A stretch of 64,000 bases of DNA, taken from NCBI RefSeq assembly GCF_016735695.1, contig NZ_JAERQD010000016.1:1-64000 (forward strand). Direction: 5' to 3'. This document shows positions 1 to 64,000 of this stretch, piece after piece (position 1 is the stretch's first letter; each line of letters opens with the position of its first letter). Origin of the DNA: Microvirga zambiensis WSM3693 (GTDB lineage Bacteria; Pseudomonadota; Alphaproteobacteria; Rhizobiales; Beijerinckiaceae). The position numbers and the translations under genes were made by a program. The notes under the pieces are model-generated. The model was not told the DNA's origin. It saw only the letters and a list, made by a program, of their open reading frames with translations, and did not search any database.

Positions 1-851
1 GGCTGCACCGATTTCGGCACCTTGTTGAGCACGTTGGCGGTCTTGTGCAGCCAGCAGCGCTGATGATGCGTGCCGGGGAAGAGCTCGTCGAGCGCCTTCC
101 AGAAGCCGAGAGCTCCATCCCCGACGGCAATCCGGGGCGCAATGGTCAGGCCCCGCCGCTTGATCTCGACGAGCAGTTCTCTCCAGCTCTGGGCGCTCTC
201 GCGCACGCCGGCCTGGAAGCCGACCAGCTCCTTCTTGCCTTCCGGTGTCGCGCCGATCAGCACCAGGATGCATTCAGCCTGATCCTCCATGCGAGCCTGA
301 AGGTAGACCCCATCGGCCCAGACATAGACGTACCGACGCGCTGAGAGATCACGCGTCTGCCAGCGCTCGTACTCGCTCTGCCACTCGCCGGTCAGTCGGG
401 TAATGGTCGAGGGCGAGAGGTTCGGGGCGTCCTTGCCGAGCAGGGCGGAGAGAGCCTCCTGGAAATCGCCGGTCGAGAGCCCGCGCAGGTACAAGATCGG
501 CAGCAGCGCATCCAAACTCTTGGTCCGCCGGGCCCATTTCGGCAGGATCGCCGAGGAGAAGCGGATTCGGTCGGCCGCGCTGCTGGCACCCCGGTCGCGG
601 ATCTTGACCCGGCAGACCTCCACCGGCCCGATGCCGGTCTGGATCATGCGCTCGGGCCCATGTCCGTGCCGGACCAGGCGCTCGCGCCCATCCGGCAGCC
701 TCAGATCGCGCATGCTGGCGAGAAAGGCTTCGGCTTCGATCTCGATGGCCTGGGCCAGAAGCTTGCGGGCGCCGGCGCGCAGGATATCCGTCAGGGGATC
801 GTCAATCGCATCGGGCTGACGAAGGGGCAAAACATTGCTAGGTTCGCTCAT
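1..851 (-). CDS. IS256-family (mutator-type) transposase, 3' end beyond the window
   Basis: Catalyses cut-and-paste or copy-out transposition of its insertion sequence. The frame is open from an ATG at 849-851 to the left edge, about 283 residues, with no stop. The start reads MSEPSNVLPLRQPDAI. Family landmarks are the DGVYLQAR segment near residue 170 with the first catalytic Asp, and VGDGALGFWKAL followed by HHQRCWLHKTANVLNK near residues 240-275, the classic IS256 region with the second Asp. The third acidic residue lies outside the window. It points away from the broken epimerase to its right, so the element's 5' side faces that gene and probably truncated it. The visible part has no frameshift, so the element may be active. 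Confidence 0.93.
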   Translation of the reverse strand, partial: MSEPSNVLPLRQPDAIDDPLTDILRAGARKLLAQAIEIEAEAFLASMRDLRLPDGRERLVRHGHGPERMIQTGIGPVEVCRVKIRDRGASSAADRIRFSSAILPKWARRTKSLDALLPILYLRGLSTGDFQEALSALLGKDAPNLSPSTITRLTGEWQSEYERWQTRDLSARRYVYVWADGVYLQARMEDQAECILVLIGATPEGKKELVGFQAGVRESAQSWRELLVEIKRRGLTIAPRIAVGDGALGFWKALDELFPGTHHQRCWLHKTANVLNKVPKSVQ

Positions 852-945
852 AGGCGTATCGCTCTCTCGTAGAGGTTCTGGCAAGGCTTGATCACCTGCC
901 TCGATACGCCGCCTTTCTCACACCGTCATCACCCAGTTCCCGCCA
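1..945. mobile_element. IS256-type insertion sequence, right part
   Basis: The element holds the transposase above plus a short right flank. Its right end is placed at about 925-945 because epimerase-like coding sense begins near 957, and because a run resembling an IS256-type terminal repeat (cctttctcacaccgtcatca) lies just before it. The left end and the target duplication cannot be seen, so the boundary is inferred. Confidence 0.5.
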
Positions 946-956
946 TAGCTCGCCTG

Positions 957-1451
957 CCGTTCGACGAACCTCCTCCGTACGCCCCTCTCGATGAGGATTA
1001 TCCTGCGCGCCCGGAGACAGCCTACTCGCTGTCAAAGTTCCTCGGTGAGGAAATGGCGCGGCAATTCTGCCGCTGGGATCCTGAGCTGAAGATCATCGGC
1101 CTGCGCTTTTCCAACGTGATGGAGTCAGCCGATTACGCGCGCTTTGCCTCGTGTGAAGCAGACCCGCAATCGCGGAGGTGGAATTTGTGGGGCTACATCG
1201 ACGCGCGGGATGCGGCACAGGCTGTCCGGAAAGCTCTTGAGGCATCGCTCAAAGGTGCCGACGTGTTCATCATCGCCAATGCTGACACTGTGATGACGCG
1301 GCCGAACGCGGAACTCATGGCGGAGTTCTACCCGGACGTTGCTTTCACGAGGGAGGTCGAGCCGAACGAAACGCTCCTCTCGATTGGAAAGGCGAAACGG
1401 CTTCTGGGATACGAGCCGCGTTATGGCTGGCGCACGGCCTCGCCAAGCTAG
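957..1451 (+). pseudogene. NAD-dependent epimerase/dehydratase, 5'-truncated
   Basis: This is the C-terminal half of an extended short-chain dehydrogenase of the sugar-nucleotide epimerase type. The YSLSK motif matches the catalytic YxxxK, and GLRFSNVM, WGYIDARDAAQAV and the final LLGYEPRYGWR are typical of the family. The N-terminal Rossmann half with its GxxGxxG motif is missing. A continuous frame reaches back to an ATG at 888, but the first 20 or so residues there look unrelated and belong to the IS flank. With no nucleotide-binding half it should not be an active enzyme. The neighbouring IS256 element is the likely cause of the truncation. Confidence 0.8.
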
Positions 1452-1568
1452 GACATGGCACTTGGGCAGCATCGCAGATCCGTGTGGCCGCTGTCGGTTT
1501 CGTCAGAGATTGCTACATGCCAGTCGTTTCCCTTGTGCTGCTTAAGCCTCAGGTCAGGACCTTGCTCC

Positions 1569-1721
1569 CTAACAGGCAGTAGGTTCTGAGGCGGCTCGTC
1601 GGTGAGCGGCCTCAGACGATCTGATCTCAACCTGATCCGCAATCAGAAGGGCATCGTCGACGTCGATCCCAAGATACCGCACAGTACCCTCGATCTTGGT
1701 GTGACCCAGATCCCGCAGGAC
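1569..1721 (-). pseudogene. Tyrosine recombinase/integrase, C-terminal fragment
   Basis: Read on the minus strand, this stretch gives LGHTKIEGTVRYLGIDVDDA followed by LLIADQVEI and a TAG stop. This is the end of a phage-type tyrosine recombinase: LGH carries the box II histidine and the Tyr of VRYLGI is the nucleophile position. Only about 50 residues remain and the Arg and HxxR boxes are gone, so it is a relic. It runs tail to tail against a PRC-barrel remnant on the other strand, which suggests two unrelated scraps joined by deletion. Confidence 0.7.
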
Positions 1722-1741
1722 GCGATCATGGCCACCAACTC

Positions 1742-1936
1742 GATGATCTCGATGATCGCAACGCGGCCAACGAGAAGGTCGGCGAGGTCGAGGACTTTGT
1801 GGTCAGTCAGGGCCGGGCCATCGGCTACATCGTCTCGGTCGGCGGCTTCCTCGGCATGGGGGGCCGAAAGGTCCTCGTCGACCCGGCTTCCGTCACCGTG
1901 TCGTACAACGCCAACGTAAGCGCTGGAATGCCGTGA
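1742..1936 (+). pseudogene. PRC-barrel domain protein remnant
   Basis: This frame has no usable start codon but ends at a TGA. It contains NEKVGEVEDFVV, then GYIVSVGGFLGMGGRKVLVD and PASVTVSYNAN. This is the PRC-barrel signature of small rhizobial stress or photosynthesis-related proteins, which have NEKIG...D and a VGGFLGIGxKxVAVP turn. An intact relative would have an N-terminal signal region, absent here because the sequence upstream changes to the integrase scrap. It is probably not expressed. Confidence 0.6.
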
Positions 1937-2010
1937 TGAACACCACGAATGCAGATCCGTGCCAGACAAGCCTGGCACGGATCATATGCATTGTTTTCGT
2001 ACTCGGGTCG

Positions 2011-2214
2011 TTACCAGGTCTGGCGGCCGTACCAGTCGTCGACATCCTGGCGAACGCGGTCCTTTTCAAGACCGTAACGTTCCTGGATCTTGCCTTCGAG
2101 CTGATCGCGCTGGCCATTGATCACATCGAGATCGTCGTCAGTGAGCTTGCCCCACTGCTCCTTGATCTGGCCTTTAACCTGCTTCCAGTTGCCCTCAACG
2201 CGGTTCCAATCCAT
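2011..2214 (-). CDS. CsbD-family general stress protein
   Basis: A small (67 aa) hydrophilic protein of the CsbD family, whose members accumulate under general stress and whose biochemical role is unknown. It matches the family throughout: MDWNRVEGNWKQVKGQIKEQ, then WGKLTDDDLDVINGQRDQLEGK in outline and a final QDVDDWYGRQ. Length is normal for CsbD proteins. The ATG follows an AGAGGG ribosome site about ten bases upstream. It stands alone between remnants on the left and a basic orphan gene on the right. Confidence 0.92.
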   Translation of the reverse strand: MDWNRVEGNWKQVKGQIKEQWGKLTDDDLDVINGQRDQLEGKIQERYGLEKDRVRQDVDDWYGRQTW

Positions 2215-2537
2215 GGCTCATACCCTCTGGTTGCTACGTCTGAGCTCAACGCCGATGCGCTGACAAGGTTTCCCAATCGAAGCAGCCCCGCAACAGAGAC
2301 CGAGTGTAACCACCTGTTCGTCATTCGACTGGGAGCGGGTGGCCGTGTCAGATGACTCGAAGAGGAGGAACGTCGATTTCACACGAAGCGCCGATCAAGC
2401 CTGATCGCTGGACGCAGCGCATCAACGCATGATGCGTGCAATCGACAGCTTACTTTTGCGGGTCTTGCACCCATAAGCCGGGCGATGCGTTAAATGTGGC
2501 AGTCCACCGCTGCTTCGATCAATCCTGGGAGATCATC
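2215..2537. other. Gene-free stretch
   Basis: This holds the divergent upstream regions of the CsbD-like gene and the basic-protein gene. I see no coding sense, strong hairpin or recognised repeat. Promoters for both genes are expected here but no convincing -35/-10 pair was picked out. Confidence 0.5.
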
Positions 2538-3023
2538 ATGGCGAGAACGCCCAAGACAGCAGTCTCGAGAACTCGTGCCAGCAAGAGAGACGATAACACC
2601 GCTGCATCAAAGAAGCAGGTGGCCCCTGCCGCACGTTCGAGGCAGAAAGCCCCGGCGTCACGTCCGCGCGCTGGAACCGAGTCGTCATCTCACAGTTGGG
2701 GAAGCCTCCTGAACAATCTCTTCACGTCATCCCTTGGACGCGAGATCCTGGCCGACGTGCTGATCGCCGCCGCGGCAGCGTTGAAGAAGGATCGCCCGAT
2801 CGTACAGCAAGCCTTTGAGGACGGCGTTCAAAAGGCGGCCCAAGCGGGCGCCACTGCTGTCGGCGCGGGATCCGATGTTGCCTCTGCCACAGCCACTCTG
2901 GCGCAGTCAGCAGCGGGAGCGTTGGCCGAGATCGTGACCGATGCCGCCCGCGACATACGACCTGGATCTCCTGCCAAAAGATCGGGAAGCAGCAGCACGA
3001 GGAGTCGGCGCAGGAAGGCTTAA
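2538..3023 (+). CDS. Basic Ala/Ser-rich hypothetical protein
   Basis: A 161-residue protein with three parts. Residues 1-55 are a Lys/Arg/Ser/Ala-rich disordered head. Residues 60-140 form an Ala-rich, probably helical middle (GREILADVLIAAAAALKK and later ATATLAQSAAGALAEIV). The end is a very basic tail, RSGSSSTRSRRRKA. This layout is seen in small nucleoid-associated or stress-linked proteins of Hyphomicrobiales, but I cannot name a family. The ATG at 2538 was preferred over an earlier in-frame start at 2436 because GGGAG lies a few bases upstream and the extra residues look non-coding. DNA binding is a guess from charge alone. Confidence 0.7.
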   Translation: MARTPKTAVSRTRASKRDDNTAASKKQVAPAARSRQKAPASRPRAGTESSSHSWGSLLNNLFTSSLGREILADVLIAAAAALKKDRPIVQQAFEDGVQKAAQAGATAVGAGSDVASATATLAQSAAGALAEIVTDAARDIRPGSPAKRSGSSSTRSRRRKA

Positions 3024-3212
3024 GAGTCTCGGAAGGGGACGGCTTGTGGGATGCCATGTCCAACGTCTTCGCAAGCTGAAAGACTAACAGGCTCTGCCCT
3101 GATGAGCGCTGAGCTGAATCAAAGGCTGCGAACACGGACATGAATTCGTCTCTCATCTTGGGAGACGAATTCCAGGGCTGGCTGCATCAATGACTGCGGT
3201 CCGTCCCGAAGC

Positions 3213-3659
3213 TTATGAGCAAGACCCGATATGCCAATCCAGAAAAGGGGGATTGCTGAACACCAGCCCTGCCGGGATGCAATCAAGGCGATCTTTGCTC
3301 GTGCCTGAGACTGTCGGAGGCGCGACGGAACCAGTTACCTCTGGGTTGGCGCCCATGTCGAATTTGAGGGCCCAGAGGTGGTGTTGCTGGGCTGTACCGG
3401 AACTCAGCTCTTCAAGCACGCTTCCTTCGGCTGCGGCAGCGGAAAGCGTGAGGCCAACCAATAAGATCTCTGGTGCCAGAATTCTGAAATCGATCATCAC
3501 GAGCTCCGCAGCAGGGACAACGTCAACCGTCCTCTGGGCAATGTCGTTCCAAATGGTCTTGCTGCAAACGTTACCGCAGCTTGAGCGGCGGCGAAACAGC
3601 GCGTCATTTGAGGCAGCAGCTCGAAGCAGAGCTTTGATGAAATCCTTTCTAGCCATCAT
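3213..3659 (-). CDS. Doubtful hypothetical ORF
   Basis: A 148-residue frame starting MMARKDFIKALLRAAASND. It has one short hydrophobic stretch (ILLVGLTLSAAAAEG) and no recognised motif. An overlapping frame of similar length exists on the opposite strand, so either or both may be chance. It is listed only because the 900-base stretch from 3024 to 3923 has no better gene. Confidence 0.22.
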   Translation of the reverse strand: MMARKDFIKALLRAAASNDALFRRRSSCGNVCSKTIWNDIAQRTVDVVPAAELVMIDFRILAPEILLVGLTLSAAAAEGSVLEELSSGTAQQHHLWALKFDMGANPEVTGSVAPPTVSGTSKDRLDCIPAGLVFSNPPFLDWHIGSCS

Positions 3660-3923
3660 GACGCTTGCGGATATGTATCCCTTGGCGGATCATGGACGTC
3701 GTCCCTCACGAGCAAGTGGCTGCGATGCAGGTAGAGCCAGCATGCATGGCTGATCACCTCAGCCTGAGAGCGATAGCGAGCATGACGACTTAGCTTCATG
3801 CGACACAAGTGACCAGCATCAGAACACTTGCAGCACCGTTAAGGGAAGGCCCGTGGGAACGGCACTGCTCCCGAGGCGTCTTCACAAGCATCCGTCCCAA
3901 CCCCACTGCCGGAGCCTCTCATC

Positions 3924-4859
3924 GTGGAAGCGCCTCCCCTCGAGCGTAAGCTCGTCGCCATCCTGGCCGCCGACGTGGCCGGCTACAGCCGCATGATGCA
4001 CCAGGACGAGGACGCGACGCTTGCGACCCTCACCACCCACCGCACGATCATCGACGACCTCATCACCGCCGGGCGAGGTGGAATCTCGGGCACGGCCGGC
4101 GACAGCGTCCTGGCAGAGTTCGCCAGCGTCGTCGACGCCGTGCATTGCGCGGTGGCGATCCAGCAGGCCCTGCACAGGGCCAATGCCGACCTGCCTCCGG
4201 AGCGCCGGATGCGGCTGCGCATCGGCATCAACATCGGCGACGTCCTGGTCAAGGACGGCACCATCTTCGGGGACGGCGTCAACGTCGCCGCCCGCCTCGA
4301 GTCCCTGGCGGAGCCGGGCAGCGTCTGCATCACGCGCGGCGTGCGCGACCACATCCGCGACCGCGGCGACTATGAGTTCGAGGATCTCGGCGAGCACGGC
4401 GTCAAGAACATCGCCCGCCCGGTACGGGCATTCCGGATCCTGTTCGATCCCAACGGCACGACCGAGCTGCGCGAGATCCCGGGTGCGCCGGAGCCGTCGC
4501 TCTCGGGCGGGGTTGCCTCGGACGTGTCGCAGAATGCGATCGAGCTCGAATTCTGGCAATCGGTCCAGGCCAGCGGGGAGGCGGAGGAGTACGCGGCCTA
4601 TCTCGAACGCTATCCTGATGGGATCTTCGCCGCTCTGGCACGGGATCGGCTGGCCAAGCCCGAGACCCTCGAGCGTCCACCCTCTCCGCCGAACGGCTCG
4701 GCGGTCGAACTGGCGTTCTGGGACACCGTCAAGGACAGCGACAACCCGGCGATGTTCCAGGCCTATCTCGAGCAGTTCCCGGCCGGTGCCTTCAGGGCGC
4801 TGGCGGAAATTCGGCTGACCGAACTCGACGGCGCGGACGGCGGCGAAGGCGGGCTCTAG
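3924..4859 (+). CDS. Class III adenylate/guanylate cyclase with C-terminal FWxxVxxS repeats
   Basis: Makes a cyclic nucleotide, probably cAMP, from the triphosphate. The cyclase domain fills residues 8-175: VAILAADVAGYSRMM supplies the first metal Asp, GDSVLAEF the second, and GDGVNVAARLESLA the Asn/Arg substrate region. There is no membrane segment or sensor domain ahead of it. After a linker come two repeats of about 40 residues, ELEFWQSVQASGEAEEYAAY and VELAFWDTVKDSDNPAMFQA, each continuing YLexxPxGxFxaLA. Such repeats follow cyclase or caspase-like domains in rhizobia and are thought to bind partners. The GTG start follows GGAG by nine bases. It appears to be a single-gene unit. Confidence 0.9.
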   Translation: MEAPPLERKLVAILAADVAGYSRMMHQDEDATLATLTTHRTIIDDLITAGRGGISGTAGDSVLAEFASVVDAVHCAVAIQQALHRANADLPPERRMRLRIGINIGDVLVKDGTIFGDGVNVAARLESLAEPGSVCITRGVRDHIRDRGDYEFEDLGEHGVKNIARPVRAFRILFDPNGTTELREIPGAPEPSLSGGVASDVSQNAIELEFWQSVQASGEAEEYAAYLERYPDGIFAALARDRLAKPETLERPPSPPNGSAVELAFWDTVKDSDNPAMFQAYLEQFPAGAFRALAEIRLTELDGADGGEGGL

Positions 4860-4911
4860 GGCTTGTCCCGGCGAAGCGGCTCCGGCCCGCCGTCCATATC
4901 ATGCGCTGGTG

Positions 4912-6888
4912 TCATGCGACGCCGATCGCGACCGGCCCGCGAGAGGCCCCTGTCGCCTCCGCACGGGCGAGCTGCACACTTAGGGCCACCGCCTCGCGCA
5001 GGGTCGTGGCGACGAGATCCGCCCGGGCCGCCTCGCGCAGCGCCACGGCCGCCGCAGCGTCCATTCCCTCGACCCAGCATCCCAGAAGGATCCGCGCCCG
5101 CGGCATCTTGCGGCGCAGGCGACGCACGGCATAGCGCATGTGGGCCGGGCTGCCCGCATCGAGATAGGACAGGCACACCATGGCGATGCCGGCGTCGTCG
5201 ATCCTCGCAACGGCCTGGACCGACAGGGAGGCTGCGCTTTCCACCCGCGCCTTGAGGCCGTGCTTGGTCAGCACTTGCGCCAGCATCAGGGCAGCGGCCT
5301 CGTCGACCGGGCTCTGGCCGGCAATGCACAGGATCGGCGTCTCGCCCTGGAAGCGCGGGTCGAGATCCTCCGGTACCAGAGTCGGAAGACCGGCCGTGCC
5401 GCTCCCGTCCGCGCTAGCCTCGACGGCGGCGGCCGCCTCCGGATCGTCCGTGCGGCCGGATTCCGGCTCCTGGTCGGGGTGATCGGACAGGTCGTCCACG
5501 AGCTCCTCGACCGTATCCCGCACCCGCTCCAGGCGGGCTTCGTCCAGCACGCCGCGCAGCGCGTCGGCACGGGCGAGCCGCAGGCCGGCCAGGGCCACCT
5601 CGTCGTAGTACACCGAAAGCGAGCGCTCCTTCAGGAATTCCTCCGCGACGTCGGCGGCCTCCGCCGGGTCGCCGGCGAGCATGCGCTGGTAGAAGATCTC
5701 CGGCGGCGACAGGGCGGGACGGTCGCCGAGCATGACGTCGAGGAACTCGAGCTGCTCCACGTGCCGGCCGAGGACGACCAGGCACACCGTCAGCGGGGTT
5801 GCCAGCACCAGTCCGATCGGGCCCCAGAGCCAGGTCCAGAAGGTCGCCGAGACGACGACGGCCACCGGGGACAGCCCGGTGCTGTGGCCGTAGACGAGCG
5901 GTTCGACCACATGACCTGCAATCGGCTCGACGACGATGAACAGGGCGGCGGTCATCAGCAGCATCGACCAGCCGGGATCGACGGCCGCCGCCAGGGCGAG
6001 CGGGAAGGCGGCGGAGATGAAGGCGCCGATGTACGGCACGAAGCGCAGGATCGCGGCGAGGATGCCCCACAGAACCGGGCTCGGTACGCCGATGAAGAAC
6101 AGGCCGATGCCGATCACCACGCCGAAGGCGGCGTTGAGCGCCAACTGCGTCAGGAACAGCTTGCTCAGGCGCCTGGCGGCGTCGTCGAGGGCGGCAGTGG
6201 TCTTCTGGAGGTCGTGCGAGCCGGCGAGGCGGATCAGGCGGTTCCGCAAATCCTCCCGTTGCAGCAGGATGAAGATCACGAAGATGATCACGATGCCGGT
6301 GGTCGCGGCAGGGTGGATGAGCGGCGTGATGAAGGCGCCGAGAGTTTGCAGCGCGCCCGGGTCGGGCTGGCGCACCTCGACCGGGATGGGCTTCGTCTCT
6401 GTCGCCGGCACGGAGTTCGGCGTCAGCGGATTGGCCGGCGGTGATGTTCCGGCGTGCGGCCTGTCGAGTTCCTTGCCGAGGTCCTGCAACACGTCCGCAG
6501 CCCGTTCGAGGGCGCTGCTGCCGGCAGCAGACCCGCGCAGCGACTGCACTTTCTCGCGCATGGTAGCCTGGTATCGCGGCAGGTCCCCGGCGAGCTGGGT
6601 CACCTGTGTCGCCATCACGGTGGCGAGTGCCGTGATGCCGGCGAAAGCCACCAGCACGACGCCGACGACGGCCAGAGCCCGAGGGACATGCGCCTTCTGC
6701 AAAAGCCTGATCAGGGGAGCCAGCACGAAGCTCAGGAGGATGGCGAGCGCCACCGGGACGAAGACCTCGCGACCGACGTACAGGGCCGCGATGATGAGCG
6801 CCGTCATGCCGACGATGCCGAGGCCGGCGGACGCGGGACCCGAGGGGAGGATGTCCCGCTCGGCGATCTTCGGTTTCAGGTCCGGCAT
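4912..6888 (-). CDS. AI-2E/PerM-family transporter with cytosolic C-terminal extension
   Basis: An inner-membrane protein of the AI-2E exporter (PerM) superfamily; substrates range from autoinducers to Na+/H+ exchange, so the cargo is unknown. Residues 20-85 hold paired helices (VGMTALIIAALYVGREVFVP, FVLAPLIRLLQKAHVPRALA), a periplasmic loop follows, and residues 205-400 hold the rest, with LRFVPYIGAFISAAFP and GHVVEPLVYG as family signatures. Usual members have about 350-400 residues; this one has 658. The extra 250 residues include an acidic linker and a globular part (ILCIAGQSPVDEAAALML to RILLGCWVEGMD) resembling a cobalamin-binding-like alpha/beta fold. The ATG at 6888 was chosen over an earlier in-frame start at 7098 because the added 70 residues are Arg/Pro-rich and unlike any leader. 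Confidence 0.85.
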   Translation of the reverse strand: MPDLKPKIAERDILPSGPASAGLGIVGMTALIIAALYVGREVFVPVALAILLSFVLAPLIRLLQKAHVPRALAVVGVVLVAFAGITALATVMATQVTQLAGDLPRYQATMREKVQSLRGSAAGSSALERAADVLQDLGKELDRPHAGTSPPANPLTPNSVPATETKPIPVEVRQPDPGALQTLGAFITPLIHPAATTGIVIIFVIFILLQREDLRNRLIRLAGSHDLQKTTAALDDAARRLSKLFLTQLALNAAFGVVIGIGLFFIGVPSPVLWGILAAILRFVPYIGAFISAAFPLALAAAVDPGWSMLLMTAALFIVVEPIAGHVVEPLVYGHSTGLSPVAVVVSATFWTWLWGPIGLVLATPLTVCLVVLGRHVEQLEFLDVMLGDRPALSPPEIFYQRMLAGDPAEAADVAEEFLKERSLSVYYDEVALAGLRLARADALRGVLDEARLERVRDTVEELVDDLSDHPDQEPESGRTDDPEAAAAVEASADGSGTAGLPTLVPEDLDPRFQGETPILCIAGQSPVDEAAALMLAQVLTKHGLKARVESAASLSVQAVARIDDAGIAMVCLSYLDAGSPAHMRYAVRRLRRKMPRARILLGCWVEGMDAAAAVALREAARADLVATTLREAVALSVQLARAEATGASRGPVAIGVA

Positions 6889-6998
6889 CGAGATCGGTTC
6901 CAAGGCCGCCGGAAGTCTGGTGCGTCGGCCCGGCCCGGTGCGACAACGCGCGGTGATGCGATTGGCTCCGTTCCCGCTCCAGGGGCAGCGGCCGGGGC

Positions 6999-7283
6999 GG
7001 CACGCAATGGGTCCGCCTGCTCGACACGAACCGGAAGGATGAAGCCGAGTTGACGGAGTTCGACTTCGGCCACGCGTACGAGGTGACCGCCCATTCACTG
7101 CTGCTGTTCATCTTCCGGCCCTGCCGGACGAGGAAGCGGGCGACGGACACCGAGCGCTCGTTCCAACACGTCATCCAGGCGCCGGAGGATGCCTCGGTCC
7201 GTCAGCTCGTCCCGGGCGGCAGGAAAATCCGCGATCCGCGGCGATGGGAGCGGCTGGCCGAGGGATTTCCGATGGGCCGATGA
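6999..7283 (+). pseudogene. Glycogen debranching/isoamylase-type C-terminal remnant
   Basis: From 6999 the frame reads GTQWVRLLDTNRKDEAELTE, then FDFGHAYEVTAHSLLLFIF. This resembles the last beta-sandwich strands of GlgX-type debranching enzymes, where a W-x-R-x-x-D-T strand is followed by Y-x-V-x-x-R-S-L-L-L-F. Nothing of the catalytic barrel remains upstream, where the AI-2E gene starts on the other strand. After about 7130 the frame continues to a TGA at 7283 with no family resemblance. It is called a remnant on motif resemblance only. Confidence 0.4.
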
Positions 7284-7521
7284 CGGTACCGGGCTGACAC
7301 AAGCCGAACGTCGGCAAGCGACGCGGAGGGACTTGCGCGTGTCCGCCAAATGGCCGAGCCGGACGTCGCGAAATGACGCACCTCCAAACATCACCGGCTT
7401 GCAAGCCGTTGACGTATTGCACTGCATCGGCTCCGCCGTGGGGCCGGATGCCCTTCCGAAACAGGGTCGGGTCCGGGGCGGGAATTCGAGCCAGGTCGGT
7501 CACCCGGATACTTTCCCTCTG

Positions 7522-7564
7522 CCGTGCCTGCAAGAGATGAGCCCGTGCCTGCAAGAGATGAGCC
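7522..7564. repeat. Two tandem copies of a 21-base unit
   Basis: The unit containing tgcctgcaagagatgagc occurs twice head to tail with identical sequence, ending ten bases before the response-regulator ATG at 7574. The period is a multiple of three. It could be a replication slip, or it could affect translation start by changing the leader. Confidence 0.85.
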
Positions 7565-7573
7565 GGTCCGAAA

Positions 7574-7942
7574 ATGACGATCAATGCCACGCAGCGAGTG
7601 CTCCTCGTAGAGGACGAGCCGGGAATTGCCGAACTCGTCAGCCAAATGCTGCAGGATCTCTCGTGTCAGGTGGTTGCAACCGCCTCCAGCCTTGACGAAG
7701 CCGTCACCCTGGCGGGGACGAGCGATATCGATCTGGCCATCCTTGACGTCAGGCTGCAGGGACAGCCGAGCGAGCCGGTGGCGCGGGTTCTGCAAGGCCG
7801 GGGTATCCCTTTCATCTTCGCGACGGGATACCGAATCTCCGAGATCGAGCGCGAGTTCGAGGCGGTTCCGACCCTCTCGAAGCCCTTTCGATCGGTCGAT
7901 CTTGCTCACGCGATAACGCTTGTCCTGGACCGCCGCTCCTGA
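7574..7942 (+). CDS. Single-domain response regulator
   Basis: A stand-alone receiver domain of 122 residues with no output domain. It accepts phosphate from a histidine kinase and acts by protein contact or as a phosphate sink. The acidic pocket is EDE at residues 13-15, the phosphorylated Asp is in LAILDVRL, and the conserved Thr/Lys are in FATGY and LSKPF. The LDVRLQG and FIFATGY wording is typical of receivers that pair with HWE-type kinases in Alphaproteobacteria. No kinase is adjacent. The ribosome site is weak. Confidence 0.9.
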   Translation: MTINATQRVLLVEDEPGIAELVSQMLQDLSCQVVATASSLDEAVTLAGTSDIDLAILDVRLQGQPSEPVARVLQGRGIPFIFATGYRISEIEREFEAVPTLSKPFRSVDLAHAITLVLDRRS

Positions 7943-8244
7943 TCCCCGGGCCGCGCAGGCCTGAACAGCGTGAATTCGGCACGAAGCCGCCGATCCAGCG
8001 GCAACAGCGCGGCATTGCGTCGGCCGCGCCAAAACGCCCTAGCCTGTGAACAAGGATGGATCCCGGTGGTTGAGAGACCTGAACTCCCGCAGGCTGACAG
8101 GGGAGGTTGTCTCGGATGATATCGACCATCCCATCTCCGCGTTCATGCGCAAGCTGGAGAGCTTAGCTGCGCACACCGGGAAAAGACGACCCTGCCGCAC
8201 CTGCGTGGAATATGCACTGCATTGCAGTCCATCAGGAGGGCGCC
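7943..8244. other. Gene-free stretch
   Basis: No convincing coding region. It holds the 3' flank of the response regulator and the leader of the next gene, including a good aggagg-type ribosome site just before 8245. Confidence 0.5.
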
Positions 8245-9294
8245 ATGACCGATGCCCATTACCCCGACACCCCGCGCAACCGCGGCGACCATTATGCTCC
8301 GCACATGAGCCCGGTCATCCCGGCCGAGGATGCCCGCACAATCATGCTCAACAAGGTGTCCTGGGGCGCCGTTCTCGCGGGCGTGGTCGTCATGCTCGCG
8401 ACGCAGCTCATCCTGAACCTGCTCGGTATCGGCATCGGGGCCGCCACCCTCGATCCAGCGGCAGGCGCGGCTGAGAACCCCTCCGCTTCCACATTCTCAA
8501 TCGGTGCCGGCGTGTGGTTCCTGCTCGCAGGTATCCTGGCTGCCCTAGCTGGCGGCTACGCCGCGGGCCGGCTTTCCGGCAGGCCGAAGGGATCCACCGC
8601 CGCCTGGCATGGCCTCACGGCCTGGGCCGTGGCCACGCTGGTGGTGTTCTACCTGCTCGCCACGACGGTCGGCGGACTTCTCGGCGGGGCGTACCGCACG
8701 GTGACCGGCGCCCTCGGCAACGTCACGCAGGCGGTGGGCTCGACCGCGCAGACCGCGGCTCAGGTGGCGGCTCCGAGCATGTCCCGGATCACCGATCCGT
8801 TCTCCTCGATCGAGCAGCAGGTTCGTGGTGCCACCGGCGGCAACGATCCAGCCGCGTTGCGCGATGCTGCTGTGACGGCGGTTCGCGCCGCCCTGACCGG
8901 CAACGAGCAGCAGGCAGCCGATGCCCGCAATCGGGCCACAGAGGCCCTTGCGCGGGCCCAGAACATCCCGGTCGACCAAGCCTGCACGCAGGTGCAGCAG
9001 TATGAGCAGCAGTACCGGCAAGCGGTGGAACAGGCCACGCAGGCGGCCGATGCCGCAGCGAAGGGAGTATCGCGTGGCGCCCTGTTCGGCGCCCTGGGCC
9101 TTATCCTCGGCGCCGTGGCCGCCTGGTTCGGCGGGCGCATGGGCGCAGTCGAGCCGACGATCACGGTGGGCCTCGGCTCAAGCCGCGCGGGCGTGACGGG
9201 AACTGGCATGGACGTCGATCGCACGATCGTCGAGGCGGACCGCACGCCGCGAAGCACGTCGCCTACGAGGACTGGCACGACCGGGACGCCCTGA
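8245..9294 (+). CDS. Hypothetical membrane protein (often labelled PhnA-like)
   Basis: A 349-residue membrane protein. The N-terminus is hydrophilic, then VSWGAVLAGVVVMLATQLIL, VWFLLAGILAALAGGYAAG and TLVVFYLLATTVGGLLGGAY form three helices within residues 35-160. A long Ala/Gln-rich region follows that is probably helical and soluble (residues 165-265), then a last helix LFGALGLILGAVAAWFGG and a Ser/Thr-rich tail. Proteins with this VSWGAVLAG...LLGIGIGAATLDP head are common in Hyphomicrobiales and are usually annotated 'PhnA-like', but nothing here shows a phosphonate role. The ATG at 8245 follows AGGAGG closely and was preferred to an upstream ATG at 8212. Confidence 0.8.
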   Translation: MTDAHYPDTPRNRGDHYAPHMSPVIPAEDARTIMLNKVSWGAVLAGVVVMLATQLILNLLGIGIGAATLDPAAGAAENPSASTFSIGAGVWFLLAGILAALAGGYAAGRLSGRPKGSTAAWHGLTAWAVATLVVFYLLATTVGGLLGGAYRTVTGALGNVTQAVGSTAQTAAQVAAPSMSRITDPFSSIEQQVRGATGGNDPAALRDAAVTAVRAALTGNEQQAADARNRATEALARAQNIPVDQACTQVQQYEQQYRQAVEQATQAADAAAKGVSRGALFGALGLILGAVAAWFGGRMGAVEPTITVGLGSSRAGVTGTGMDVDRTIVEADRTPRSTSPTRTGTTGTP

Positions 9295-9519
9295 TCCTGC
9301 GGGCCGGAAGGGAATATGCCTCTGCCGCAACCGCGTTGCAGACCCCTGATCGCCATGAAGTGCGTTGGCCGAGCGAGTTCTGAACGACTTGGTCCGCCGG
9401 ACGAAATTTGCCGCACGGCAATCCCTCACCATGGCGTGGAGATCCTTCGCGATGGATTCGATGACCGGAGGCATCTCAAGTTGCGGGAACGAGGCAAACC
9501 AGATTCCCGTTGGGTCGGC

Positions 9520-9894
9520 ATGGATCACGATGTGCCACAGCGACGCTTCATGCTCGTCGTCGACGACGCGCCGATCCTGCGCATGAACGCCGTCGACATG
9601 TTCGAGGATGCTGGCCTTGAGGTCCTGGAAGCCACCGACGCCGATGCAGCCGCTTGGCTGCTGGAGACGCACGGGCTCAAGGTAGCGGCCCTGTTCACCG
9701 ACATCCACATGCCCGGCTCGATGGACGGCTTGGATCTGACCCGCGTGGTCTACAAACGCTGGCCGCACATTCTGCCCGTGGTGACATCGGGGAGGGCCCG
9801 GTTGTGCGACGACGAGATTCCGGACAGCGGCCGCTTCATCGACAAGCCCTATCGGCTGTCCGAGGTGGTTGGGGTCATCCGCGAAGCCTTCTAA
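9520..9894 (+). CDS. Single-domain response regulator
   Basis: A receiver domain of about 124 residues: MLVVDDAPILRMNAV holds the acidic pair, LFTDIHMPGSMDGLDL the phosphorylated Asp, and FIDKPYR the conserved Lys. The Thr position reads VVTSGR. It has no output domain. The ATG at 9520 sits eleven codons before the first beta strand; an open frame continues upstream to 9316, but that part lacks domain sense. Its TAA overlaps an ATG (TAATG) at 9894 that is in frame with the PAS protein, so the two may be translationally coupled. Confidence 0.88.
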   Translation: MDHDVPQRRFMLVVDDAPILRMNAVDMFEDAGLEVLEATDADAAAWLLETHGLKVAALFTDIHMPGSMDGLDLTRVVYKRWPHILPVVTSGRARLCDDEIPDSGRFIDKPYRLSEVVGVIREAF

Positions 9895-9998
9895 TGCATG
9901 GCAAATTGGGCCAGGCCTCGGCGGCCCCGAAAACTGTCGCGAGCACCGGCGTGCCTTGCGAAACTCTGTTGGCAGAGTGGCACGACCGAGTATGGGCC

Positions 9999-10592
9999 AT
10001 GACCGACGCGATGAACCAACCCAACTTCCGCACCGCGGGCACGCAGATGAGGCTGGCCGAGGCGATCTACCGCGGCATGTTCGAGGGCGCGCCTCATCCT
10101 TACCTCATCCTCGCGCCGACCCTGAGGATCGCGGGGGGCAACGAAGCCTACATGGCGGCGACCCTGCGCCGGCGCGACGCGCTCGTCGGTTTCGACATGT
10201 TCGATGCCTTCCCCGACAACCCGCTTGACGACCAGGCCACCGGGGTCCGCAATCTCGGTGCCTCGTTCGAGCGCGCGCTGGCACACGTCCGACGCGATGC
10301 CATGGAACTCCAGCGCTACGACATCAGGCGTCCGGACGGCGTGTGGGAGGTCCGCTACTGGAGCCCGGTCAACTGGCCTATCGTCGACGAGGCCGGTTCG
10401 GTGATCGCCATCGTCCATCACGTGACCGACGTGACGGAACGAGTCCTTGAGCCCAGGCCCCAGCGGGAAAGTCTTCTCTTCCGGGCCGAGCGGGCCTGCC
10501 TGGAGGCGCAGGCGCTCGTCAGGGAGTCGGAGGCGAACCTTCGCCTGGCTCACGCCTCCGCACGATCACCGGCACGAGGCTCCCGGGAATGA
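9999..10592 (+). CDS. PAS-domain sensor protein, probably truncated (no kinase domain)
   Basis: A sensory protein of about 197 residues with one PAS domain: AEAIYRGMFEGAPHPYLILA, then GGNEAYMAATLRRRDALVG, and the PAC-like end VIAIVHHVTDVTERV. A helical linker follows (LEAQALVRESEANLRLA). In relatives that linker leads into a second PAS or an HWE kinase; here the frame ends 14 residues later and I found no kinase segment downstream to 10997. It is therefore either a truncated kinase or a free PAS protein. An in-frame ATG at 9894, overlapping the stop of the preceding receiver gene, is an alternative start adding 35 residues. Confidence 0.72.
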   Translation: MTDAMNQPNFRTAGTQMRLAEAIYRGMFEGAPHPYLILAPTLRIAGGNEAYMAATLRRRDALVGFDMFDAFPDNPLDDQATGVRNLGASFERALAHVRRDAMELQRYDIRRPDGVWEVRYWSPVNWPIVDEAGSVIAIVHHVTDVTERVLEPRPQRESLLFRAERACLEAQALVRESEANLRLAHASARSPARGSRE

Positions 10593-10997
10593 CGCAGCCA
10601 GGTGCGTCCTGCCAAGAGGGCCAGCGGAAACGCGATCCTTCCCGCAGGCGGCCGATCGCGCTGGGCAAATCCCGCTCGGCCGCTGCGTCGATGACGTCCA
10701 CTTCCTGAAGTGCGTGGAGCTGAGGTTTCCGACGGTTGTCCAGGCCCGACGTCCGCAAGGGCAGTGTGAAGCGGACCTCTGCGCGACCACGTCTTAAGAC
10801 TGTCCGCGACCCGAACCAGACGTCAGTTTGACCATAGAGGAACGAGCAACACCAATCTCCCGCGGAGGAGGTTGAGATATCAGTCAGTAACGAATGCCGC
10901 AGGCCCGTTCCGGAACGCTCGCCAACCTTGGGGGTTCCAATCCTTGCGCGCCCGGCATCCCTACAGACAAGGCCGTGCCGACCCCCAGGAGATAGCG
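10593..10997. other. Gene-free stretch
   Basis: Upstream flank of the transporter pair and 3' flank of the PAS gene. Frames on both strands are short and without family resemblance. No strong hairpin was seen. The last 15 bases carry the caggagatagcg leader of the MFS gene. Confidence 0.5.
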
Positions 10998-12284
10998 ATG
11001 CGTGACGTGGCTGGTTCCGTCGAAGCTCCGGTCCAGATCGAGCGCTCGCTCGATGCCCTCAATTTCTTCCTGGCGGATGTGCGCGACGGCTTAGGACCGT
11101 ATCTGGCTGTCTATCTCCTGACGATCCGGCACTGGAATGAGGCTGAGATCGGCTTGGTCATGACTTTGGCGGGTCTGGCAGCCCTTTTGACACAAACCCC
11201 GGCTGGTGCGTTGATCGATGCCACGCATGCCAAGCGAGGCGTGATCGCGACTGCCGCCGTGGTGGTCACCGCCGGATCGCTGCTTTTGCCCTTTCTCTCG
11301 TCCTTCTGGCCGGTGGCGATGTCACAAGCCGTGGTCCACGCCACCGGTTCGGTCTTCGCGCCGGCGATCGCGGCAATCACTCTCGGCATCGTCGGTCATG
11401 CGCAGTTTGCCCGCCGCACCGGCCGCAACGAAGCGTTCAACCATGCCGGCAACGCCTTCGCGGCAGCGGCCGCCGGGGGAGCGGCCTACGTTTGGGGACC
11501 GATCGTCGTGTTCTTCCTGATGGCCGCCATGGCGCTTGCAAGCTTGATCGGCGTGCTGATGGTGCCGACACATGCGATCAATCATGAACAGGCACGCGGA
11601 TTCAGAGACGGCAGGATAGCCGTGGACGATCAGCCGTCCGGTTTGAAAATCCTGCTCACCTGCCGGCCGCTGCTGATCTTTGCCGCCTGCGCCGTGCTGT
11701 TCCATTTCGCCAATGCTGCCATGCTGCCGCTGGTCGGCCAGAAGCTGGCGCTCCAGGACAAGAATCTCGGCACCTCCCTGATGTCCGCCTGCATCGTAGC
11801 CGCTCAGGTCATCATGGTACCCATGGCCATGCTGGTGGCGCGCAAGGCTGACACCTGGGGCCGCAAGCCTCTGTTCCTGGCCGGGTTCCTGATCCTGCCG
11901 ATCCGCGGCGTGCTGTACACTCTCTCGGACAATCCTTACTGGCTCGTCGCAGTCCAGATGCTCGATGGCATCGGAGCCGGCCTGTACGGTGCGCTGTTTC
12001 CACTCATCGTGGCCGACCTGATGGAAGGCACCGGCCGGTTCAACGTGGCACAGGGAGCGGTCACCACCGCGCAGGGCATAGGAGCCTCGCTGTCGACGAC
12101 CCTGGCCGGGATCTTGGTCGTAAAGGCAGGCTACTCCGCTGCCTTCCTGGTGCTTGCCGGCATCGCAGGCGCGGGCCTTCTCCTGTTCTGGGCGATGATG
12201 CCCGAAACGAAAGGCTTTGCGCCCGGTGTAACCTCAGGAGTGGTGTCCCATGAAGTACAGGCTATCCCCGGCAGGGCCCGATGA
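10998..12284 (+). CDS. MFS transporter
   Basis: A 428-residue secondary transporter of the major facilitator superfamily with about 12 predicted helices. The first half has the loop-2 region AGALIDATHAKRGVIA and the second half the matching ARKADTWGRKPLFL, the two cytoplasmic loops that mark the MFS repeat. The central loop (residues 190-220) is hydrophilic. The substrate cannot be read from sequence. The ATG follows CAGGAG by seven bases. Its stop overlaps the start of the SLC13-type gene by four bases, so the two are one operon and may act on related anions. Confidence 0.88.
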   Translation: MRDVAGSVEAPVQIERSLDALNFFLADVRDGLGPYLAVYLLTIRHWNEAEIGLVMTLAGLAALLTQTPAGALIDATHAKRGVIATAAVVVTAGSLLLPFLSSFWPVAMSQAVVHATGSVFAPAIAAITLGIVGHAQFARRTGRNEAFNHAGNAFAAAAAGGAAYVWGPIVVFFLMAAMALASLIGVLMVPTHAINHEQARGFRDGRIAVDDQPSGLKILLTCRPLLIFAACAVLFHFANAAMLPLVGQKLALQDKNLGTSLMSACIVAAQVIMVPMAMLVARKADTWGRKPLFLAGFLILPIRGVLYTLSDNPYWLVAVQMLDGIGAGLYGALFPLIVADLMEGTGRFNVAQGAVTTAQGIGASLSTTLAGILVVKAGYSAAFLVLAGIAGAGLLLFWAMMPETKGFAPGVTSGVVSHEVQAIPGRAR

Positions 12285-13516
12285 TGGACGCGCATGTCTT
12301 GGCCGCTGCGGCCATCTTCATCCTGACCTACGGCGGCGTGGCGCTTGGGCGTATTCCCGGACTTCGGCTCGACCGGGCCGGCATTGCCATACTCGGAGCG
12401 GCCTGCATGCTCGCAACCGGGGTGCTCACGCTGGAGGAGGCCTATCGCGCCATTGATCTCGACACGATCACGCTGCTTCTCGGCATGATGATCATCGTGG
12501 CACACCTGAAGCTGTCGGGGTTCTTCCGTCTGGTGAACGGCTGGGCGGTCACCCACGCTCACTCGCCTCTGGTACTTCTGTTCGTCATCGTCCTGACCAC
12601 GGGCGTCTTCTCGGCCTTCCTCGTCAACGATGCGGTGTGTCTCGTGATGGCGCCGCTGGTGCTGGATGTGACGAGACGTCTTGGCCGCGACCCCGTGCCC
12701 TATCTCTTGGCTGTGGCGATGAGCTCGAATGTGGGCAGCGTCGCCACGATCACCGGCAATCCCCAGAACATGATTGTTGGGGTGATCTCCCAGATACCCT
12801 ATGCGGTCTTCGCGGCCAACCTCACACCCGTGGCAGTCGCTGGCCTGGTTCTTGTCTTCGTGCTGATCAGGTTGCTGTGCTCGAGCGAGTTCCGGAGCCT
12901 TAAGGCGCTTGCCGCGGAGCCGAAGCCGGCTCGGCTCCACAAGCCCCAGATGGCCAAGGCCATCGTCGTCACCATTGGGGTGGTGGTCGCCTTCTTCGCC
13001 GGGGTCCCGGTCGCCAAGGCGGCTGTTTCCGGGGCGGCGCTGCTGCTCGTGACGCGGCAGGTGAAGCCGGGCAAGGTGTACCGCGAAATCGACGGTCCTT
13101 TATTGCTGATGTTTGCCGGCTTGTTCATCGTGGTTGCCGGTGCCGAGAAGGCCCTCCTGAGCCCTGATGTGATCGAAGCAGTGCGCCGCCTGCAACTGGC
13201 CGACACCTGGGTTCTTTCCGGTGTCACGGCCGGTCTATCGAACCTCGTCAGCAATGTCCCTGCCGTGCTGGTGCTCAGACCCTTTATCCAGGGGCTTCCG
13301 GAGGAGCAGCAGCTCTGGTTGGTAATTGCCATGGCGTCGACGCTGGCCGGCAATCTCACGCTGGTGGGTTCGGTCGCCAACCTGATCGTGGCTGAGAAGG
13401 CACGCGTGATTGGTGTTGAGATCGGGTTCGGCACCCACTTGCGCATCGGATTGCCGGTGACTCTGCTGACCCTCGCGATGGGCGCGTGGTGGCTTTCAGC
13501 ACCGTTCGGATCATAG
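12281..13516 (+). CDS. SLC13/ArsB-NhaD-type anion permease
   Basis: A 411-residue inner-membrane permease of the ion-transporter superfamily that includes SLC13, CitM and ArsB. It has about 11 helices. Landmarks are TLLLGMMIIVAHLKLSGFF, the re-entrant motif FLVNDAVCLVMAP and SSNVGSVATITGNPQNMIVG, and their inverted counterparts SNLVSNVPAVLVL and GNLTLVGSVANLIVAE. The paired N-D/N-P loops form the substrate site. Likely cargo is an inorganic or dicarboxylate anion, not decided by sequence. ATGATGG overlaps the MFS stop, indicating coupled translation. Confidence 0.88.
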   Translation: MMDAHVLAAAAIFILTYGGVALGRIPGLRLDRAGIAILGAACMLATGVLTLEEAYRAIDLDTITLLLGMMIIVAHLKLSGFFRLVNGWAVTHAHSPLVLLFVIVLTTGVFSAFLVNDAVCLVMAPLVLDVTRRLGRDPVPYLLAVAMSSNVGSVATITGNPQNMIVGVISQIPYAVFAANLTPVAVAGLVLVFVLIRLLCSSEFRSLKALAAEPKPARLHKPQMAKAIVVTIGVVVAFFAGVPVAKAAVSGAALLLVTRQVKPGKVYREIDGPLLLMFAGLFIVVAGAEKALLSPDVIEAVRRLQLADTWVLSGVTAGLSNLVSNVPAVLVLRPFIQGLPEEQQLWLVIAMASTLAGNLTLVGSVANLIVAEKARVIGVEIGFGTHLRIGLPVTLLTLAMGAWWLSAPFGS

Positions 13517-13660
13517 CGTATGCTGTCAAGGACGAAGCCTACCAATCTATTCCGAAACAATGGTCCAATGTTCAGGGGGCAGGGAGAGACAGGACGAAAG
13601 ATTGCGCTGCTCCAGCCCGACCGATACCCATGGCCCATGCAGAGGAAGGTCGGCTCCTGG

Positions 13661-13745
13661 TATTCCCCGGACCAAAGAGCCTGGTCCGCTTCAGCGGAGT
13701 AATGCCGACGTTCATTGAGCAGCCGGAACGTGAAAATATAACCCA
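13661..13745 (+). repeat. Dispersed intergenic repeat, copy A
   Basis: One of four related intergenic stretches. This copy runs from tattccccggaccaaagagc through tggtccgcttcagcgg, gccgacgttcatt and gccggaacgtga to a final aaccc. The same ordered blocks occur at 40347, at 59114 and partly at 39561. Confidence 0.65.
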
Positions 13746-13755
13746 ATCCGGACTT

Positions 13756-13785
13756 CGATGATTCTGGCTTTTGTCAGAATCATCG
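13756..13785. terminator. Hairpin between converging genes
   Basis: cgatgattctg and cagaatcatcg form a perfect 11-bp stem around an eight-base loop (gcttttgt). It lies between the 3' ends of the plus-strand SLC13 gene and the minus-strand aldolase gene, where a bidirectional terminator is expected. There is no T tract on either side, so it may only protect mRNA ends. Confidence 0.55.
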
Positions 13786-13826
13786 CTGTAGTCCGCTTTT
13801 GGGTCGAGTCGTGAGGCCACAAATAG

Positions 13827-14774
13827 TCACGCTGCGTATTCGGCGGCCATGAGGGCTGCCCGACGGTCGAGGCGGGCCATCCGATCGAGCAGGAAGGATA
13901 TGTCCGCGCGGGCCTTGGCGGTCAGGGACGGACCGGGCTTGCGCTGGGTGTCCGAGGTCAGGATGCCCCGGCGCATCATCACGTATTTGCGGATGGCGAG
14001 ACCGATGCCCTGCTGCTGCTCGTAGCGCAGGAAAGGCAGATGGGCGTCGAAGAGATCGTGCGCCGCATCGGTCTTACCCTCGGCGAACAGGGAGACGATC
14101 TCAACGAGGGCGTCAATGAAAGCATATCCCGTCATGGCGCCATCGGCGCCCCGATGCATCTCCATGTCGAGGAAGAGGCCGCCATTGCCGCACAGAATTG
14201 AGAGCGGCTTCAGGGCACCCTTGACCTGAAGATCCCGTAGCGTCGAGATCTTCTCCAAACCCGGCCAATCCTCGTGCTTGAGCATGACGCAGGAGGGATT
14301 GTCCGTGACGATCCTCTGGATGACCGCGGGGGTCATGATGACGCTCAGCGTCAGCGGATAATCTTGAAGGACCCAGGGAATATCGGTGCCGATGGCCTCG
14401 ATGGCTTGACGGAAATAGGAGACGATCTGGTCGTCCGTACGCAGACTCGGCGTGGGCGCGATCATGACGCCGGCGGCCCCTCGATCCATGGCGAATTGGG
14501 CCAGCTTGCGCATGGCCGCAAATCCCGGCGCCGAAATCCCGATGACGACAGGTCCGGAGAACCGCTTGATGATCCGCGCTGCGATATCGAAGGATTCCTC
14601 CGTCTCGAGCTTATGGGCCTCGCCCATGATGCCCAAGGCCGTGATACCTCGGCAGCCGGCCTCCCCGTAAAAGTCCGTCATGCGGTCGATGGACCTGGTG
14701 TCGACCTGACCGTCGGGGAGGAAGGGGGTCGGCGCAATAGCGTAAACGCCGGTTTCCTGTGCCGTGAGTTTCAC
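13827..14774 (-). CDS. Dihydrodipicolinate synthase / N-acetylneuraminate lyase family aldolase
   Basis: A 315-residue class I aldolase of the DapA/NanA family, which joins or splits pyruvate and an aldehyde through a Schiff base. The Lys of CVMLKHEDWPG fits the Schiff-base position and the Tyr of VLQDYPLTLS the catalytic Tyr. GIMGEAHKLETEE takes the place of the usual GTTGE loop. The altered loop and the operon (importer plus hydroxyacid dehydrogenase) speak for a catabolic aldolase of a sugar acid or related 2-keto compound, not lysine synthesis. The start is GTG at 14774, read from GAGGAGACATCAG just upstream; no ATG fits. It is the last gene of the operon. Confidence 0.87.
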   Translation of the reverse strand: MKLTAQETGVYAIAPTPFLPDGQVDTRSIDRMTDFYGEAGCRGITALGIMGEAHKLETEESFDIAARIIKRFSGPVVIGISAPGFAAMRKLAQFAMDRGAAGVMIAPTPSLRTDDQIVSYFRQAIEAIGTDIPWVLQDYPLTLSVIMTPAVIQRIVTDNPSCVMLKHEDWPGLEKISTLRDLQVKGALKPLSILCGNGGLFLDMEMHRGADGAMTGYAFIDALVEIVSLFAEGKTDAAHDLFDAHLPFLRYEQQQGIGLAIRKYVMMRRGILTSDTQRKPGPSLTAKARADISFLLDRMARLDRRAALMAAEYAA

Positions 14775-14836
14775 CTGATGTCTCCTCGATAATACTCGGT
14801 TGTTCTTTCGGGTCTGCCCCGGTTCTTCGCGCCGGT

Positions 14837-15874
14837 CTATGGAGCGTCGACCCCCGCTAGCGTCAACTCTTCGATTCGATGGCAACTCGCCTGCTGTCTG
14901 GGCCCCGCCTCCCGGAGGACGGGCACCTCCTCGCGGCATCGGGCAATCGCGTAGGCGCAGCGGGGGTGGAAGGGACAGCCCGCTGGCGGGGCGCTCGGGC
15001 TCGGCACGTCGCCGCGAAGTCGGATCCGCGTTCGAGCCGCGCCAGGATCCGGAACCGGAACCGCCGAGAGAAGGGCTTCCGTATAGGGATGCCGGGGCCG
15101 GGAGAACAAGGCCTCGCTGTCGCCGATTTCCACGATTCGCCCAAGATACATCACGGCCACGCGATTGCTGATGTGGCGGACCACGGAGAGATCGTGGGCG
15201 ATGAACAGATAGGTCAGACCGAAATCCGCCTGGAGGTCCTGCAGAAGGTTGACCACCTGGGCCTGGATGGAGACATCGAGGGCCGAGACCGGCTCGTCGG
15301 CCACAATGAAGCGCGGGTTGAGGGCAAGCGCCCGCGCAATCCCGATCCGCTGCCGCTGGCCGCCAGAGAATTCGTGCGGAAACCGCCGGGCATGATCCCC
15401 GCCAAGACCCACCGCCTCCAGCAGGTGAACGACCCGATCCCGGCGCTCGGCCCGGCCCATCACGCCCTGGACTCGAAGCGGCTCCGCCACGATATCGGCC
15501 ACATTCATGCGGGGGTCGAGGGAGGAATAGGGGTCCTGGAAGATGATCTGCATTTCCCGGCGCAACTGCTTGACCTTCGAGGCCGGCAGGGATGCCACGT
15601 CGACGAGCGTCTCCGATGAGCCCCCGTTGAAAACCCGGCTGCGAAACAGGACCTCGCCCTCGGTTGGCTCGATCAGCCGCAGGATCGAGCGGCCCGTGGT
15701 GCTCTTGCCGCAGCCGCTTTCGCCCACGAGGCTGATGGTTTCGCCTTTCTTGATTGTGAGATCGACGCCGTCGACGGCCTTGACCGTGCCGCCGCCCCGG
15801 CGGAATAGACCCTTCCGGATCGGGAAATGCTTGCGCAGGCCTTTGACCTGCAGAAGAACGTCGTCAGGCTGCAT
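14837..15874 (-). CDS. Dipeptide/oligopeptide-type ABC ATPase (DppF-like)
   Basis: The second ATPase of a SBP_bac_5-type importer, 345 residues. Walker A is GESGCGKST near residue 54, the Q-loop [13 protein letters not shown], the signature [15 protein letters not shown], Walker B FIVADEP and the switch His in FIAHDLSVV. The C-terminus has the oligopeptide-family extension with Cys residues ([15 protein letters not shown]), often linked to an Fe-S site in this family. It overlaps the upstream ATPase gene by 11 bases. The ATG at 15874 starts just before the conserved fold; the open frame to 16153 is chance. Confidence 0.92.
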
Positions 15875-16883
15875 GGGCGCGCTCCTCGACGACCGTATGG
15901 TGAAGGAAGCACGCAGCCCGGTGGTGGCCCTCCACCTCCGCCAGCGCGGGGACCTCCTGGCGGCAGATCGGCGTGGCGTGCGGACAGCGGGGCGCGAAGG
16001 CGCATCCGCGGATGCGCTCGGTTGGCCGCGGAACCGATCCCTCGATGGTCGCCAGCCGCTTCGCGCCGCGCCCCGTGATGGACGGCACGGATCGGAGAAG
16101 GCCTTGCGTGTAGGGATGGAGCGGGTGCCGGTAGAGCGCGTGGACGGTGGCACTCTCTACAATCTTACCGCGATACATCACCACCACATGGTCGGCCATG
16201 GCTGCCACAACCCCGAGATCGTGGGTGATGAACATGATCGCGCCGGCGAAATCGCGGCGCAGATCCTTCATCAGGTCGAGCACCTGGGCCTGGATTGTCA
16301 CGTCGAGTGCCGTCGTGGGTTCGTCCGCGATGAGCAGCGAGGGATTGCAGACGAGTGCCATGGCGATCATGGCGCGCTGCCGCATGCCGCCCGACAGGTT
16401 GTGAGGATATTCTTCGAAGCGCTGCCGGGGCGAGGCGATCCCCACCGCCGCAAGGCTCGCGATTGCCCGCTCCTTGGCCTCAGCCTTGGAGATCTTCTCA
16501 TGAAGCAGGAGCGGCTCCATGATCTGCGCGCCGATTTTCAGCACCGGGTTCAGAGCGGTCATCGGCTCCTGGAAGATCATGGTGATCTCCGTGCCGCGGA
16601 TGGCATTGATCTGCCGCCCATTCGGAGGAAGGCGCGACAGGTCGACAGGTCCTTTCCGGCCGGCAAACAGGATCTCGCCGCCCTCGATCCAACCGGGGGG
16701 CTGGATCAGGCCCATGATGGCGCGCGAGGTGACGGATTTGCCGCAGCCGCTCTCGCCCACCACGGCCAGCGTTTCCCCCGCCGCGATGGACAAGTCGACT
16801 CCGTCGACCGCCCGCGCGACGCCCGCTTCCGTCATGAAGTGGACCTGCAGGTCCCTGATGTCGAGGAGGTTCGTTACGCTCAT
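15864..16883 (-). CDS. Dipeptide/oligopeptide-type ABC ATPase (DppD-like)
   Basis: Partner ATPase of 339 residues. Walker A is GESGCGKSV, the Q-loop [12 protein letters not shown], the signature [15 protein letters not shown], Walker [13 protein letters not shown] and the switch His FITHDLGVV. The DppD-type tail contains [15 protein letters not shown], with clustered Cys. It overlaps the permease gene upstream by four bases and the DppF-like gene downstream by 11, so the ATPase pair is translationally coupled. Confidence 0.92.
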
Positions 16884-17752
16884 GCGATCCTGCCGGCCAG
16901 ACGGGGAAGGATGCGCTTGACGCGGCGGCCCTTGAGCTTCGGATCAAGGGTCTCGTTCAAGCTGTCGCCAGCCATGTTGGCCGACAAAACGAAGAGCGAG
17001 AGCGCGATGGCAGGACCGATGATCAGGTAGGGCGCGCTCGTCAGGAAATCTTTGGCCTCATGGAGCATTTGACCCCATTCGGGTGTGGGTGGCTGAACGC
17101 CGAGACCGAGGTAGCTGAGGGACGAGGCTCCCAGGACGAAGCCCGGAAGTGCGAGGGTGGATTTCACGATGATTGGCCCGGAAATGTTGTGCAACACATG
17201 CCGCAACAGGATGTCCGGCCAGCTGGCCCCCGCGGCCACCGCTGCCTCCACGTAGAGCTCCTGTCTAACCGAAAGGGCGGCGCTGCGGGCGATGCGGATG
17301 AAGTTCGGCAACTGGGATAAACCAAGGGCAATGACGACGCCGCTCTGGGAGGGGCCGACCACCACCACGATGATGATTGCGATCATGATGGTCGGAAAGA
17401 TCAGAAGCATGTCCGTCAGGCGCATGACGACTGCGTCCGCAAGGCCGCCGATATAGCCGACCACCATCCCGATCGGGACGCCGATCAGGAGCGAGAACAA
17501 GAGGGAGATCGTCGTGATCCTGGCCGTGACCTGTGTGGCGAGGATGACGCGGGAGAAGGTGTCGCGCCCGAACTGGTCCGTGCCGAACCAATGGGCGGCG
17601 GATGGCGGCTGTAGACCTTCGGCGAGGTTCGTCTCGAATGGGTCGGAGGGTGTGATCCAATTGGCCGTGAGAGCAATCACATAGAACGCCAGCAGAACGA
17701 TTCCGAAAAAGAGCCCGACCCGGTCGCGGGCATAACGCCTGAGGATATCCAT
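16880..17752 (-). CDS. Dipeptide-type ABC permease (DppC-like)
   Basis: A 290-residue inner-membrane permease. It begins with a short cytoplasmic head and a helix (GLFFGIVLLAFYVIALTANW), then the periplasmic WFGTDQFGRDTFSRV segment that marks DppC/OppC proteins. Helices LLFSLLIGVPIGMVVGYIGG and beyond follow, and the ATPase-contacting EAA loop reads EAAVAAGASWPDILLRHVLH. It sits 24 bases after the DppB-like gene and overlaps the ATPase gene by four. Confidence 0.92.
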   Translation of the reverse strand: MDILRRYARDRVGLFFGIVLLAFYVIALTANWITPSDPFETNLAEGLQPPSAAHWFGTDQFGRDTFSRVILATQVTARITTISLLFSLLIGVPIGMVVGYIGGLADAVVMRLTDMLLIFPTIMIAIIIVVVVGPSQSGVVIALGLSQLPNFIRIARSAALSVRQELYVEAAVAAGASWPDILLRHVLHNISGPIIVKSTLALPGFVLGASSLSYLGLGVQPPTPEWGQMLHEAKDFLTSAPYLIIGPAIALSLFVLSANMAGDSLNETLDPKLKGRRVKRILPRLAGRIA

Positions 17753-17776
17753 GTTCAGCGGCTCCGGTGCGGGTCG

Positions 17777-18697
17777 TCAATCATGGGCGATCCTGGGATC
17801 GGCCCAGCGATAGAGCAGGTCGACGACGAGGTTCACCAGGATGAAGACCATTGCGAAGAAGAAGATGCAACCCTGGGTCAAAGGCAGGTCGCGGGTCAGG
17901 ATCGAATCCACCATCAGGCGGCCGAGCCCCGGCCAGTTGAAGATCGATTCCGCCACCGCGGCGCCGCCCAGCATATGGCCGAGCCCGAGGCCGAAGAACG
18001 TAATGATCGGCAGCAATGCGTTGCGCAGCCCATGCTTGAACACGATGACCCGCTCCGGCACGCCCTTGGCGCGGGCGGTGGTAATGAAGTCCCGGCCCAG
18101 CGCGTCGATCATGCAGGCCCGCACCATGCGCGTGAAGCCGGCAGCCTGCGCCAGCCCGAGCGTCAGAACAGGCAAAATGTAGTGCTTCCATGAGGTCATG
18201 CCCCCGATGGGCAGCCAGCGTAGATGAACGCCGAAGAAGTACAGGCCCAGAATGCCGGTGACGAAGATCGGGGTGCAGATTCCCGCCAGGGAAAATGCCG
18301 TGATGCCGCGATCGAGAGGCCTGTCCCAGTACATGGCTGAGAGCGATCCGAGCAGGAGGCTGAGGCTCATGGCGAGCAGCATGGACCATCCGGCCAGCTT
18401 GGCGGTGTTGAGAAGGCGTGGCATGACGATCTTCAGCACGGGCTGACGCGAGAAGTTCGACAGCCCGAAATCACCGTGTAGGACCCTCCCCATATAGGTT
18501 GTGTATTGCGTCATAAGCGGCTGATCGAGGCCGTAGGCCTGACGGATGCTCTGCACAAGAGCCTCGGGCGCGCTGTCGCCCGCGATCAGGCGCGCGGGAT
18601 CGCCCGGGATGGCATGGAACAGGCCGAACAGGAAGGTCAGCAGGAGGAGGCCTGCCGCCGCCATAAAGACCAGCCGGGCGAGGATGAGTTTCAGCAT
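17777..18697 (-). CDS. Dipeptide-type ABC permease (DppB-like)
   Basis: A 306-residue permease with the N-terminal FLFGLFHAIPGDPAR motif and YGLDQPLMTQY found in DppB/OppB. Six helices are predicted. The EAA-type coupling loop is DFITTARAKGVPERVIVFKH, and the tail ILVNLVVDLLYRWADPRI is the usual family ending. It pairs with the DppC-like gene downstream and is fed by the binding protein 75 bases upstream. Confidence 0.92.
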   Translation of the reverse strand: MLKLILARLVFMAAAGLLLLTFLFGLFHAIPGDPARLIAGDSAPEALVQSIRQAYGLDQPLMTQYTTYMGRVLHGDFGLSNFSRQPVLKIVMPRLLNTAKLAGWSMLLAMSLSLLLGSLSAMYWDRPLDRGITAFSLAGICTPIFVTGILGLYFFGVHLRWLPIGGMTSWKHYILPVLTLGLAQAAGFTRMVRACMIDALGRDFITTARAKGVPERVIVFKHGLRNALLPIITFFGLGLGHMLGGAAVAESIFNWPGLGRLMVDSILTRDLPLTQGCIFFFAMVFILVNLVVDLLYRWADPRIAHD

Positions 18698-18772
18698 GAG
18701 GACGTCGGGTGCTTCCGATCGCGTGTGGCCTGCAGGGCGGCCGGGCTTTCAAGCCCCGCCGCCTCCAGGCAA

Positions 18773-20416
18773 CTACCGGGATATGCCCTGCTCCTCCTTG
18801 GCGGCCTTGTCGATCCAGGCTTGGGTCGCGTCGTAGGTGCCCGCCGGCAGATACTTCGCACCGTGGACGTAGGTCCGGTACGCCTCCGTGAGATTGACAG
18901 TCGGCAGATAGATGACAGGGGCCTGCTTGAGCAGCTCGGCCATCCACTGACGCACGTACTCGGCCCGCTTCTTAGTATCCGGCTCTGCATGGGCAGCCTC
19001 GGCCAAGCGGTCCGTTTCCGGGTTCGAGAAGAACATCCGGTTGGCGCCCGCAGGTTTCCACGCCTTCGTGTGCGTCATGTACATCATCGGCTCGTCGGGA
19101 TCCGCCGTCGGGATGGTCCAGGCCAGCAGGGCAAGATCGTACTTGGCCTCCTGCGGCCCGAGTGACAGGGACGCGCTGAAGGTGGCGCTCTCGAGTACGG
19201 TCAGCTCGGTCTTGATGCCGAGCTTTTCCAAGAAGGTCTGAACGAGCTGCGCGATCTGGTACTCACCCTTGCCGGCCTTGCGGGTCCAGAGCTTTAGGGA
19301 AAGGGGCTCGCCCTGCGCGTTCTCCAGGACCTTGTCGCCGTTGCGGTCCTCGTAGCCTGCCTGCTTGAGCAGGTCCTTCGCCTTATCCAGGTCGTAAGCG
19401 AAGATCGTGTCCTTGCCCGGCTCGCGCATGTCGGTGAAGCCGAACACGCCCGGCGTTAGGGTCGGAGCCTGTGACAGCGTCGCACCGGTTCCGGCGAAGA
19501 CCGACTTCACGATGCCAGCTTTGTCGATGGCGTAGTTCAAGGCCTGCCGGACGCGGGCGTCGTCCAGGGGCTTCTTCAGGTTGTTGATGACCACGTAGTT
19601 CTGCTGCAGGCTCGGGATCGTCGCAACCTTCAGGGTGTCCTCGCCGGATAGGCGGGGGATGTCGAAGTCGGGAACACCCTGCGCGCGGTCCACGTCGCCG
19701 CTCTCCAGCATGGCCACGCGGGTGGTCACCTCGGGCACGAACAGAATGCGGATGCTGTCGAGATAGGGCTTGCCCTTCTGCCAATACTTGTCGTTGCGCT
19801 TGAAGAGCACATACTCGCCCTTCGCGAATTCAGACATCACGAAGGGGCCTGTGCCGACGATCTTGCTGCCGAGCCCTTCCTCGCCGGTAGCCTTGTAGGC
19901 GGCCGGGCTGAAGATGCACATAGTGCGGTAGGCCAGGTTAGGGATCAGGGCCGCCGAGGGCTTCGAGAGCTTGAAGGACACTTGATATTCGCTGTCCGCC
20001 ACAACTTTCTCGAGTCCCTCGAGCAGGCTGACATAGAGAAACTTCTTGGCGAGTGCCTCATTGAACACGAAGGCCACCGCCTCCGCGTTGAAGGGCGTGC
20101 CATCATGGAACTGGATGCCTTCGTTGAGATGGAACGTGACGGTCTTGAGGTCGTCGGACATCGTCCAGCTCTTGGCGAGAACCGGCTTGATGGTGCGGTC
20201 CGCCGCCATCTCCACCAGATTTTCGCAGGCGTTGAGGTAGACATCCATCCCGCCCGCATCCGTGTTCCGTCCCGGGAACATGGTCTTGTCGAGCTGGCCG
20301 GTCACGACGAGTTCGCCGCCCATCTGCGGTTTGGCATCCTCGCCCCGGACGGACATGGGCAGAAGGGTCGATGCGGCCAGCGTCGCTGCCGTCGCCATCT
20401 TCGCATAGGACTTCAT
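18773..20416 (-). CDS. ABC substrate-binding protein, family 5 (dipeptide/nickel type)
   Basis: A 547-residue exported lipoprotein-like or periplasmic binding protein of the SBP_bac_5 family. The signal peptide is about residues 1-25 (MATAATLAASTLLPMSVRGE). Family landmarks are GGELVVTG, FHLNEGIQFHDGTPFNAEAV, GTGPFVMSEF and VRQALNYAIDKAGIV. It sets the specificity of the importer downstream, but relatives bind peptides, opines, sugars or metals, so the ligand is open. Linkage to a hydroxyacid dehydrogenase and an aldolase points to a hydroxy- or keto-acid compound. It has its own gap of about 95 bases to the gene upstream. Confidence 0.92.
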   Translation of the reverse strand: MKSYAKMATAATLAASTLLPMSVRGEDAKPQMGGELVVTGQLDKTMFPGRNTDAGGMDVYLNACENLVEMAADRTIKPVLAKSWTMSDDLKTVTFHLNEGIQFHDGTPFNAEAVAFVFNEALAKKFLYVSLLEGLEKVVADSEYQVSFKLSKPSAALIPNLAYRTMCIFSPAAYKATGEEGLGSKIVGTGPFVMSEFAKGEYVLFKRNDKYWQKGKPYLDSIRILFVPEVTTRVAMLESGDVDRAQGVPDFDIPRLSGEDTLKVATIPSLQQNYVVINNLKKPLDDARVRQALNYAIDKAGIVKSVFAGTGATLSQAPTLTPGVFGFTDMREPGKDTIFAYDLDKAKDLLKQAGYEDRNGDKVLENAQGEPLSLKLWTRKAGKGEYQIAQLVQTFLEKLGIKTELTVLESATFSASLSLGPQEAKYDLALLAWTIPTADPDEPMMYMTHTKAWKPAGANRMFFSNPETDRLAEAAHAEPDTKKRAEYVRQWMAELLKQAPVIYLPTVNLTEAYRTYVHGAKYLPAGTYDATQAWIDKAAKEEQGISR

Positions 20417-20512
20417 GTTTGGGGCTCCTCTGGTTTTCTTCGTCGTTCCGCTGGTTCAGCTTCGGGGCGGTGGAAGATCCTCTGAAATCGTCCACCGCCC
20501 CAGGGTTTTACT

Positions 20513-21571
20513 TCAGTACATGCGCGCCTTGTCGAGCACGTTGATCATCTGTTCGGTCTCGCCGCGGACGTAGTGATTCAGGTTCCGGATGAAGATGTCC
20601 GTGATCTTGCCGTTCTCGCTCGGCGCCGTGCTGGCCGAATGCGGGCTGATGATCACATTCGGCATGGACCAGAGCGGCGAACCCGGTGGCAACGGCTCCG
20701 TTGCGGCGACATCTAGGCCTGCCAATCCGATATGGCCGCTGCCGAGCGCTTCGATCATGGCCGGCTCGTCGACCACCTGACCCCGAGCGATGTTGACGAA
20801 CACGACGCCGCGCTTGGTGGCCGCCCAAATCTCCCCATCGATCATCCGCTCGGTTTGCGGCGTATGGGGCGTTGCCAGCACGATGTAGTCCGCATCCTTC
20901 ACGGCACTCTTCAGGTCCGCCTGCCCATAAACCTCGTCGGCGAACAGCTCGGTGCGCCGCTCAGGGGAGGGGCGGTTGACGACGGCGTTGACCCGCATGT
21001 TGAAGGCGCGCGCCAAGCAGGCGACGCGTGCACCGACCTGACCCGCCCCGATGATCGTCAGCGATTTCCCCGACAATTCGCCGCAGCAGTAGCGTTCCCA
21101 GCGGTGGGCCTGCTGGTCGCGCTGGAGGCGCGGCAGGTCCTTCACATGGGCCAGCATGATGAAGAGCGCAAACTCCGCGAGAGCATCGGCATGGACGCCA
21201 CGAGCGGTCGTGACGATCACGTCGCTGTCGGCCAGCCCCATATTGGCCACGGCCTGCCCGACGCCGGAACTTGTGGTCTGCACCCATTTGACCTGAGGTG
21301 CGAGCGCAAGGCCCCGCGCCCCCTCCGGCCCGGAGGGAAAATCCCAAAGGATCGTGGCCCGGGCCAGGGCATCGCGCCAGCGGCGGTCCTGCGCCGGCGT
21401 GCGGGCGAATCCGTCCCGGCCTTTGTGGTCAGCGATGTAGCGGGTCTGAGGGAGGAGATCGGGCTGATAGAGAATCTCTACACCCTCGGGAGCTGCCTCG
21501 CGGATGCGCTCAACATATTCATATTCTAGGGGCGACGTGATGAAGGCGACGTAGGGCGATGGAGACGTCAT
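20513..21571 (-). CDS. D-2-hydroxyacid dehydrogenase
   Basis: NAD(P)-dependent interconversion of a 2-hydroxyacid and a 2-ketoacid. The nucleotide fold has IIGAGQVGARVACLARAFNM (GxGxxG). The catalytic Arg is in NIARGQVVDE, the Glu in LDVAATEPLP and the His in IISPHSAST. At 352 residues it is slightly long, with an extended N-terminal substrate domain (YVAFITSPLEYEYVERIR). ATG at 21571 (MTSPSPYVAF) is the best start by alignment to the fold; an in-frame ATG at 21631 is an alternative and has AGG at a fitting distance. First structural gene of the operon, 158 bases after the LysR gene. Confidence 0.9.
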   Translation of the reverse strand: MTSPSPYVAFITSPLEYEYVERIREAAPEGVEILYQPDLLPQTRYIADHKGRDGFARTPAQDRRWRDALARATILWDFPSGPEGARGLALAPQVKWVQTTSSGVGQAVANMGLADSDVIVTTARGVHADALAEFALFIMLAHVKDLPRLQRDQQAHRWERYCCGELSGKSLTIIGAGQVGARVACLARAFNMRVNAVVNRPSPERRTELFADEVYGQADLKSAVKDADYIVLATPHTPQTERMIDGEIWAATKRGVVFVNIARGQVVDEPAMIEALGSGHIGLAGLDVAATEPLPPGSPLWSMPNVIISPHSASTAPSENGKITDIFIRNLNHYVRGETEQMINVLDKARMY

Positions 21572-21729
21572 GAAGGGCGTGGGCCTGATGCAAGAGACCG
21601 TCAAGCACACGGTCGGATCCTCCCGGCTCATGCAGCTTGACCTAAGGGCAAGAGCTAACATGAGGTGTATTCACAACACAAGGGAGCCAGTGCCTAGACC
21701 TTAAGCAGCATGCGCGGGGATAGAAGGCA

Positions 21730-22623
21730 TCAAAACGGCTCGTTACGAAGCTGCTGATGCAACCACCGACGAAAGCCTACGACTCGCGGATCGTGCTGCT
21801 GGTCCGGACTGCATATAAGGAAGTATCCCTTCTCACGGCGGAGGGTATGCGATGATGCCACGACGAGTCTGCCGTCAGCCAACTCTTCGCGAATGAGAAA
21901 CCGCGGCAGCAAGGCGTATCCGATCCCCACGACGGCGGCCTCAATCACCAGAAAGAAGTGCTCAAAGCCAAGGCCGGCGGCCTGACGAGGCGCCAGATGG
22001 AGACTTTCGAACCATTCTCCCCAAGCTTCAAGGCGCGTTGTATGGCGGATCAACTGATCTGCGCGCACTTGCGACGGGTCGATTTCGCCATTTTTCAGAA
22101 GAGCAGGAGAGCAGACCACGATGAGCTCTTCTTCTAGGATCCTGTAAGATTTAGTCCGTGGCCAATCCCCTTTTCCGTATCGAATGCCAACATCGACGTT
22201 GCCGTCATCGAAGTTGATAGGACCTTCTCCAACAACGACATCTAGCTGCAAATCAGGGTATTCTTTTTTGAACTCGGGCAAACGCGGGATCAGAAGTCTC
22301 AGTCCGAAGGTCGGCAACACGTCAATACGAAGAGTCCGGGCCTGCTCATCGTGCCTCACGCGATCCAATACTTTTTTGATTCGCTCAAAAGAATAATTGA
22401 GCTCGCCAAAAACAACCTCGCCCAGCGGCGTCAACAGCAGGCTCGGCTTCGATTTGGCCAGGAGGGGGAAGCCGAGTTCCGCCTGAAGCGCGCGGATGGA
22501 TCGACTTACGGCCCCCTGGGTGACCTCGAGTTCTGCGGCAGCACGCGTCATGCTTTTGAGGCGGGCTGCAGCTTCGAAGCTACGTAGTCCCGTAAGGGAC
22601 GGAAGACGGCTCAGACGCTCCAT
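21730..22623 (-). CDS. LysR-family regulator (GcvA-like)
   Basis: A 297-residue transcription factor. The winged helix-turn-helix is at residues 8-65 (LTGLRSFEAAARLKSMTRAA, then QGAVSRSIRALQAELG). The effector domain starts near residue 95 (LRIDVLPTFGLRLLIPRLPE) and resembles GcvA-type sensors (VDVGIRYGKGDWP, then GFEHFFLVIEAAVVGIGYAL). It lies on the same strand as, and directly upstream of, the dehydrogenase-importer-aldolase operon, and probably activates it in response to the imported compound. The base composition around its start is AT-rich, unlike the coding neighbours. Confidence 0.92.
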   Translation of the reverse strand: MERLSRLPSLTGLRSFEAAARLKSMTRAAAELEVTQGAVSRSIRALQAELGFPLLAKSKPSLLLTPLGEVVFGELNYSFERIKKVLDRVRHDEQARTLRIDVLPTFGLRLLIPRLPEFKKEYPDLQLDVVVGEGPINFDDGNVDVGIRYGKGDWPRTKSYRILEEELIVVCSPALLKNGEIDPSQVRADQLIRHTTRLEAWGEWFESLHLAPRQAAGLGFEHFFLVIEAAVVGIGYALLPRFLIREELADGRLVVASSHTLRREKGYFLICSPDQQHDPRVVGFRRWLHQQLRNEPF

Positions 22624-22988
22624 GACTTACCGCTATGCAAAATGAGAAAATCTCATGTTATATGAAAATAAATCTTGGAGCTACCCCAATGGAGCTTCGA
22701 CAATCGGTATGCCCCCGCAACGTCTGGGACGGAGTGGGCGAAACCCGTCACCACCTGACCTCCACTGATCTGAGCCGATCAAGGTTGCTGTTCCCTGACG
22801 TCGTACAAGACATGAACAGGCCATCGCACCCTTTCCAGTCGTCCATGGTTACGGTGCAGAAGCCGATGCGCTCAGGCCGAGCCGCCGTGGTCGTCTCATG
22901 GCAGATCTGGGACCAAAGGCCCTGGTCAGGTTAGAGGCTTGAAGCAGACATCCAGAAGGGCTGAGGATCTCCCCTGCGTTTGTCTACA
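22624..22988. other. Gene-free stretch
   Basis: The first 60 bases next to the LysR start are AT-rich (aaaatctcatgttatatg) and likely carry its promoter. The rest shows no recognisable gene on either strand and borders the integrase relic. Confidence 0.5.
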
Positions 22989-23705
22989 TCAAGGTCTCGC
23001 GATTTCCTCGATCCACCCGCCAAACAGGTCAGCAACTTCCAGGCTGCTGGCAAGATTGTAATTCTCGTCGACGAGTTCCTTGTCCTGGTGCTGTAACAAG
23101 CCGCTCGCCAGGTGCGGCTCGGATCCGGCTCGATACCGCGCGGTGAAGGCCCCGCTCCGCCGGAAGTCGTGTGGGCTGAGAGCCCGTCCGATTACGGACC
23201 GGGGGTCTCCATAATCCTTCGTTCGACACTGCCATAGCTGAGTGCCTCGTCATACTGTCCGACCCAAAAGTGGACCAGTAAGCAACCTGCTTTGTTCATC
23301 CCCGATCATGAACTCGTCGGTGTGCCGCATCAGCCGTGGTCTTGCCCAGGTGAGATACAGGCCGATTGCGGGATTGAGACGATATCGGATGAGGCGGAGA
23401 TCAGCCCGTCCATTCTTGACCTCTGCGCCCGGCAACGTGATACCCCAGCGATCCTGCTCGCGCACAAAGCTGCGGCCGAGTTCGAGCGCCGAGAGTTTCT
23501 TCAGCCGGATGGGGCAGTAAGCCAGCATGGCGACCATGAGGCCATCGCGGATTTGACCTGCCCGCCAGATCGGCCGACGCCTGCGAGCCACCGGGGCTTT
23601 CCTGACCAGCGTGAGGCCTGCCCGGATCAGAACCTCGGAGAGGACGACGCAGTCAAACCGCTCCAGCGGGTAGTCGAACGAAGCGGCTTCCTTATCGCCG
23701 CGCAA
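22989..23705 (-). pseudogene. Tyrosine recombinase/integrase, frameshifted and 5'-truncated
   Basis: Two adjacent minus-strand frames make one integrase. Frame one (23705 to 23250) reads RDGLMVAMLAYCPIRLKKLS, with the box I Arg, then LGRSFVREQDRWGITLPG, and stops at 23250. Frame two (23243 to 22989) continues with TQLWQCRTKDYG, SPHDFRRSGAF (HxxR), LLQHQD (His) and ENYNLA (nucleophile Tyr). All catalytic positions are present but split by a frameshift near 23245. The N-terminal core-binding part is also missing: its first residues coincide with the junction to the ABC ATPase fragment at about 23684. It is dead unless the frameshift is a sequencing error. Confidence 0.85.
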
Positions 23706-24391
23706 TTCAGATGATCATTCAGGATCCGTTTGGCTCGCTCAACCCGCGCCAGCGCGTTGGTGACATCATCGCGGACCCGATCAAAGTGCTTCGACTCGGC
23801 GCCCGCAGGGAGACTTCGGACCGGGTCGGAGAATTGCTCGATCGCGTGGGCCTGCCTTCGAGCGCCGCCCTGCGCTACCCGCATGAGTTCTCGGGAGGGC
23901 AGCGTCAGCGTATCGGAATCGCACGGGCGCTGGCCTCCGATCCGAAGCTGGTCATTTGTGATGAACCGGTTTCTGCTCTCGACGTCTCAATTCAAGCGCA
24001 GGTGCTGAACCTTCTCGCGGACCTGCGGGACGATCTTCACGTATCCTATCTGTTCATCAGTCACGACCTGGCAGCCGTCGAATTCCTGGCCGACCGAGTT
24101 GCAGTGATGTATTTCGGAAGGATCGTTGAAGTCGGTACCCGAGCATCGTTATTTGCACGCCCGCGCCATCCCTATACGCGTGCTCTCCTTTCAGCTGTGC
24201 CGAACATCCGGAAGCGCAAGGGCCAGATCGAGCCTCCGGTTCCGGGAGAGGTTCCGGGTGCCTATGCGCCGTTGCAGGGCTGTCCGTTCCAATCGCGCTG
24301 CCGACAAGGTAACGAGCGCTGCCGCGCTGAAACTCCCTCGTTGGCCCCTTTGGAACAGGGCCACCAAGTCGCCTGCTTCAATCCAGATTGA
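23684..24391 (+). pseudogene. Oligopeptide-type ABC ATPase, 5'-truncated (no Walker A)
   Basis: This is the C-terminal two thirds of a DppF-like ATPase. It opens at [20 protein letters not shown] (the Q-loop), then has the signature [15 protein letters not shown], Walker B LVICDEP, the switch His FISHDLAAV and the Cys-rich tail [15 protein letters not shown]. The Walker A half is absent because the integrase relic starts there on the other strand. An ATG at 23711 could start a 226-residue product but it could not bind ATP normally. No matching permease lies beside it, so the rest of its operon has been lost. Confidence 0.88.
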
Positions 24392-24460
24392 AGAAGCGCC
24401 AATGGCGCGACGATCCTGAACCGCAGGATCCAGGAAAGCCCGCGTGAGAGAGACAAGGTT

Positions 24461-24697
24461 TTGGGATATCGCAATTACCTTTGGGCCGAGCGTGTATATT
24501 TCCGCGGCGATGAAATGCCGGGCTACAAGCCGTTCATGGGCTACGATCCAGTCAACGATGTCGCGCTGATCATTTGGACCAGCCTGACCGTGTTACTGGA
24601 TGGCCGGCCCACTGCGAGCACCCTCGTGCTCAACTGCTTGACTGGATTTATGCGGCATCGCCGCTTCAGCTCGGTGGCGATCGGGCATGTCGAATGA
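24461..24697 (+). pseudogene. Serine hydrolase (beta-lactamase-like), C-terminal scrap
   Basis: The frame reads FRGDEMPGYKPFMGYDPVND followed by VALIIWTSLTVLLDGRPTAS. This matches the end of serine beta-lactamase-like hydrolases and D-Ala-D-Ala carboxypeptidases, where an HGGE/G-x-x-P-G motif and a V-x-W-T-N strand precede the last helix. The upstream part loses sense within 30 bases and the SxxK and YxN motifs are absent. Its 3' half overlaps the end of the DUF1684 gene on the other strand. Confidence 0.5.
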
Positions 24698-25513
24698 CGG
24701 AAGCTTCTCTCCTGCCTCGATCCGCTGCGGCAGCCTGTTCTGGGCCGGCGGGAGGGGACAGGTCGCGAAGGACGTGAAGGCGCAGGGCGGGTTGATTGCC
24801 TTGTTGAAGTCCAGGACGATGCGAGAGCCTTGAACCTCCCCGACCAGAAACCGGCCCGCACCGTAGGTTTGAGAGCCGGATGTGCCATCACGCAGCACGA
24901 ACATCGGCGCCTCCTTCGTACCGTGCGTCGGCCAGAGCTCGTACCGGACGTTGTCGCGCGAAAAGATGGCCTTGTGAGTCACGAGAATCGTGCCCGATGT
25001 TCCAATGACGCTGTCGATCTCGAACGGACGAGGCTGTGCAAGCTGAACCCAGTCGGCGACGATGCGCCAGGACACGTCGACCGGAAACCGAGGAATATCT
25101 GAAAAGCTCCGTCGATTCAGGCTTTCGCTGTCCCGTATGCGCAAGGCCCTGCGGCCATCGCGTTCAATCAGATGAAACGAGACGTTGCCGAAAGCCACCA
25201 ACGTCGGTGCGACCGGATCAACGTGCAGTTGGGCTTCCACAATCGTTCGGCCGTCGACCGTCCCATTCGCAGATGGGTCAAGCTGCACATGAACAATCCC
25301 ATCGTCGCCATGAGCGATCGTACCTGCGAAGGCCGGAATATTGGCAATGACGATATCGTTGTCAGGGGCGGAGCCGAAGCGCGATATCCCAGGGCGGACC
25401 CATTCGAGCCCGCTGACGCTCAGCCAGCCGTCCGGGTTAGTCAGGGTGGCTATTCTGCCGGCGTGCCAATCCTCAAGCGCCAATATGTACTGAGCTGTCG
25501 AGGATATGGTCAT
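24593..25513 (-). CDS. DUF1684 family protein
   Basis: A 306-residue cytoplasmic protein of unknown function. Family features include WHAGRIATLTNPDGWLSVSG, GLEWVRPGISRFGS, the RIRDSES turn, TYGAGRFLVGEV, LDFNKAINPPCAF and CPLPPAQNRLPQRIEAGEK. In most relatives the protein ends shortly after the AGEK motif; here about 35 more residues follow, reading through the serine-hydrolase scrap, so the true stop may have been lost. The start (ATG after AGGATACCCTC) lies inside the end of the ABC ATPase gene, a 41-base overlap, so it is the last gene of that importer operon. Its role there is unknown. Confidence 0.85.
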   Translation of the reverse strand: MTISSTAQYILALEDWHAGRIATLTNPDGWLSVSGLEWVRPGISRFGSAPDNDIVIANIPAFAGTIAHGDDGIVHVQLDPSANGTVDGRTIVEAQLHVDPVAPTLVAFGNVSFHLIERDGRRALRIRDSESLNRRSFSDIPRFPVDVSWRIVADWVQLAQPRPFEIDSVIGTSGTILVTHKAIFSRDNVRYELWPTHGTKEAPMFVLRDGTSGSQTYGAGRFLVGEVQGSRIVLDFNKAINPPCAFTSFATCPLPPAQNRLPQRIEAGEKLPSFDMPDRHRAEAAMPHKSSQAVEHEGARSGPAIQ

Positions 25514-27137
25514 GAGGGTATCCTTTCGCCTTTGAGGCTATGCTGGAAAGCGGGATGCGTGGCAGCGCGGCGAGAAGTTCTCGGGTGTAGGCATCACGTG
25601 GACGCGCAAAAACCTCGCCGACGGGACCCTCCTCGACGATCCTGCCGGCATGCATCACCATCACGCGATCGCTGACATGATGCACGACGCCGAGGTCGTG
25701 CGAGATGAACAGGATGGTGAGGCCGAACTGGCGCTTCAGATCCTCGAGAAGATCGAGAACCTGGGCTTGCGTCGAAACGTCGAGGGCCGAGACGGGCTCG
25801 TCGCAGATCAGGATGTCCGGCTTCATCGCCAAGGCGCGGGCGATGGCGACGCGCTGCCTCTGGCCGCCGGACAATTGCCGTGGTCGCCGCAGGAGATGGG
25901 AATCGCTCAGTCCCACGGACCGAATGAGTTCGGTTGCGCGCCTTGTCCATTCCCGTTTTGGCAGGCCGATGATTTCCAGCGCCTCGGCAAGGATGTCGAT
26001 GACCCTGTAGCGTGGATCGAACGAACCCAGAGGATCCTGCGAGACGAGCTGGAGCCGCGGTCGATGTGGGCGCCTCTGCTTCTCGGACAGATGCGACCAG
26101 GGACCACCATCGAGGAGCACCTCGCCCTGGTCCGGCTGCTGCAGCGCCAGAAGCAGGCGGGCGAGCGTTGTCTTGCCGCTGCCGGAGGCGCCGACGAGGC
26201 CGAGGGTTTCCCCCGCAACAAGCCTGACGTCCACCTTGTCGACGACCAGCCGCTCGCCTAGCGATTTTGTGACAGATCTCGCCTCGACGGCTGTTCCACC
26301 ATCCTGAAGCGGCCGGGCGGCAGGCACATCGGGCGTCCCTGAGCCGAACGTGAGCCGCTGCCCTTTTGTCTCGACGGAGGGAATTGCCGCCAGCAGGGCG
26401 CGGGTATAGGCCGCCTGCGGACGTGAAAGCACCTGACTTGGCGGGCCGGCCTCCACCACGGCTCCATCCTTCAGAACGACGATGTGGTCGGCAAGGGATG
26501 CCACCACGGCGAGATCGTGCGAGATGAGAATGATGCCTGTCCCCTTCGCCTTCATCTCGCGCAGGAGTGCAAGGATCTGTGCCTGCACGATCACGTCGAG
26601 CGCCGTCGTCGGCTCATCGGCAATCAAGAGGGCCGGATTGGCGGCAATCGCCGAGGCAATCAGGGCGCGCTGACGCAGGCCGCCCGAAAGCTGGTGAGCG
26701 AATTGGCCGATCCGCTCTTCCGGATTCGGGATGCCGACCGAGGTGAGCAAGTCGAGAACCTTCCTCCTGACGTCCTGGCGCGGCATGTCGGCATGCTCGG
26801 TCAAGGCCTCGGCGATTTCAGATCCGATCGTCTTGAGCGGATCGAGGGAGACGAGGGCATCCTGCAGAACGAATCCGATGTGGCGGCCACGGATGCCGCG
26901 CCATTGCCCTGGCGAGAGATGCAGCAGATCCTTTCCATCGAGGTGGAGGCGTTGTGCCGAGACGGCGGCATTGTCCCCGGCGAGGCCTACGAGCGCGCGG
27001 GCCGTGACGGACTTGCCTGATCCGGATTCGCCGACGATCGCCACGCATTGGCCGGCCTCGACGGAGAAACTCAGTCCTTGGACTGCAGCCGTGCCGGGAA
27101 AGGTGACGTTCAGGTTTTCGACGCTCAGGAGAGACAT
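25473..27137 (-). CDS. Fused double ATPase of an oligopeptide-type ABC importer (DppD-DppF)
   Basis: A 554-residue protein carrying both ATPases in one chain. Half one: Walker [10 protein letters not shown], signature [15 protein letters not shown], Walker B LLIADEP, switch FISH-type LISHDLAVV. Half two starts near residue 285: Walker [10 protein letters not shown], signature [15 protein letters not shown], Walker B ILICDEP, switch [10 protein letters not shown]. Both halves look complete. A short linker of about 25 residues joins them. It starts three bases after the permease stop and overlaps the DUF1684 start. Confidence 0.93.
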
Positions 27138-27140
27138 GGT

Positions 27141-28016
27141 TCAGGCCCTGCCGTCCGAAAGGGCCTTCAGGTAGCGTCCGAGCACCGTCGTCGAGATGAC
27201 GGTAAGCGTTGCGAACAGGCCTGGAAAGACGCCGATCCACCACGCTCTGCGTAAATAGCCTTGTCCCTCTGCCAGCATCAGGCCCCATTCCGGAGTTGGG
27301 GGCTTAGGACCGAGGCCGAGATAACTGAGGGCCGCGGAGGACAGGATGGCGCTACCGATTCCGAGCGTCGAAAGAACGATCAGCGGGCCGATGGTGTTGG
27401 GAAGAACGTGCCGCATCAGGGTGAGCCACCGTCTTTGTCCCAGAATGCGGGCAGCCTCGACATAACCGGATGTACGCACGACCAACACTTGAGACCGGAC
27501 GATCCGCGCATAGCGGGGGATTTCGGCGATGGCGATGGCGATGAGAACATTGACGCTCCCGGTCCCGAGCAGCGCCACAACCGCCATGGACATGAAGAGG
27601 GCCGGGAAGGCGAGCAGCACGTCGATCACCCGCATGAACGCGAGGTCGACAGCCCCGCCGGCGCTGCCGGCAACGAGTCCGACGGCCAGGCCGATGGTGA
27701 CGGCGATGGACGTTGCACCGAGTCCGATGGTCAGGGAGTAGCTGGCGCCATGTACGACACGCGAAAAGATATCGCGTCCGAGCTGGTCCGTTCCGAAAGG
27801 AAACTCGAGGGAGGGCGGACGCAATGTGTGGAGCAGGCTGATCTTGTAGGGATCCTTCGGTGCGACGATCCCCGGTGCAACCGCGCAGAGGGCGAGGAAA
27901 ACCAGGACGGTCGCGGCAAGCGCGACGCCAAACGGGACACGTCGCAGCCGCATGAAGAATCCTGGCCCGGCTCGCATGCGGGCGGGATCGGCCAGGTTTG
28001 GCGTGAGATCGGTCAT
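27141..28016 (-). CDS. Dipeptide-type ABC permease (DppC-like)
   Basis: A 291-residue permease with a short cytoplasmic head, a first helix (FGVALAATVLVFLALCAVAP), the FPFGTDQLGRDIFSRVVHG segment of DppC proteins and an EAA loop VEAARILGQRRWLTLMRHVL. The tail SYLGLGPKPPTPEWGLMLAE is typical. It overlaps the DppB-like gene by four bases (ATGA). Confidence 0.92.
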   Translation of the reverse strand: MTDLTPNLADPARMRAGPGFFMRLRRVPFGVALAATVLVFLALCAVAPGIVAPKDPYKISLLHTLRPPSLEFPFGTDQLGRDIFSRVVHGASYSLTIGLGATSIAVTIGLAVGLVAGSAGGAVDLAFMRVIDVLLAFPALFMSMAVVALLGTGSVNVLIAIAIAEIPRYARIVRSQVLVVRTSGYVEAARILGQRRWLTLMRHVLPNTIGPLIVLSTLGIGSAILSSAALSYLGLGPKPPTPEWGLMLAEGQGYLRRAWWIGVFPGLFATLTVISTTVLGRYLKALSDGRA

Positions 28017-28948
28017 GCGGCGGAGACACGTAATCGGGGGTCGGCCAGACGGTAGAGAAGGTCGGCGACGATGTTGAGCGTCACGAACACGAAGGCGACG
28101 AGGAGAACGATCCCCATGACGACGGGAATGTCATGATTGTTGATCGCCTCCAGCGTGATGCGCCCGAGGCCAGGGCGGCCGAAGACCTGCTCCGTGATGA
28201 TGGAGCCGGCGAGAAGGCCGCCGAACGTCTCGGTGCTGATCGTGATGCATGGGATCAGGGTATGGCCGAGGGCGTGCCGCCAGCGAACGGCCCATTCGGA
28301 TAATCCCCGGGTCCGCGCCGTCAGGATGAAGGGCTGTTCGAGGGCAAGGTCCATCTCCTCCCGCATGACCTGGCTCAGGCTTCCGAACACGGCAAGGGCC
28401 AGGGTCGCGACCGGCAGGACGAGGGAGCGCCAGCCCTCGTCGGCGACGACGGGGAAGAGCTGCCATTTGAACGAGAAGAAGGTGAGAAGAAGGATGCCGA
28501 TCCAGAAGGTCGGGGTCGAGACGCTCAGAAGTTCGATCGAGGACAGCGCCTTGCGAAGCCATGTCCTTCGGCCCGATGTGACAAGCGAAGCGAGGCAGGC
28601 CATGACGATGGCGAGCAGGACCGATAGGGAAGCCAGCGTCAATGTGGATCCGAGTTCGCTGCCGATGATCGAGATCACGCTCCGGCGCTGCTGGTAGGAT
28701 GTTCCGAGATCCCCCTGCACGATCCTCGCCAGGAAATGCTGGTACTGCTCCCAGACGGGCCGGTCTAGGCCGAAATCGGCGCGGATGGCGGCGCGCAGTT
28801 CCGGAGTGACGGATGAATCCGCACCATAGATGACTTGGACCGGATCGCTGGGAAACAGCTGAAGAATGGCAAATGCCAATGAAGCAGCAGCCCAAAGGAC
28901 TGCTGCTCCCGCGAGGATGCGTATCAAAAGTTCTCTTGCGATGTGCAA
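28013..28948 (-). CDS. Dipeptide-type ABC permease (DppB-like)
   Basis: A 311-residue permease with the N-terminal ILQLFPSDPVQVIYG and FGLDRPVWEQY motifs and the final ADLLYRLADPRL of DppB/OppB proteins. The coupling loop is ILTARTRGLSEWAVRWRHAL. I chose the TTG at 28948 because GGGAAG lies directly before it and just after the stop of the binding-protein gene. An ATG at 28993 is also in frame but would add a Cys-rich, poorly conserved head and overlap the upstream gene by 35 bases. Confidence 0.88.
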   Translation of the reverse strand: MHIARELLIRILAGAAVLWAAASLAFAILQLFPSDPVQVIYGADSSVTPELRAAIRADFGLDRPVWEQYQHFLARIVQGDLGTSYQQRRSVISIIGSELGSTLTLASLSVLLAIVMACLASLVTSGRRTWLRKALSSIELLSVSTPTFWIGILLLTFFSFKWQLFPVVADEGWRSLVLPVATLALAVFGSLSQVMREEMDLALEQPFILTARTRGLSEWAVRWRHALGHTLIPCITISTETFGGLLAGSIITEQVFGRPGLGRITLEAINNHDIPVVMGIVLLVAFVFVTLNIVADLLYRLADPRLRVSAA

Positions 28949-28958
28949 GCGGCTTCCC

Positions 28959-30587
28959 TTACTTCGACAGCCACACGTCGTAATAGGAGCCAATCTGGCC
29001 CGAGGTTCCGAAGGTCACGCCCTGTACCTTCTTGTTCACCGCCAGAAGAACGGTCGGGTTCGCGATCGGGATCAGATAGACCTTCTCGGCGATGATCTTT
29101 TGCGCGGCCGTATAGGCGGCGATGCGCTTCTCGCGGTCCGTGGTCGCAAGACCATCCGCGAGGGCGCCGTCGAGATCCTTGTCCTTGACGAAGCCCCAGT
29201 TCGTGTTCTTGTCCCATGTCTCGGTGGAATAGAACGCTCCATAGAGCAGGTTAGGTTCGCCTGCCGCCTGGGACGTGTCGACGATGTCATAGTCATTGGC
29301 CTTGAAGCGGGCATCGGCCGAGCCGAAATCGATGACATCGCGGACATAGTCCACGCCGATGGCGGCGAAGGCGGCCTTCAGGCCCTGGGCGTAGAGATCG
29401 CGCTGCTGGTTGCTCCACGGGGTCGCCGAGATTCCGCGCAGGGTCAGCCGCTTGCCGTCCTTCACGCGGAAGCCCTGGCTGTCCGTCTTCGACCAGCCGG
29501 CCTCGTCGAGAAGCGCTTTCGCCTTTTTCTCATCGAACGTCCACGATTTCTCGAGGGAGGGATCGTGACCGAGAGCAACTGCAGGAGTGAGGGCGGCATA
29601 GGCCGGAGTCGCCGTCCCGAGGAAAACCGCGTCGATGAGGCCGGCATAGTCGGCACCCACACGCAGGGCTTCTCGAACCCTGACGTCATCGAGGGGGGAT
29701 TTCGACTGATTGAGCCAGAATGACCACGGAATGCCCGGCTGTTGCGTCTGGAGAAGCTTCAGATGGGGCTTGGACTTGATGTCCTCGACCGAGATCGCCG
29801 GCACGCCTGTCGCGATATCGGCCTGGTTCGATTCCACTGCGCCGACGCGAACCGAATCCTCTTTCAGGAAGCGCAACTCGACGCGATCGAGATAAGCCTT
29901 CCCCTGATGCGCCGCGTCTGCGGGCGCCCAGTTGTAATTGTCGTTCCGCTCCAAAACGAGGTCACGCCCCGGCGTGCGGGACGCCACCTTGAACGGACCG
30001 GATCCGGCCGTAACGCCCGGCCCGCCGGCACAACGCTCTTCCTTGCTGTATTTCTGGATGGATGCCGGTGAGATGAAGCCGAGCGTAGGCTCGCTCAGAT
30101 CGTGCAGGAACGGGCTATAAGCCTTGCGCAACTTGACGGTAACGACATTATCCTTGCTTGAGATCGACTCGACCGGAGCACTGCCGGCTTTCTTGACATC
30201 GAGCCAGCGCTGCAGGTTGAACCGCACAGCCTCCGCATTCAGGGGAGTTCCGTCGTGGAAGGTGACGCCATCGCGGATCGTGAACGCGTAGGTCAGCTGA
30301 TCTTCAGAGATGGCCCATTCGCTTGCGAGCCAGGAATGGAACTTGCCGTCGAGGCTCTCAGAGACGAGGCGGTCGTAAATGCTCTGGAGGGCAGTCTGGG
30401 TATTGCGTGAGGTGCCTTCTATCTGATCCAGGCAAAGCGGTTCGTAGGTCACGACACGCAATGTACCGCCCGCCTGGGGCTTGTCCTGGGCCGCAGCGAC
30501 TCCTGGAGCGCAGAGGAACGCGGACGACAGGCACAAAGCAAGGCCTGCCATTCGTGTCGAGACAGCTGCTGAACCAAACCCCACCAT
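28959..30587 (-). CDS. ABC substrate-binding protein, family 5 (dipeptide/nickel type)
   Basis: A 542-residue periplasmic binding protein with a signal peptide ending near residue 33 (LALCLSSAFLCAPGVAAAQ). Family features are GGTLRVVTYEP, FTIRDGVTFHDGTPLNAEAV, GSGPFKVASRTPGRD and VREALRVGADYAGLI. It is the first gene of the second importer operon. It differs clearly from the binding protein at 18773, so the two importers have different cargo. No metabolic enzyme is linked here apart from the DUF1684 protein, so the ligand cannot be proposed. Confidence 0.92.
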   Translation of the reverse strand: MVGFGSAAVSTRMAGLALCLSSAFLCAPGVAAAQDKPQAGGTLRVVTYEPLCLDQIEGTSRNTQTALQSIYDRLVSESLDGKFHSWLASEWAISEDQLTYAFTIRDGVTFHDGTPLNAEAVRFNLQRWLDVKKAGSAPVESISSKDNVVTVKLRKAYSPFLHDLSEPTLGFISPASIQKYSKEERCAGGPGVTAGSGPFKVASRTPGRDLVLERNDNYNWAPADAAHQGKAYLDRVELRFLKEDSVRVGAVESNQADIATGVPAISVEDIKSKPHLKLLQTQQPGIPWSFWLNQSKSPLDDVRVREALRVGADYAGLIDAVFLGTATPAYAALTPAVALGHDPSLEKSWTFDEKKAKALLDEAGWSKTDSQGFRVKDGKRLTLRGISATPWSNQQRDLYAQGLKAAFAAIGVDYVRDVIDFGSADARFKANDYDIVDTSQAAGEPNLLYGAFYSTETWDKNTNWGFVKDKDLDGALADGLATTDREKRIAAYTAAQKIIAEKVYLIPIANPTVLLAVNKKVQGVTFGTSGQIGSYYDVWLSK

Positions 30588-31274
30588 GTCATTTCTCCGA
30601 TGGTTTAAGCTCTCGTCGATGTTAATCGCTTGAGGCGAGATGGAACTATCCTGCCCTCGGTCAGATCCCTCCTGGAGCCCTCGCGCGGATGAGCGGAGAA
30701 GTCCAAGCGGGAAGTGCTTGAGGGCCGTCGTATCTGCGCTGCCGATACGGGTGCCGCGTCAAGAAACAACGTTCCCATATCCGAGTCAAGGATTGGGTTC
30801 GGATAAAAGAACGGCCGCGGTTCGACTACTGGTCGTAGAGCGAAGGCTCGAAGGCTCGCACGCCATAAGAGGGTTCGCCGCGACATGAAATTTCTCTCGT
30901 TGCGGGCAGGTAGGGGATTATTTTCTCTATCAGCGCGTTCTAAAAAAAGAACAGGCCAATTGACGTCACGCTTGTCCCCAGCGACACTGTAACGGTTGCT
31001 GGAGGTGCACTTGGCCGCCAGCAGCCGCGGTGATTTGAAGTGCCAGCTTGCGCCGCGAAACCAAACGCTAAAGCGTCACGATGCGTGTCATGCGCCTCGT
31101 GATCCGATCGAAGGATTGCGGTCATGATTGTTTCTTTGCCGAACTCTGTCCTGCATCGGACAACGTACCGGGGTCGCATCAGCGCTCGCTGTTGCCGCTG
31201 ACGAAACTCTCTCATTCCTTCCACGATACATCGCGTCACGGCCAGCCTTGCGCTGGCCGCAGGAGGTCTTCGTC
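30588..31274. other. Gene-free stretch
   Basis: Nearly 700 bases with no recognisable gene on either strand. It should contain the promoter of the minus-strand importer operon. A small inverted repeat (gttct/agaac around an A-rich loop) lies at 30937-30952. The right end carries a strong aggagg ribosome site for the 61-residue gene. Confidence 0.5.
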
Positions 31275-31460
31275 ATGTCAAGCACTACCCATGTCATCGA
31301 AGTCGGCGAGGTTACCGCCGGCATCGTCGTCTCCACCGAAGGCGGCTTCCGCTTCTTCGCAGCCGGGCTTGCTTTCAAGTCTCTCGATCTGGCGATCTTC
31401 GCCTCGATCGAGGAGGCCAGTCGGGCGGCACGCGCGAAGTTCATCAGGCGCCGTCACTAA
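31275..31460 (+). CDS. Small conserved-looking hypothetical protein
   Basis: A 61-residue protein, MSSTTHVIEVGEVTAGIVVS onwards, with two predicted beta hairpins and a C-terminal helix (ASIEEASRAARAKFIRR). Its shape (V-x-x-E-G-G-F-R-F-F-A, then a phrase ending in an Ala/Arg helix) is common among small proteins of Hyphomicrobiales with unknown role. The ATG at 31275 follows AGGAGG by eight bases; earlier in-frame starts lack such a site. It stands alone. Confidence 0.7.
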   Translation: MSSTTHVIEVGEVTAGIVVSTEGGFRFFAAGLAFKSLDLAIFASIEEASRAARAKFIRRRH

Positions 31461-32027
31461 GAACGGCAACGCTCCTGCTCGGGCGAAAGGTTGGCCTTTT
31501 GCCGACGTCCTCCGCATCGTAGCAGGTCTCTGGCCGGTTTCGGCGTGCGGGCGAAGCTGGCGTTTGCTACTGCCGCCACTTTTGGAACTCCCCAATACGG
31601 CGGTGACACCGCTCTTCGCTCATCGGCCAGGCAACGGGCCTTCAGCGACCTTATCCATTATGGAATAAACGGTGTTCGCAAGCCGCCGCTGTTCCGCTCT
31701 CGAAGGGGGTGGCGGCAGGCAAGTGAAGCAATCCGTGGTTAACCCCATGCACGTGATGCCGATTGTGCTAAGTTCGTCCGCGATGGCGCAGGGCTTCGAC
31801 CATGATCTGTGTACGGCGTAATCCAGCGTCTGATCCCGTTCCCGAATGTGCTCGTGACCGGCTATCAGGCGTTCTTCACAACACGCGAAGCCCTGCGGAC
31901 CATCCTGGAGACGACGCTCGCAAGCATCTCGGATTTCGCAAAGGGCCGCCAATTGCCGAACGAAATCAGGATGTGTGATCGACGCAGCCCTTGAACGGTG
32001 CAGCCTGAGGCACAGTTGGACGAGGCC
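31461..32027. other. Gene-free stretch
   Basis: No convincing gene. A minus-strand frame crosses it and continues antisense to the kinase gene, and a 61-residue plus-strand frame starts at 31809, but neither has family resemblance or a good ribosome site. The promoter of the glycogen operon should lie near its right end. Confidence 0.45.
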
Positions 32028-32972
32028 ATGAAACGGATTGTGACGCTCACTCTGAACCCCGCCATTGACGGCGCCGCGGAGGCGGAGGAAGTCCGGCCGA
32101 TTCACAAGATCAGAACCTGGGCCGAACGTTATGATCCCGGTGGGGGCGGCATCAACGTCGCGCGGGTCATCAAGGAGCTCGGAGGCTCGGCCCTGGCACT
32201 TTATCTGTCGGGAGGAGCGACAGGTCCGATCCTCGATCAACTCGTGCAGGCGGCGGGGATCGATAGCCGGCGCATCCCGATCAGGGGCCACACCCGTGTC
32301 AGCCATACCGTGCATGAGCGGTCGACCGGATTGGAGTATCGCTTCGTTCCCGAAGGTCCGCCCTTGGGTCTCGATGAATGGGAGGGCTGCCTTGCGGCGA
32401 TCGAGGAGATCGATTGCGACTATCTGGTTGCGAGCGGCAGTCTTCCCCGCGGTGTGCCGAGCGACTTCTATGTGCGGGTCGGTCACATCGCCGGGCAGAA
32501 GGGAGCGCGCCTTGTTCTCGACACGTCGGGCGAGGCGCTGCGCGATTCCGCACGGCAAGGAGTCTTCCTGATCAAGCCGAGTCTGGGCGAGCTGGAGAGC
32601 CTGATCGGACGAGAGCTCCCGGACCCGCGGGACCAGGATGCCGCCGTTCAGGATCTCATTGCCTCGGGCGCGGCGGAGATCGTCGCCCTGACGCTTGGCC
32701 GGGACGGGGCTGCATTGGCGACCCGTGGCAGGAGCATCCGCGTACCAGGAGCGAAGGTTGTGCCCAAAAGCGCCGTCGGCGCCGGCGACAGCTTCCTAGC
32801 CGCTATAACCCTGGGGCTGGCGCAAGGGCGTCGGATCGAAGACGCCTTCGCCCTGGGAATGGCAGCCGGGACCGCCACGGTCCTGACGGCGGGAACGGAA
32901 CTCTGCCGGCGCGCCGATGTGGAACAAATCTACGATGCCATCAAAAGAGACCATTCCAAGGTCTTCAGTTGA
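32028..32972 (+). CDS. pfkB: PfkB-family 6-phosphofructokinase
   Basis: Phosphorylates fructose 6-phosphate with ATP. The protein (314 aa) opens MKRIVTLTLNPAIDGAAEAE and has the DPGGGGINVARVIKELGG motif, which is close to the N-terminus of E. coli PfkB (phosphofructokinase II), plus the anion hole and catalytic Asp in VGAGDSFLAAITLG. Related kinases use tagatose 6-phosphate or fructose 1-phosphate, but the GGGGINVAR form and the glycogen context favour fructose 6-phosphate. The ATG at 32028 follows GACGAGG. Thirty-two bases separate it from glgP, so the two are one operon feeding glycogen carbon into glycolysis. Confidence 0.85.
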   Translation: MKRIVTLTLNPAIDGAAEAEEVRPIHKIRTWAERYDPGGGGINVARVIKELGGSALALYLSGGATGPILDQLVQAAGIDSRRIPIRGHTRVSHTVHERSTGLEYRFVPEGPPLGLDEWEGCLAAIEEIDCDYLVASGSLPRGVPSDFYVRVGHIAGQKGARLVLDTSGEALRDSARQGVFLIKPSLGELESLIGRELPDPRDQDAAVQDLIASGAAEIVALTLGRDGAALATRGRSIRVPGAKVVPKSAVGAGDSFLAAITLGLAQGRRIEDAFALGMAAGTATVLTAGTELCRRADVEQIYDAIKRDHSKVFS

Positions 32973-33004
32973 GCGCCTTCCGTCCCTGCGCCGAGGTCAG
33001 TGGA

Positions 33005-35509
33005 ATGAACGAGCAGCGTGCCATCGCAAGAGCTTCCCGGACGTCGGGGATCAGGGACCTCCTCAGACAGTATGAGTGTGGCCCGATCCAGCTCACCGGG
33101 ACGAACAATGCCCTCTACGAGCGGCACCTCATGTTCGATAACGTGGTCGACCCGGCTGTGGTCGGCCCGCGCGAGCGCTTCGAGGCGATTGCCCGTTCAG
33201 TGCGGGACATTCTTTCCCAGCGATGGCTGCACACCGAGCAGGCGTACCAGAACCACAATCCCAAGCGCGTTTACTATCTCTCCATGGAGTTCCTCATCGG
33301 ACGCTCCCTGGCCAACACCATCATGAATCTCATGCTCGATCAGGCCGTGCGGCAATGCGTCGACCGGAATGGACACGACTGGCTGGCCTTGCTGGAGCAG
33401 GAGCCCGATGCCGGCCTGGGGAACGGCGGGCTTGGCCGCCTCGCAGCCTGCTTTCTCGACTCGATGGCGACGATGCAACTCCCGGCGATGGGCTACGGCC
33501 TGCGGTACGAGTACGGCATCTTTCGGCAATCCATCAGCGACGGCTGGCAGCACGAGGAGGCGGATCACTGGCTGCGGCGTCCCGATCCGTGGGAGGTCGC
33601 GCGGCCGCAGGAGCAGGTCGAGGTCAGGCTCGGCTGCTCGTTCGAAGTCCGCAGCGGGAGCCTCGCCGTCATTCCCGGCGAACCGTCGTCCCTGCTCGGG
33701 ATACCCTATGATCGGCCCGTGGTGGGCTACGGCGGCCGGACCGTCAACACGCTCCGACTCTGGGCGGCCGCAGCGCCCGAGGTTTTCGATTTCCATGCCT
33801 TCAGCGCAGGCGATTTCGTCGGCGCGCTGGCCGAGCGGCTCACGGCCGAATCCCTGACACGGGTTCTCTATCCCGACGATTCGACGAGCAGGGGAAAGGG
33901 CCTGCGCTTCGTGCAGGAGTATTTCCTGGTCGCCTGCTCCCTGGCCGACCTCGTGCGACGCTTCCGCCGGGACAATTCCGACTGGCACGCGCTCCCCGGC
34001 AAAATCGCCATCCAGCTCAACGACACCCATCCGAGTCTCGCAGTCGCCGAACTGATGCGGATCCTGCTCGACGAAGCGCATCTCGGATGGGACGAGGCCT
34101 GGGATCTGACCCGGCAGACGCTTGCCTACACCAATCACACGCTATTGCCCGAGGCGTTGGAGAAATGGCCCTTGCGCTGGTTCGAGGTGCTGCTGCCGCG
34201 CCACCTCGACATCATCCTCAAGATCAACCACCACCTCCTGGAGGAAGTCAGGGCGCGCTACCCGGGCGACGCAGGCCGTGCCGAGCGCATCAGTCTGGTG
34301 GAGGAGGGGGGCGTGCGCAGAATCCGCATGGCCAATCTGGCCATCGTCGGTTCGCACAGCACGAACGGCGTCGCCGCGATCCATTCCAAGCTGCTGCGCA
34401 CGAAAACGGTCAAGGATCTGGCCGACATGTTCCCCGATCGCTTCAGCAACAAGACCAATGGCGTGACACCGCGCCGTTGGATCCGGCTGGCCAATCCGGC
34501 ACTTGCCGACATCATCACGCAAGCCATCGGCGACGGCTGGATCACGGATCTTGCTGAAATGGAGAAGCTCAGGCCACTCGCCGACGATGCTGGCTTCCGT
34601 GAAGCCATTCGCCGGGCCAAGCGCGATGCCAAATCGCAATTCGCCGACTGGCTCAAGTCCGGGTCCGGCGTGGCGGTGGATCCGGCGACGATCTTCGACA
34701 GCCAGGTCAAGCGCATTCACGAATACAAGCGGCAGCTGCTGAACGGGCTGCGCGTGGTCGTGCTCTACAACCGGTTGCGGGAGAATCCAGATCTTGAGAT
34801 CGCCCCGCGCACGTTCTTCTTCGCGGGCAAAGCAGCCCCCGCCTACAATCTCGCCAAACTCATCATCAAGTTTCTCAACAACCTGGCCGGCACCATCGAC
34901 GGGGATCCGGCCGTCAGGGGGCGCCTGAAGGTGGTGTTCCTGCCCGAATACTGCGTGTCGCTGGCCGAGAGGCTGATCCCCGCCAGCGACGTCTCCAACC
35001 AGATCTCGACGGCAGGCTACGAGGCGAGCGGCACGAGCAACATGAAGTTCATGATGAACGGGGCGCTCACGCTCGGCACACGCGACGGGGCGACGATCGA
35101 GATGGCCGAGGCCGCAGGCGAGGACAACTTCTTCCTCTTCGGGCTGACAGCCGAACAGGTCATCGGCAGCCAGGGCTGGTACGATCCGCGCTGGCATTAC
35201 GACAACGAGCCGGAGACGCGCGCAGCACTCGATTTGATCTTCTCCGATCACTTCAGCCGCTACGAACCCGGCCTTTTCGGACCGTTGCGTGATGTCCTGC
35301 TGACGCATGGGGATCACTACCGCCACCTTGCCGATCTCACGTCCTATCTCGACGCCGATCAGCGCCTCATCAAGCTCTATGCCGACCAGGAGGGCTGGGC
35401 GCGCAAGGTCATCCTGAACATTGCTGCGTCCGGAAGGTTCTCCAGCGACCGCACCATTGCAGAATACGCATCCGAAATCTGGGATGTGCGGCCGTGTCCG
35501 GTGCCATAG
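33005..35509 (+). CDS. glgP: Glycogen phosphorylase
   Basis: Releases glucose 1-phosphate from the non-reducing ends of glycogen with phosphate and pyridoxal phosphate. At 834 residues it has the usual length. Features include YYLSMEFLIGRSLANTIMN near residue 90, GNGGLGRLAACFLDSMA, IQLNDTHPSLAVAELMRI, KTNGVTPRRWI, RIHEYKRQLLN and EASGTSNMKFMMNGA, whose Lys binds the cofactor. The ATG at 33005 follows a GAGGT site. The frame extends far upstream as an antiphase overlap with the kinase gene, which was rejected. It overlaps glgX by 16 bases. Confidence 0.96.
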   Translation: MNEQRAIARASRTSGIRDLLRQYECGPIQLTGTNNALYERHLMFDNVVDPAVVGPRERFEAIARSVRDILSQRWLHTEQAYQNHNPKRVYYLSMEFLIGRSLANTIMNLMLDQAVRQCVDRNGHDWLALLEQEPDAGLGNGGLGRLAACFLDSMATMQLPAMGYGLRYEYGIFRQSISDGWQHEEADHWLRRPDPWEVARPQEQVEVRLGCSFEVRSGSLAVIPGEPSSLLGIPYDRPVVGYGGRTVNTLRLWAAAAPEVFDFHAFSAGDFVGALAERLTAESLTRVLYPDDSTSRGKGLRFVQEYFLVACSLADLVRRFRRDNSDWHALPGKIAIQLNDTHPSLAVAELMRILLDEAHLGWDEAWDLTRQTLAYTNHTLLPEALEKWPLRWFEVLLPRHLDIILKINHHLLEEVRARYPGDAGRAERISLVEEGGVRRIRMANLAIVGSHSTNGVAAIHSKLLRTKTVKDLADMFPDRFSNKTNGVTPRRWIRLANPALADIITQAIGDGWITDLAEMEKLRPLADDAGFREAIRRAKRDAKSQFADWLKSGSGVAVDPATIFDSQVKRIHEYKRQLLNGLRVVVLYNRLRENPDLEIAPRTFFFAGKAAPAYNLAKLIIKFLNNLAGTIDGDPAVRGRLKVVFLPEYCVSLAERLIPASDVSNQISTAGYEASGTSNMKFMMNGALTLGTRDGATIEMAEAAGEDNFFLFGLTAEQVIGSQGWYDPRWHYDNEPETRAALDLIFSDHFSRYEPGLFGPLRDVLLTHGDHYRHLADLTSYLDADQRLIKLYADQEGWARKVILNIAASGRFSSDRTIAEYASEIWDVRPCPVP

Positions 35510-37610
35510 CGGAGTCGGATGCCCTTGCCCGTGCTCCTGCAACGGGAAGGCCATCCCCGCTTGGAGCAACGCCGTGCCGCGAGGGAGTGAACTTCAGCAT
35601 CTTCTCCAAGCACGCGACTGGAGTCACATTGTTGTTGTTCTATCGCGCCGATCAGGCGGAACCCAGCCGGGAGATCCGCCTCGATCCCGTGGCCAATCGC
35701 ACCTATCACTACTGGCACATATTCGTCCCGGGCCTGGCTGCTGGCCAGTTGTATGCTTACCGCGTTGACGGGCCGTTCGAGCCTGCACGGGGCATGCGCT
35801 TCGACCCCACCAAGGTCCTTCTCGATCCCTACGCCCGCGGCGTGGTCGTCCCGGAGCAGTACGATCGCGATGCTGCCCGTCGACCGGGCGACAACACGGC
35901 GACGGCGATGAGGAGCGTGGTCGTGGATCCGTCCGCCTACGACTGGGAGGGTGATGTGCCCCTGCGGCGGCCCTCGGCCCGGACCGTCATCTACGAGATG
36001 CATGTGGGCGGCTTTACCCGCCACCCCAGCTCCGGTGTCAGCCAGGACACGCGCGGCACCTTCGCGGCTTGATCGAGAAGATCGCGTATCTCCAGAACTT
36101 GGGCATCACTGCCGTCGAACTGCTTCCGGTGTTCCAGTTCGATGTCCAGGATTGCCCACCGGGCAAAACCAATTACTGGGGCTACGCGCCGGTCTCCTTC
36201 TTCGCGCCGCATCAGGCCTACAGCTCGCGCCGGGATCCGCTCGGGCCGGTGGACGAGTTCCGCGACATGGTCAAGGCTCTGCACAAGGCGGGCATCGAGG
36301 TCATCCTCGATGTCGTGTTCAACCACACCGCTGAGAGCGATGCTGCCGGACCAACAATCTGCTTCCGCGGTGTGGACAACACCACGTATTACACTCTCGA
36401 GAAAGATCGTTCTCGGTATGCCGACTACGCCGGCACCGGAAACGTCCTCAATGCCAATCACACGGTTGTGCGACGGATGATTGTGGACAGCCTCCGGTAC
36501 TGGGTGGAATCCATGCATGTGGATGGCTTCCGGTTCGATCTTGCCTCGGTCCTCGCGCGCGATGAAACGGGCCAGCCGATCCCGAATCCTCCGATCCTGT
36601 GGGACATCGAGTCGGACCCGGGGCTCGCCGGAATCAAGCTCATCGCCGAAGCCTGGGATGCGGCAGGCCTTTACCAGGTCGGGACGTTCATCGGCGACAG
36701 TTGGAGGGAATGGAACGGGCGCTTCCGCGATGATGTCCGCAGCTTCTTCCGAGGTGAATCAGGCTCTGTTGCCCGGATTGCCGACCGATTGCTGGGCAGC
36801 CCCGAGATCTATGGGCACAAAGAGGGGGAGGCCGAGCAGAGCGTCAATTACGTGACATGCCACGATGGCTTCACCATGAACGACCTCGTCTCCTACGACC
36901 GCAAGCACAACGAAGCCAACGGCGAGGGCAATCGCGACGGAGCCGACGCCAACCATAGCTGGAACTGCGGCGTTGAAGGCCCCACGGACGATGCCGCGAT
37001 CGAGAGGCTGAGGAGCCAGCAGGTGAGGAACTTCCTGACGGTGACGATGTGCTCGCTCGGCATCCCCATGATCCTGATGGGGGACGAGGTCCGGCGAACC
37101 CAGTCCGGCAACAACAATGCCTATTGTCAGGACAACGAGACAAGTTGGTTCGACTGGACACTGGTCGAGACGCACGGCGACCTGCATCGGTTCGTGACCC
37201 TGCTCGTTGCGCGACGGGTCCAGCGTGGCACGCAGCACGAGTGGCAGCGGATCAGCCTGACCCGGCTGATCCGGCAGGCGGAGAAGACATGGCATGGCGT
37301 GAAGCTCTGCAGGCCAGACTGGAGCTATGATTCCCACAGCCTTGCGTTCGAGGCCACGCTACGGCAGGAACAGGTCAGGGTGTACCTGATCATGAATGCG
37401 TATTGGGAGCCGTTGGACTTCGAGTTGCCGCCAGTGGAGAACGGGCCGCCAGGCGCGTGGCGCCGATGGATCGATACCTCGCTCGTGTCTCCGGAGGATA
37501 TCGTCCCGTGGCAGAAGGCGCCCTCACTCGCTTGTCCGACCTACCGTGCCGAGGCACGGTCCGTCGTGGTGCTCTTCCGGAAGAGCGAGACCCCTGAAAC
37601 CCGCATGTAG
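35494..37610 (+). pseudogene. glgX: Glycogen debranching enzyme glgX, frameshifted near 36060
   Basis: Hydrolyses alpha-1,6 branches of limit dextrin left by GlgP. Frame one (35494-36072) holds the N-terminal sandwich domain (GVNFSIFSKHATGVTLLLF) and the barrel start (RTVIYEMHVGGFTRH), ending RGTFAA-stop. Frame two (36069-37610) continues IEKIAYLQNLGITAVELLPV with the GH13 regions VVFNHTAE, GFRFDLASVLAR (nucleophile), LIAEAWDA (acid/base) and VTCHDGFTMND. One missing base in the gcggctt run near 36065 would restore RGTFAGLIEKI. Frame two could start at TTG 36069, overlapping the TGA (cTTGA), so reinitiation into two fragments is possible but unlikely to give an active enzyme. Confidence 0.88.
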
Positions 37611-38242
37611 ATGTCCCTTGGACGTCCCCGAGACCACGCATCGAACCGGGCCTATTCGTCCGGTTTCGTCAGGCCAGCCGTGGAGACAGGTAAAGCGAGG
37701 GCTCCATCGAGAGAAACACAGGTCGATCCCGTGGCACCTTCACGCTGCAAGTAGACGTAGCCGGTCTGCCGTCACGGCAGGACCATGTCGCGCTTGTTGT
37801 CGAGGACGAAGTCCCCCGGTCGGTTCACGCTATCAGGACCGCATGCGGGTCGCCATCTTTATCGATGACGGCTGTCATGCCCGTCGGGACAACCCGGAGG
37901 AACCGAGGCGCTTGCGCTTGACGAGCCGGTGATCCTCGCAGTCTGCATAGCCGTCCCCCGCAAAGTCCCAGTGCTCGACATCAGTGATGGGAGTGATCGA
38001 GACGTCACTCGACGCGTAACCCGGTTGAGTGTGTCCCAAACGAGCGGCGTGAGGAGCTGCGGCTTTCGGGATCGACTCGCATTGAACAATATTCGTATTC
38101 CTGCACAAACCAGAAAACAGACAGCACTCGATGCGTTGAAGACGTAGCCCGGCATGATCTTTCCCTCGGTCCGGTGCTGTTCTGCGACGCTGTTCGACGC
38201 TCCGGCGTCAACCAGATTTAGTTCCGGGCTCCGTTCTGGGCT
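37611..38242. other. Gene-free stretch
   Basis: About 630 bases downstream of glgX and of the cyclase gene, which converge here. Minus-strand frames include short hydrophobic or acidic pieces (a VLSVFWFVQEYEYCSM stretch and a DFAGDGYADCEDH stretch) in different phases, which may be scraps of a small exported protein, but I cannot establish a gene. No repeat copy was found here. Confidence 0.45.
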
Positions 38243-39445
38243 TTATCTCGAGGTCAGTCCTTGGTCGTCCCTAATCCTTCGGTCCGGTGCGATCAGTTCG
38301 AAGACCGTCTGCTCGTCCGGGATCCCTGGCAGCGTGAACGTTCCAAGCCGCCGGGTGGTGTCGGTCGGAAAGCATGCTGCGACCTCCCGGGAACAAACCG
38401 CGGTGGAGTTTGTGCTCTTGGCGACCGCCTCCAGCCGGCTGACAAAGTTGACCGTGGGGCCCACGACCGTGAAGTCCAGCCGGTCCGGGCTGCCGATGTT
38501 GCCATAGATCACAGGGCCAACGTGCAAGCAGCCGACAAAGTGCATCCCTGCGATCGACTCGGCGTCGATCAAGGCCGCTTCCAAGGCCCGACGCGCGCGA
38601 GTGCTCGCCGTCTCCCGTCCGCCGCCCTCAACCGGAAAGATGGCAAGGACGCCGTCGCCGATGAACTTCAGCACATCCCCGCCCTCGGCTCGAACCGCGG
38701 TGACCACCAGTTCCTGGTACTGGCCAAGGCGCTCCAGGAGTGCATTGGGAGGCAACTGCTCCGAGAGAAATGTGTACCCGCGCAGATCGGTCAGCAACAC
38801 GGCGGCTTCGATCGCAACCTGATCACCGCGCCGGATAGCGCCAGCGGCAATGCGCTCGGCCGGACCATCGCCAAGGTAGGTTCGCAGAAGGCTCTCGGCA
38901 GACCGGCGCATTGCGGCAGGTTCGAGCGCTGCTGCCAGGAACGGGCTAAGCCTCTCGATCAGCGCGATGGCTTCGTGACTGAACCCGCCTGGAGCATCGG
39001 TGGTGAAGGCGGCTCCCTGGACAGAGCCATCCCCATAGATGATCGGCAGGGCCAGGTAGTCGGTGCTGCCATCCTCAGCAAGCTCGAACAGCACCGGATG
39101 GTCACGGGCGGGATTGAGATCGCGCAGGGAGCGGTAAAAGCGGGTCCGCGTCTTAATGACATGCTCGAAGGGGCTGCCGGTGAAGGCGCTTGTCGCCAGG
39201 ACACGGCGGGGGACGGTGTACTCTTCGGCTCCCGTTTCGCGCATCCAGATCACTCCCCAGGCTCCGAGCAGAGGATTGATCAGCCGCTGCCCGACCCGCA
39301 CCCGCCAGAGCGGGATCCCTGTAGCGACGAGCCGGTCACAGGTTTGGGCAACGATCTCGACCGGGGAGAGAGCCACGCGTGCCGTGCCCACCAGCCAGGT
39401 GGCGACTTCGGTGACATTGAAATCGAGGAACCGCTGATGGGGCAT
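38243..39445 (-). CDS. Class III adenylate/guanylate cyclase
   Basis: A 400-residue protein. Residues 1-180 form a GAF-like or alphaproteobacterial-specific N-terminal domain (LVATGIPLWRVRVGQRLINP, then YRSLRDLNPARDHPVLFELA), often seen before soluble cyclases. The cyclase domain runs from about 205 to 380: AVLLTDLRGYTFLSE with the first metal Asp, KFIGDGVLAIFPV with the second and VGPTVNFVSRLEAVAK with Asn and Arg. There is no membrane helix. The ATG at 39445 was preferred over 39490 since the extra residues are not domain-like. It differs from the cyclase at 3924 by its N-terminal sensor. Confidence 0.88.
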   Translation of the reverse strand: MPHQRFLDFNVTEVATWLVGTARVALSPVEIVAQTCDRLVATGIPLWRVRVGQRLINPLLGAWGVIWMRETGAEEYTVPRRVLATSAFTGSPFEHVIKTRTRFYRSLRDLNPARDHPVLFELAEDGSTDYLALPIIYGDGSVQGAAFTTDAPGGFSHEAIALIERLSPFLAAALEPAAMRRSAESLLRTYLGDGPAERIAAGAIRRGDQVAIEAAVLLTDLRGYTFLSEQLPPNALLERLGQYQELVVTAVRAEGGDVLKFIGDGVLAIFPVEGGGRETASTRARRALEAALIDAESIAGMHFVGCLHVGPVIYGNIGSPDRLDFTVVGPTVNFVSRLEAVAKSTNSTAVCSREVAACFPTDTTRRLGTFTLPGIPDEQTVFELIAPDRRIRDDQGLTSR

Positions 39446-39560
39446 GGTGCATCCCACAGTGCGTTGCCGATACCGAAAGAATGCTGCCACTCGAGCGGGG
39501 CGCTCCGGATATTTATCCGGCCAGACCTGTCACGACACGACCCCGTCTAAGGGCAACTCC

Positions 39561-39620
39561 TGACACTTCTGAGACGTAAGAGCTTGGTCCGCTTCGAAGC
39601 CTGAGAGCCGACATGGGCCA
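39561..39620 (+). repeat. Dispersed intergenic repeat, copy D (partial)
   Basis: tgagacgtaagagcttggtc followed by cgcttcgaagc and gagccgacatgg matches the middle blocks of copies A, B and C. It is closest to copy C at 59114, sharing agacgtaag. The right blocks (gccggaacgtga, gacccc) are absent. Confidence 0.55.
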
Positions 39621-39693
39621 CCTCCGCTTCGGAGGCGCAGCTGCGGCCCGCATCCGTAACGAGCGGTAACCGCCACGAGTTTGCGCCAGACCC

Positions 39694-40116
39694 CTACGAC
39701 CCGGTCGGAATGCATCCGAGCTGCTGGAAAAGGCCGAGTCGGTCCAGCTCGACCCAGTCCTCCGTCAGCTTGCCGCCGGCGAAGCGGCCGATAATGAGAA
39801 CGGTCCAGGTCACGTTGCGACCGGACGCGGCAATCCCTTGCCATTCGCCCCGCTGGGTCGCCAGCCAGCGGCCTCGCCAGACGCCTCGGTCGCCAGCGAA
39901 GAACAGATCGTCCAAGGTATAGGCGGCGTCCGGAAAGGCGGCGAAGAAGCCTTCCATCGCCGCGCGCCAAGCCGGCAGGCCATGGATCGCCTCCATGCCC
40001 AGCCAGTTCGATGTCAGATCGTCATGCCAGTACTTCTCCAGGGCGTCCACACGGTGCCCGTTGAAGACCTCGTCAATGTAGGCGCGGATCAACGCCTCGT
40101 GCTGGTCTCCCGCCAT
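39694..40116 (-). CDS. SnoaL-like (NTF2-fold) ester cyclase family protein
   Basis: A 140-residue protein of the SnoaL-like polyketide-cyclase family (NTF2 fold); in most bacteria its reaction is unknown. It reads ALIRAYIDEVFNGHRVDALE, then YWHDDLTSNW, MEGFFAAFPDAAYTLDDLFF, GVWRGRWLATQRGEWQGIAA and a final HW-type strand replaced by KLTEDWVELDRLGLFQQLG. The ATG at 40116 follows GGAGGAGCAAGG, a strong ribosome site. It stands alone between the cyclase gene and the RpiR locus. Confidence 0.87.
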   Translation of the reverse strand: MAGDQHEALIRAYIDEVFNGHRVDALEKYWHDDLTSNWLGMEAIHGLPAWRAAMEGFFAAFPDAAYTLDDLFFAGDRGVWRGRWLATQRGEWQGIAASGRNVTWTVLIIGRFAGGKLTEDWVELDRLGLFQQLGCIPTGS

Positions 40117-40346
40117 GGTCCTTGCTCCTCCGGGTGCTGAAGGTCGACTGGCCCTTATAGTAGTCCAGCGCAAGCTGAGGTGCTCGGCGAGTACTGTCCC
40201 GACGGGAGGTGAGTGGCGCGATGCTCATGACGCATCTCCTCGAGCAAGTGGCGAGCGCCACGATTACTGCAGCTCGACTATACCGCATGATAGCGCGGAA
40301 TTTCGCCAAATGCATGGGTCGTCATAGGGCGAAAGGGCCGCGACAG

Positions 40347-40433
40347 GCATTCCCCGGACCAAGGCGTTCGGTCTGCTTTGGTGCTGAAGAGCCGATGCTC
40401 GTTGGATGGCCGGAACGTGACGCTTTGACCCCG
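40347..40433 (+). repeat. Dispersed intergenic repeat, copy B
   Basis: cattccccggaccaaggcgt, cggtctgctttggtgctgaag, gagccgatgctcgttgg and gccggaacgtgacgc followed by tttgacccc match copies A and C block by block with scattered substitutions. Confidence 0.65.
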
Positions 40434-40546
40434 ACCGGGCCTTCAATGCCGACGCAATCGTCCGCAAGAGATCCCGGCTCGACGTACCCAGGCGCTTGAC
40501 TGAATCGGTTCCGGCCTTGCCGTTGGAGGCGGTCGAGAGTTTGTGC

Positions 40547-40593
40547 TGCAATGCATATTGCAGCGATCTACGATTAATGCAATTATAGTTGCA
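40547..40593 (+). promoter_or_regulatory. Paired operator candidate for the RpiR regulator
   Basis: Two inverted repeats: TGCAATGCATATTGCA at 40547-40562 and TGCAATTATAGTTGCA at 40578-40593. Their centres are 31 bp apart, close to three helical turns, so a regulator tetramer could bind both on one face. They end 13 bases before the RpiR start codon. RpiR/MurR regulators bind such palindromes as dimers. Operator function is inferred from position and symmetry. Confidence 0.7.
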
Positions 40594-40606
40594 TAACAGG
40601 TGGCGC

Positions 40607-41440
40607 ATGGCACATTCACTTGCAAACCAGATCGACCGGTACCGGGACAAGCTCACCGAAGCGGACCAGCGGCTCCTGGACGTATTGCTCCGCGATCCAG
40701 GCCAGTCTGCGATGCTGTCCGCCGCCGAAGTGGCGCGCGAGGCGGGGGTGCATGCGGCTGCGGCGGTCCGGCTCGCCCAGAAGCTTGGCTACGAGGGCTA
40801 CCCGGACATGCGTTCGGCCCTGCGTTCCGAAATCGTCGCATCGGATTCCTCGCGCCGTATTGCCGAAACGCTTGCCGGTTCCGAGGGAGACTTGCTGGCG
40901 TCGCTGATTGCCAGCGAGGTCGATACCCTCCTCGGGCTGATTCAGCATATCGATCAGGCTGCCATCGAGGATGCAGCCAAGGCGATGCTGAAGGCCCGTA
41001 GCATCGCCCTTTGTGCGCAGGGCAACTCCGTCGTCCTTGCCGACCTTCTGGACCGGCGCCTGCGCCGCGCAGGATTCCGCACTTCTCTCATCACCGGGCA
41101 GGGCCGTGAACTCGCCGAGCGGCTCATCCCGCTCGGGCGGAATGACATGCTCGTCTGCTTTGCATTCCGTCGTCTGCCGCGGGAGGTCACCGGAGCGCTC
41201 GATCATGCCCGTCAGGTCGGCGCGACAACGCTCGTCATAGCCGATCATATCGCCCGGCGCCTTCCGCGCACTCCCGATCATGTGCTGGCCGCGCCACGCG
41301 GCCGGGCCGAGGAGTTTCTGACGCTCACGGTGCCGATGGCGATCTGCAACGCGCTTATTCTCACCATCGCGCGCATCGATGGCGGCCAGTCGGTGTCGAC
41401 GCTCGATGCGCTGGAGACCTTGATCAAACGCTTCGACTAA
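40607..41440 (+). CDS. RpiR/MurR-family transcriptional regulator
   Basis: A 277-residue regulator. Residues 1-80 are the RpiR helix-turn-helix (LTEADQRLLDVLLRDPGQSA, LSAAEVAREAGVHAAAAVRL, KLGYEGYPDMRSALRSEI). Residues 120-260 are a SIS domain (ARSIALCAQGNSVVLADLLD to ATTLVIADHIARRLP), which in this family binds phosphorylated sugars. That fits control of the downstream importer and phosphatase by a phosphosugar-like ligand. The ATG at 40607 follows an AGGTGG site. The promoter region holds two operator candidates, so it probably controls itself and the following genes. Confidence 0.93.
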   Translation: MAHSLANQIDRYRDKLTEADQRLLDVLLRDPGQSAMLSAAEVAREAGVHAAAAVRLAQKLGYEGYPDMRSALRSEIVASDSSRRIAETLAGSEGDLLASLIASEVDTLLGLIQHIDQAAIEDAAKAMLKARSIALCAQGNSVVLADLLDRRLRRAGFRTSLITGQGRELAERLIPLGRNDMLVCFAFRRLPREVTGALDHARQVGATTLVIADHIARRLPRTPDHVLAAPRGRAEEFLTLTVPMAICNALILTIARIDGGQSVSTLDALETLIKRFD

Positions 41441-41481
41441 CAACCAAGCAGCCGACAAGAGCTGCCAAAGAGGAGACGAAC

Positions 41482-42606
41482 ATGAAGACACGCAACTTCC
41501 TGGCGGCTTTTGCGATCGCCGCCTTGCTGCCTCTCGGCTCGGCCCAGGCCCAGAATCTCGAATCGATGACCGCAGCGGAGCTGCTGCCCCTTGCGCAGAA
41601 GGAAGGGAAGGTCACCGTCTATGCCTTCACCAGTCGCATCGCACAGATCGAGAAGGCCTTCGAAGCTGCCTATCCGGGGATCGATGTCGTACCGCTCGAC
41701 GTCTCATCCACCCAGATGATCGCGCGACTGAAGTCGGAAGCGCAGGCCGGCGTGGTCAATGCCGACGTCGCTTACGTTTCCGATGCGCCCGTCGTCTATA
41801 CGGAACTCGTCGCGAAAGGCATGCTCCTGCCCTACGTGCCGACCGATATCGCCGCTCGCGTGCCCGATGAGCACGAGAAGCCGCTTCTCGCCAACCGGCT
41901 CTCGACCAAGGTGCTCATGTACAATGAAGAGGCAAATCCGAGCGGTCCGCCTGTGCGCAATCTGTGGGAACTGACCAAGCCCGAGTGGAAGGGCAAGGTC
42001 GTGCTCGTCGATCCGAACCTGCGCGGCGACTATCTCGACTTCATGGCGGAAGTCGTGCTCCGTTCGTCCGATATGGAAAAGGCCTACCAGGCTGCGTTCG
42101 GCAAGCCGTTCGTGCTCGACAAAGCCAACAGGAATGCCGGCGAGCAGTGGATTGCAGCCTTGTGGGCGAATGGTCCCGTGCTGGTCAGGAATACGGACGC
42201 GGTCAATGATGCCGTCGGCAAGAAAGGGCAGGCCAATCCTCCGATTGGCATCACCACCTATTCCGACCGGCGCGACAATGCCAAGGAGAGCCGCGCTCTT
42301 CAGGTGGCGAACGCCGTCGAGCCGTCGCCCGGTATCCTGTTTCCGGCTTATCTCAGCGTCGTAAAGGGAACCAAGAACCCGGCAGCGGCGCGACTTCTGA
42401 TCCGCTTCATGATGGGCGACGATAGTCCAACGGGTGGTCCGGGCTTTGCGCCCTTCTACGTTCCGGGGGACTACGCCACGCGAACGGATATTCAGCAGCC
42501 CAAGGATGCGATCCCTCTCGATCAGTTCCGCGCCTGGCGTATGGACCCGATCAAGACGGCCGGTGTACGGCAGGACGTGTCCGACTTCATCCTGTCCCTG
42601 AAATGA
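41482..42606 (+). CDS. Fbp/Afu-type ABC substrate-binding protein
   Basis: A 374-residue periplasmic binding protein of the family first named for ferric iron. Signal peptide: about residues 1-23 (FAIAALLPLGSAQAQ). Mature features are EGKVTVYAFTSRIAQIEKAF, YPGIDVVPLD, DVAYVSDAP, LWELTKPEWKGKVVLVDP and the final PAAARLLIRFMMG. The adjacent Tyr pair that binds Fe3+ in FbpA is absent: no YY occurs anywhere. Relatives of this fold bind sugar phosphates (AfuA), phosphonates or polyamines. The linked phosphatase gene favours a phosphorylated ligand. A strong GAGGAGA site precedes the ATG, 41 bases after the regulator. Confidence 0.9.
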   Translation: MKTRNFLAAFAIAALLPLGSAQAQNLESMTAAELLPLAQKEGKVTVYAFTSRIAQIEKAFEAAYPGIDVVPLDVSSTQMIARLKSEAQAGVVNADVAYVSDAPVVYTELVAKGMLLPYVPTDIAARVPDEHEKPLLANRLSTKVLMYNEEANPSGPPVRNLWELTKPEWKGKVVLVDPNLRGDYLDFMAEVVLRSSDMEKAYQAAFGKPFVLDKANRNAGEQWIAALWANGPVLVRNTDAVNDAVGKKGQANPPIGITTYSDRRDNAKESRALQVANAVEPSPGILFPAYLSVVKGTKNPAAARLLIRFMMGDDSPTGGPGFAPFYVPGDYATRTDIQQPKDAIPLDQFRAWRMDPIKTAGVRQDVSDFILSLK

Positions 42607-42627
42607 TCGGCTGACGGGAGAGACGGC

Positions 42628-44397
42628 ATGACAGCTTTGACTTGGCCGGTCGCTTCAGGCTGGCGACGGGGAATGTCCCCGACCCTGATGCTCGGCCTTG
42701 CACTCTGTGCCATTCTTGCCGTTCTCGTTGCCGCTCCCCTGCTTACCGTCGCGCTGGCGACGGTAAGCGAGGGAAGGGGGCTTAGCGTCTGGCAGCAGGT
42801 CTTCGCCGGCCGCATCGCACAGAACTTCCTATGGTCGCCGCTTGCCAACACGATGGTCATCGGGGTTCTCGTGGCTCTGGGCACCATTGCCGTCGGCGGC
42901 TTTCTAGCCTGGCTCGTCGTTCTGACTGACGTGCCTTTCCGGCGCACGATCGGCGTGTTGGCGACGCTTCCCTACATGATCCCAAGCTTTGCGGCTGCCT
43001 TCGCTTGGGGCGTCATCTTCCGCAATGAACGGGTTGGCGGTCAGGTGGGCGTGCTGGCCGAACTGGGGATCGCCGTTCCGGATTGGCTCGCTTGGGGTAT
43101 GACGCCCACGCTCCTGGTGCTGATCGCGCATTATTACTCGCTTGCCTTTCTGCTCATCGCCGCAGCCCTTGCCTCCGTGAATGCCGACCTCATCGAAGCC
43201 GGAACCATGACGGGAGCGCGTCCGTCCCGCATCCTGATCGGCATCACGCTGCCGGTGGTCATCCCGGCCATCCTGTCGGCAGGCTCCCTGGCCTTCGCGG
43301 GCGCTGTCTCGAATTTCGCGGCACCGGCTATCCTTGGGCTTCCGGTGGGCATGCATACGCTGTCGACACGCCTGTACGGTGCGATCTCCACCGGTCAGGT
43401 GGAACGGGGCTATGTGCTGGCCATCGTGCTGATCGCCGTCGCGGCGCTCGTGCTCTGGGCATCGAACCGTGTGATGGCCGGTCGACGGTCGTTCGCGACG
43501 ATTTCGGGTAAAGGCGGGCGCAAGCGGCGCTTTACTCTGGGGCCGTGGCGCTGGCCGTTGCTGGCGTTTGCCGCTCTGATCCTCGCGCTGACGACCTTGA
43601 TGCCGCTTCTGGCTCTGCTGGTATCGAGCCTGACACTTCGCACCGGCGACATTTTCTCAGGCTACACGCTGCATTTCTGGATCGGCGGTTCCGATCCCGC
43701 CTATGCTCAGGGTCAGGCCGGGATCCTGCGCAACCCCGAGACCCTGAGCGCCATCGGAATGACGCTGGCCTTTGCCGCATCGGTTGCGGTGGTCTCGATG
43801 GTGCTCGGCTTGGCGATCGCCTATGGCATCACACGTCTGAAGCGGCATGCCATAGGCAGCCTGCTTAACCAGCTTGCCTTTCTGCCGGCACTCGTGCCGG
43901 GCATCGCCTTCGGCGCGGCCTATATCGCATTGTTCGGCGCCCCCATCGGACCGTTCCCGGCTCTTTACAGCACGTTCGCGCTCCTCGTCATCGCTGGGGC
44001 GGCCTACACGCTGCCCTTCACCGTCCAATCCGGGCGCGCTGCGATGGAGCAGGTGGCAGGCGAGTTGGAGGACTCGGCTCGCATGACGGGAGCCGGATTT
44101 CCGCGGCGGCTGCTGGCGATTTTTCTGCCGCTTACCGCGCGGTCCCTGATGGCGGGGGGAGTTCTCACCTTCGTCAAGATCCTGAGAGACCTGTCCCTTG
44201 TCGTGCTGCTGTTCACGCCGGCAACGCCTGTCTTGAGCGTCCTAGCCTACCGGTATGCCTCGGAAGGCTTCCTGCAGTTCGGCAATGCCATCACGGCGCT
44301 GATCACCGTCGTCGCGCTTGCGTCGACATTGCTGGCGCAGCGCCTGCAGGGCAAGGCAGAGCCGTGGCTCGACGAAGATCGTGGAGAGACTCGATGA
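42628..44397 (+). CDS. Fused double ABC permease, Fbp/Afu type
   Basis: A 589-residue permease with two transmembrane halves in one chain, each having its own EAA loop: DLIEAGTMTGARPSRILIGI in half one and ELEDSARMTGAGFPRRLLAI in half two. The linker between the halves has SGKGGRKRRFTLGPWRWPL and, in a periplasmic loop, LHFWIGGSDPAYAQ. Both motifs recur in the permease of the neighbouring LacI locus, showing common ancestry. It forms the channel for the binding protein upstream and overlaps the ATPase gene by four bases (ATGA). Confidence 0.92.
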   Translation: MTALTWPVASGWRRGMSPTLMLGLALCAILAVLVAAPLLTVALATVSEGRGLSVWQQVFAGRIAQNFLWSPLANTMVIGVLVALGTIAVGGFLAWLVVLTDVPFRRTIGVLATLPYMIPSFAAAFAWGVIFRNERVGGQVGVLAELGIAVPDWLAWGMTPTLLVLIAHYYSLAFLLIAAALASVNADLIEAGTMTGARPSRILIGITLPVVIPAILSAGSLAFAGAVSNFAAPAILGLPVGMHTLSTRLYGAISTGQVERGYVLAIVLIAVAALVLWASNRVMAGRRSFATISGKGGRKRRFTLGPWRWPLLAFAALILALTTLMPLLALLVSSLTLRTGDIFSGYTLHFWIGGSDPAYAQGQAGILRNPETLSAIGMTLAFAASVAVVSMVLGLAIAYGITRLKRHAIGSLLNQLAFLPALVPGIAFGAAYIALFGAPIGPFPALYSTFALLVIAGAAYTLPFTVQSGRAAMEQVAGELEDSARMTGAGFPRRLLAIFLPLTARSLMAGGVLTFVKILRDLSLVVLLFTPATPVLSVLAYRYASEGFLQFGNAITALITVVALASTLLAQRLQGKAEPWLDEDRGETR

Positions 44398-45512
44398 ACA
44401 TTCATATTCGCGAGAGGCAAGAGGGTACGGACATGCCTCAAGCGCAGGTGCCAGCCATCGAGATCAGCCATCTCGAGCGCACCTATGGAACTTTCAAGGC
44501 TGTCTCGGACGTCAACATCACGGTTCCCCGCGGCTCGTTTCTCGTGCTGGTCGGACCGTCCGGCTGCGGCAAGAGCACGATGCTGCGCATGCTGGCGGGA
44601 CTAGAGATACCGACCGGCGGATCGATCATATTCGAGGGGCGGGAGGTGGCCAGCGGTTCGCGCGGGATCATTCGAGGGCCTGCGGACCGCGACTGCGGCT
44701 TGGTGTTCCAATCCTACGCCTTGTGGCCGCACATGACAGTCGCGGCGAATGTCGAGTGGCCGCTGAAGGTGGCCAAATGGTCCGGCGTTGATCGCAAGGC
44801 GCGCGTCGCCGAGGTGTTGAAGCTCATGGCCATCGATCACCTGGCGGAGCGCTATCCGAACGAGATCTCAGGAGGCCAGCAGCAGCGCGTCGCCATCGCC
44901 CGAATGATCGCACCACGGCCCAAGATCCTTCTGTTCGACGAGCCGCTGTCGAATCTCGATGCGAAGCTGCGTGTCGAGATGCGGACGGAGCTGATGCGGG
45001 TGCATCGAGCGACGGGAGCGACAAGCGTCTATGTCACGCACGATCAGGTCGAGGCCCTGACCATGGCGACCCATGTCGCCGTGCTGAAGGATGGGCGCGT
45101 GGACCAGTTCGGCTCGCCGGACGAGCTGCTGCATAATCCACGGACCGCCTTCGTGGCCACCTTCATCGGTACGCCTCCGGCAAATCTGGTGCCGGTCACG
45201 GCTGTGGATGGCTCATGGTTCTTCGCTGGCGTCAGGCTCGGGCCTTCGCAAGATGCAGGATCCGCTCAGCTGATGTACCGGGCTGAGCGGCTCGGCGTGA
45301 CTGACCACGGCGCGGAGAATGCAGTGCGGGCCGAGGTGGTCGAGTCCGTTCCATTGGCTGGACGCACGATGGTGACAGCGCTCGTGGGTGAGACAAGGCT
45401 GACGGCGGTCATCGATCGCATGCACCGCTTCGCCATCGGAGAGCCGATCGGCATTCGCCTGCCGTCCGAGCCGGACGGCGTATTCGATGAGAAAGGAATT
45501 CGGCGCTCATGA
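44394..45512 (+). CDS. ABC ATPase, Fbp/Afu (MalK-like) type
   Basis: A 372-residue ATPase. Walker [10 protein letters not shown] near residue 53, Q-loop [11 protein letters not shown], signature [15 protein letters not shown], Walker [16 protein letters not shown] and switch [12 protein letters not shown]-terminal TOBE-like regulatory domain follows from about residue 260. ATG at 44394 overlaps the permease stop (ATGA); an in-frame ATG at 44433 lies closer to the fold and is an alternative. Its own stop overlaps the phosphatase start by four bases. Confidence 0.93.
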
Positions 45513-46090
45513 AGAGATTGGTTTTGGTGCGGCACGGCGAAACGGCGTGGAATGCGCGGCGCGTGCTGCAAGGCCAGGAGGACATCAGCCTGTCGCCACA
45601 GGGAGAGCGACAGGCCGCCGCGATCGCGCCGCTCGTGCGGGAGCTGGGTCCGCAGGCTGCCTATTCATCCGATCTGCGGCGCGCCCGGGAGACGGCGGGG
45701 GTTCTCGGTCTCGACCCGCTGGTGCTGGACCCGTCCTGGCGCGAGGCGAGCCTGGGGAATTGGGAGGGAAAGGCCAAGGCCGAACTCGATCCGGCCGAGT
45801 ATCAGGCGTGGCGGGCCGCCCGGTTCGACCCGCCCGGCGCCGAGCCCTGGCAGGCGTTCAAGGAGCGGATCGGCAGGGCTCTTGATGCCCTTCCGGACGA
45901 GGGAACGACAGTGGTGGTGACCCATGGCGGCGCCATCCGAGCGGCGCTGTCGGTTCTGATCGGATTAGAGCCCGACCGCCTCATTCCCGTGGAGCCTGGA
46001 AGCCTGACGGTGTTGGATCTCAATGGAACGGCGAGGCTGAAGGCCTTCAATGTGACTGGCAGTCTCGCAACGCTGGACACACCCGACTAA
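45509..46090 (+). CDS. Histidine phosphatase family protein (phosphoglycerate-mutase-like)
   Basis: A 193-residue phosphatase. The phosphorylated His is in RLVLVRHGETAWN at residue 10, the second Arg in SDLRRARETAGVL, the acid Glu in REASLGNWEGKAK and the second His in TTVVVTHGGAIRAAL. This group includes phosphatases of sugar phosphates, alpha-ribazole phosphate and others. Start and stop spacing (ATGA overlap with the ATPase gene) makes it part of the importer operon, so it probably removes phosphate from the imported compound in the cytoplasm. That role is an inference from the context. Confidence 0.9.
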   Translation: MKRLVLVRHGETAWNARRVLQGQEDISLSPQGERQAAAIAPLVRELGPQAAYSSDLRRARETAGVLGLDPLVLDPSWREASLGNWEGKAKAELDPAEYQAWRAARFDPPGAEPWQAFKERIGRALDALPDEGTTVVVTHGGAIRAALSVLIGLEPDRLIPVEPGSLTVLDLNGTARLKAFNVTGSLATLDTPD

Positions 46091-46155
46091 GCAGCGATCC
46101 ACTTCCTCCATTGGATGGGACCGCCCTATCAATGGGGGCCGAATCTCCCGAGCGC

Positions 46156-46185
46156 TTGCCTATGCTGAACACGTGTGCATAGATT
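46156..46185 (+). promoter_or_regulatory. Candidate promoter with LacI-type half operator
   Basis: TTGCCT at 46156-46161 and TAGATT at 46180-46185 are separated by 18 bases. The spacer holds AACACGTGTGCA, sharing the ACACGTGTGCA core of the perfect palindrome at 47358. A repressor bound here would block its own promoter. Matches to the -35/-10 consensus are only fair. Confidence 0.5.
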
Positions 46186-46243
46186 TCTCTCGTCGGTTTC
46201 GAGGCACCCCAAATATTGGCCATCGAACGCAAACAGAGCATCA

Positions 46244-47317
46244 ATGGACGCGGAGCAAGCCCCCGTAGACATGTCTTCAGGTCATGAAGACCATCTGAAA
46301 CGTGACCGCACAGCGCGAAGCTTCGTCACGTCCGAGGACGTGGCGCGGCTCGCCGGTGTCTCCCGCTCGGCCGTTTCGCGTACCTTCACGCCCGGCGCCA
46401 GCGTCTCCGCCGATGTGAGGCATCGTGTCCAGGAAGCCGCCAAGACCCTTGGTTATCGGGTCAATCGCCTGGCCCGGAGTCTGATCAGCGACCAGTCCAA
46501 TCTGGTCGGGGTCGTCGGCGCCAACTTGTCCTTGCCCTTCATGGCACGCCAGCTCGACGAGTTGAGCCGTGCGCTCCTCAGGCGCGGCATGCAATGCCTG
46601 CTCCTGAATGCCGCCGAGGCGGAGCAGGGGATCACGCCGCTGATCGAGCTCATCCTGGAGTTCCGTGTGCGGGCCATTGTCGTGATGTCCGGTTCGCCTC
46701 CCACGTCGATCATCGATGAGTGCATGGCCAATGGCGTGCGGGTGATCCTGGTCAATCGACAGGCGGACGACACTGAAGCGGATACGATCATCAGCGATGA
46801 TATCGGCGGCGCCCGCATCGCGGCAGAGCGCCTTCTCCAAGCCGGCTGCCGGCGTATCGGTGTCGTCGGCAGCGGAGCCCAGACGCCCACCCAGATCCGT
46901 CGCCGCGGCACCTTCGTCGACTGGATTAAGGACGCTGGAATCGAACCGGCTGTCTGGGCCTCGGGCAACACTTTGTATGAGACCGGCGTCGAGGCGGCGA
47001 GGGGGCTGCTCGCCTCTCATGACCTCGATGGCGTTTTCTGTGTTACCGATCTCATGGCGCTGGGTTTCCTCGACGGTGCGCGCATGATGGGACGTCGCAT
47101 TCCCGAGGATCTCTCGGTCATCGGCTTCGACGACATCCCGCAATCGGCATGGGCATCCTACCGCCTGACGACCGTGAGACAGTCGATGAGTGACCTCACC
47201 GGGTCCGTTCTCGCTGCCATCGAACGGGAAATGAGCGGCGAGGGCATGGCTCCCTTGGCGCACGAGGTTCTTCCCGTAGAGCTTGTCGAACGAGCGACTG
47301 TTCGTTCCACCGTCTGA
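46244..47317 (+). CDS. LacI-family transcriptional regulator
   Basis: A 357-residue regulator. After a basic head the helix-turn-helix reads TSEDVARLAGVSRSAVSR, with the hinge-helix region NRLARSLISDQSNLVGVVGA. The periplasmic-binding-like effector domain runs from residue 75 to the end (NGVRVILVNRQADDTEADTI, FCVTDLMALGFLDGARMMG, VIGFDDIPQSAWASYRLTTV). The region before the hinge is unusual in lacking the common YxPN wording. ATG at 46244 was chosen; 46271 is also in frame. It lies just before the permease and has the matching operator sites on both sides, so it likely controls itself and the transport operon. Confidence 0.92.
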   Translation: MDAEQAPVDMSSGHEDHLKRDRTARSFVTSEDVARLAGVSRSAVSRTFTPGASVSADVRHRVQEAAKTLGYRVNRLARSLISDQSNLVGVVGANLSLPFMARQLDELSRALLRRGMQCLLLNAAEAEQGITPLIELILEFRVRAIVVMSGSPPTSIIDECMANGVRVILVNRQADDTEADTIISDDIGGARIAAERLLQAGCRRIGVVGSGAQTPTQIRRRGTFVDWIKDAGIEPAVWASGNTLYETGVEAARGLLASHDLDGVFCVTDLMALGFLDGARMMGRRIPEDLSVIGFDDIPQSAWASYRLTTVRQSMSDLTGSVLAAIEREMSGEGMAPLAHEVLPVELVERATVRSTV

Positions 47318-47357
47318 TCCGAAGACGACATTCTTATTCCGAAGACCTCTTGCAACC

Positions 47358-47375
47358 TTTGCACACGTGTGCAAA
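47358..47375 (+). promoter_or_regulatory. Perfect 18-bp palindrome, LacI operator candidate
   Basis: TTTGCACACGTGTGCAAA is a perfect inverted repeat in the gap between the LacI gene and the permease gene. LacI-family operators typically are palindromes of this length with a central CG. The core ACACGTGTGC recurs before the LacI gene at about 46169. A second small palindrome, CGAAGCTTCG, follows at 47381-47390. Confidence 0.8.
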
Positions 47376-47519
47376 TCTTTCGAAGCTTCGCCTCATGAGG
47401 GGACAGCTCAGCGATCTGACCGCCCTTCCGCCCAGTCGGACGAGAGCATCCGAATTGTCAGACGCGATTGGGGAAATGCTTTTCGGGCCGGCATTCGGCT
47501 CGTGGAAGGACATAGCGGA

Positions 47520-49355
47520 ATGACGAGTTCGGCGGCACCGGCGCAGACCCCATCGAGCGTATCCTCGGCACGAGCCCTCGCAGGCCGCCTCTGGCATTCT
47601 TTCACCCAGCCCGAACGTCTTCTGGGTATCCTTCTCGCCATCGTGCTCGGCGCGCTGGTTCTCGTGCCGCTGTTCGAGCTGATCCGCGAGACCCTCACCG
47701 TTCAGCCCTATGATCGGGCCTATCTGCCCAAAGCGCAGCCGGGCGAGTTCACGCTGTTTCACTACGAGCGCGTCTTCGCCGGACGTCTCTCCTGGGCGAT
47801 CTTCTACAAGCCGTTCTTCAACTCGCTGGTCACGGCCTTTGCCGCCACCATTATCTGCCTTGCTTTCGGCGCGGGCTTCGCTTGGCTGATCGTGCGCACG
47901 AACATCCCGTTCCGGAATTTCCTGCACACACTGGTGATGATCCCCTACATGCTTCCGTCCTGGGTGATGGCGCTCGCCTGGATCACGTTCTTCAAGAACG
48001 ACCGTATCGGCGGGGCGTCCGGTGCGTTCGCCTATTTCTTCGGCGTGCAACCCCCGGACTGGATCGCCTATGGACCCATCCCGATCATCGTCTGCCTGTC
48101 GCTGCACTACTACGTCTATTCCTACCTCTCGGTGTCGAGCTCGATCACGAGCGTCGACAGCCAGCTCGAGGAGGCGGGGGCGATGGTTGGCCTCTCTCGC
48201 CTCAAGCAGTTCCTGTGGATCACCGCTCCGCTGCTGCTGCCCGCCATCGGTTCCGCGGTGGTGATGACCTTCATCCGCGTCGTCGGATCGTTCGGCACTC
48301 CCGCAGTACTCGGGATGCCGGTGCGCTATTACGTGCTGCCGACGCAGATCTATGCCGCGATGGGAACGCGCAATGCGGGCGACGGCTTCCTGCTGGCTCT
48401 GGTGCTCGTGGTTCTCGCCTGCCTGTTCATCTTCATCAACCAGCGCCTCATCGGCGTCCGCAAGAGCTTCGTGACACTCTCCGGCAAGGGTTTCCGCAGC
48501 AAGGAGATCGATCTCGGTCCCTGGCGCTGGCCGCTCTTCATTCTCGTCATGCTGCTCATGACGGCGGCGGTCGCATTCCCGCTGGTCCTGCTCGTCCTGC
48601 AATCCCTGATCAAGACCGCAGGCAATTACAGCCTCAGCAACCTGACCCTGCATTACTGGATCGGCGGGGGAGGCGAGGGCGTCGATCAGCTGCAGGCAGC
48701 TCTCGTCGACAACAGCAATATCATCGACGCCACCTGGAACAGCCTCAAGCTCGCGTTCCTCACGGCCATGACGACAGGCATCTTCGGCTTCCTCATCGGC
48801 TATGTGGTGGTCAGGACCCGCGGCTCGCTCACTTCGCGAGCGCTCGAGATGGTGGCCTTCCTGCCCTACATCTTTCCGGCTCTGGCCTTCGGCGCGATCT
48901 ATATCGGCATGTTCGCCCGTCCCTTCGGGCCGATCCCCGCCCTTTACGGCACTTTCGCGCTGCTCGTGCTGATCTGCTCGGTCAAGACGCTGCCTTTCAC
49001 ATCGCGTACCGGCATTGCGGCTCTGCTGCAGATCGACAAGTCGCTGGAGGAGGCCGCTCGAGTCCAAGGCATCGGCTGGGTCCGCCGCATGATCCGGATC
49101 ATCGTGCCCATCGCCGCCGGCGGGCTCCTCTCCGGCATGCTGCTGAGCTTCATCAGCATCATGCGCGAGCTGTCGCTCATCATTCTGCTCGTCACGCCTT
49201 CGACCAACGTGCTCGCAGGCGTCATCTACAACTACCAGAACCAGGATATGCCTCAGCTCGTCGGCGTCGCGACCGTACTGCTCGTCGCCATCGTGATTGC
49301 GGTCAACCTGGTCGTTCGTGCCTTGTCAACGAAGGCGAGGGTCGGAGCGGTCTGA
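47520..49355 (+). CDS. Fused double ABC permease, Fbp/Afu type (LacI locus)
   Basis: A 611-residue permease, paralogous to the one at 42628. Two halves each have an EAA loop: QLEEAGAMVGLSRLKQFLWI and SLEEAARVQGIGWVRRMIRI. It shares the linker SGKGFRSKEIDLGPWRWPL and the LHYWIGGGGEGVDQ loop with its neighbour, but carries a different substrate loop beyond. ATG at 47520 was chosen since the preceding 79 codons are leader-like and include the operator region. First gene of the LacI-controlled operon; the binding-protein gene follows after 43 bases, a reversed order relative to the RpiR locus. Confidence 0.9.
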   Translation: MTSSAAPAQTPSSVSSARALAGRLWHSFTQPERLLGILLAIVLGALVLVPLFELIRETLTVQPYDRAYLPKAQPGEFTLFHYERVFAGRLSWAIFYKPFFNSLVTAFAATIICLAFGAGFAWLIVRTNIPFRNFLHTLVMIPYMLPSWVMALAWITFFKNDRIGGASGAFAYFFGVQPPDWIAYGPIPIIVCLSLHYYVYSYLSVSSSITSVDSQLEEAGAMVGLSRLKQFLWITAPLLLPAIGSAVVMTFIRVVGSFGTPAVLGMPVRYYVLPTQIYAAMGTRNAGDGFLLALVLVVLACLFIFINQRLIGVRKSFVTLSGKGFRSKEIDLGPWRWPLFILVMLLMTAAVAFPLVLLVLQSLIKTAGNYSLSNLTLHYWIGGGGEGVDQLQAALVDNSNIIDATWNSLKLAFLTAMTTGIFGFLIGYVVVRTRGSLTSRALEMVAFLPYIFPALAFGAIYIGMFARPFGPIPALYGTFALLVLICSVKTLPFTSRTGIAALLQIDKSLEEAARVQGIGWVRRMIRIIVPIAAGGLLSGMLLSFISIMRELSLIILLVTPSTNVLAGVIYNYQNQDMPQLVGVATVLLVAIVIAVNLVVRALSTKARVGAV

Positions 49356-49398
49356 CCGGTCCGTCCCAATCGACATAACGAGAAGGAGGAAGCCCATC

Positions 49399-50637
49399 AT
49401 GAAACCGACATTTCGCAGCGCAAAAGCCTGGCTCGCGGCTGGCGCCCTGACTCTCGCATTGGCGGCGCCGGCTCTGGCGCAGCAATCCGATCCCAAATGG
49501 GACGCCTGGCTGCAGAAGAGCCAGCTCGGCCCCTACCAGAAGAACGAGAAATGGGACGAGGTGGTCGCCAACGCGAAGAAGGAGGGCGAGGTCGTCGTCT
49601 ATTCTTCCTCCGGCACGATGCTGAAGGTGGCCGAGGACTTCGCGAAATTCTATCCGGAGATCAAGGTCAAGGCCTACGATCTCGGTTCCGAGAAGACCAT
49701 CGAGAAGGTCGTGCGCGAGCACCAGGCCGGCGTTTATGCTGCCGACGTGGTCTATTCGGGCGGTACCGAGCAGATGGTGTTCGACCTGCTTCCCAACCAC
49801 CGCGTCGTCAATTATGTGCCGTCCTATTTGACCGATAAGATCCCGGCCGAGCATCGCGAGCCGCTTCTGACGCACGTGATCGAGGCCTATGGCGTTTTCT
49901 ACAACGCGGAGGCCCATCCGCAGCCGCCGATCAAGACCATCTGGGAGTTGACGGAGCCGCAATGGAAGGGCCGCTTCTCCATGAAGTCGCCCGCCGGTTC
50001 GCTTACGACACTGATGATGCTGGCTGCCATCGTCGAGCATTCCGACGAGTTGCAGAAGGCCTATGAGCAGCACTATGGCAAGAAGCTCCAACTCTCGTCG
50101 GGCGTCGAGAACGCGGGCTACGAGTTCCTGCACCGTTTGATCGGCAACGACATCGTGATCTCCGACAACAGCTCGAAGATCGCGACCGCCGTCGGTCTCC
50201 GCGGCCAGGCCAAGCCTCCGATGGCATTCTCGGTCATCCACTATCTGACCAAGAACCAGAGCGACAATTACGCGAACGCGGTTCCCTACGATCTGACGCC
50301 ATCGGCCCTGTTCTCGTATCCGACCTATGTGACGGTCGCCGGACAGGCTCCGCATCCGAACGCTGCGAAGCTCTTCGTGGCCTTCCTGATGGGCAGCAAG
50401 GATCTGAACAGCAATTCGGAACTCAAGGCGCCGTTCCGGTCTGGGAAGTCCCTGGAGCTTCTGCAGGGCATGGCGGCCTTCTACCAGGTCGGCACCTTCT
50501 CGCCGCGCACCGACGTTCCGCCGCCGCCCTACAGCGAGATGTGGCCCAAGGCCAAGAAGCTCACCGCATCGCCTGAATTCGTGAAGGACAACATCGCGAA
50601 GATCAGCGACTTCTGGATGGCCGAGACGAGCCGATAA
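49399..50637 (+). CDS. Fbp/Afu-type ABC substrate-binding protein (LacI locus)
   Basis: A 412-residue binding protein with a signal peptide ending near residue 28 (LTLALAAPALAQ). Landmarks are KEGEVVVYSSSGTMLKVAED, YPEIKVKAYDLGSE, ADVVYSGGTEQM, IWELTEPQWKGRFSMKSPAG and PNAAKLFVAFLMG. It is longer than the RpiR-locus protein and, like it, has no adjacent Tyr pair, so ferric iron is unlikely as cargo. The wording GVENAGYEFLHRLIGNDIVI and the SDNSSKIATAVG loop probably line the site. GAAGGAGGAAG precedes the ATG closely, predicting high expression. Confidence 0.9.
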   Translation: MKPTFRSAKAWLAAGALTLALAAPALAQQSDPKWDAWLQKSQLGPYQKNEKWDEVVANAKKEGEVVVYSSSGTMLKVAEDFAKFYPEIKVKAYDLGSEKTIEKVVREHQAGVYAADVVYSGGTEQMVFDLLPNHRVVNYVPSYLTDKIPAEHREPLLTHVIEAYGVFYNAEAHPQPPIKTIWELTEPQWKGRFSMKSPAGSLTTLMMLAAIVEHSDELQKAYEQHYGKKLQLSSGVENAGYEFLHRLIGNDIVISDNSSKIATAVGLRGQAKPPMAFSVIHYLTKNQSDNYANAVPYDLTPSALFSYPTYVTVAGQAPHPNAAKLFVAFLMGSKDLNSNSELKAPFRSGKSLELLQGMAAFYQVGTFSPRTDVPPPPYSEMWPKAKKLTASPEFVKDNIAKISDFWMAETSR

Positions 50638-50672
50638 CCCGACCTGATTGGCTTCCGCACGAGAGAGTGCCC

Positions 50673-51800
50673 ATGTCTGAAATCACCCTCAGAAACATCA
50701 CCAAGTCGTACGGAAGCCATCTGGCCCTTCCGAGCCTCGACCTCGACATTCCGAAGGGCAGCTTCGTGACCCTTCTCGGGCCGTCGGGCTGCGGCAAGAC
50801 CACGACCTTGCGCGTTATCGCCGGCCTTGAGCAGGCGACGACGGGCGAGGTCGTGCTTGGCGGGAAGACGGTTTATTCCAGCGGAACGGGCGTCTTTGTT
50901 TCGCCCGAGCGACGCGGACTCGGCTTCATCTTCCAAAGCTATGCCCTGTGGCCCAACATGAAGGTCGACCGCAACATCACCCTGGCGTTGTCGGAAGCAA
51001 AGCAGCCGGCACAGGTGATTAAGGAGCGCCTTGCTGAGGCGCTCGCGAAGGTCCAATTGACCGGACTTGCAGATCGCTATCCATCCGAACTCTCGGGCGG
51101 TCAGCAGCAGCGTGTGGCCGTGGCCCGCCTGATCGCGGCACGCAACTCGATCCTGCTCATGGACGAGCCGCTATCCAACCTCGATGCGAAGCTGAGAACG
51201 GAGATGCGGACCGAACTGAAGCGCCTCCACCGCGAGCTGCAGGCCACGACGGTCTACGTTACGCATGACCAGGTCGAGGCGCTGACCATGTCGGACATCA
51301 TCGTGGTGATGAAGGATGGCGTCATCCAGCAGCAGGGCTCGCCCTACGAAATCTATCACAACCCGGCCAACCTCTTCGTTGCCGAGTTCATCGGTGATCC
51401 GAGAATCAACCTTCTTGACGGAGTTCTTAAGACAGTCGGAAGCGAACGGGTTGTCAGCTTCGACAACACAGACATTCCCGTTCCTGCAAGATTGCAGGAC
51501 GCGGATGGCCCGGTAACCTTCGCCATTCGCCCGGAAAACATCGCGATCGTCGAACGGCAGGGGCCGCATAGTCTTCCGGCCGAGGTCGACATCGTCCAAC
51601 CGACCGGATCGCAGACGATCATCTCGCTCTCGGTCAAGGGACACCGGATCACGGCTCTCATCCCGCGCTTTGAAACCTCTCTGCCGAAAAAGAACATCTG
51701 GATCGAGTTTACAGCCGACCAGCTCACTTTCTTCGATAAAGCCAACGGGAAGCTCATCCCGTTGGAACAGCCTGTTCTCGGAGCCTCCCACGCGGCCTGA
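50673..51800 (+). CDS. ABC ATPase, Fbp/Afu (MalK-like) type (LacI locus)
   Basis: A 375-residue ATPase with Walker A GPSGCGKTT, Q-loop [11 protein letters not shown], signature [15 protein letters not shown], Walker [16 protein letters not shown] and switch [10 protein letters not shown], then a TOBE-like C-terminal domain. It is clearly related to the ATPase at 44394. ATG at 50673 was chosen over a GTG two codons earlier. It lies 35 bases after the binding-protein gene. Confidence 0.93.
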   Translation: MSEITLRNITKSYGSHLALPSLDLDIPKGSFVTLLGPSGCGKTTTLRVIAGLEQATTGEVVLGGKTVYSSGTGVFVSPERRGLGFIFQSYALWPNMKVDRNITLALSEAKQPAQVIKERLAEALAKVQLTGLADRYPSELSGGQQQRVAVARLIAARNSILLMDEPLSNLDAKLRTEMRTELKRLHRELQATTVYVTHDQVEALTMSDIIVVMKDGVIQQQGSPYEIYHNPANLFVAEFIGDPRINLLDGVLKTVGSERVVSFDNTDIPVPARLQDADGPVTFAIRPENIAIVERQGPHSLPAEVDIVQPTGSQTIISLSVKGHRITALIPRFETSLPKKNIWIEFTADQLTFFDKANGKLIPLEQPVLGASHAA

Positions 51801-51895
51801 TGGGAGCCCGGCGAAGGGAAGGCGAGAAATACGATAACTCCGCGGCCGGCCGATCGGTCTGACGCGGCGATATGATGATGAATTCAGGATTTGAG

Positions 51896-52519
51896 ATGGC
51901 AACCCAATTCAACTTTCCCCGTCCTCCGATGAGCCTGATCGTCGACGATCTTCCGCCATTCGGCGTCAAGCTCTATGTCGGGGACGCGAATGCGGCCTCG
52001 GATAGGGAGATGCTCGAGAGCAACGACATCGCCATCGTGGTGAACTGCGCTGTCAATCTCGATATCGACTACACAGCCGGCGTCGGAGCATCGGACATCG
52101 CCTCGCCGCACGGACCGGTTCGGAACTACAAGCTGGGTCTCATCGACGATGCGGGCAATCCGGACACGATGCTGCTCGCCGGGTACTACCTGCTCGACGG
52201 CGCCCTGCATCAGCAGCTGCCCGACCGCTACACCTATCCGCATCGCCGCCGCGGCAATGTCCTGCTGCATTGCCGCGGAGGTCGCAGCCGATCCGTGATC
52301 CTCGCGGCCTTGTACATCCACATCCAATTGCCTGACCGCTTCCCGAGTCTCGATGCGGCCATCGATCATCTGCGCATCACGCGCGAGCTCCACCCCGACG
52401 AATGGATGGAGACGCCAAAGCCTATGCTGATCGAGGCCGCGCGCCATGCCGCTGCTTGGATCCGGCGGATCGAGCGTGAGAAGCATCCGGCGCAACAGCC
52501 CGTTTCCTCAAGCCAGTAA
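51896..52519 (+). CDS. Cys-based (dual-specificity-like) phosphatase
   Basis: A 207-residue protein with the P-loop VLLHCRGGRSRSVILAALYI at about residue 125, matching H-C-x5-R-S of protein-tyrosine/dual-specificity phosphatases. The general-acid Asp could be in LGLIDDAGNPD. The opening (PPFGVKLYVGDANAASDREM, then DIAIVVNCAVNLDIDY) matches the first part of dual-specificity folds. Such enzymes also hydrolyse inositol or sugar phosphates. It sits between the importer ATPase and two inositol-monophosphatase-family genes, favouring a small-molecule substrate. AGGATTTGAG precedes the ATG at 51896; upstream in-frame ATGs at 51872 are weaker. Confidence 0.85.
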   Translation: MATQFNFPRPPMSLIVDDLPPFGVKLYVGDANAASDREMLESNDIAIVVNCAVNLDIDYTAGVGASDIASPHGPVRNYKLGLIDDAGNPDTMLLAGYYLLDGALHQQLPDRYTYPHRRRGNVLLHCRGGRSRSVILAALYIHIQLPDRFPSLDAAIDHLRITRELHPDEWMETPKPMLIEAARHAAAWIRRIEREKHPAQQPVSSSQ

Positions 52520-52534
52520 GCAGGATCAAGCTTC

Positions 52535-53365
52535 ATGCACGTCTCCACCATTGCCAGGGCCGCGGACCCCGCCACTTTGCCCGCAGCTGAGAAATCCGAC
52601 CTCAGACTCTCCGTTGCATGCGCAGTGGCGCGCGAGGCGGGCGCCTTGGCTCGCCGCCGGTTCGACGGGCGACCTGGCACGACGGGCATCAACCTCAAGG
52701 GCAATCAGGACTATCTCTCGGCCGTCGATGCCGAGGTGGAGGGCCTGTTGCGCAGGCGCCTGCTCGAGAGCTTCCCGGAGGATTCCTTCTTCGGCGAAGA
52801 GGGCGGCGGATCGTTCGACAACGACGTCTGGGTGGTGGATCCGATCGACGGCACGGCAAATTTCGTGCGCGGGATCTCGCAGTTCTGCATCTCCATTGCC
52901 TATGTCCGCGACGGCCGGACCCAGATCGGGATCATCTACGATCCGATGCAGGACGAGCTATTCGCGGCGGAGCGTGGGAAGGGCGCGACCCTGAACGGCG
53001 AGCCGATCCGTGTCAGCGGACTAAGCGATATGCACTCTGCCACCATCGAGGCAGGCTGGTCGACTAGGCTGCCACTCAGCCAGTATGTCGAGATGGTGGA
53101 CCGGATCCTGGCTGATGGAGCCGGAGTCCGCCGTGGCGGATCGGGTGCTCTCGCCCTGGCCTATGTGTCCGTGGGACGGATTGACGGCTACTGCGAGCTG
53201 CACATGAACTCGTGGGATGCTTTGGCCGGGCTGCTGTTGATCGAGGAGGCGGGCGGCTGGGTGAACGACTTTCTCGCGAATGCGGGACTGCGCGAAGGCA
53301 ATATCGTGCTCGGCTGCACGCCCGGTCTGAAGAACTCGCTCGTGCGATTGACGGGAATAAGCTGA
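52535..53365 (+). CDS. Inositol monophosphatase family protein
   Basis: A 276-residue Mg2+-dependent phosphatase of the IMPase/FIG superfamily. The metal site is shown by FFGEEGGGSF (Glu), WVVDPIDGTANFV and the C-terminal NSWDALAGLLLIEEAGG. Substrates in this superfamily include inositol phosphate, histidinol phosphate, fructose bisphosphate and PAPS; which applies here is not decided by motif. It starts 15 bases after the Cys phosphatase gene and ends seven bases before the second IMPase gene. Confidence 0.92.
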   Translation: MHVSTIARAADPATLPAAEKSDLRLSVACAVAREAGALARRRFDGRPGTTGINLKGNQDYLSAVDAEVEGLLRRRLLESFPEDSFFGEEGGGSFDNDVWVVDPIDGTANFVRGISQFCISIAYVRDGRTQIGIIYDPMQDELFAAERGKGATLNGEPIRVSGLSDMHSATIEAGWSTRLPLSQYVEMVDRILADGAGVRRGGSGALALAYVSVGRIDGYCELHMNSWDALAGLLLIEEAGGWVNDFLANAGLREGNIVLGCTPGLKNSLVRLTGIS

Positions 53366-53372
53366 GCTCCAC

Positions 53373-54194
53373 ATGCCACTCTCAACCCATGATATCGAAG
53401 CGGTGGATCAGCTCCTCCGCGAAGCGGCGCGGGCCGAGATCATGCCTCGCTTCCGAAATCTGTCCGATCGTGAGGTTCGGCAAAAATCCTCGGCTATGGA
53501 CCTTGTGACGGATGCGGATGAGGCCGCCGAGCGGATGATTGCCAGAGGGTTGAGGCAGATCTTTCCGCGCGCCGTCCTGATTGGCGAGGAAGCCACTGAG
53601 CGGGATCCGACCTTGCTGAACAAACTGGCGGATGCCGATCTGGCTTTCCTGATCGATCCGGTCGACGGCACAAAGAATTTTGCCTCAGGTCTTCCACTGT
53701 TCGGGGTGATGGTGGCCGCGGTGATGAGAGGGGAAGTCGTTGCCGGTTGGATTCACGATCCGGTTGGAAACGATACCGCAGTGGCTGTTCGTGGAGAAGG
53801 AGCCTGGATCGAACGACCTGGCAACAGACGCGTCGACCTTCGGATCGCAGCCCCCGCTCCGATTCATGGTATGGCGGGGTGCGCTTCCCTGCATCATATG
53901 CCTTTGCCCTTGCGCTCAAATGTGGCTGCGAACCTCGCCGGCTTCGGCGCCGTTGCATGCTATCGCTGCGCGGCGCACGAATATCGAATGGCGGCTGCCG
54001 GACACTGCCATTTCCTCGTGTATTCGAAGCTGATGCCCTGGGATCACGCGGCAGGCTGGCTGCTCCATCGTGAGGCCGGTGGTTACTCCGCACGGTTTGA
54101 CGGATCCTCCTATCAGCCGACCCTCCGAGAGGGCGGCATCATTTGCGCTCCCGATGCGGAAAGCTGGAAGATCATACGCGAGATGCTGTTCTGA
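53373..54194 (+). CDS. Second inositol monophosphatase family protein
   Basis: A 273-residue paralogue of the same superfamily: LIGEEATERDPTLL, FLIDPVDGTKNFASG and MPWDHAAGWLLHREAGGYSA. It differs enough from the previous gene (for example DPVDGTKNF against DPIDGTANF) to suggest a different substrate or position of attack. It is the last gene of the LacI-locus operon and ends before a transposase scrap. Confidence 0.92.
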   Translation: MPLSTHDIEAVDQLLREAARAEIMPRFRNLSDREVRQKSSAMDLVTDADEAAERMIARGLRQIFPRAVLIGEEATERDPTLLNKLADADLAFLIDPVDGTKNFASGLPLFGVMVAAVMRGEVVAGWIHDPVGNDTAVAVRGEGAWIERPGNRRVDLRIAAPAPIHGMAGCASLHHMPLPLRSNVAANLAGFGAVACYRCAAHEYRMAAAGHCHFLVYSKLMPWDHAAGWLLHREAGGYSARFDGSSYQPTLREGGIICAPDAESWKIIREMLF

Positions 54195-54357
54195 CCTTCT
54201 GCGATTTCATCCCTGGCGCCGCGTCGGACGAACGACGCGTGCACTAACGTCTCGTTCTGGCAGATTGCGTCGAGGAAGTCGGCGTCCAGACCGGCTAGGA
54301 CAGCGACAAAGCTCGCTTCGTTGACGTTGGGTCCGAGGTGAGCCTTTCAGATCTTCT

Positions 54358-54640
54358 CAGGCTCCTTGGGTCATCTGAGGCCCTAATGAAGTGACCAGCT
54401 TGGCGAGCTTTCTCAGGTTATGGGCAGTGGCCGCCAACAGGAACTCGTCGTGAGCGCCGCATGGACCTCGCAGCCGCAGGCGTCCCATCTTCAGAATTCG
54501 CTTGATATGGGCAAACAGCCTCTCGATGCGCTTGCGATCTTGCCGTGACCGCCCGAAGGCCGACGTGCCTCTCAATGAGCGTGCGACCTCGCGGGGATGC
54601 TCGTAGATGCCGCGTGGGGTCTTACGGGCCGGCGGGCTAG
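54358..54640 (-). pseudogene. IS1182/IS5-like transposase, C-terminal fragment
   Basis: The minus strand reads KTPRGIYEHPREVARSLRGT, then RQDRKRIERLFAHIKRILKM, GRLRLRGPCGAHDEFLLAAT and AHNLRKLAKL. This is the C-terminal end of an IS1182-type DDE transposase, including the Glu of the R-x-x-V/I-E-x-L-F motif. The N-terminal half with the two Asp residues is missing. The frame continues back to an ATG at 54755 in unrelated sequence. It separates the phosphatase operon from the RND pump. Confidence 0.8.
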
Positions 54641-54840
54641 GAAGCTTCAGAGTTTGACCCGTTACTGACATTCGTCCGTCTGGACGGAGCCCTCGGCTGA
54701 CCGTGGCCCGAATTCTGCCCGTCTCAGGTGTTAGCTTGATTGTCAGTGTTGGCATGACCTAACCTCGCCGGAGCCTCCCGTAGTCTCAACGGGAGTAGAC
54801 GACCGGCGCAACGTTGATAGCGGCCGTGGGAGTGTGGTCC

Positions 54841-55947
54841 ATGCGGATTCGGCTGGCCTTTCTGCTCATGCTCCTGACCCCGTGCATCGCTCTGGCTCAG
54901 GCCCCGCCCAAGCCTGCCGTGTCGTTCACGACCCTCGCTCTGAGCCCGATCACGGCAGGACTGAGCTTCACGGGCCGGGTCTCCGCCGTTGCCCGCGTCG
55001 ATGTGCGGGCTCGCGTCACCGGCTATCTCGCGAGCGTGAACTTCCGCGAAGGTCAGGACGTCAAGGCCGGGGACCTGCTCTTCACGATCGAGCCCGACAG
55101 CTACGAGGCCCAGGTCGAACAGCGCAAGGCGGACCTTGCCGCGGCCCAGGCGAAGGCGGAGAACGCGACCGTCCAGCTCGCCCGCGCGGCCGAACTGCTG
55201 CCTCGGCAAACGATCTCGCAGGCTGTGTACGACGAGCGCCAGGCCCAGAAGCGCATCGCCGAGGCCGAGGTCCTCCAGGCTCAGGCGGCTCTCAGGCAGG
55301 CCGAGATCAACCTCGGCTATACCAGGATCCTTGCCTCGATCGATGGTCGCATCGGGCTGTCGGCGTTCCAGGTCGGGGCTCTCGTCGGCCCCGATGCCGG
55401 AGCGCTCGCGACCATCGTCAGCCAGGACCCGATCCATGTGCTGTTCCCCGTGAGCCAGCGGCAGATCCTGGCGATCAGGCGCCGCCTCGAGGAGCGGGGC
55501 GAGAAGGCCGAACAGGGTGTCGTCCGGCTCCAGCTCTCCGACGGCTCGATCTACGACCAGACCGGCACCATCAATTTCGGCGACGTCTCGGTCGACCGTT
55601 CGACCGATACCCTGACGATCAGGGCCGTCTTTCCCAACACGGACAGACTGCTCGTGGACGGCCAGTATGTGCGCGTGCGGGTCGAGGGTCCCAATCCAGA
55701 CCAGGTCATTCTCGTTCCCCAGAGATCGCTGCTCAACGATCAGGCCGGATCCTACGTCTACGTGGTCGGACCGGACTCGAAGGTCCAGACCAGACGCCTA
55801 AAGGCGGGTCCCGTCCAGGGCCCGGATGTCGTCGTTCTCGAGGGCTTGCAGGTCGGCGACCGCGTCGTCGTGGACGGAATCCAGAAGATCCGTCCCGGCA
55901 TGGAGGTCGATGCGGCGGAGATTCCGGCTGTCGGGTCCAAGGGATAA
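54841..55947 (+). CDS. RND efflux periplasmic adaptor (membrane fusion protein)
   Basis: A 368-residue adaptor linking the inner-membrane pump to an outer-membrane channel. Signal peptide residues 1-20 (MRIRLAFLLMLLTPCIALAQ); no Cys for a lipid anchor after it. The lipoyl domain (RVDVRARVTGYLASVNFREG), a helical hairpin with Ala/Gln-rich heptads (QRKADLAAAQAKAENATVQL) and the beta-barrel domain follow in the usual order. ATG at 54841 follows GTGGGAG; a start nine codons earlier is possible. Three bases separate it from the pump gene. No outer-membrane channel and no TetR-type regulator are in view. Confidence 0.93.
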   Translation: MRIRLAFLLMLLTPCIALAQAPPKPAVSFTTLALSPITAGLSFTGRVSAVARVDVRARVTGYLASVNFREGQDVKAGDLLFTIEPDSYEAQVEQRKADLAAAQAKAENATVQLARAAELLPRQTISQAVYDERQAQKRIAEAEVLQAQAALRQAEINLGYTRILASIDGRIGLSAFQVGALVGPDAGALATIVSQDPIHVLFPVSQRQILAIRRRLEERGEKAEQGVVRLQLSDGSIYDQTGTINFGDVSVDRSTDTLTIRAVFPNTDRLLVDGQYVRVRVEGPNPDQVILVPQRSLLNDQAGSYVYVVGPDSKVQTRRLKAGPVQGPDVVVLEGLQVGDRVVVDGIQKIRPGMEVDAAEIPAVGSKG

Positions 55948-55950
55948 GCC

Positions 55951-58900
55951 ATGCTGTCAGCGATCTTCGTCGACCGCCCGCGCCTCGCCATCGTCATTTC
56001 GATCGTCATCACACTGGCAGGCCTCATCGCGATCACGCGAATCCCGATCGCCCAGTTCCCCGATATCGTACCGCCGCAGGTCAGCGTCACCGCCCGCTAT
56101 CCCGGCGCCAGCGCCGATGTCGTCGAGACCACCATCGCGCAGCCGATCGAGTCGCAGGTCAACGGCGTCGACAACATGCTCTACATGCGGTCCGTGAGCG
56201 GCAACGACGGCAGCTATACCCTCAACGTCTATTTCACTGTGGGAACGAACCCGGACATCAACACAGTCAACGTCCAGAACCGCGTCAGCCTCGCCGAGCC
56301 GAAGATCCCGTCCGACGTGCGGCAGCAGGGGCTCACAGTGAAGAAACAGTCGCCCGCACTGCTCCAGATGATCGCGCTGTATTCGCCGGACGGGCAGCGG
56401 GATGCCCTGTTCCTGGCAAATTACGGCATCATCAACATCATCGATACGATCGCCCGCGTCCCCGGTGTCGGGCAGGCCCTTCTGTACGGCTCCGAGAACT
56501 ACAGCATGCGGATCTGGTTTCAGACCGACGTGCTGACGAGCCTCGGCCTTGCGCCGAGCGATGTCGTCAAGGCGATCCAGAGCCAGAATGTCCAGGCAGC
56601 GGTGGGACGGCTCGGCGGGCCGCCTATGCCCGACGATCAGCAGCTTCAGCTCCCGCTTCAGACGCAAGGGCGACTGAGCACGCCGGCGGAGTTCGAGAAC
56701 ATCATCATCCGGTCCAATCCGGACGGCTCCGTGGTCAGGGTGCGCGATGTCGCCCGCGTCGAGCTCGGAGCACAGTCGAGCGACACGACGGGACGATTCA
56801 ATGGCGGGCCCGCCGCCAATATCGGCATCTTCCAGGCGCCGGGCTCGAATGCGGTCGCGACCACCGCCCAGATCCGCGCTACGCTGGAGCGCCTCAAGGC
56901 CCGCTTTCCGGAAGGGGTCGACTACAAGATCACCTACGACACGACGGTCTTCGTCACGGACACCATCCACGAGGTCGTCCGCACCCTCGGCGAGGCCTTC
57001 GTCCTGGTCGTGCTGGTGGTGTTCCTGTTCCTCGGCAACTTCCGCGCCACGATCATTCCGATGATCGCCGTGCCGGTGTCGCTCATCGGCACCTTCTCCG
57101 TCCTTCTGGCGCTCGGCTTCAGCGCCAACACCATCTCCCTTCTCGCCATGGTCCTGGCGATCGGGATCGTGGTGGACGATGCGATCGTCGTGGTCGAGAA
57201 CGTCGAGCACGTGATGGAGCATACCGGATTGCCCGCGCCGGAGGCGACGAAGATCGCGATGGGCCAGATCACGGCGCCCATCATCGCGATCACGCTGGTG
57301 CTGTTGTCGGTGTTCGTGCCGGTCGGATTCATTCCGGGGATTACCGGACAGCTGTATCAGCAGTTCGCCGTGACCGTCTCGGTCGCCATGCTGATCTCGG
57401 CTCTCAACGCCCTGACCTTGAGCCCCGCCCTCTGTTCGATCCTGCTCAAGCCGCGCACCGGGCAGGGCGGGATCATGGGATATATATCGAGGGGTATCGA
57501 CCGCGTGCGCGACGTCTATGGCAGTTCAGTGGCCGTCCTGACCCGTCGGGCGTTCCTGGGCATTGCCTTCGTGGCGATCGCCGGCCTCGCGGTCTATTTC
57601 TTCGGATCGCGAACGCCCACGGGCTTTCTGCCCGAAGAGGACCAGGGCGCATTCTTCGTCGAGGTCCGGTTGCCCGACGGATCGACGGTCGGACGCACGA
57701 CCGCTGCGACGGAACAGGTCGAGCAGATCATCAAGACGACGCCCGCCGTGTCGGATGTCACGACCATCATCGGCTACTCCCTCCTCAACGGCCTGGCGCA
57801 GTCGAACAGTGCCTTCATGATCGTTCTGCTGAAGCCCTTCGGCGAGCGCACCGAGCCATCGATGCAGGTCGGAGCGCTGATCGATCACGTCCGCCGGGAA
57901 ACGCTCGGGATCAGGGAAGCCCTCGTCCTTCCCTTCAACTTGCCCGCGATCATCGGATTGAGCACGGCGGGAGGCTTCGAATACCAGCTTCAGGACTTTC
58001 AGGGTCGCACGCCGCAGGAACTCGCCGCCACCATGCGCGGCCTCCTGGCGACCGCGAACCAGCAGCCGGAACTGAGCAACGTGTTCAGCACGTTCTCGAC
58101 GGACAACCCGCAGCTCTTCCTCAATATCGACCGCGAGAAGGCGCAGACCCTGGGCGTTCTCCCGAGCGATATCTTCCAGGCGCTCCAGGCGACCCTCGGC
58201 GGATTGTACGTCAACGACTTCAACGTGTTCGGACGCACGTGGCAGGTCATCATCCAGGGCGAAGCCGCAGACCGGAGGAATGTTGAGGATATCTATCGCA
58301 TCAATGTGCGCAGCGCCTCGGGTGCAATGGTTCCGCTGCGGGCCCTCGCCGACGCCGAGCAGCATCTCGGACCGGCCGCGATCAACCGCTACAACAACTA
58401 CCGGGCCGTCACCATCAACGGATCGGCGGCGCCGGGACGATCCTCGGGCGAGGCCATCGCCGCGATGGAGCGCATCTCCGCGACCCTGCCCGCAGGATAC
58501 GGATACGAATGGTCGGGCACGGCCCTTCAGGAGAAGCAGGCGGCGGGCCAGACCGGCTTCATTCTCGCCCTCGCGGTCCTCTTCGCCTACCTCTTCCTGA
58601 CCGGATTGTACGAGAGCTTCTCGATTCCGATCGGGGTGCTGCTGTCGGTCGTCGTCGGCCTGGCCGGCGCGATGTTCTTCCTGTGGCTGCTGGGTCGGCC
58701 GAACGACGTCTATGCGCAGATCGGCATCGTCGTTCTGATCGCTCTCGCCGCCAAGAACGCGATTCTGATCGTCGAGTTCGCCAAGGATCTGCGCGACAAG
58801 GGCACGCCGATCGAGGAGGCTGCGCTGGAAGGCGCGAGGCTGCGGTTCCGCGCCGTGATGATGACGAGCTTCGCGTTCATCCTGGGGCTGATCCCCCTGG

Positions 58901-59103
58901 TGATCGCGGAAGGAGCCGCGGCCCTGAGCCGGCGCGGGGTGGGAACCTCGGTCTTCGGAGGCATGCTTTTCGCCTCGCTGCTTGGGATCTTCGTCATTCC
59001 GCCTCTGTACGTGGTGGTGCAGCGGACCCGGGAACGGCTGCGGGGAACGCCCGCTCCCAAGGCGGCCTCCAAGCCAGACCCAGTTCCGAAAGCCGCGGAA
59101 TGA
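55951..59103 (+). CDS. RND multidrug efflux pump, HAE1 family
   Basis: A 1050-residue proton-driven inner-membrane transporter. It has the family opening [20 protein letters not shown], the periplasmic porter segment, and the helix [20 protein letters not shown] whose Asp pair carries protons. The second half repeats the layout ([20 protein letters not shown], the matching Lys helix, and [18 protein letters not shown]). Length and order agree with AcrB/MexB-type pumps. Drugs, solvents or plant phenolics are possible cargo. A very long open frame in another phase (54834-58286) is chance. Confidence 0.95.
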
Positions 59104-59113
59104 CTGCACCTGG

Positions 59114-59198
59114 CATTCGTAAGACGTAAGCATTTGGTCCGCTTCGGTGCTTACGAGCCGACGTTTGGTGGGCAGTTGGAAGGTGACAGGTTAACCCC
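59114..59198 (+). repeat. Dispersed intergenic repeat, copy C
   Basis: cattcgtaagacgtaagcat, ttggtccgcttcggtgcttac and gagccgacgtttggtggg, then ttggaaggtgacagg and ttaacccc, line up with copies A and B. It begins eleven bases after the RND pump stop. Confidence 0.65.
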
Positions 59199-59279
59199 AC
59201 TCCAGACAATTAGAGTTAGCCAAACGTTGAAACGCCGGGGCGCCGCGTTCTCGAACGCTCGATCAGAAACTCGGGTCTC

Positions 59280-59483
59280 CTATGCTTCACGTTCGCCGAG
59301 GATTTGGACAGGAGTCACTGTCCGAGCTTGGCGCTCTTCCTCTTCAGCGAGCGCCTCCAGATGCATGGCGGTCTCAAGAAGCTGGGTGCGGGCATCGTTG
59401 ATGGAGATTTGGCGGGCTAGGTCCCGGACCTCCTGAGCCTGCCGTCGGTATTCGGCTGCCTTATCGTAGCGAGGTGAATACAT
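59280..59483 (-). CDS. Small hypothetical protein
   Basis: A 67-residue, almost wholly helical protein: RYDKAAEYRRQAQEVRDLAR, then QLLETAMHLEALAEEEERQ. Small proteins of this form (an N-terminal KAAEYRRxAxExR followed by a second helix) are common orphans in Hyphomicrobiales. ATG at 59483 (MYSPRYDKAAEY) was preferred to 59504. The role is unknown. Confidence 0.65.
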   Translation of the reverse strand: MYSPRYDKAAEYRRQAQEVRDLARQISINDARTQLLETAMHLEALAEEEERQARTVTPVQILGEREA

Positions 59484-59648
59484 GGCCGTCCCAGGGCAGG
59501 GCAATAAAGTTATTAACGCACATCATAAGCCTAACGTTCGCCACCCCATAAGTCGTATAGTGCCTCTATCATCGGCAGATCCGAACCCGTAGGCGCCGGT
59601 GGCTGAGAGAGACGTGCGCTCCCGCCTGCAGGGCCGAGGAGTGTCGCC

Positions 59649-59921
59649 ATGACCGACGCCCTCCAGCGAGAACGCGAAGACCTGATCGTGGCGGATCGAC
59701 ATCTTGCCGCGGGCGAGCAGCGCATCGCCGAGCAGATCGCCTTGATCCAGAAGATGAGCCGGGAAGGCTACGATACTGCTCTGGCCAGAGATCTGTTGCG
59801 GCTGCTGGAAGAAACCATGACGACTTGGCAGGAGCACCGCCAACTCATACTGAGCGCAATTGCCCGGCACGAACGCGCTCTTGCCCGTCCTCAGGCGGAT
59901 CTTGGGCCAAGAGCGCGTTGA
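59649..59921 (+). CDS. Small coiled-coil hypothetical protein
   Basis: A 90-residue helical, charged protein: ADRHLAAGEQRIAEQIALIQ, then GYDTALARDLLRLLEETMTT and WQEHRQLIL. The pattern A-x-R-H-I/L-A-x-G-E-x-R-I near the N-terminus and the G-x-D-T-A-x-A-x-x-L-L step recurs in many orphan proteins of Hyphomicrobiales. Function unknown. GTGTCGCC precedes the ATG, with a weak GGAG at -13. Confidence 0.7.
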   Translation: MTDALQREREDLIVADRHLAAGEQRIAEQIALIQKMSREGYDTALARDLLRLLEETMTTWQEHRQLILSAIARHERALARPQADLGPRAR

Positions 59922-60203
59922 CCCGCCCAAGCTCGTCAGGCGGGTGAGGCAGGAGTGGATCCAGTTCCGCCTGTCGCCGGATTTTGCCCTGGATTCGCTC
60001 AAGGGAATGGCGGAGTCCGAGCGACCATCAAGTCCGCAGTTGGGATCAAGGGATCCTCAATAGTCAGGACATCGATGTTCCATGAACAGTCTTGAAAAGG
60101 AAATTATTCAATAGAATCGGCGATGCCGTCCAGACATCAGTATCGGTATGCAATCGAGGCCATAGCGGGCTGCTGTCTTTCTGCGATCTGAGCTGATGAG
60201 CGT
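59922..60203. other. Gene-free stretch
   Basis: Converging 3' flanks of the small coiled-coil gene and the response-regulator gene. Frames are short and without family resemblance; no strong hairpin was picked out. Confidence 0.45.
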
Positions 60204-60608
60204 TCAGAGAATGCTGTTGCGGCGGGCGATCTCGGCGACCGCGTCGAGCAGTGCCTCCGGTCTGAACGGCTTCTCCAGGTGGGCTGCTCCCTTGAGAGCC
60301 TCTGCGATAGTCGTGTTCCGATAACCCGTTGTATAGATGAAGGGTACATTCCGCCTGTGAAGCGCCTCCGCGATAACGAGGCCGCTCTCGCCGCGCAAAT
60401 TGATGTCCAATATAGCGCAAGTGAGGTCTTCATTCTCGGCGAGGGGCATGGCCTTCGCCAAGCTGGGCACTGGGCCGACGACTTCAGCTCCACATCGTTG
60501 AAGAACCTGGCAGAGATCATCCGCCAGGAAATACTCATCCTCGACCAGGAGCACCCGAAGGCCAGACAGGTCGGGCTTTTCAGCTCTCGCGCTGCCGGTC
60601 ACGCTCAT
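60204..60608 (-). CDS. Single-domain response regulator of the kinase operon
   Basis: A receiver of 134 residues: VLLVEDEYFLADDL (acidic pocket), CAILDINLRGESG (phosphorylated Asp), FIYTTGY (Thr) and LEKPF (Lys). The TTGY and INLRGE wording matches receivers served by HWE kinases. It overlaps the end of the kinase gene by 29 bases and has GGAGG nine bases before its ATG, so the two are co-expressed and form a likely phosphorelay pair. With no output domain it must act by binding another protein. Confidence 0.93.
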   Translation of the reverse strand: MSVTGSARAEKPDLSGLRVLLVEDEYFLADDLCQVLQRCGAEVVGPVPSLAKAMPLAENEDLTCAILDINLRGESGLVIAEALHRRNVPFIYTTGYRNTTIAEALKGAAHLEKPFRPEALLDAVAEIARRNSIL

Positions 60609-63600
60609 CTTGATGGTCCTCCATGCTGGAATGATCCCACCGTTGCGAAGCTTCCATTGTCCCGGTCTGCTCGTTGAGCGGCACCCTGATCATGCAGTGC
60701 ACGCCGCCGGGCGTAAACTCCAATTCCGTTTCCGCATCCAGTTCATAACCGAGGGTCTGCTCGATCAGTTCAGAGCCGAAGCCTCGCCGTCGCGGCGCTG
60801 CACCGACGATGTGCACACCGCTTTCTCGCCACTCCAGCGTGAGCTTCCGGTCTCCATCGGACCCCTCCACTTTCCAGATCACGTCAATATGGCCGTTATC
60901 CTGTGACAGAGCACCATACTTGAGAGCATTGGTCGCCAATTCATGGATCGCCAGCCCGACGGCGTCGGCTGCCTTGGAGCGCAGGCGTACGGGAGGACCT
61001 TCGATATGAGCCTTTTTTTCATCCTGGATCGTGAGGGAGAGCAATTCTTCGCGGATGAACTCCTCCAGGTCGACACCCGCATCCGGAACGCGGGTCGCCA
61101 TGGTCTGCGTGCGGGCAAAGGCATCGATGCGCCCTTCGAGATGCATGGCGTAATCCTCGATCGTATTGCTTGTCGCCGCCGTCCGTCGGGTGATGGAGCG
61201 AACCACGGCCAGCGTGTTACGGACCCGGTGCTGAAGCTCCGCCAGAAGCGTCTTGGTGTTGCGTTCGCTCTCGCGCAGGGCCTCTTCGGCCTGCCGTCGG
61301 TCCGAGATGTCGATGCAGGCGACCGAGCCGCCCGTGATGCGTCCTCTGGAGTCCTTGAGCGGGCTAACGCTCGTCAGCGCCCATACGCTGATTCCATCTG
61401 GTCGAACGTAGCGGGCGTCAAGGACAAACGGCTCGCCCGTGTAATGGAGATGTTCCAGAAGAGCCGCACTTCGATCAGCATCGTCGGGGTGGATGATCTC
61501 CCTCATAGCTCTCCCGATGAGAGCCTCGGCGCTGCTGCCGATCATGGCGCAGAACCGGTCGTTCACGTAGGTCAGCGTGCTGTCCCGCGTCTCGGCGATG
61601 CCGATCGTGGATTGGGTGACGATGGCACGAAACCGCTCCTCGCTCTCCCGGAGCGCTTGTTGAGCCTTCGTGAGCGGGGTCATATCGGTGAACGTAATCA
61701 CCGTCCCGCCGATATAGTTGTCGACGCTGCGATAGGGTAGCACGCGAACCATGTAGCGCGTGCCCGATGACAGGTCCTCGACCTCCCGGTCGATGCTTCC
61801 CAGGGTCCGGGCAACGCGCCGTGCGTCCTCCTGCAGTTCATCATAGCCGACGCGCGATTTGATGTGGGCGATCAGGCGACCGATGTCGGTTTCGACGAGA
61901 TGGAAAATTTCGGCCACGGCGGGCGTGTAGTTCATCACCCGCAGGTCGTTATCGAGGAAAATCGTGGCGATCTGCGTGCTTTCCAGCAGGTTCTTCAGGT
62001 CGCTGTTGGCGCGCCCCAGTTCTTGCACGCGATGGGCGAGTTCGCCATTGACGGTGGTCAGCTCTTCGTTGACGGATTGCAATTCCTCTTTCGAGGTTTC
62101 CAGTTCCTCGTTGGCGGATTGAAGCTCCTCATTGAGCGATTGGTATTCCTCGTTCGAGGATTTCAGCTCCTCGTTCGTGCTCTCGAGTTCCTCGATCGTG
62201 GCCTGAAGACGCTCACGGGTCACCCGCAACTCGGCCTCAAGCCGCTGCAGATGCTCATCCTGAAAGACCGTGTTCGACGTGTCGCGGCTGACTTCTTCAA
62301 GTCGGGCAGTGCTGTCCTTGAAGATGACGACATAGCCGGGTCTCGAGTTCGGCTGGTCACCCATGGGTTCAACCACGAGGTCAACGATCCGGTGGTTGCC
62401 GTTCGTCCCGAGGGAGAGGCCATCGACCTGCACAGGTTCGTGCTCCTCGGCAGCCTTCGTCAGCGCAGCGCGGAGGTCGAGGCGCAGATCGCTGTGGATC
62501 AGGTTCAGCAGATTGAGGCTAGCTGCGCCGCCGGCCGGCTCGATGTAGCGACCGCTTCTGCCCGAGAAGTGCAGGACGTCGAAGTTCTGATCGATCACAA
62601 CATGAGCTGGGGCATAGCGCTCGGCGATGGTCTCCGCCTGGCGGGCAAGGTTGCCCTCGATCGGGCGTGGCCGAGACGGCAGAGCGTTCTCGGGCGGTCG
62701 TCGGTCTGCTGCCGTGAATGGGAAGTCCGGCATGACCCGGACCGATGTCTCAAGACGTTGGAAGATGCGAAAACCGCGATCGATCGGGGCGAAGAGCCTC
62801 GTGTGGCGTGAGATGTTCTCGGAGTTCCCCAGGAACAGGAAGCCGCCCGGACGCAGGGCGAAATGAAACAGCGGGATCACCCGGTCCTGAAGATCGCCGT
62901 TGAGATAGATCAGCAGGTTGCGACAGGAGATCAGGTCGAGGCGCGAGAAGGGTGCATCCTTGACCACGCTGTGCTGCGAGAAGATGCACATCTCCCGCAG
63001 TTCCTTTACCACGGAGTAGGTGTTGCCCTCCTTGACGAACCAGCGCGCCAGCCGTTCGGGCGTCACATCCTTGGTGATGGCTTCCGTATAGCGTCCCACC
63101 CTTGCCGTTGCGAGGGCGCGGCCGTCTATGTCGCTGGCGAATATCTGCACGTGAGGCACCGTGTCGAGCTTCGCCATGTGCTCTCGCAGGAGGATGCCGA
63201 TGGAATAGGCCTCTTCGCCCGTAGAGCAGCCGAGCACCCAGACCCTCAGGTTGTCGTTGCGGGTCTTGCCTTCGAAGAGCTTGGGGATGACCTTCTCTTC
63301 AAGAAGTTCGAATTCCCGGCGATCCCGGAAGAACTGCGTGACCCCTATCAGGAGATCGTTGAAGAGATCCTGAGCCTCGTCAGTCTGCCCGCGCAGCACC
63401 TCCATGTAGCTTTCGATGGTGTCGGTCTGAACGACCTGCATCCGGCGCTGCACACGCCTGAGGAATGTGCCGGCCTTGTAGCCGTGAAAATCATGGCCGG
63501 TCTTGTTGCGCAGCACGGTGGCGATATTCGCAAGAGCTCCGGAGATCTCCTCCGCCGTATGACCGTCTCGCGCGGCTTCCCGATAGTTTTTGAGGTGCTG

Positions 63601-64000
63601 CTCGTAGAGGCGGATGCGTCCCGGAATCTGCTCGACGGGCAGAACGAAATCCGCGAGCGCGACCGGACTGGTGCTCGCGGCAAGGTTCTCCTGCGAAACC
63701 TCGCTAGTCTCCTCCGCCAAGGTGAGGCCACCAGCTTCTTTGAGCGCCGCAAAGCCGAGGATGCCGTCACCGCCCGTGCCGGATAGAATGACGCCGATAA
63801 CATCCCTTTCCTGGTCGTGAGCGGCAGAGACCAGGAAACTGTCGATCGTGGCGCGCTCGCCTGGATTTTCTTGAGCCGCCCGGCTTCGGAAATGCCCGTC
63901 TTCAAGTGTCAGAATCGTATTTGGTGCAGGCCAGTAGATCTTGCCTCTTTCGAGAGGGGCACCCGCCGCGAGGGTAAGCTCGCGCCCGTGTTCCGCCAAA
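60580..64000 (-). CDS. CheB-CheR-PAS-HWE hybrid sensor histidine kinase, N-terminus beyond the window
   Basis: About 1139 visible residues, with the start outside the right edge. In order: the end of a CheB methylesterase domain (VIGVILSGTGGDGILGFAAL), a CheR methyltransferase domain at residues 130-400 (YKAGTFLRRVQRRMQVVQTD, VWVLGCSTGEEAYSIGILL, ISCRNLLIYL), a long coiled coil of repeated ELxSxNEEL units near residues 600-660, PAS domains from about 665 and 785, and an HWE-type kinase (LQHRVRNTLAVVRSI with the phosphorylated His; LEWRES is the W-x-E motif). The N-terminal CheB part is incomplete only because of the window edge. It probably phosphorylates the overlapping receiver. Confidence 0.93.
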   Translation of the reverse strand, partial: LAEHGRELTLAAGAPLERGKIYWPAPNTILTLEDGHFRSRAAQENPGERATIDSFLVSAAHDQERDVIGVILSGTGGDGILGFAALKEAGGLTLAEETSEVSQENLAASTSPVALADFVLPVEQIPGRIRLYEQHLKNYREAARDGHTAEEISGALANIATVLRNKTGHDFHGYKAGTFLRRVQRRMQVVQTDTIESYMEVLRGQTDEAQDLFNDLLIGVTQFFRDRREFELLEEKVIPKLFEGKTRNDNLRVWVLGCSTGEEAYSIGILLREHMAKLDTVPHVQIFASDIDGRALATARVGRYTEAITKDVTPERLARWFVKEGNTYSVVKELREMCIFSQHSVVKDAPFSRLDLISCRNLLIYLNGDLQDRVIPLFHFALRPGGFLFLGNSENISRHTRLFAPIDRGFRIFQRLETSVRVMPDFPFTAADRRPPENALPSRPRPIEGNLARQAETIAERYAPAHVVIDQNFDVLHFSGRSGRYIEPAGGAASLNLLNLIHSDLRLDLRAALTKAAEEHEPVQVDGLSLGTNGNHRIVDLVVEPMGDQPNSRPGYVVIFKDSTARLEEVSRDTSNTVFQDEHLQRLEAELRVTRERLQATIEELESTNEELKSSNEEYQSLNEELQSANEELETSKEELQSVNEELTTVNGELAHRVQELGRANSDLKNLLESTQIATIFLDNDLRVMNYTPAVAEIFHLVETDIGRLIAHIKSRVGYDELQEDARRVARTLGSIDREVEDLSSGTRYMVRVLPYRSVDNYIGGTVITFTDMTPLTKAQQALRESEERFRAIVTQSTIGIAETRDSTLTYVNDRFCAMIGSSAEALIGRAMREIIHPDDADRSAALLEHLHYTGEPFVLDARYVRPDGISVWALTSVSPLKDSRGRITGGSVACIDISDRRQAEEALRESERNTKTLLAELQHRVRNTLAVVRSITRRTAATSNTIEDYAMHLEGRIDAFARTQTMATRVPDAGVDLEEFIREELLSLTIQDEKKAHIEGPPVRLRSKAADAVGLAIHELATNALKYGALSQDNGHIDVIWKVEGSDGDRKLTLEWRESGVHIVGAAPRRRGFGSELIEQTLGYELDAETELEFTPGGVHCMIRVPLNEQTGTMEASQRWDHSSMEDHQDERDRQRES

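Follow-up and report, generated by a model that had tools for sequence, protein, structure and literature searches.

Integrons are the textbook case of gene-cassette mobility. Their attC sites, similar in size to the sites described here, carry inverted boxes and lie at the cassette borders, and group IIC introns insert beside them. dif-like sites are about 28 bp long and are bound by XerC and XerD. Beyond integrons and Xer modules, there are few known cassette systems that rely on site-specific recombination. Insertion sequences of the IS200/IS605 and IS91/ISCR families use a single-strand chemistry oriented by the replication fork, and IS91 has one fixed and one variable end.

For integron attC sites, it has been described that the folded bottom strand recombines and that its placement on the leading or lagging template matters (PMC5371416). 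Small, Xer-dependent gene modules located between recombination sites (pdif modules) occur on Acinetobacter plasmids, according to the available portions of two reports (PMC6449649, PMC12907356). Finally, Br-REP1 and Br-REP2 of Bradyrhizobium are presented, in the excerpt available, as intergenic palindromic repeats found in 3' untranslated regions (PMC5082802).

Like integrons, including CALINs, the sites that we describe in Microvirga delimit single-gene segments with exchangeable neighbors, by means of a variable site with inverted boxes at the borders. Unlike attC sites, they exchange at both edges, are scattered over whole replicons, and are accompanied by genes in either direction. pdif modules, in the portions available, are also small plasmid gene modules bounded by recombination sites; however, the short dif-like sites look unlike the 87-bp Microvirga core, and the replicon-wide polarity of the Microvirga sites is not part of those descriptions. 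A likely fork orientation is shared with the palindrome-associated elements derived from IS200/IS605 and with IS91/ISCR, and the combination of one fixed and one variable end with IS91, whereas the Microvirga sites exchange at both core edges and beside other sites, and no transposase was found with them. The two Br-REP families are palindromic intergenic repeats of Rhizobiales as well, but have other consensus sequences, and the excerpt describes neither cassette exchange nor replication polarity for them. No description of the present site was found in the titles and abstract starts of the open papers among the literature matches listed.

The window analyzed here is the whole stretch of 64,000 nucleotides of Microvirga zambiensis WSM3693 (NZ_JAERQD010000016.1, positions 1 to 64,000). 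An earlier note, made from the sequence alone, had reported an intergenic repeat of about 85 bases at four places, and the blocks that it described are present on the plus strand in all four. Three of the copies are full sites of one subfamily (A): 13643-13759, made up of a left box, an 87-bp core (13658-13744) and a right box; 40330-40446, with its core at about 40345-40431; and 59094-59214, which starts at the end of an AcrB-type gene. The fourth copy (39545-39614) is partial, as had been claimed, its core being cut after about 55 bp. The four copies are all real and belong to one subfamily, but the count is too low: a broader profile finds seven sites of at least 10 bits in the window, all on the plus strand and none on the minus strand. 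The additional ones are weaker and lie at 22889-22979 (35 bits), 10741-10827 (28 bits, left part unmatched), and 54634-54677 (12 bits, right part of the site only). The window sites are among the seeds of this profile, which was also seeded with differing sites from exchange junctions; on the same sequences reversed, it gives no match of 10 bits or more. The proposed length is close to that of the core but leaves out an inverted box of about 15 bp on each side, and the intergenic location holds for the window copies except that at 59094, whose left box reaches into the final codons of the AcrB-type gene that ends at 59103. The resemblance exceeds that of shuffled sequence for the three full copies, with pairwise local alignment scores of 54-66 against best scores per query of 32-42 in 40 dinucleotide-shuffled windows searched on both strands. 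It does so for the truncated copy (39559) with the 59109 copy (56), but not with the other two (34 and 26).

Across copies, the site consists of an 87-bp core (TGGCAC...TGACCC) placed between inverted boxes GGAANGTCNGC / GCNGACNTTCC of about 15 bp on each side. In the alignment of 79 near-full copies, the mean consensus frequency is 0.81 in the core and 0.56 and 0.57 at the ends; 13 of 85 copies, mostly weaker ones, were left out of the core alignment. The less conserved ends are inverted copies of GGAANGTCNGC, so that the inverted ends for which the earlier note had suggested looking are present in the consensus, and 6.5-6.7 of their 17 positions pair in register, compared with 3.1-4.6 out of register. 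Core length is narrowly distributed: of the 133 sites in which both motifs can be clearly seen, 127 have a core of 85-88 bp, and 86 have one of exactly 87 bp. The mean pairwise identity among copies is 61 percent, and many sites look decayed. A coding origin was considered and rejected: conservation is 0.82, 0.82, and 0.79 in the three codon phases, and stop codons interrupt all six frames, in between 24 and 73 of 78 copies depending on the frame.

Several models were used to search for further sites. The six-copy model, made from sequence only, has the three full copies of the earlier note among its seeds and thus finds them again by construction; an independent copy in the same genome is nevertheless found at E 3.5e-19. 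In this genome (7.36 Mb, 257 contigs), the model gives 24 matches at E up to 10, of which 17 are below 1e-3, seeds included. A general model, built on 53 of 64 listed sites and scored on up to 150 candidates per genome, yields at E 1e-3 at least 63 matches in the same genome, at least 65 in M. lotononidis, and at least 137 in Microvirga sp. VF16. A later profile recovers 208 unique sites in 2.35 Mb, a set drawn mostly from loci fetched for holding a site, and 81 of them fall outside the subfamily first seen; its control on reversed sequences gives 2 matches of 10 bits or more. A regular expression written for the site did not match the window copies. The repeat is real, and the site family extends well beyond the subfamily formed by the four copies first noticed.

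With the first model, 13 of 19 Microvirga genomes (including the one studied) match below 1e-10, three match weakly (E 0.004 to 0.07), and three have no match at E 0.1, and in the 12 genomes of other genera any match is weak (E 0.02 or more). When the core model was searched across the order under stricter filters (E 1e-4), our own was the sole genome of 397 to match. All named matches, that is, 4 of 4 genome-contig loci and 9 of 9 plasmid records, come from Microvirga, and no annotated feature lies beneath the best match in the nine plasmid records. One exact pattern searched in viral contigs gave no match, and in phages the most that turned up were 23-base matches at E 0.8. Across the class, the general model found sites in 21 of 385 genomes; besides our own, 20 genomes matched, the best of these at E 6e-10. 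Sites in these other genomes have AATGTCCGCT-form boxes around TGACCC, some with TGGCAC. At L312-L331 and L333-L340, from other alphaproteobacterial genera, the general site model picks up repeats built as AATGTCCGCTT...TGACCCAAAGCGGACATT, which probably belong to the same superfamily as the Microvirga sites. Within the window, a short stretch to the right of the first site (13786-13815, agtccgcttttgggtcgagtcg) resembles the boxes of this wider family.

What distinguishes these sites is the behavior of the DNA on either side of them. The truncated copy and the site at 40330 form the left edge and the right border, respectively, of a cassette-like segment (39560-40344) holding one SnoaL-type gene (39694-40173, minus strand), whose right neighbors differ in 6 of 6 genomes and left neighbors in 3 of 3. 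A second exchanged segment (38111-39560, left limit approximate) holds one gene with a cyclase domain (38243-39490, minus strand), and its right neighbors differ in 8 of 8 places in seven genomes. When the region 38200-41500 was searched against 48 Microvirga genomes, matches were found in 25, many of them ending at sites. At junction 40344, the 600 bp to the left are homologous in 15 of 15 pairs from six genomes (84-93 percent) and the right flank in none of the 15. At junction 39560, homology is found on the left in 28 of 28 pairs and on the right in 0 of 28 (eight places, seven genomes); examined by eye, the break falls just before TGGCAC in seven of the eight places and about 16 bases earlier in the remaining one. 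BLAST alignments overrun the break seen by eye by up to about 36 bases, since sites resemble one another where they begin. The 39561 site shows the converse at its left edge, with homology on the right side (3/3) and not on the left (0/3). Single-gene segments with exchangeable neighbors at a fixed place are found, as in integrons. No locus having both flanks without the site was seen, the flanks being unrelated segments. In some exchanges, identity up to the break is 94-99 percent, and these look recent.

The same behavior was sought among 175 unique sites of at least 20 bits spanning more than 70 columns. Among 52 pairs of sites sharing a flank, 34 share the left one only, 16 the right one only, 1 both, and 1 is of another kind; these pairs form about 20 groups of related loci, are not independent, and some were fetched for this homology. 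Of the 16 right-sharing alignments, 8 start between -11 and +2 of TGGCAC and 5 at 78-95, and among the 34 left-sharing ones, 11 end between -13 and +20, 4 at 52-61, and 9 at 86-107. Eight left-sharing alignments that end together at -219 to -238 reflect one gene family rather than the site. One-sided homology alone is weak evidence, because plasmid synteny between species is poor, and the weight of the exchange evidence is carried by the sharp position of the break.

These breaks bear on the idea that the sites are old intergenic palindromic repeats acting as passive hot spots, either as insertion sequence targets or as short homology for ordinary recombination. The divergence of the copies, their dispersal, their rarity within long ORFs (2 of 35), and the IS-like ends that abut some cores (see below) would all suit such repeats. 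But partner sites at one junction have strongly different middle parts, cores of different make-up share the same junction, and homology ends on the far side; together with a polarity that extends across whole replicon arms, this makes a passive role quite unlikely in our view.

The orientation of the sites is the second distinctive feature. Because GC skew was too weak to mark origins, rep and par genes were used. Taking parB/repB as the origin, setting the terminus half-way from it, and using for the general model the best 150 of 265 matches, 142 of 154 sites on nine replicons point with the fork. Among the matches listed, this is the case of 27/27 sites on the VF16 chromosome, 44/45 on its 1.39-Mb plasmid, and 5/7, 3/3, and 1/1 on three smaller VF16 plasmids, as well as of 6/6 on the M. 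lotononidis chromosome and 22/30 on its 1.13-Mb plasmid; with the broader profile, two fully read plasmids give 23/24 and 11/11. On two further M. ossetica plasmids, the narrower model gives 9/11 and 6/6. Six sites were left out of the orientation count, five on one M. lotononidis replicon (all on one strand) and one on a VF16 replicon. Nine replicons have sites on both strands, and on every one of them the strand changes from minus to plus exactly once. The switch interval contains parB/repB in seven of the nine and spans just 10.6 and 20.4 kb in two; on a VF16 plasmid, parB/repB is about 15 kb outside it. With repC, which lies elsewhere, as the origin, polarity fails on most plasmids (for example, 16 or 2 of 24, 8/11, and 6/30); the choice between the two markers was made after seeing both, parB/repB fitting and repC not. 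On the 1.13-Mb M. lotononidis plasmid, the sites change strand at 0.85-0.97 Mb rather than at the point half-way from repB, a position suggestive of an off-center terminus or a rearrangement. In the genome studied, site strand is uniform within each of five contigs (2, 4, 6, 4, and 3 sites among the matches listed).

Site orientation agrees with the replicon arm for 34 of 35 sites and with the ORF to the left for 21 of 35. Of the 86 genes annotated in four stretches rich in sites, 63 are oriented along the presumed fork, compared with the 34 of 35 sites on those plasmids; a control based on long ORFs, spurious ones included, gives 360 of 773. Uniform strand over long replicon arms is thus firmly established. 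The link of site strand to the fork is likely and depends on parB/repB marking the origin; if it does, we infer that the strand bearing TGGCAC is the lagging-strand template.

Such polarity, strong on chromosomes and plasmids alike, brings to mind polar DNA signals such as KOPS or Chi, which serve segregation or repair and have to point along the fork. We consider a role of this kind highly improbable, as the sites are long, diverged, and divided into subfamilies, three of the 19 genomes of the same genus had no match with the first model, and the exchange of segments would be left unexplained.

The position of 23 of 35 sites within 190 bp of a long ORF to the left, on either strand, could instead point to a functional RNA, a terminator, or a regulatory element selected near gene ends. 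The consensus alone does fold strongly on both strands (z -4.3 and -4.7), yet individual sites fold no better than shuffles, the mean z of 60 of the 170 sites taken from the above 175 for fold and motif tests being -0.34 on the plus strand and -0.47 on the minus strand, not significantly different from the -0.27 of control flanks. In permutation tests on 78 copies (one near-duplicate of the 79 having been dropped), no register exceeds z 2.2 in either direction and no stem covaries, and the window has no Rfam match at the gathering threshold. RNA structure, proposed at the outset as something to look for, is therefore not conserved: the consensus folds, but real copies behave like shuffles and show no compensatory change. 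As orientation, moreover, follows the replicon arm rather than the left ORF, an RNA or terminator role has very little to recommend it.

Integron-type enzymes and motifs were then considered. The integron integrase model TIGR02249 is over its cut-off in none of 48 Microvirga genomes, and the matches below cut-off, among those listed, cover only about positions 3-180 or 235-315 of the model. GTTRRRY/RYYYAAC motifs are found at the core edges of 6 of 170 sites, as against 4 of 170 control windows. In the stretches read, no consistent neighbor gene and no recombinase are tied to the sites. Two serine recombinase genes located 52 and 461 bp from sites on two plasmids were not retained as candidates, since relatives of these lie about 2 and 130 kb away, and no link is claimed. 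Two profiles were applied to integrase loci L301-L310: L308 alone has a clear site, scoring 30 and 36 bits, and in one of the profiles L307 scores 13 bits and L304 11 bits. Several of these loci pair a tyrosine recombinase of about 300-344 aa with an adjoining ORF of about 400 aa, which we take to be an IS91-type transposase. On NZ_CP016620.1, a gene for a group II intron reverse transcriptase (47785-49325) starts about 160 bp from a site. Integrase, attC motif, and fold having been tested with negative results, and nothing covarying, the sites are not classed as an integron.

IS-like ends abut the core in a few of the 170 sites, on the left in five cases and on the right in four. At L033, L039, L094, L113, and L147, a TTTTTCAAC-type sequence ending in AATCGGCAC abuts the left core edge, and L113 has IS-like inverted ends at both core edges. 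The core edges may be the target of an insertion sequence. Past the right core edge, L012, L054, and L104 have a common element, approximately ATGTATGGACCGGCCGTGCGTCGCAAGAG in L012 and L054 and diverged in L104.

A single-strand process has also to be weighed. On the M. ossetica plasmid NZ_CP016620.1, the sites at 5083, 39108, 392610, and 555581 belong to four copies of a unit made up of a gene end (of the RHE_PE00001 family where complete) and the core; these copies, 88-99 percent identical, have the same right edge and different left ends. This unit looks more like one-ended transposition and keeps alive a model of rolling-circle or other single-strand transposition. The sites would then be a small element moved by an HUH nuclease, derived from IS200/IS605 or one-ended as IS91, inserting in a fork-dependent orientation and carrying adjacent DNA with it. 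The strand polarity of the sites, the ORFs presumed to be of IS91 type beside integrase genes in the genus, and the IS-like ends at some cores agree with this. Set against them are breaks that fall on either edge of the core, time and again at one position beside another site, as well as the ordinary genes held by the two segments studied, and incidental reading of the surroundings tied no transposase to the sites. Overall, we regard such an element as unlikely.

The suggestions first made for the repeat, a non-autonomous mobile element, a REP-like element, or a degenerate transposon end, were right in pointing to something related to mobile elements. In their plain form, they are inadequate because it is the gene segments between sites that change partner, homology breaks off at either edge of the core, and sites keep one orientation along long arms of a replicon.

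Taken together, a family of related sites, shared breakpoints, one-sided homology, and a single strand over long arms are observed. The reading that we favor, with somewhat more confidence than doubt, is that the sites serve as attachment-like junctions in a dispersed, integron-like system of gene-cassette exchange. The pattern behaves as a cassette system does, with fixed segment borders, changing partners, and a fixed direction. Single-gene segments meet at the edges of the core, the clearest cases lying just before TGGCAC and others just after TGACCC, so that a given segment lies beside unrelated partners in different strains. A site-specific recombinase would carry out the exchanges, and the tyrosine type, known from integrons and Xer modules, is the most likely one. 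It would probably act on the strand that is single-stranded on the lagging template, and the orientation of the sites would follow from this. Against this reading stand the negative results of the searches for an enzyme and for a fold, breaks at both edges, unlike attC, and genes between sites that have no fixed direction.

A bolder proposal, which we put forward only tentatively and consider rather doubtful, is that of an undescribed class of cassette mobility. Its sites would be scattered over chromosomes and plasmids and point with the fork, their 87-bp cores would be unrelated to attC, its recombinase would act on one strand of the fork, and a four-box family (AATGTCCGCT...TGACCCAAAGCGGACATT) would carry it across Alphaproteobacteria.

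Should the exchange prove passive, the strand polarity of the sites would still need an explanation. If the favored reading is true, the identity of the moving enzyme would be directly testable from the site sequences, and a second cassette system, scattered and oriented by replication, would explain the gain and loss of single genes on large rhizobial plasmids.
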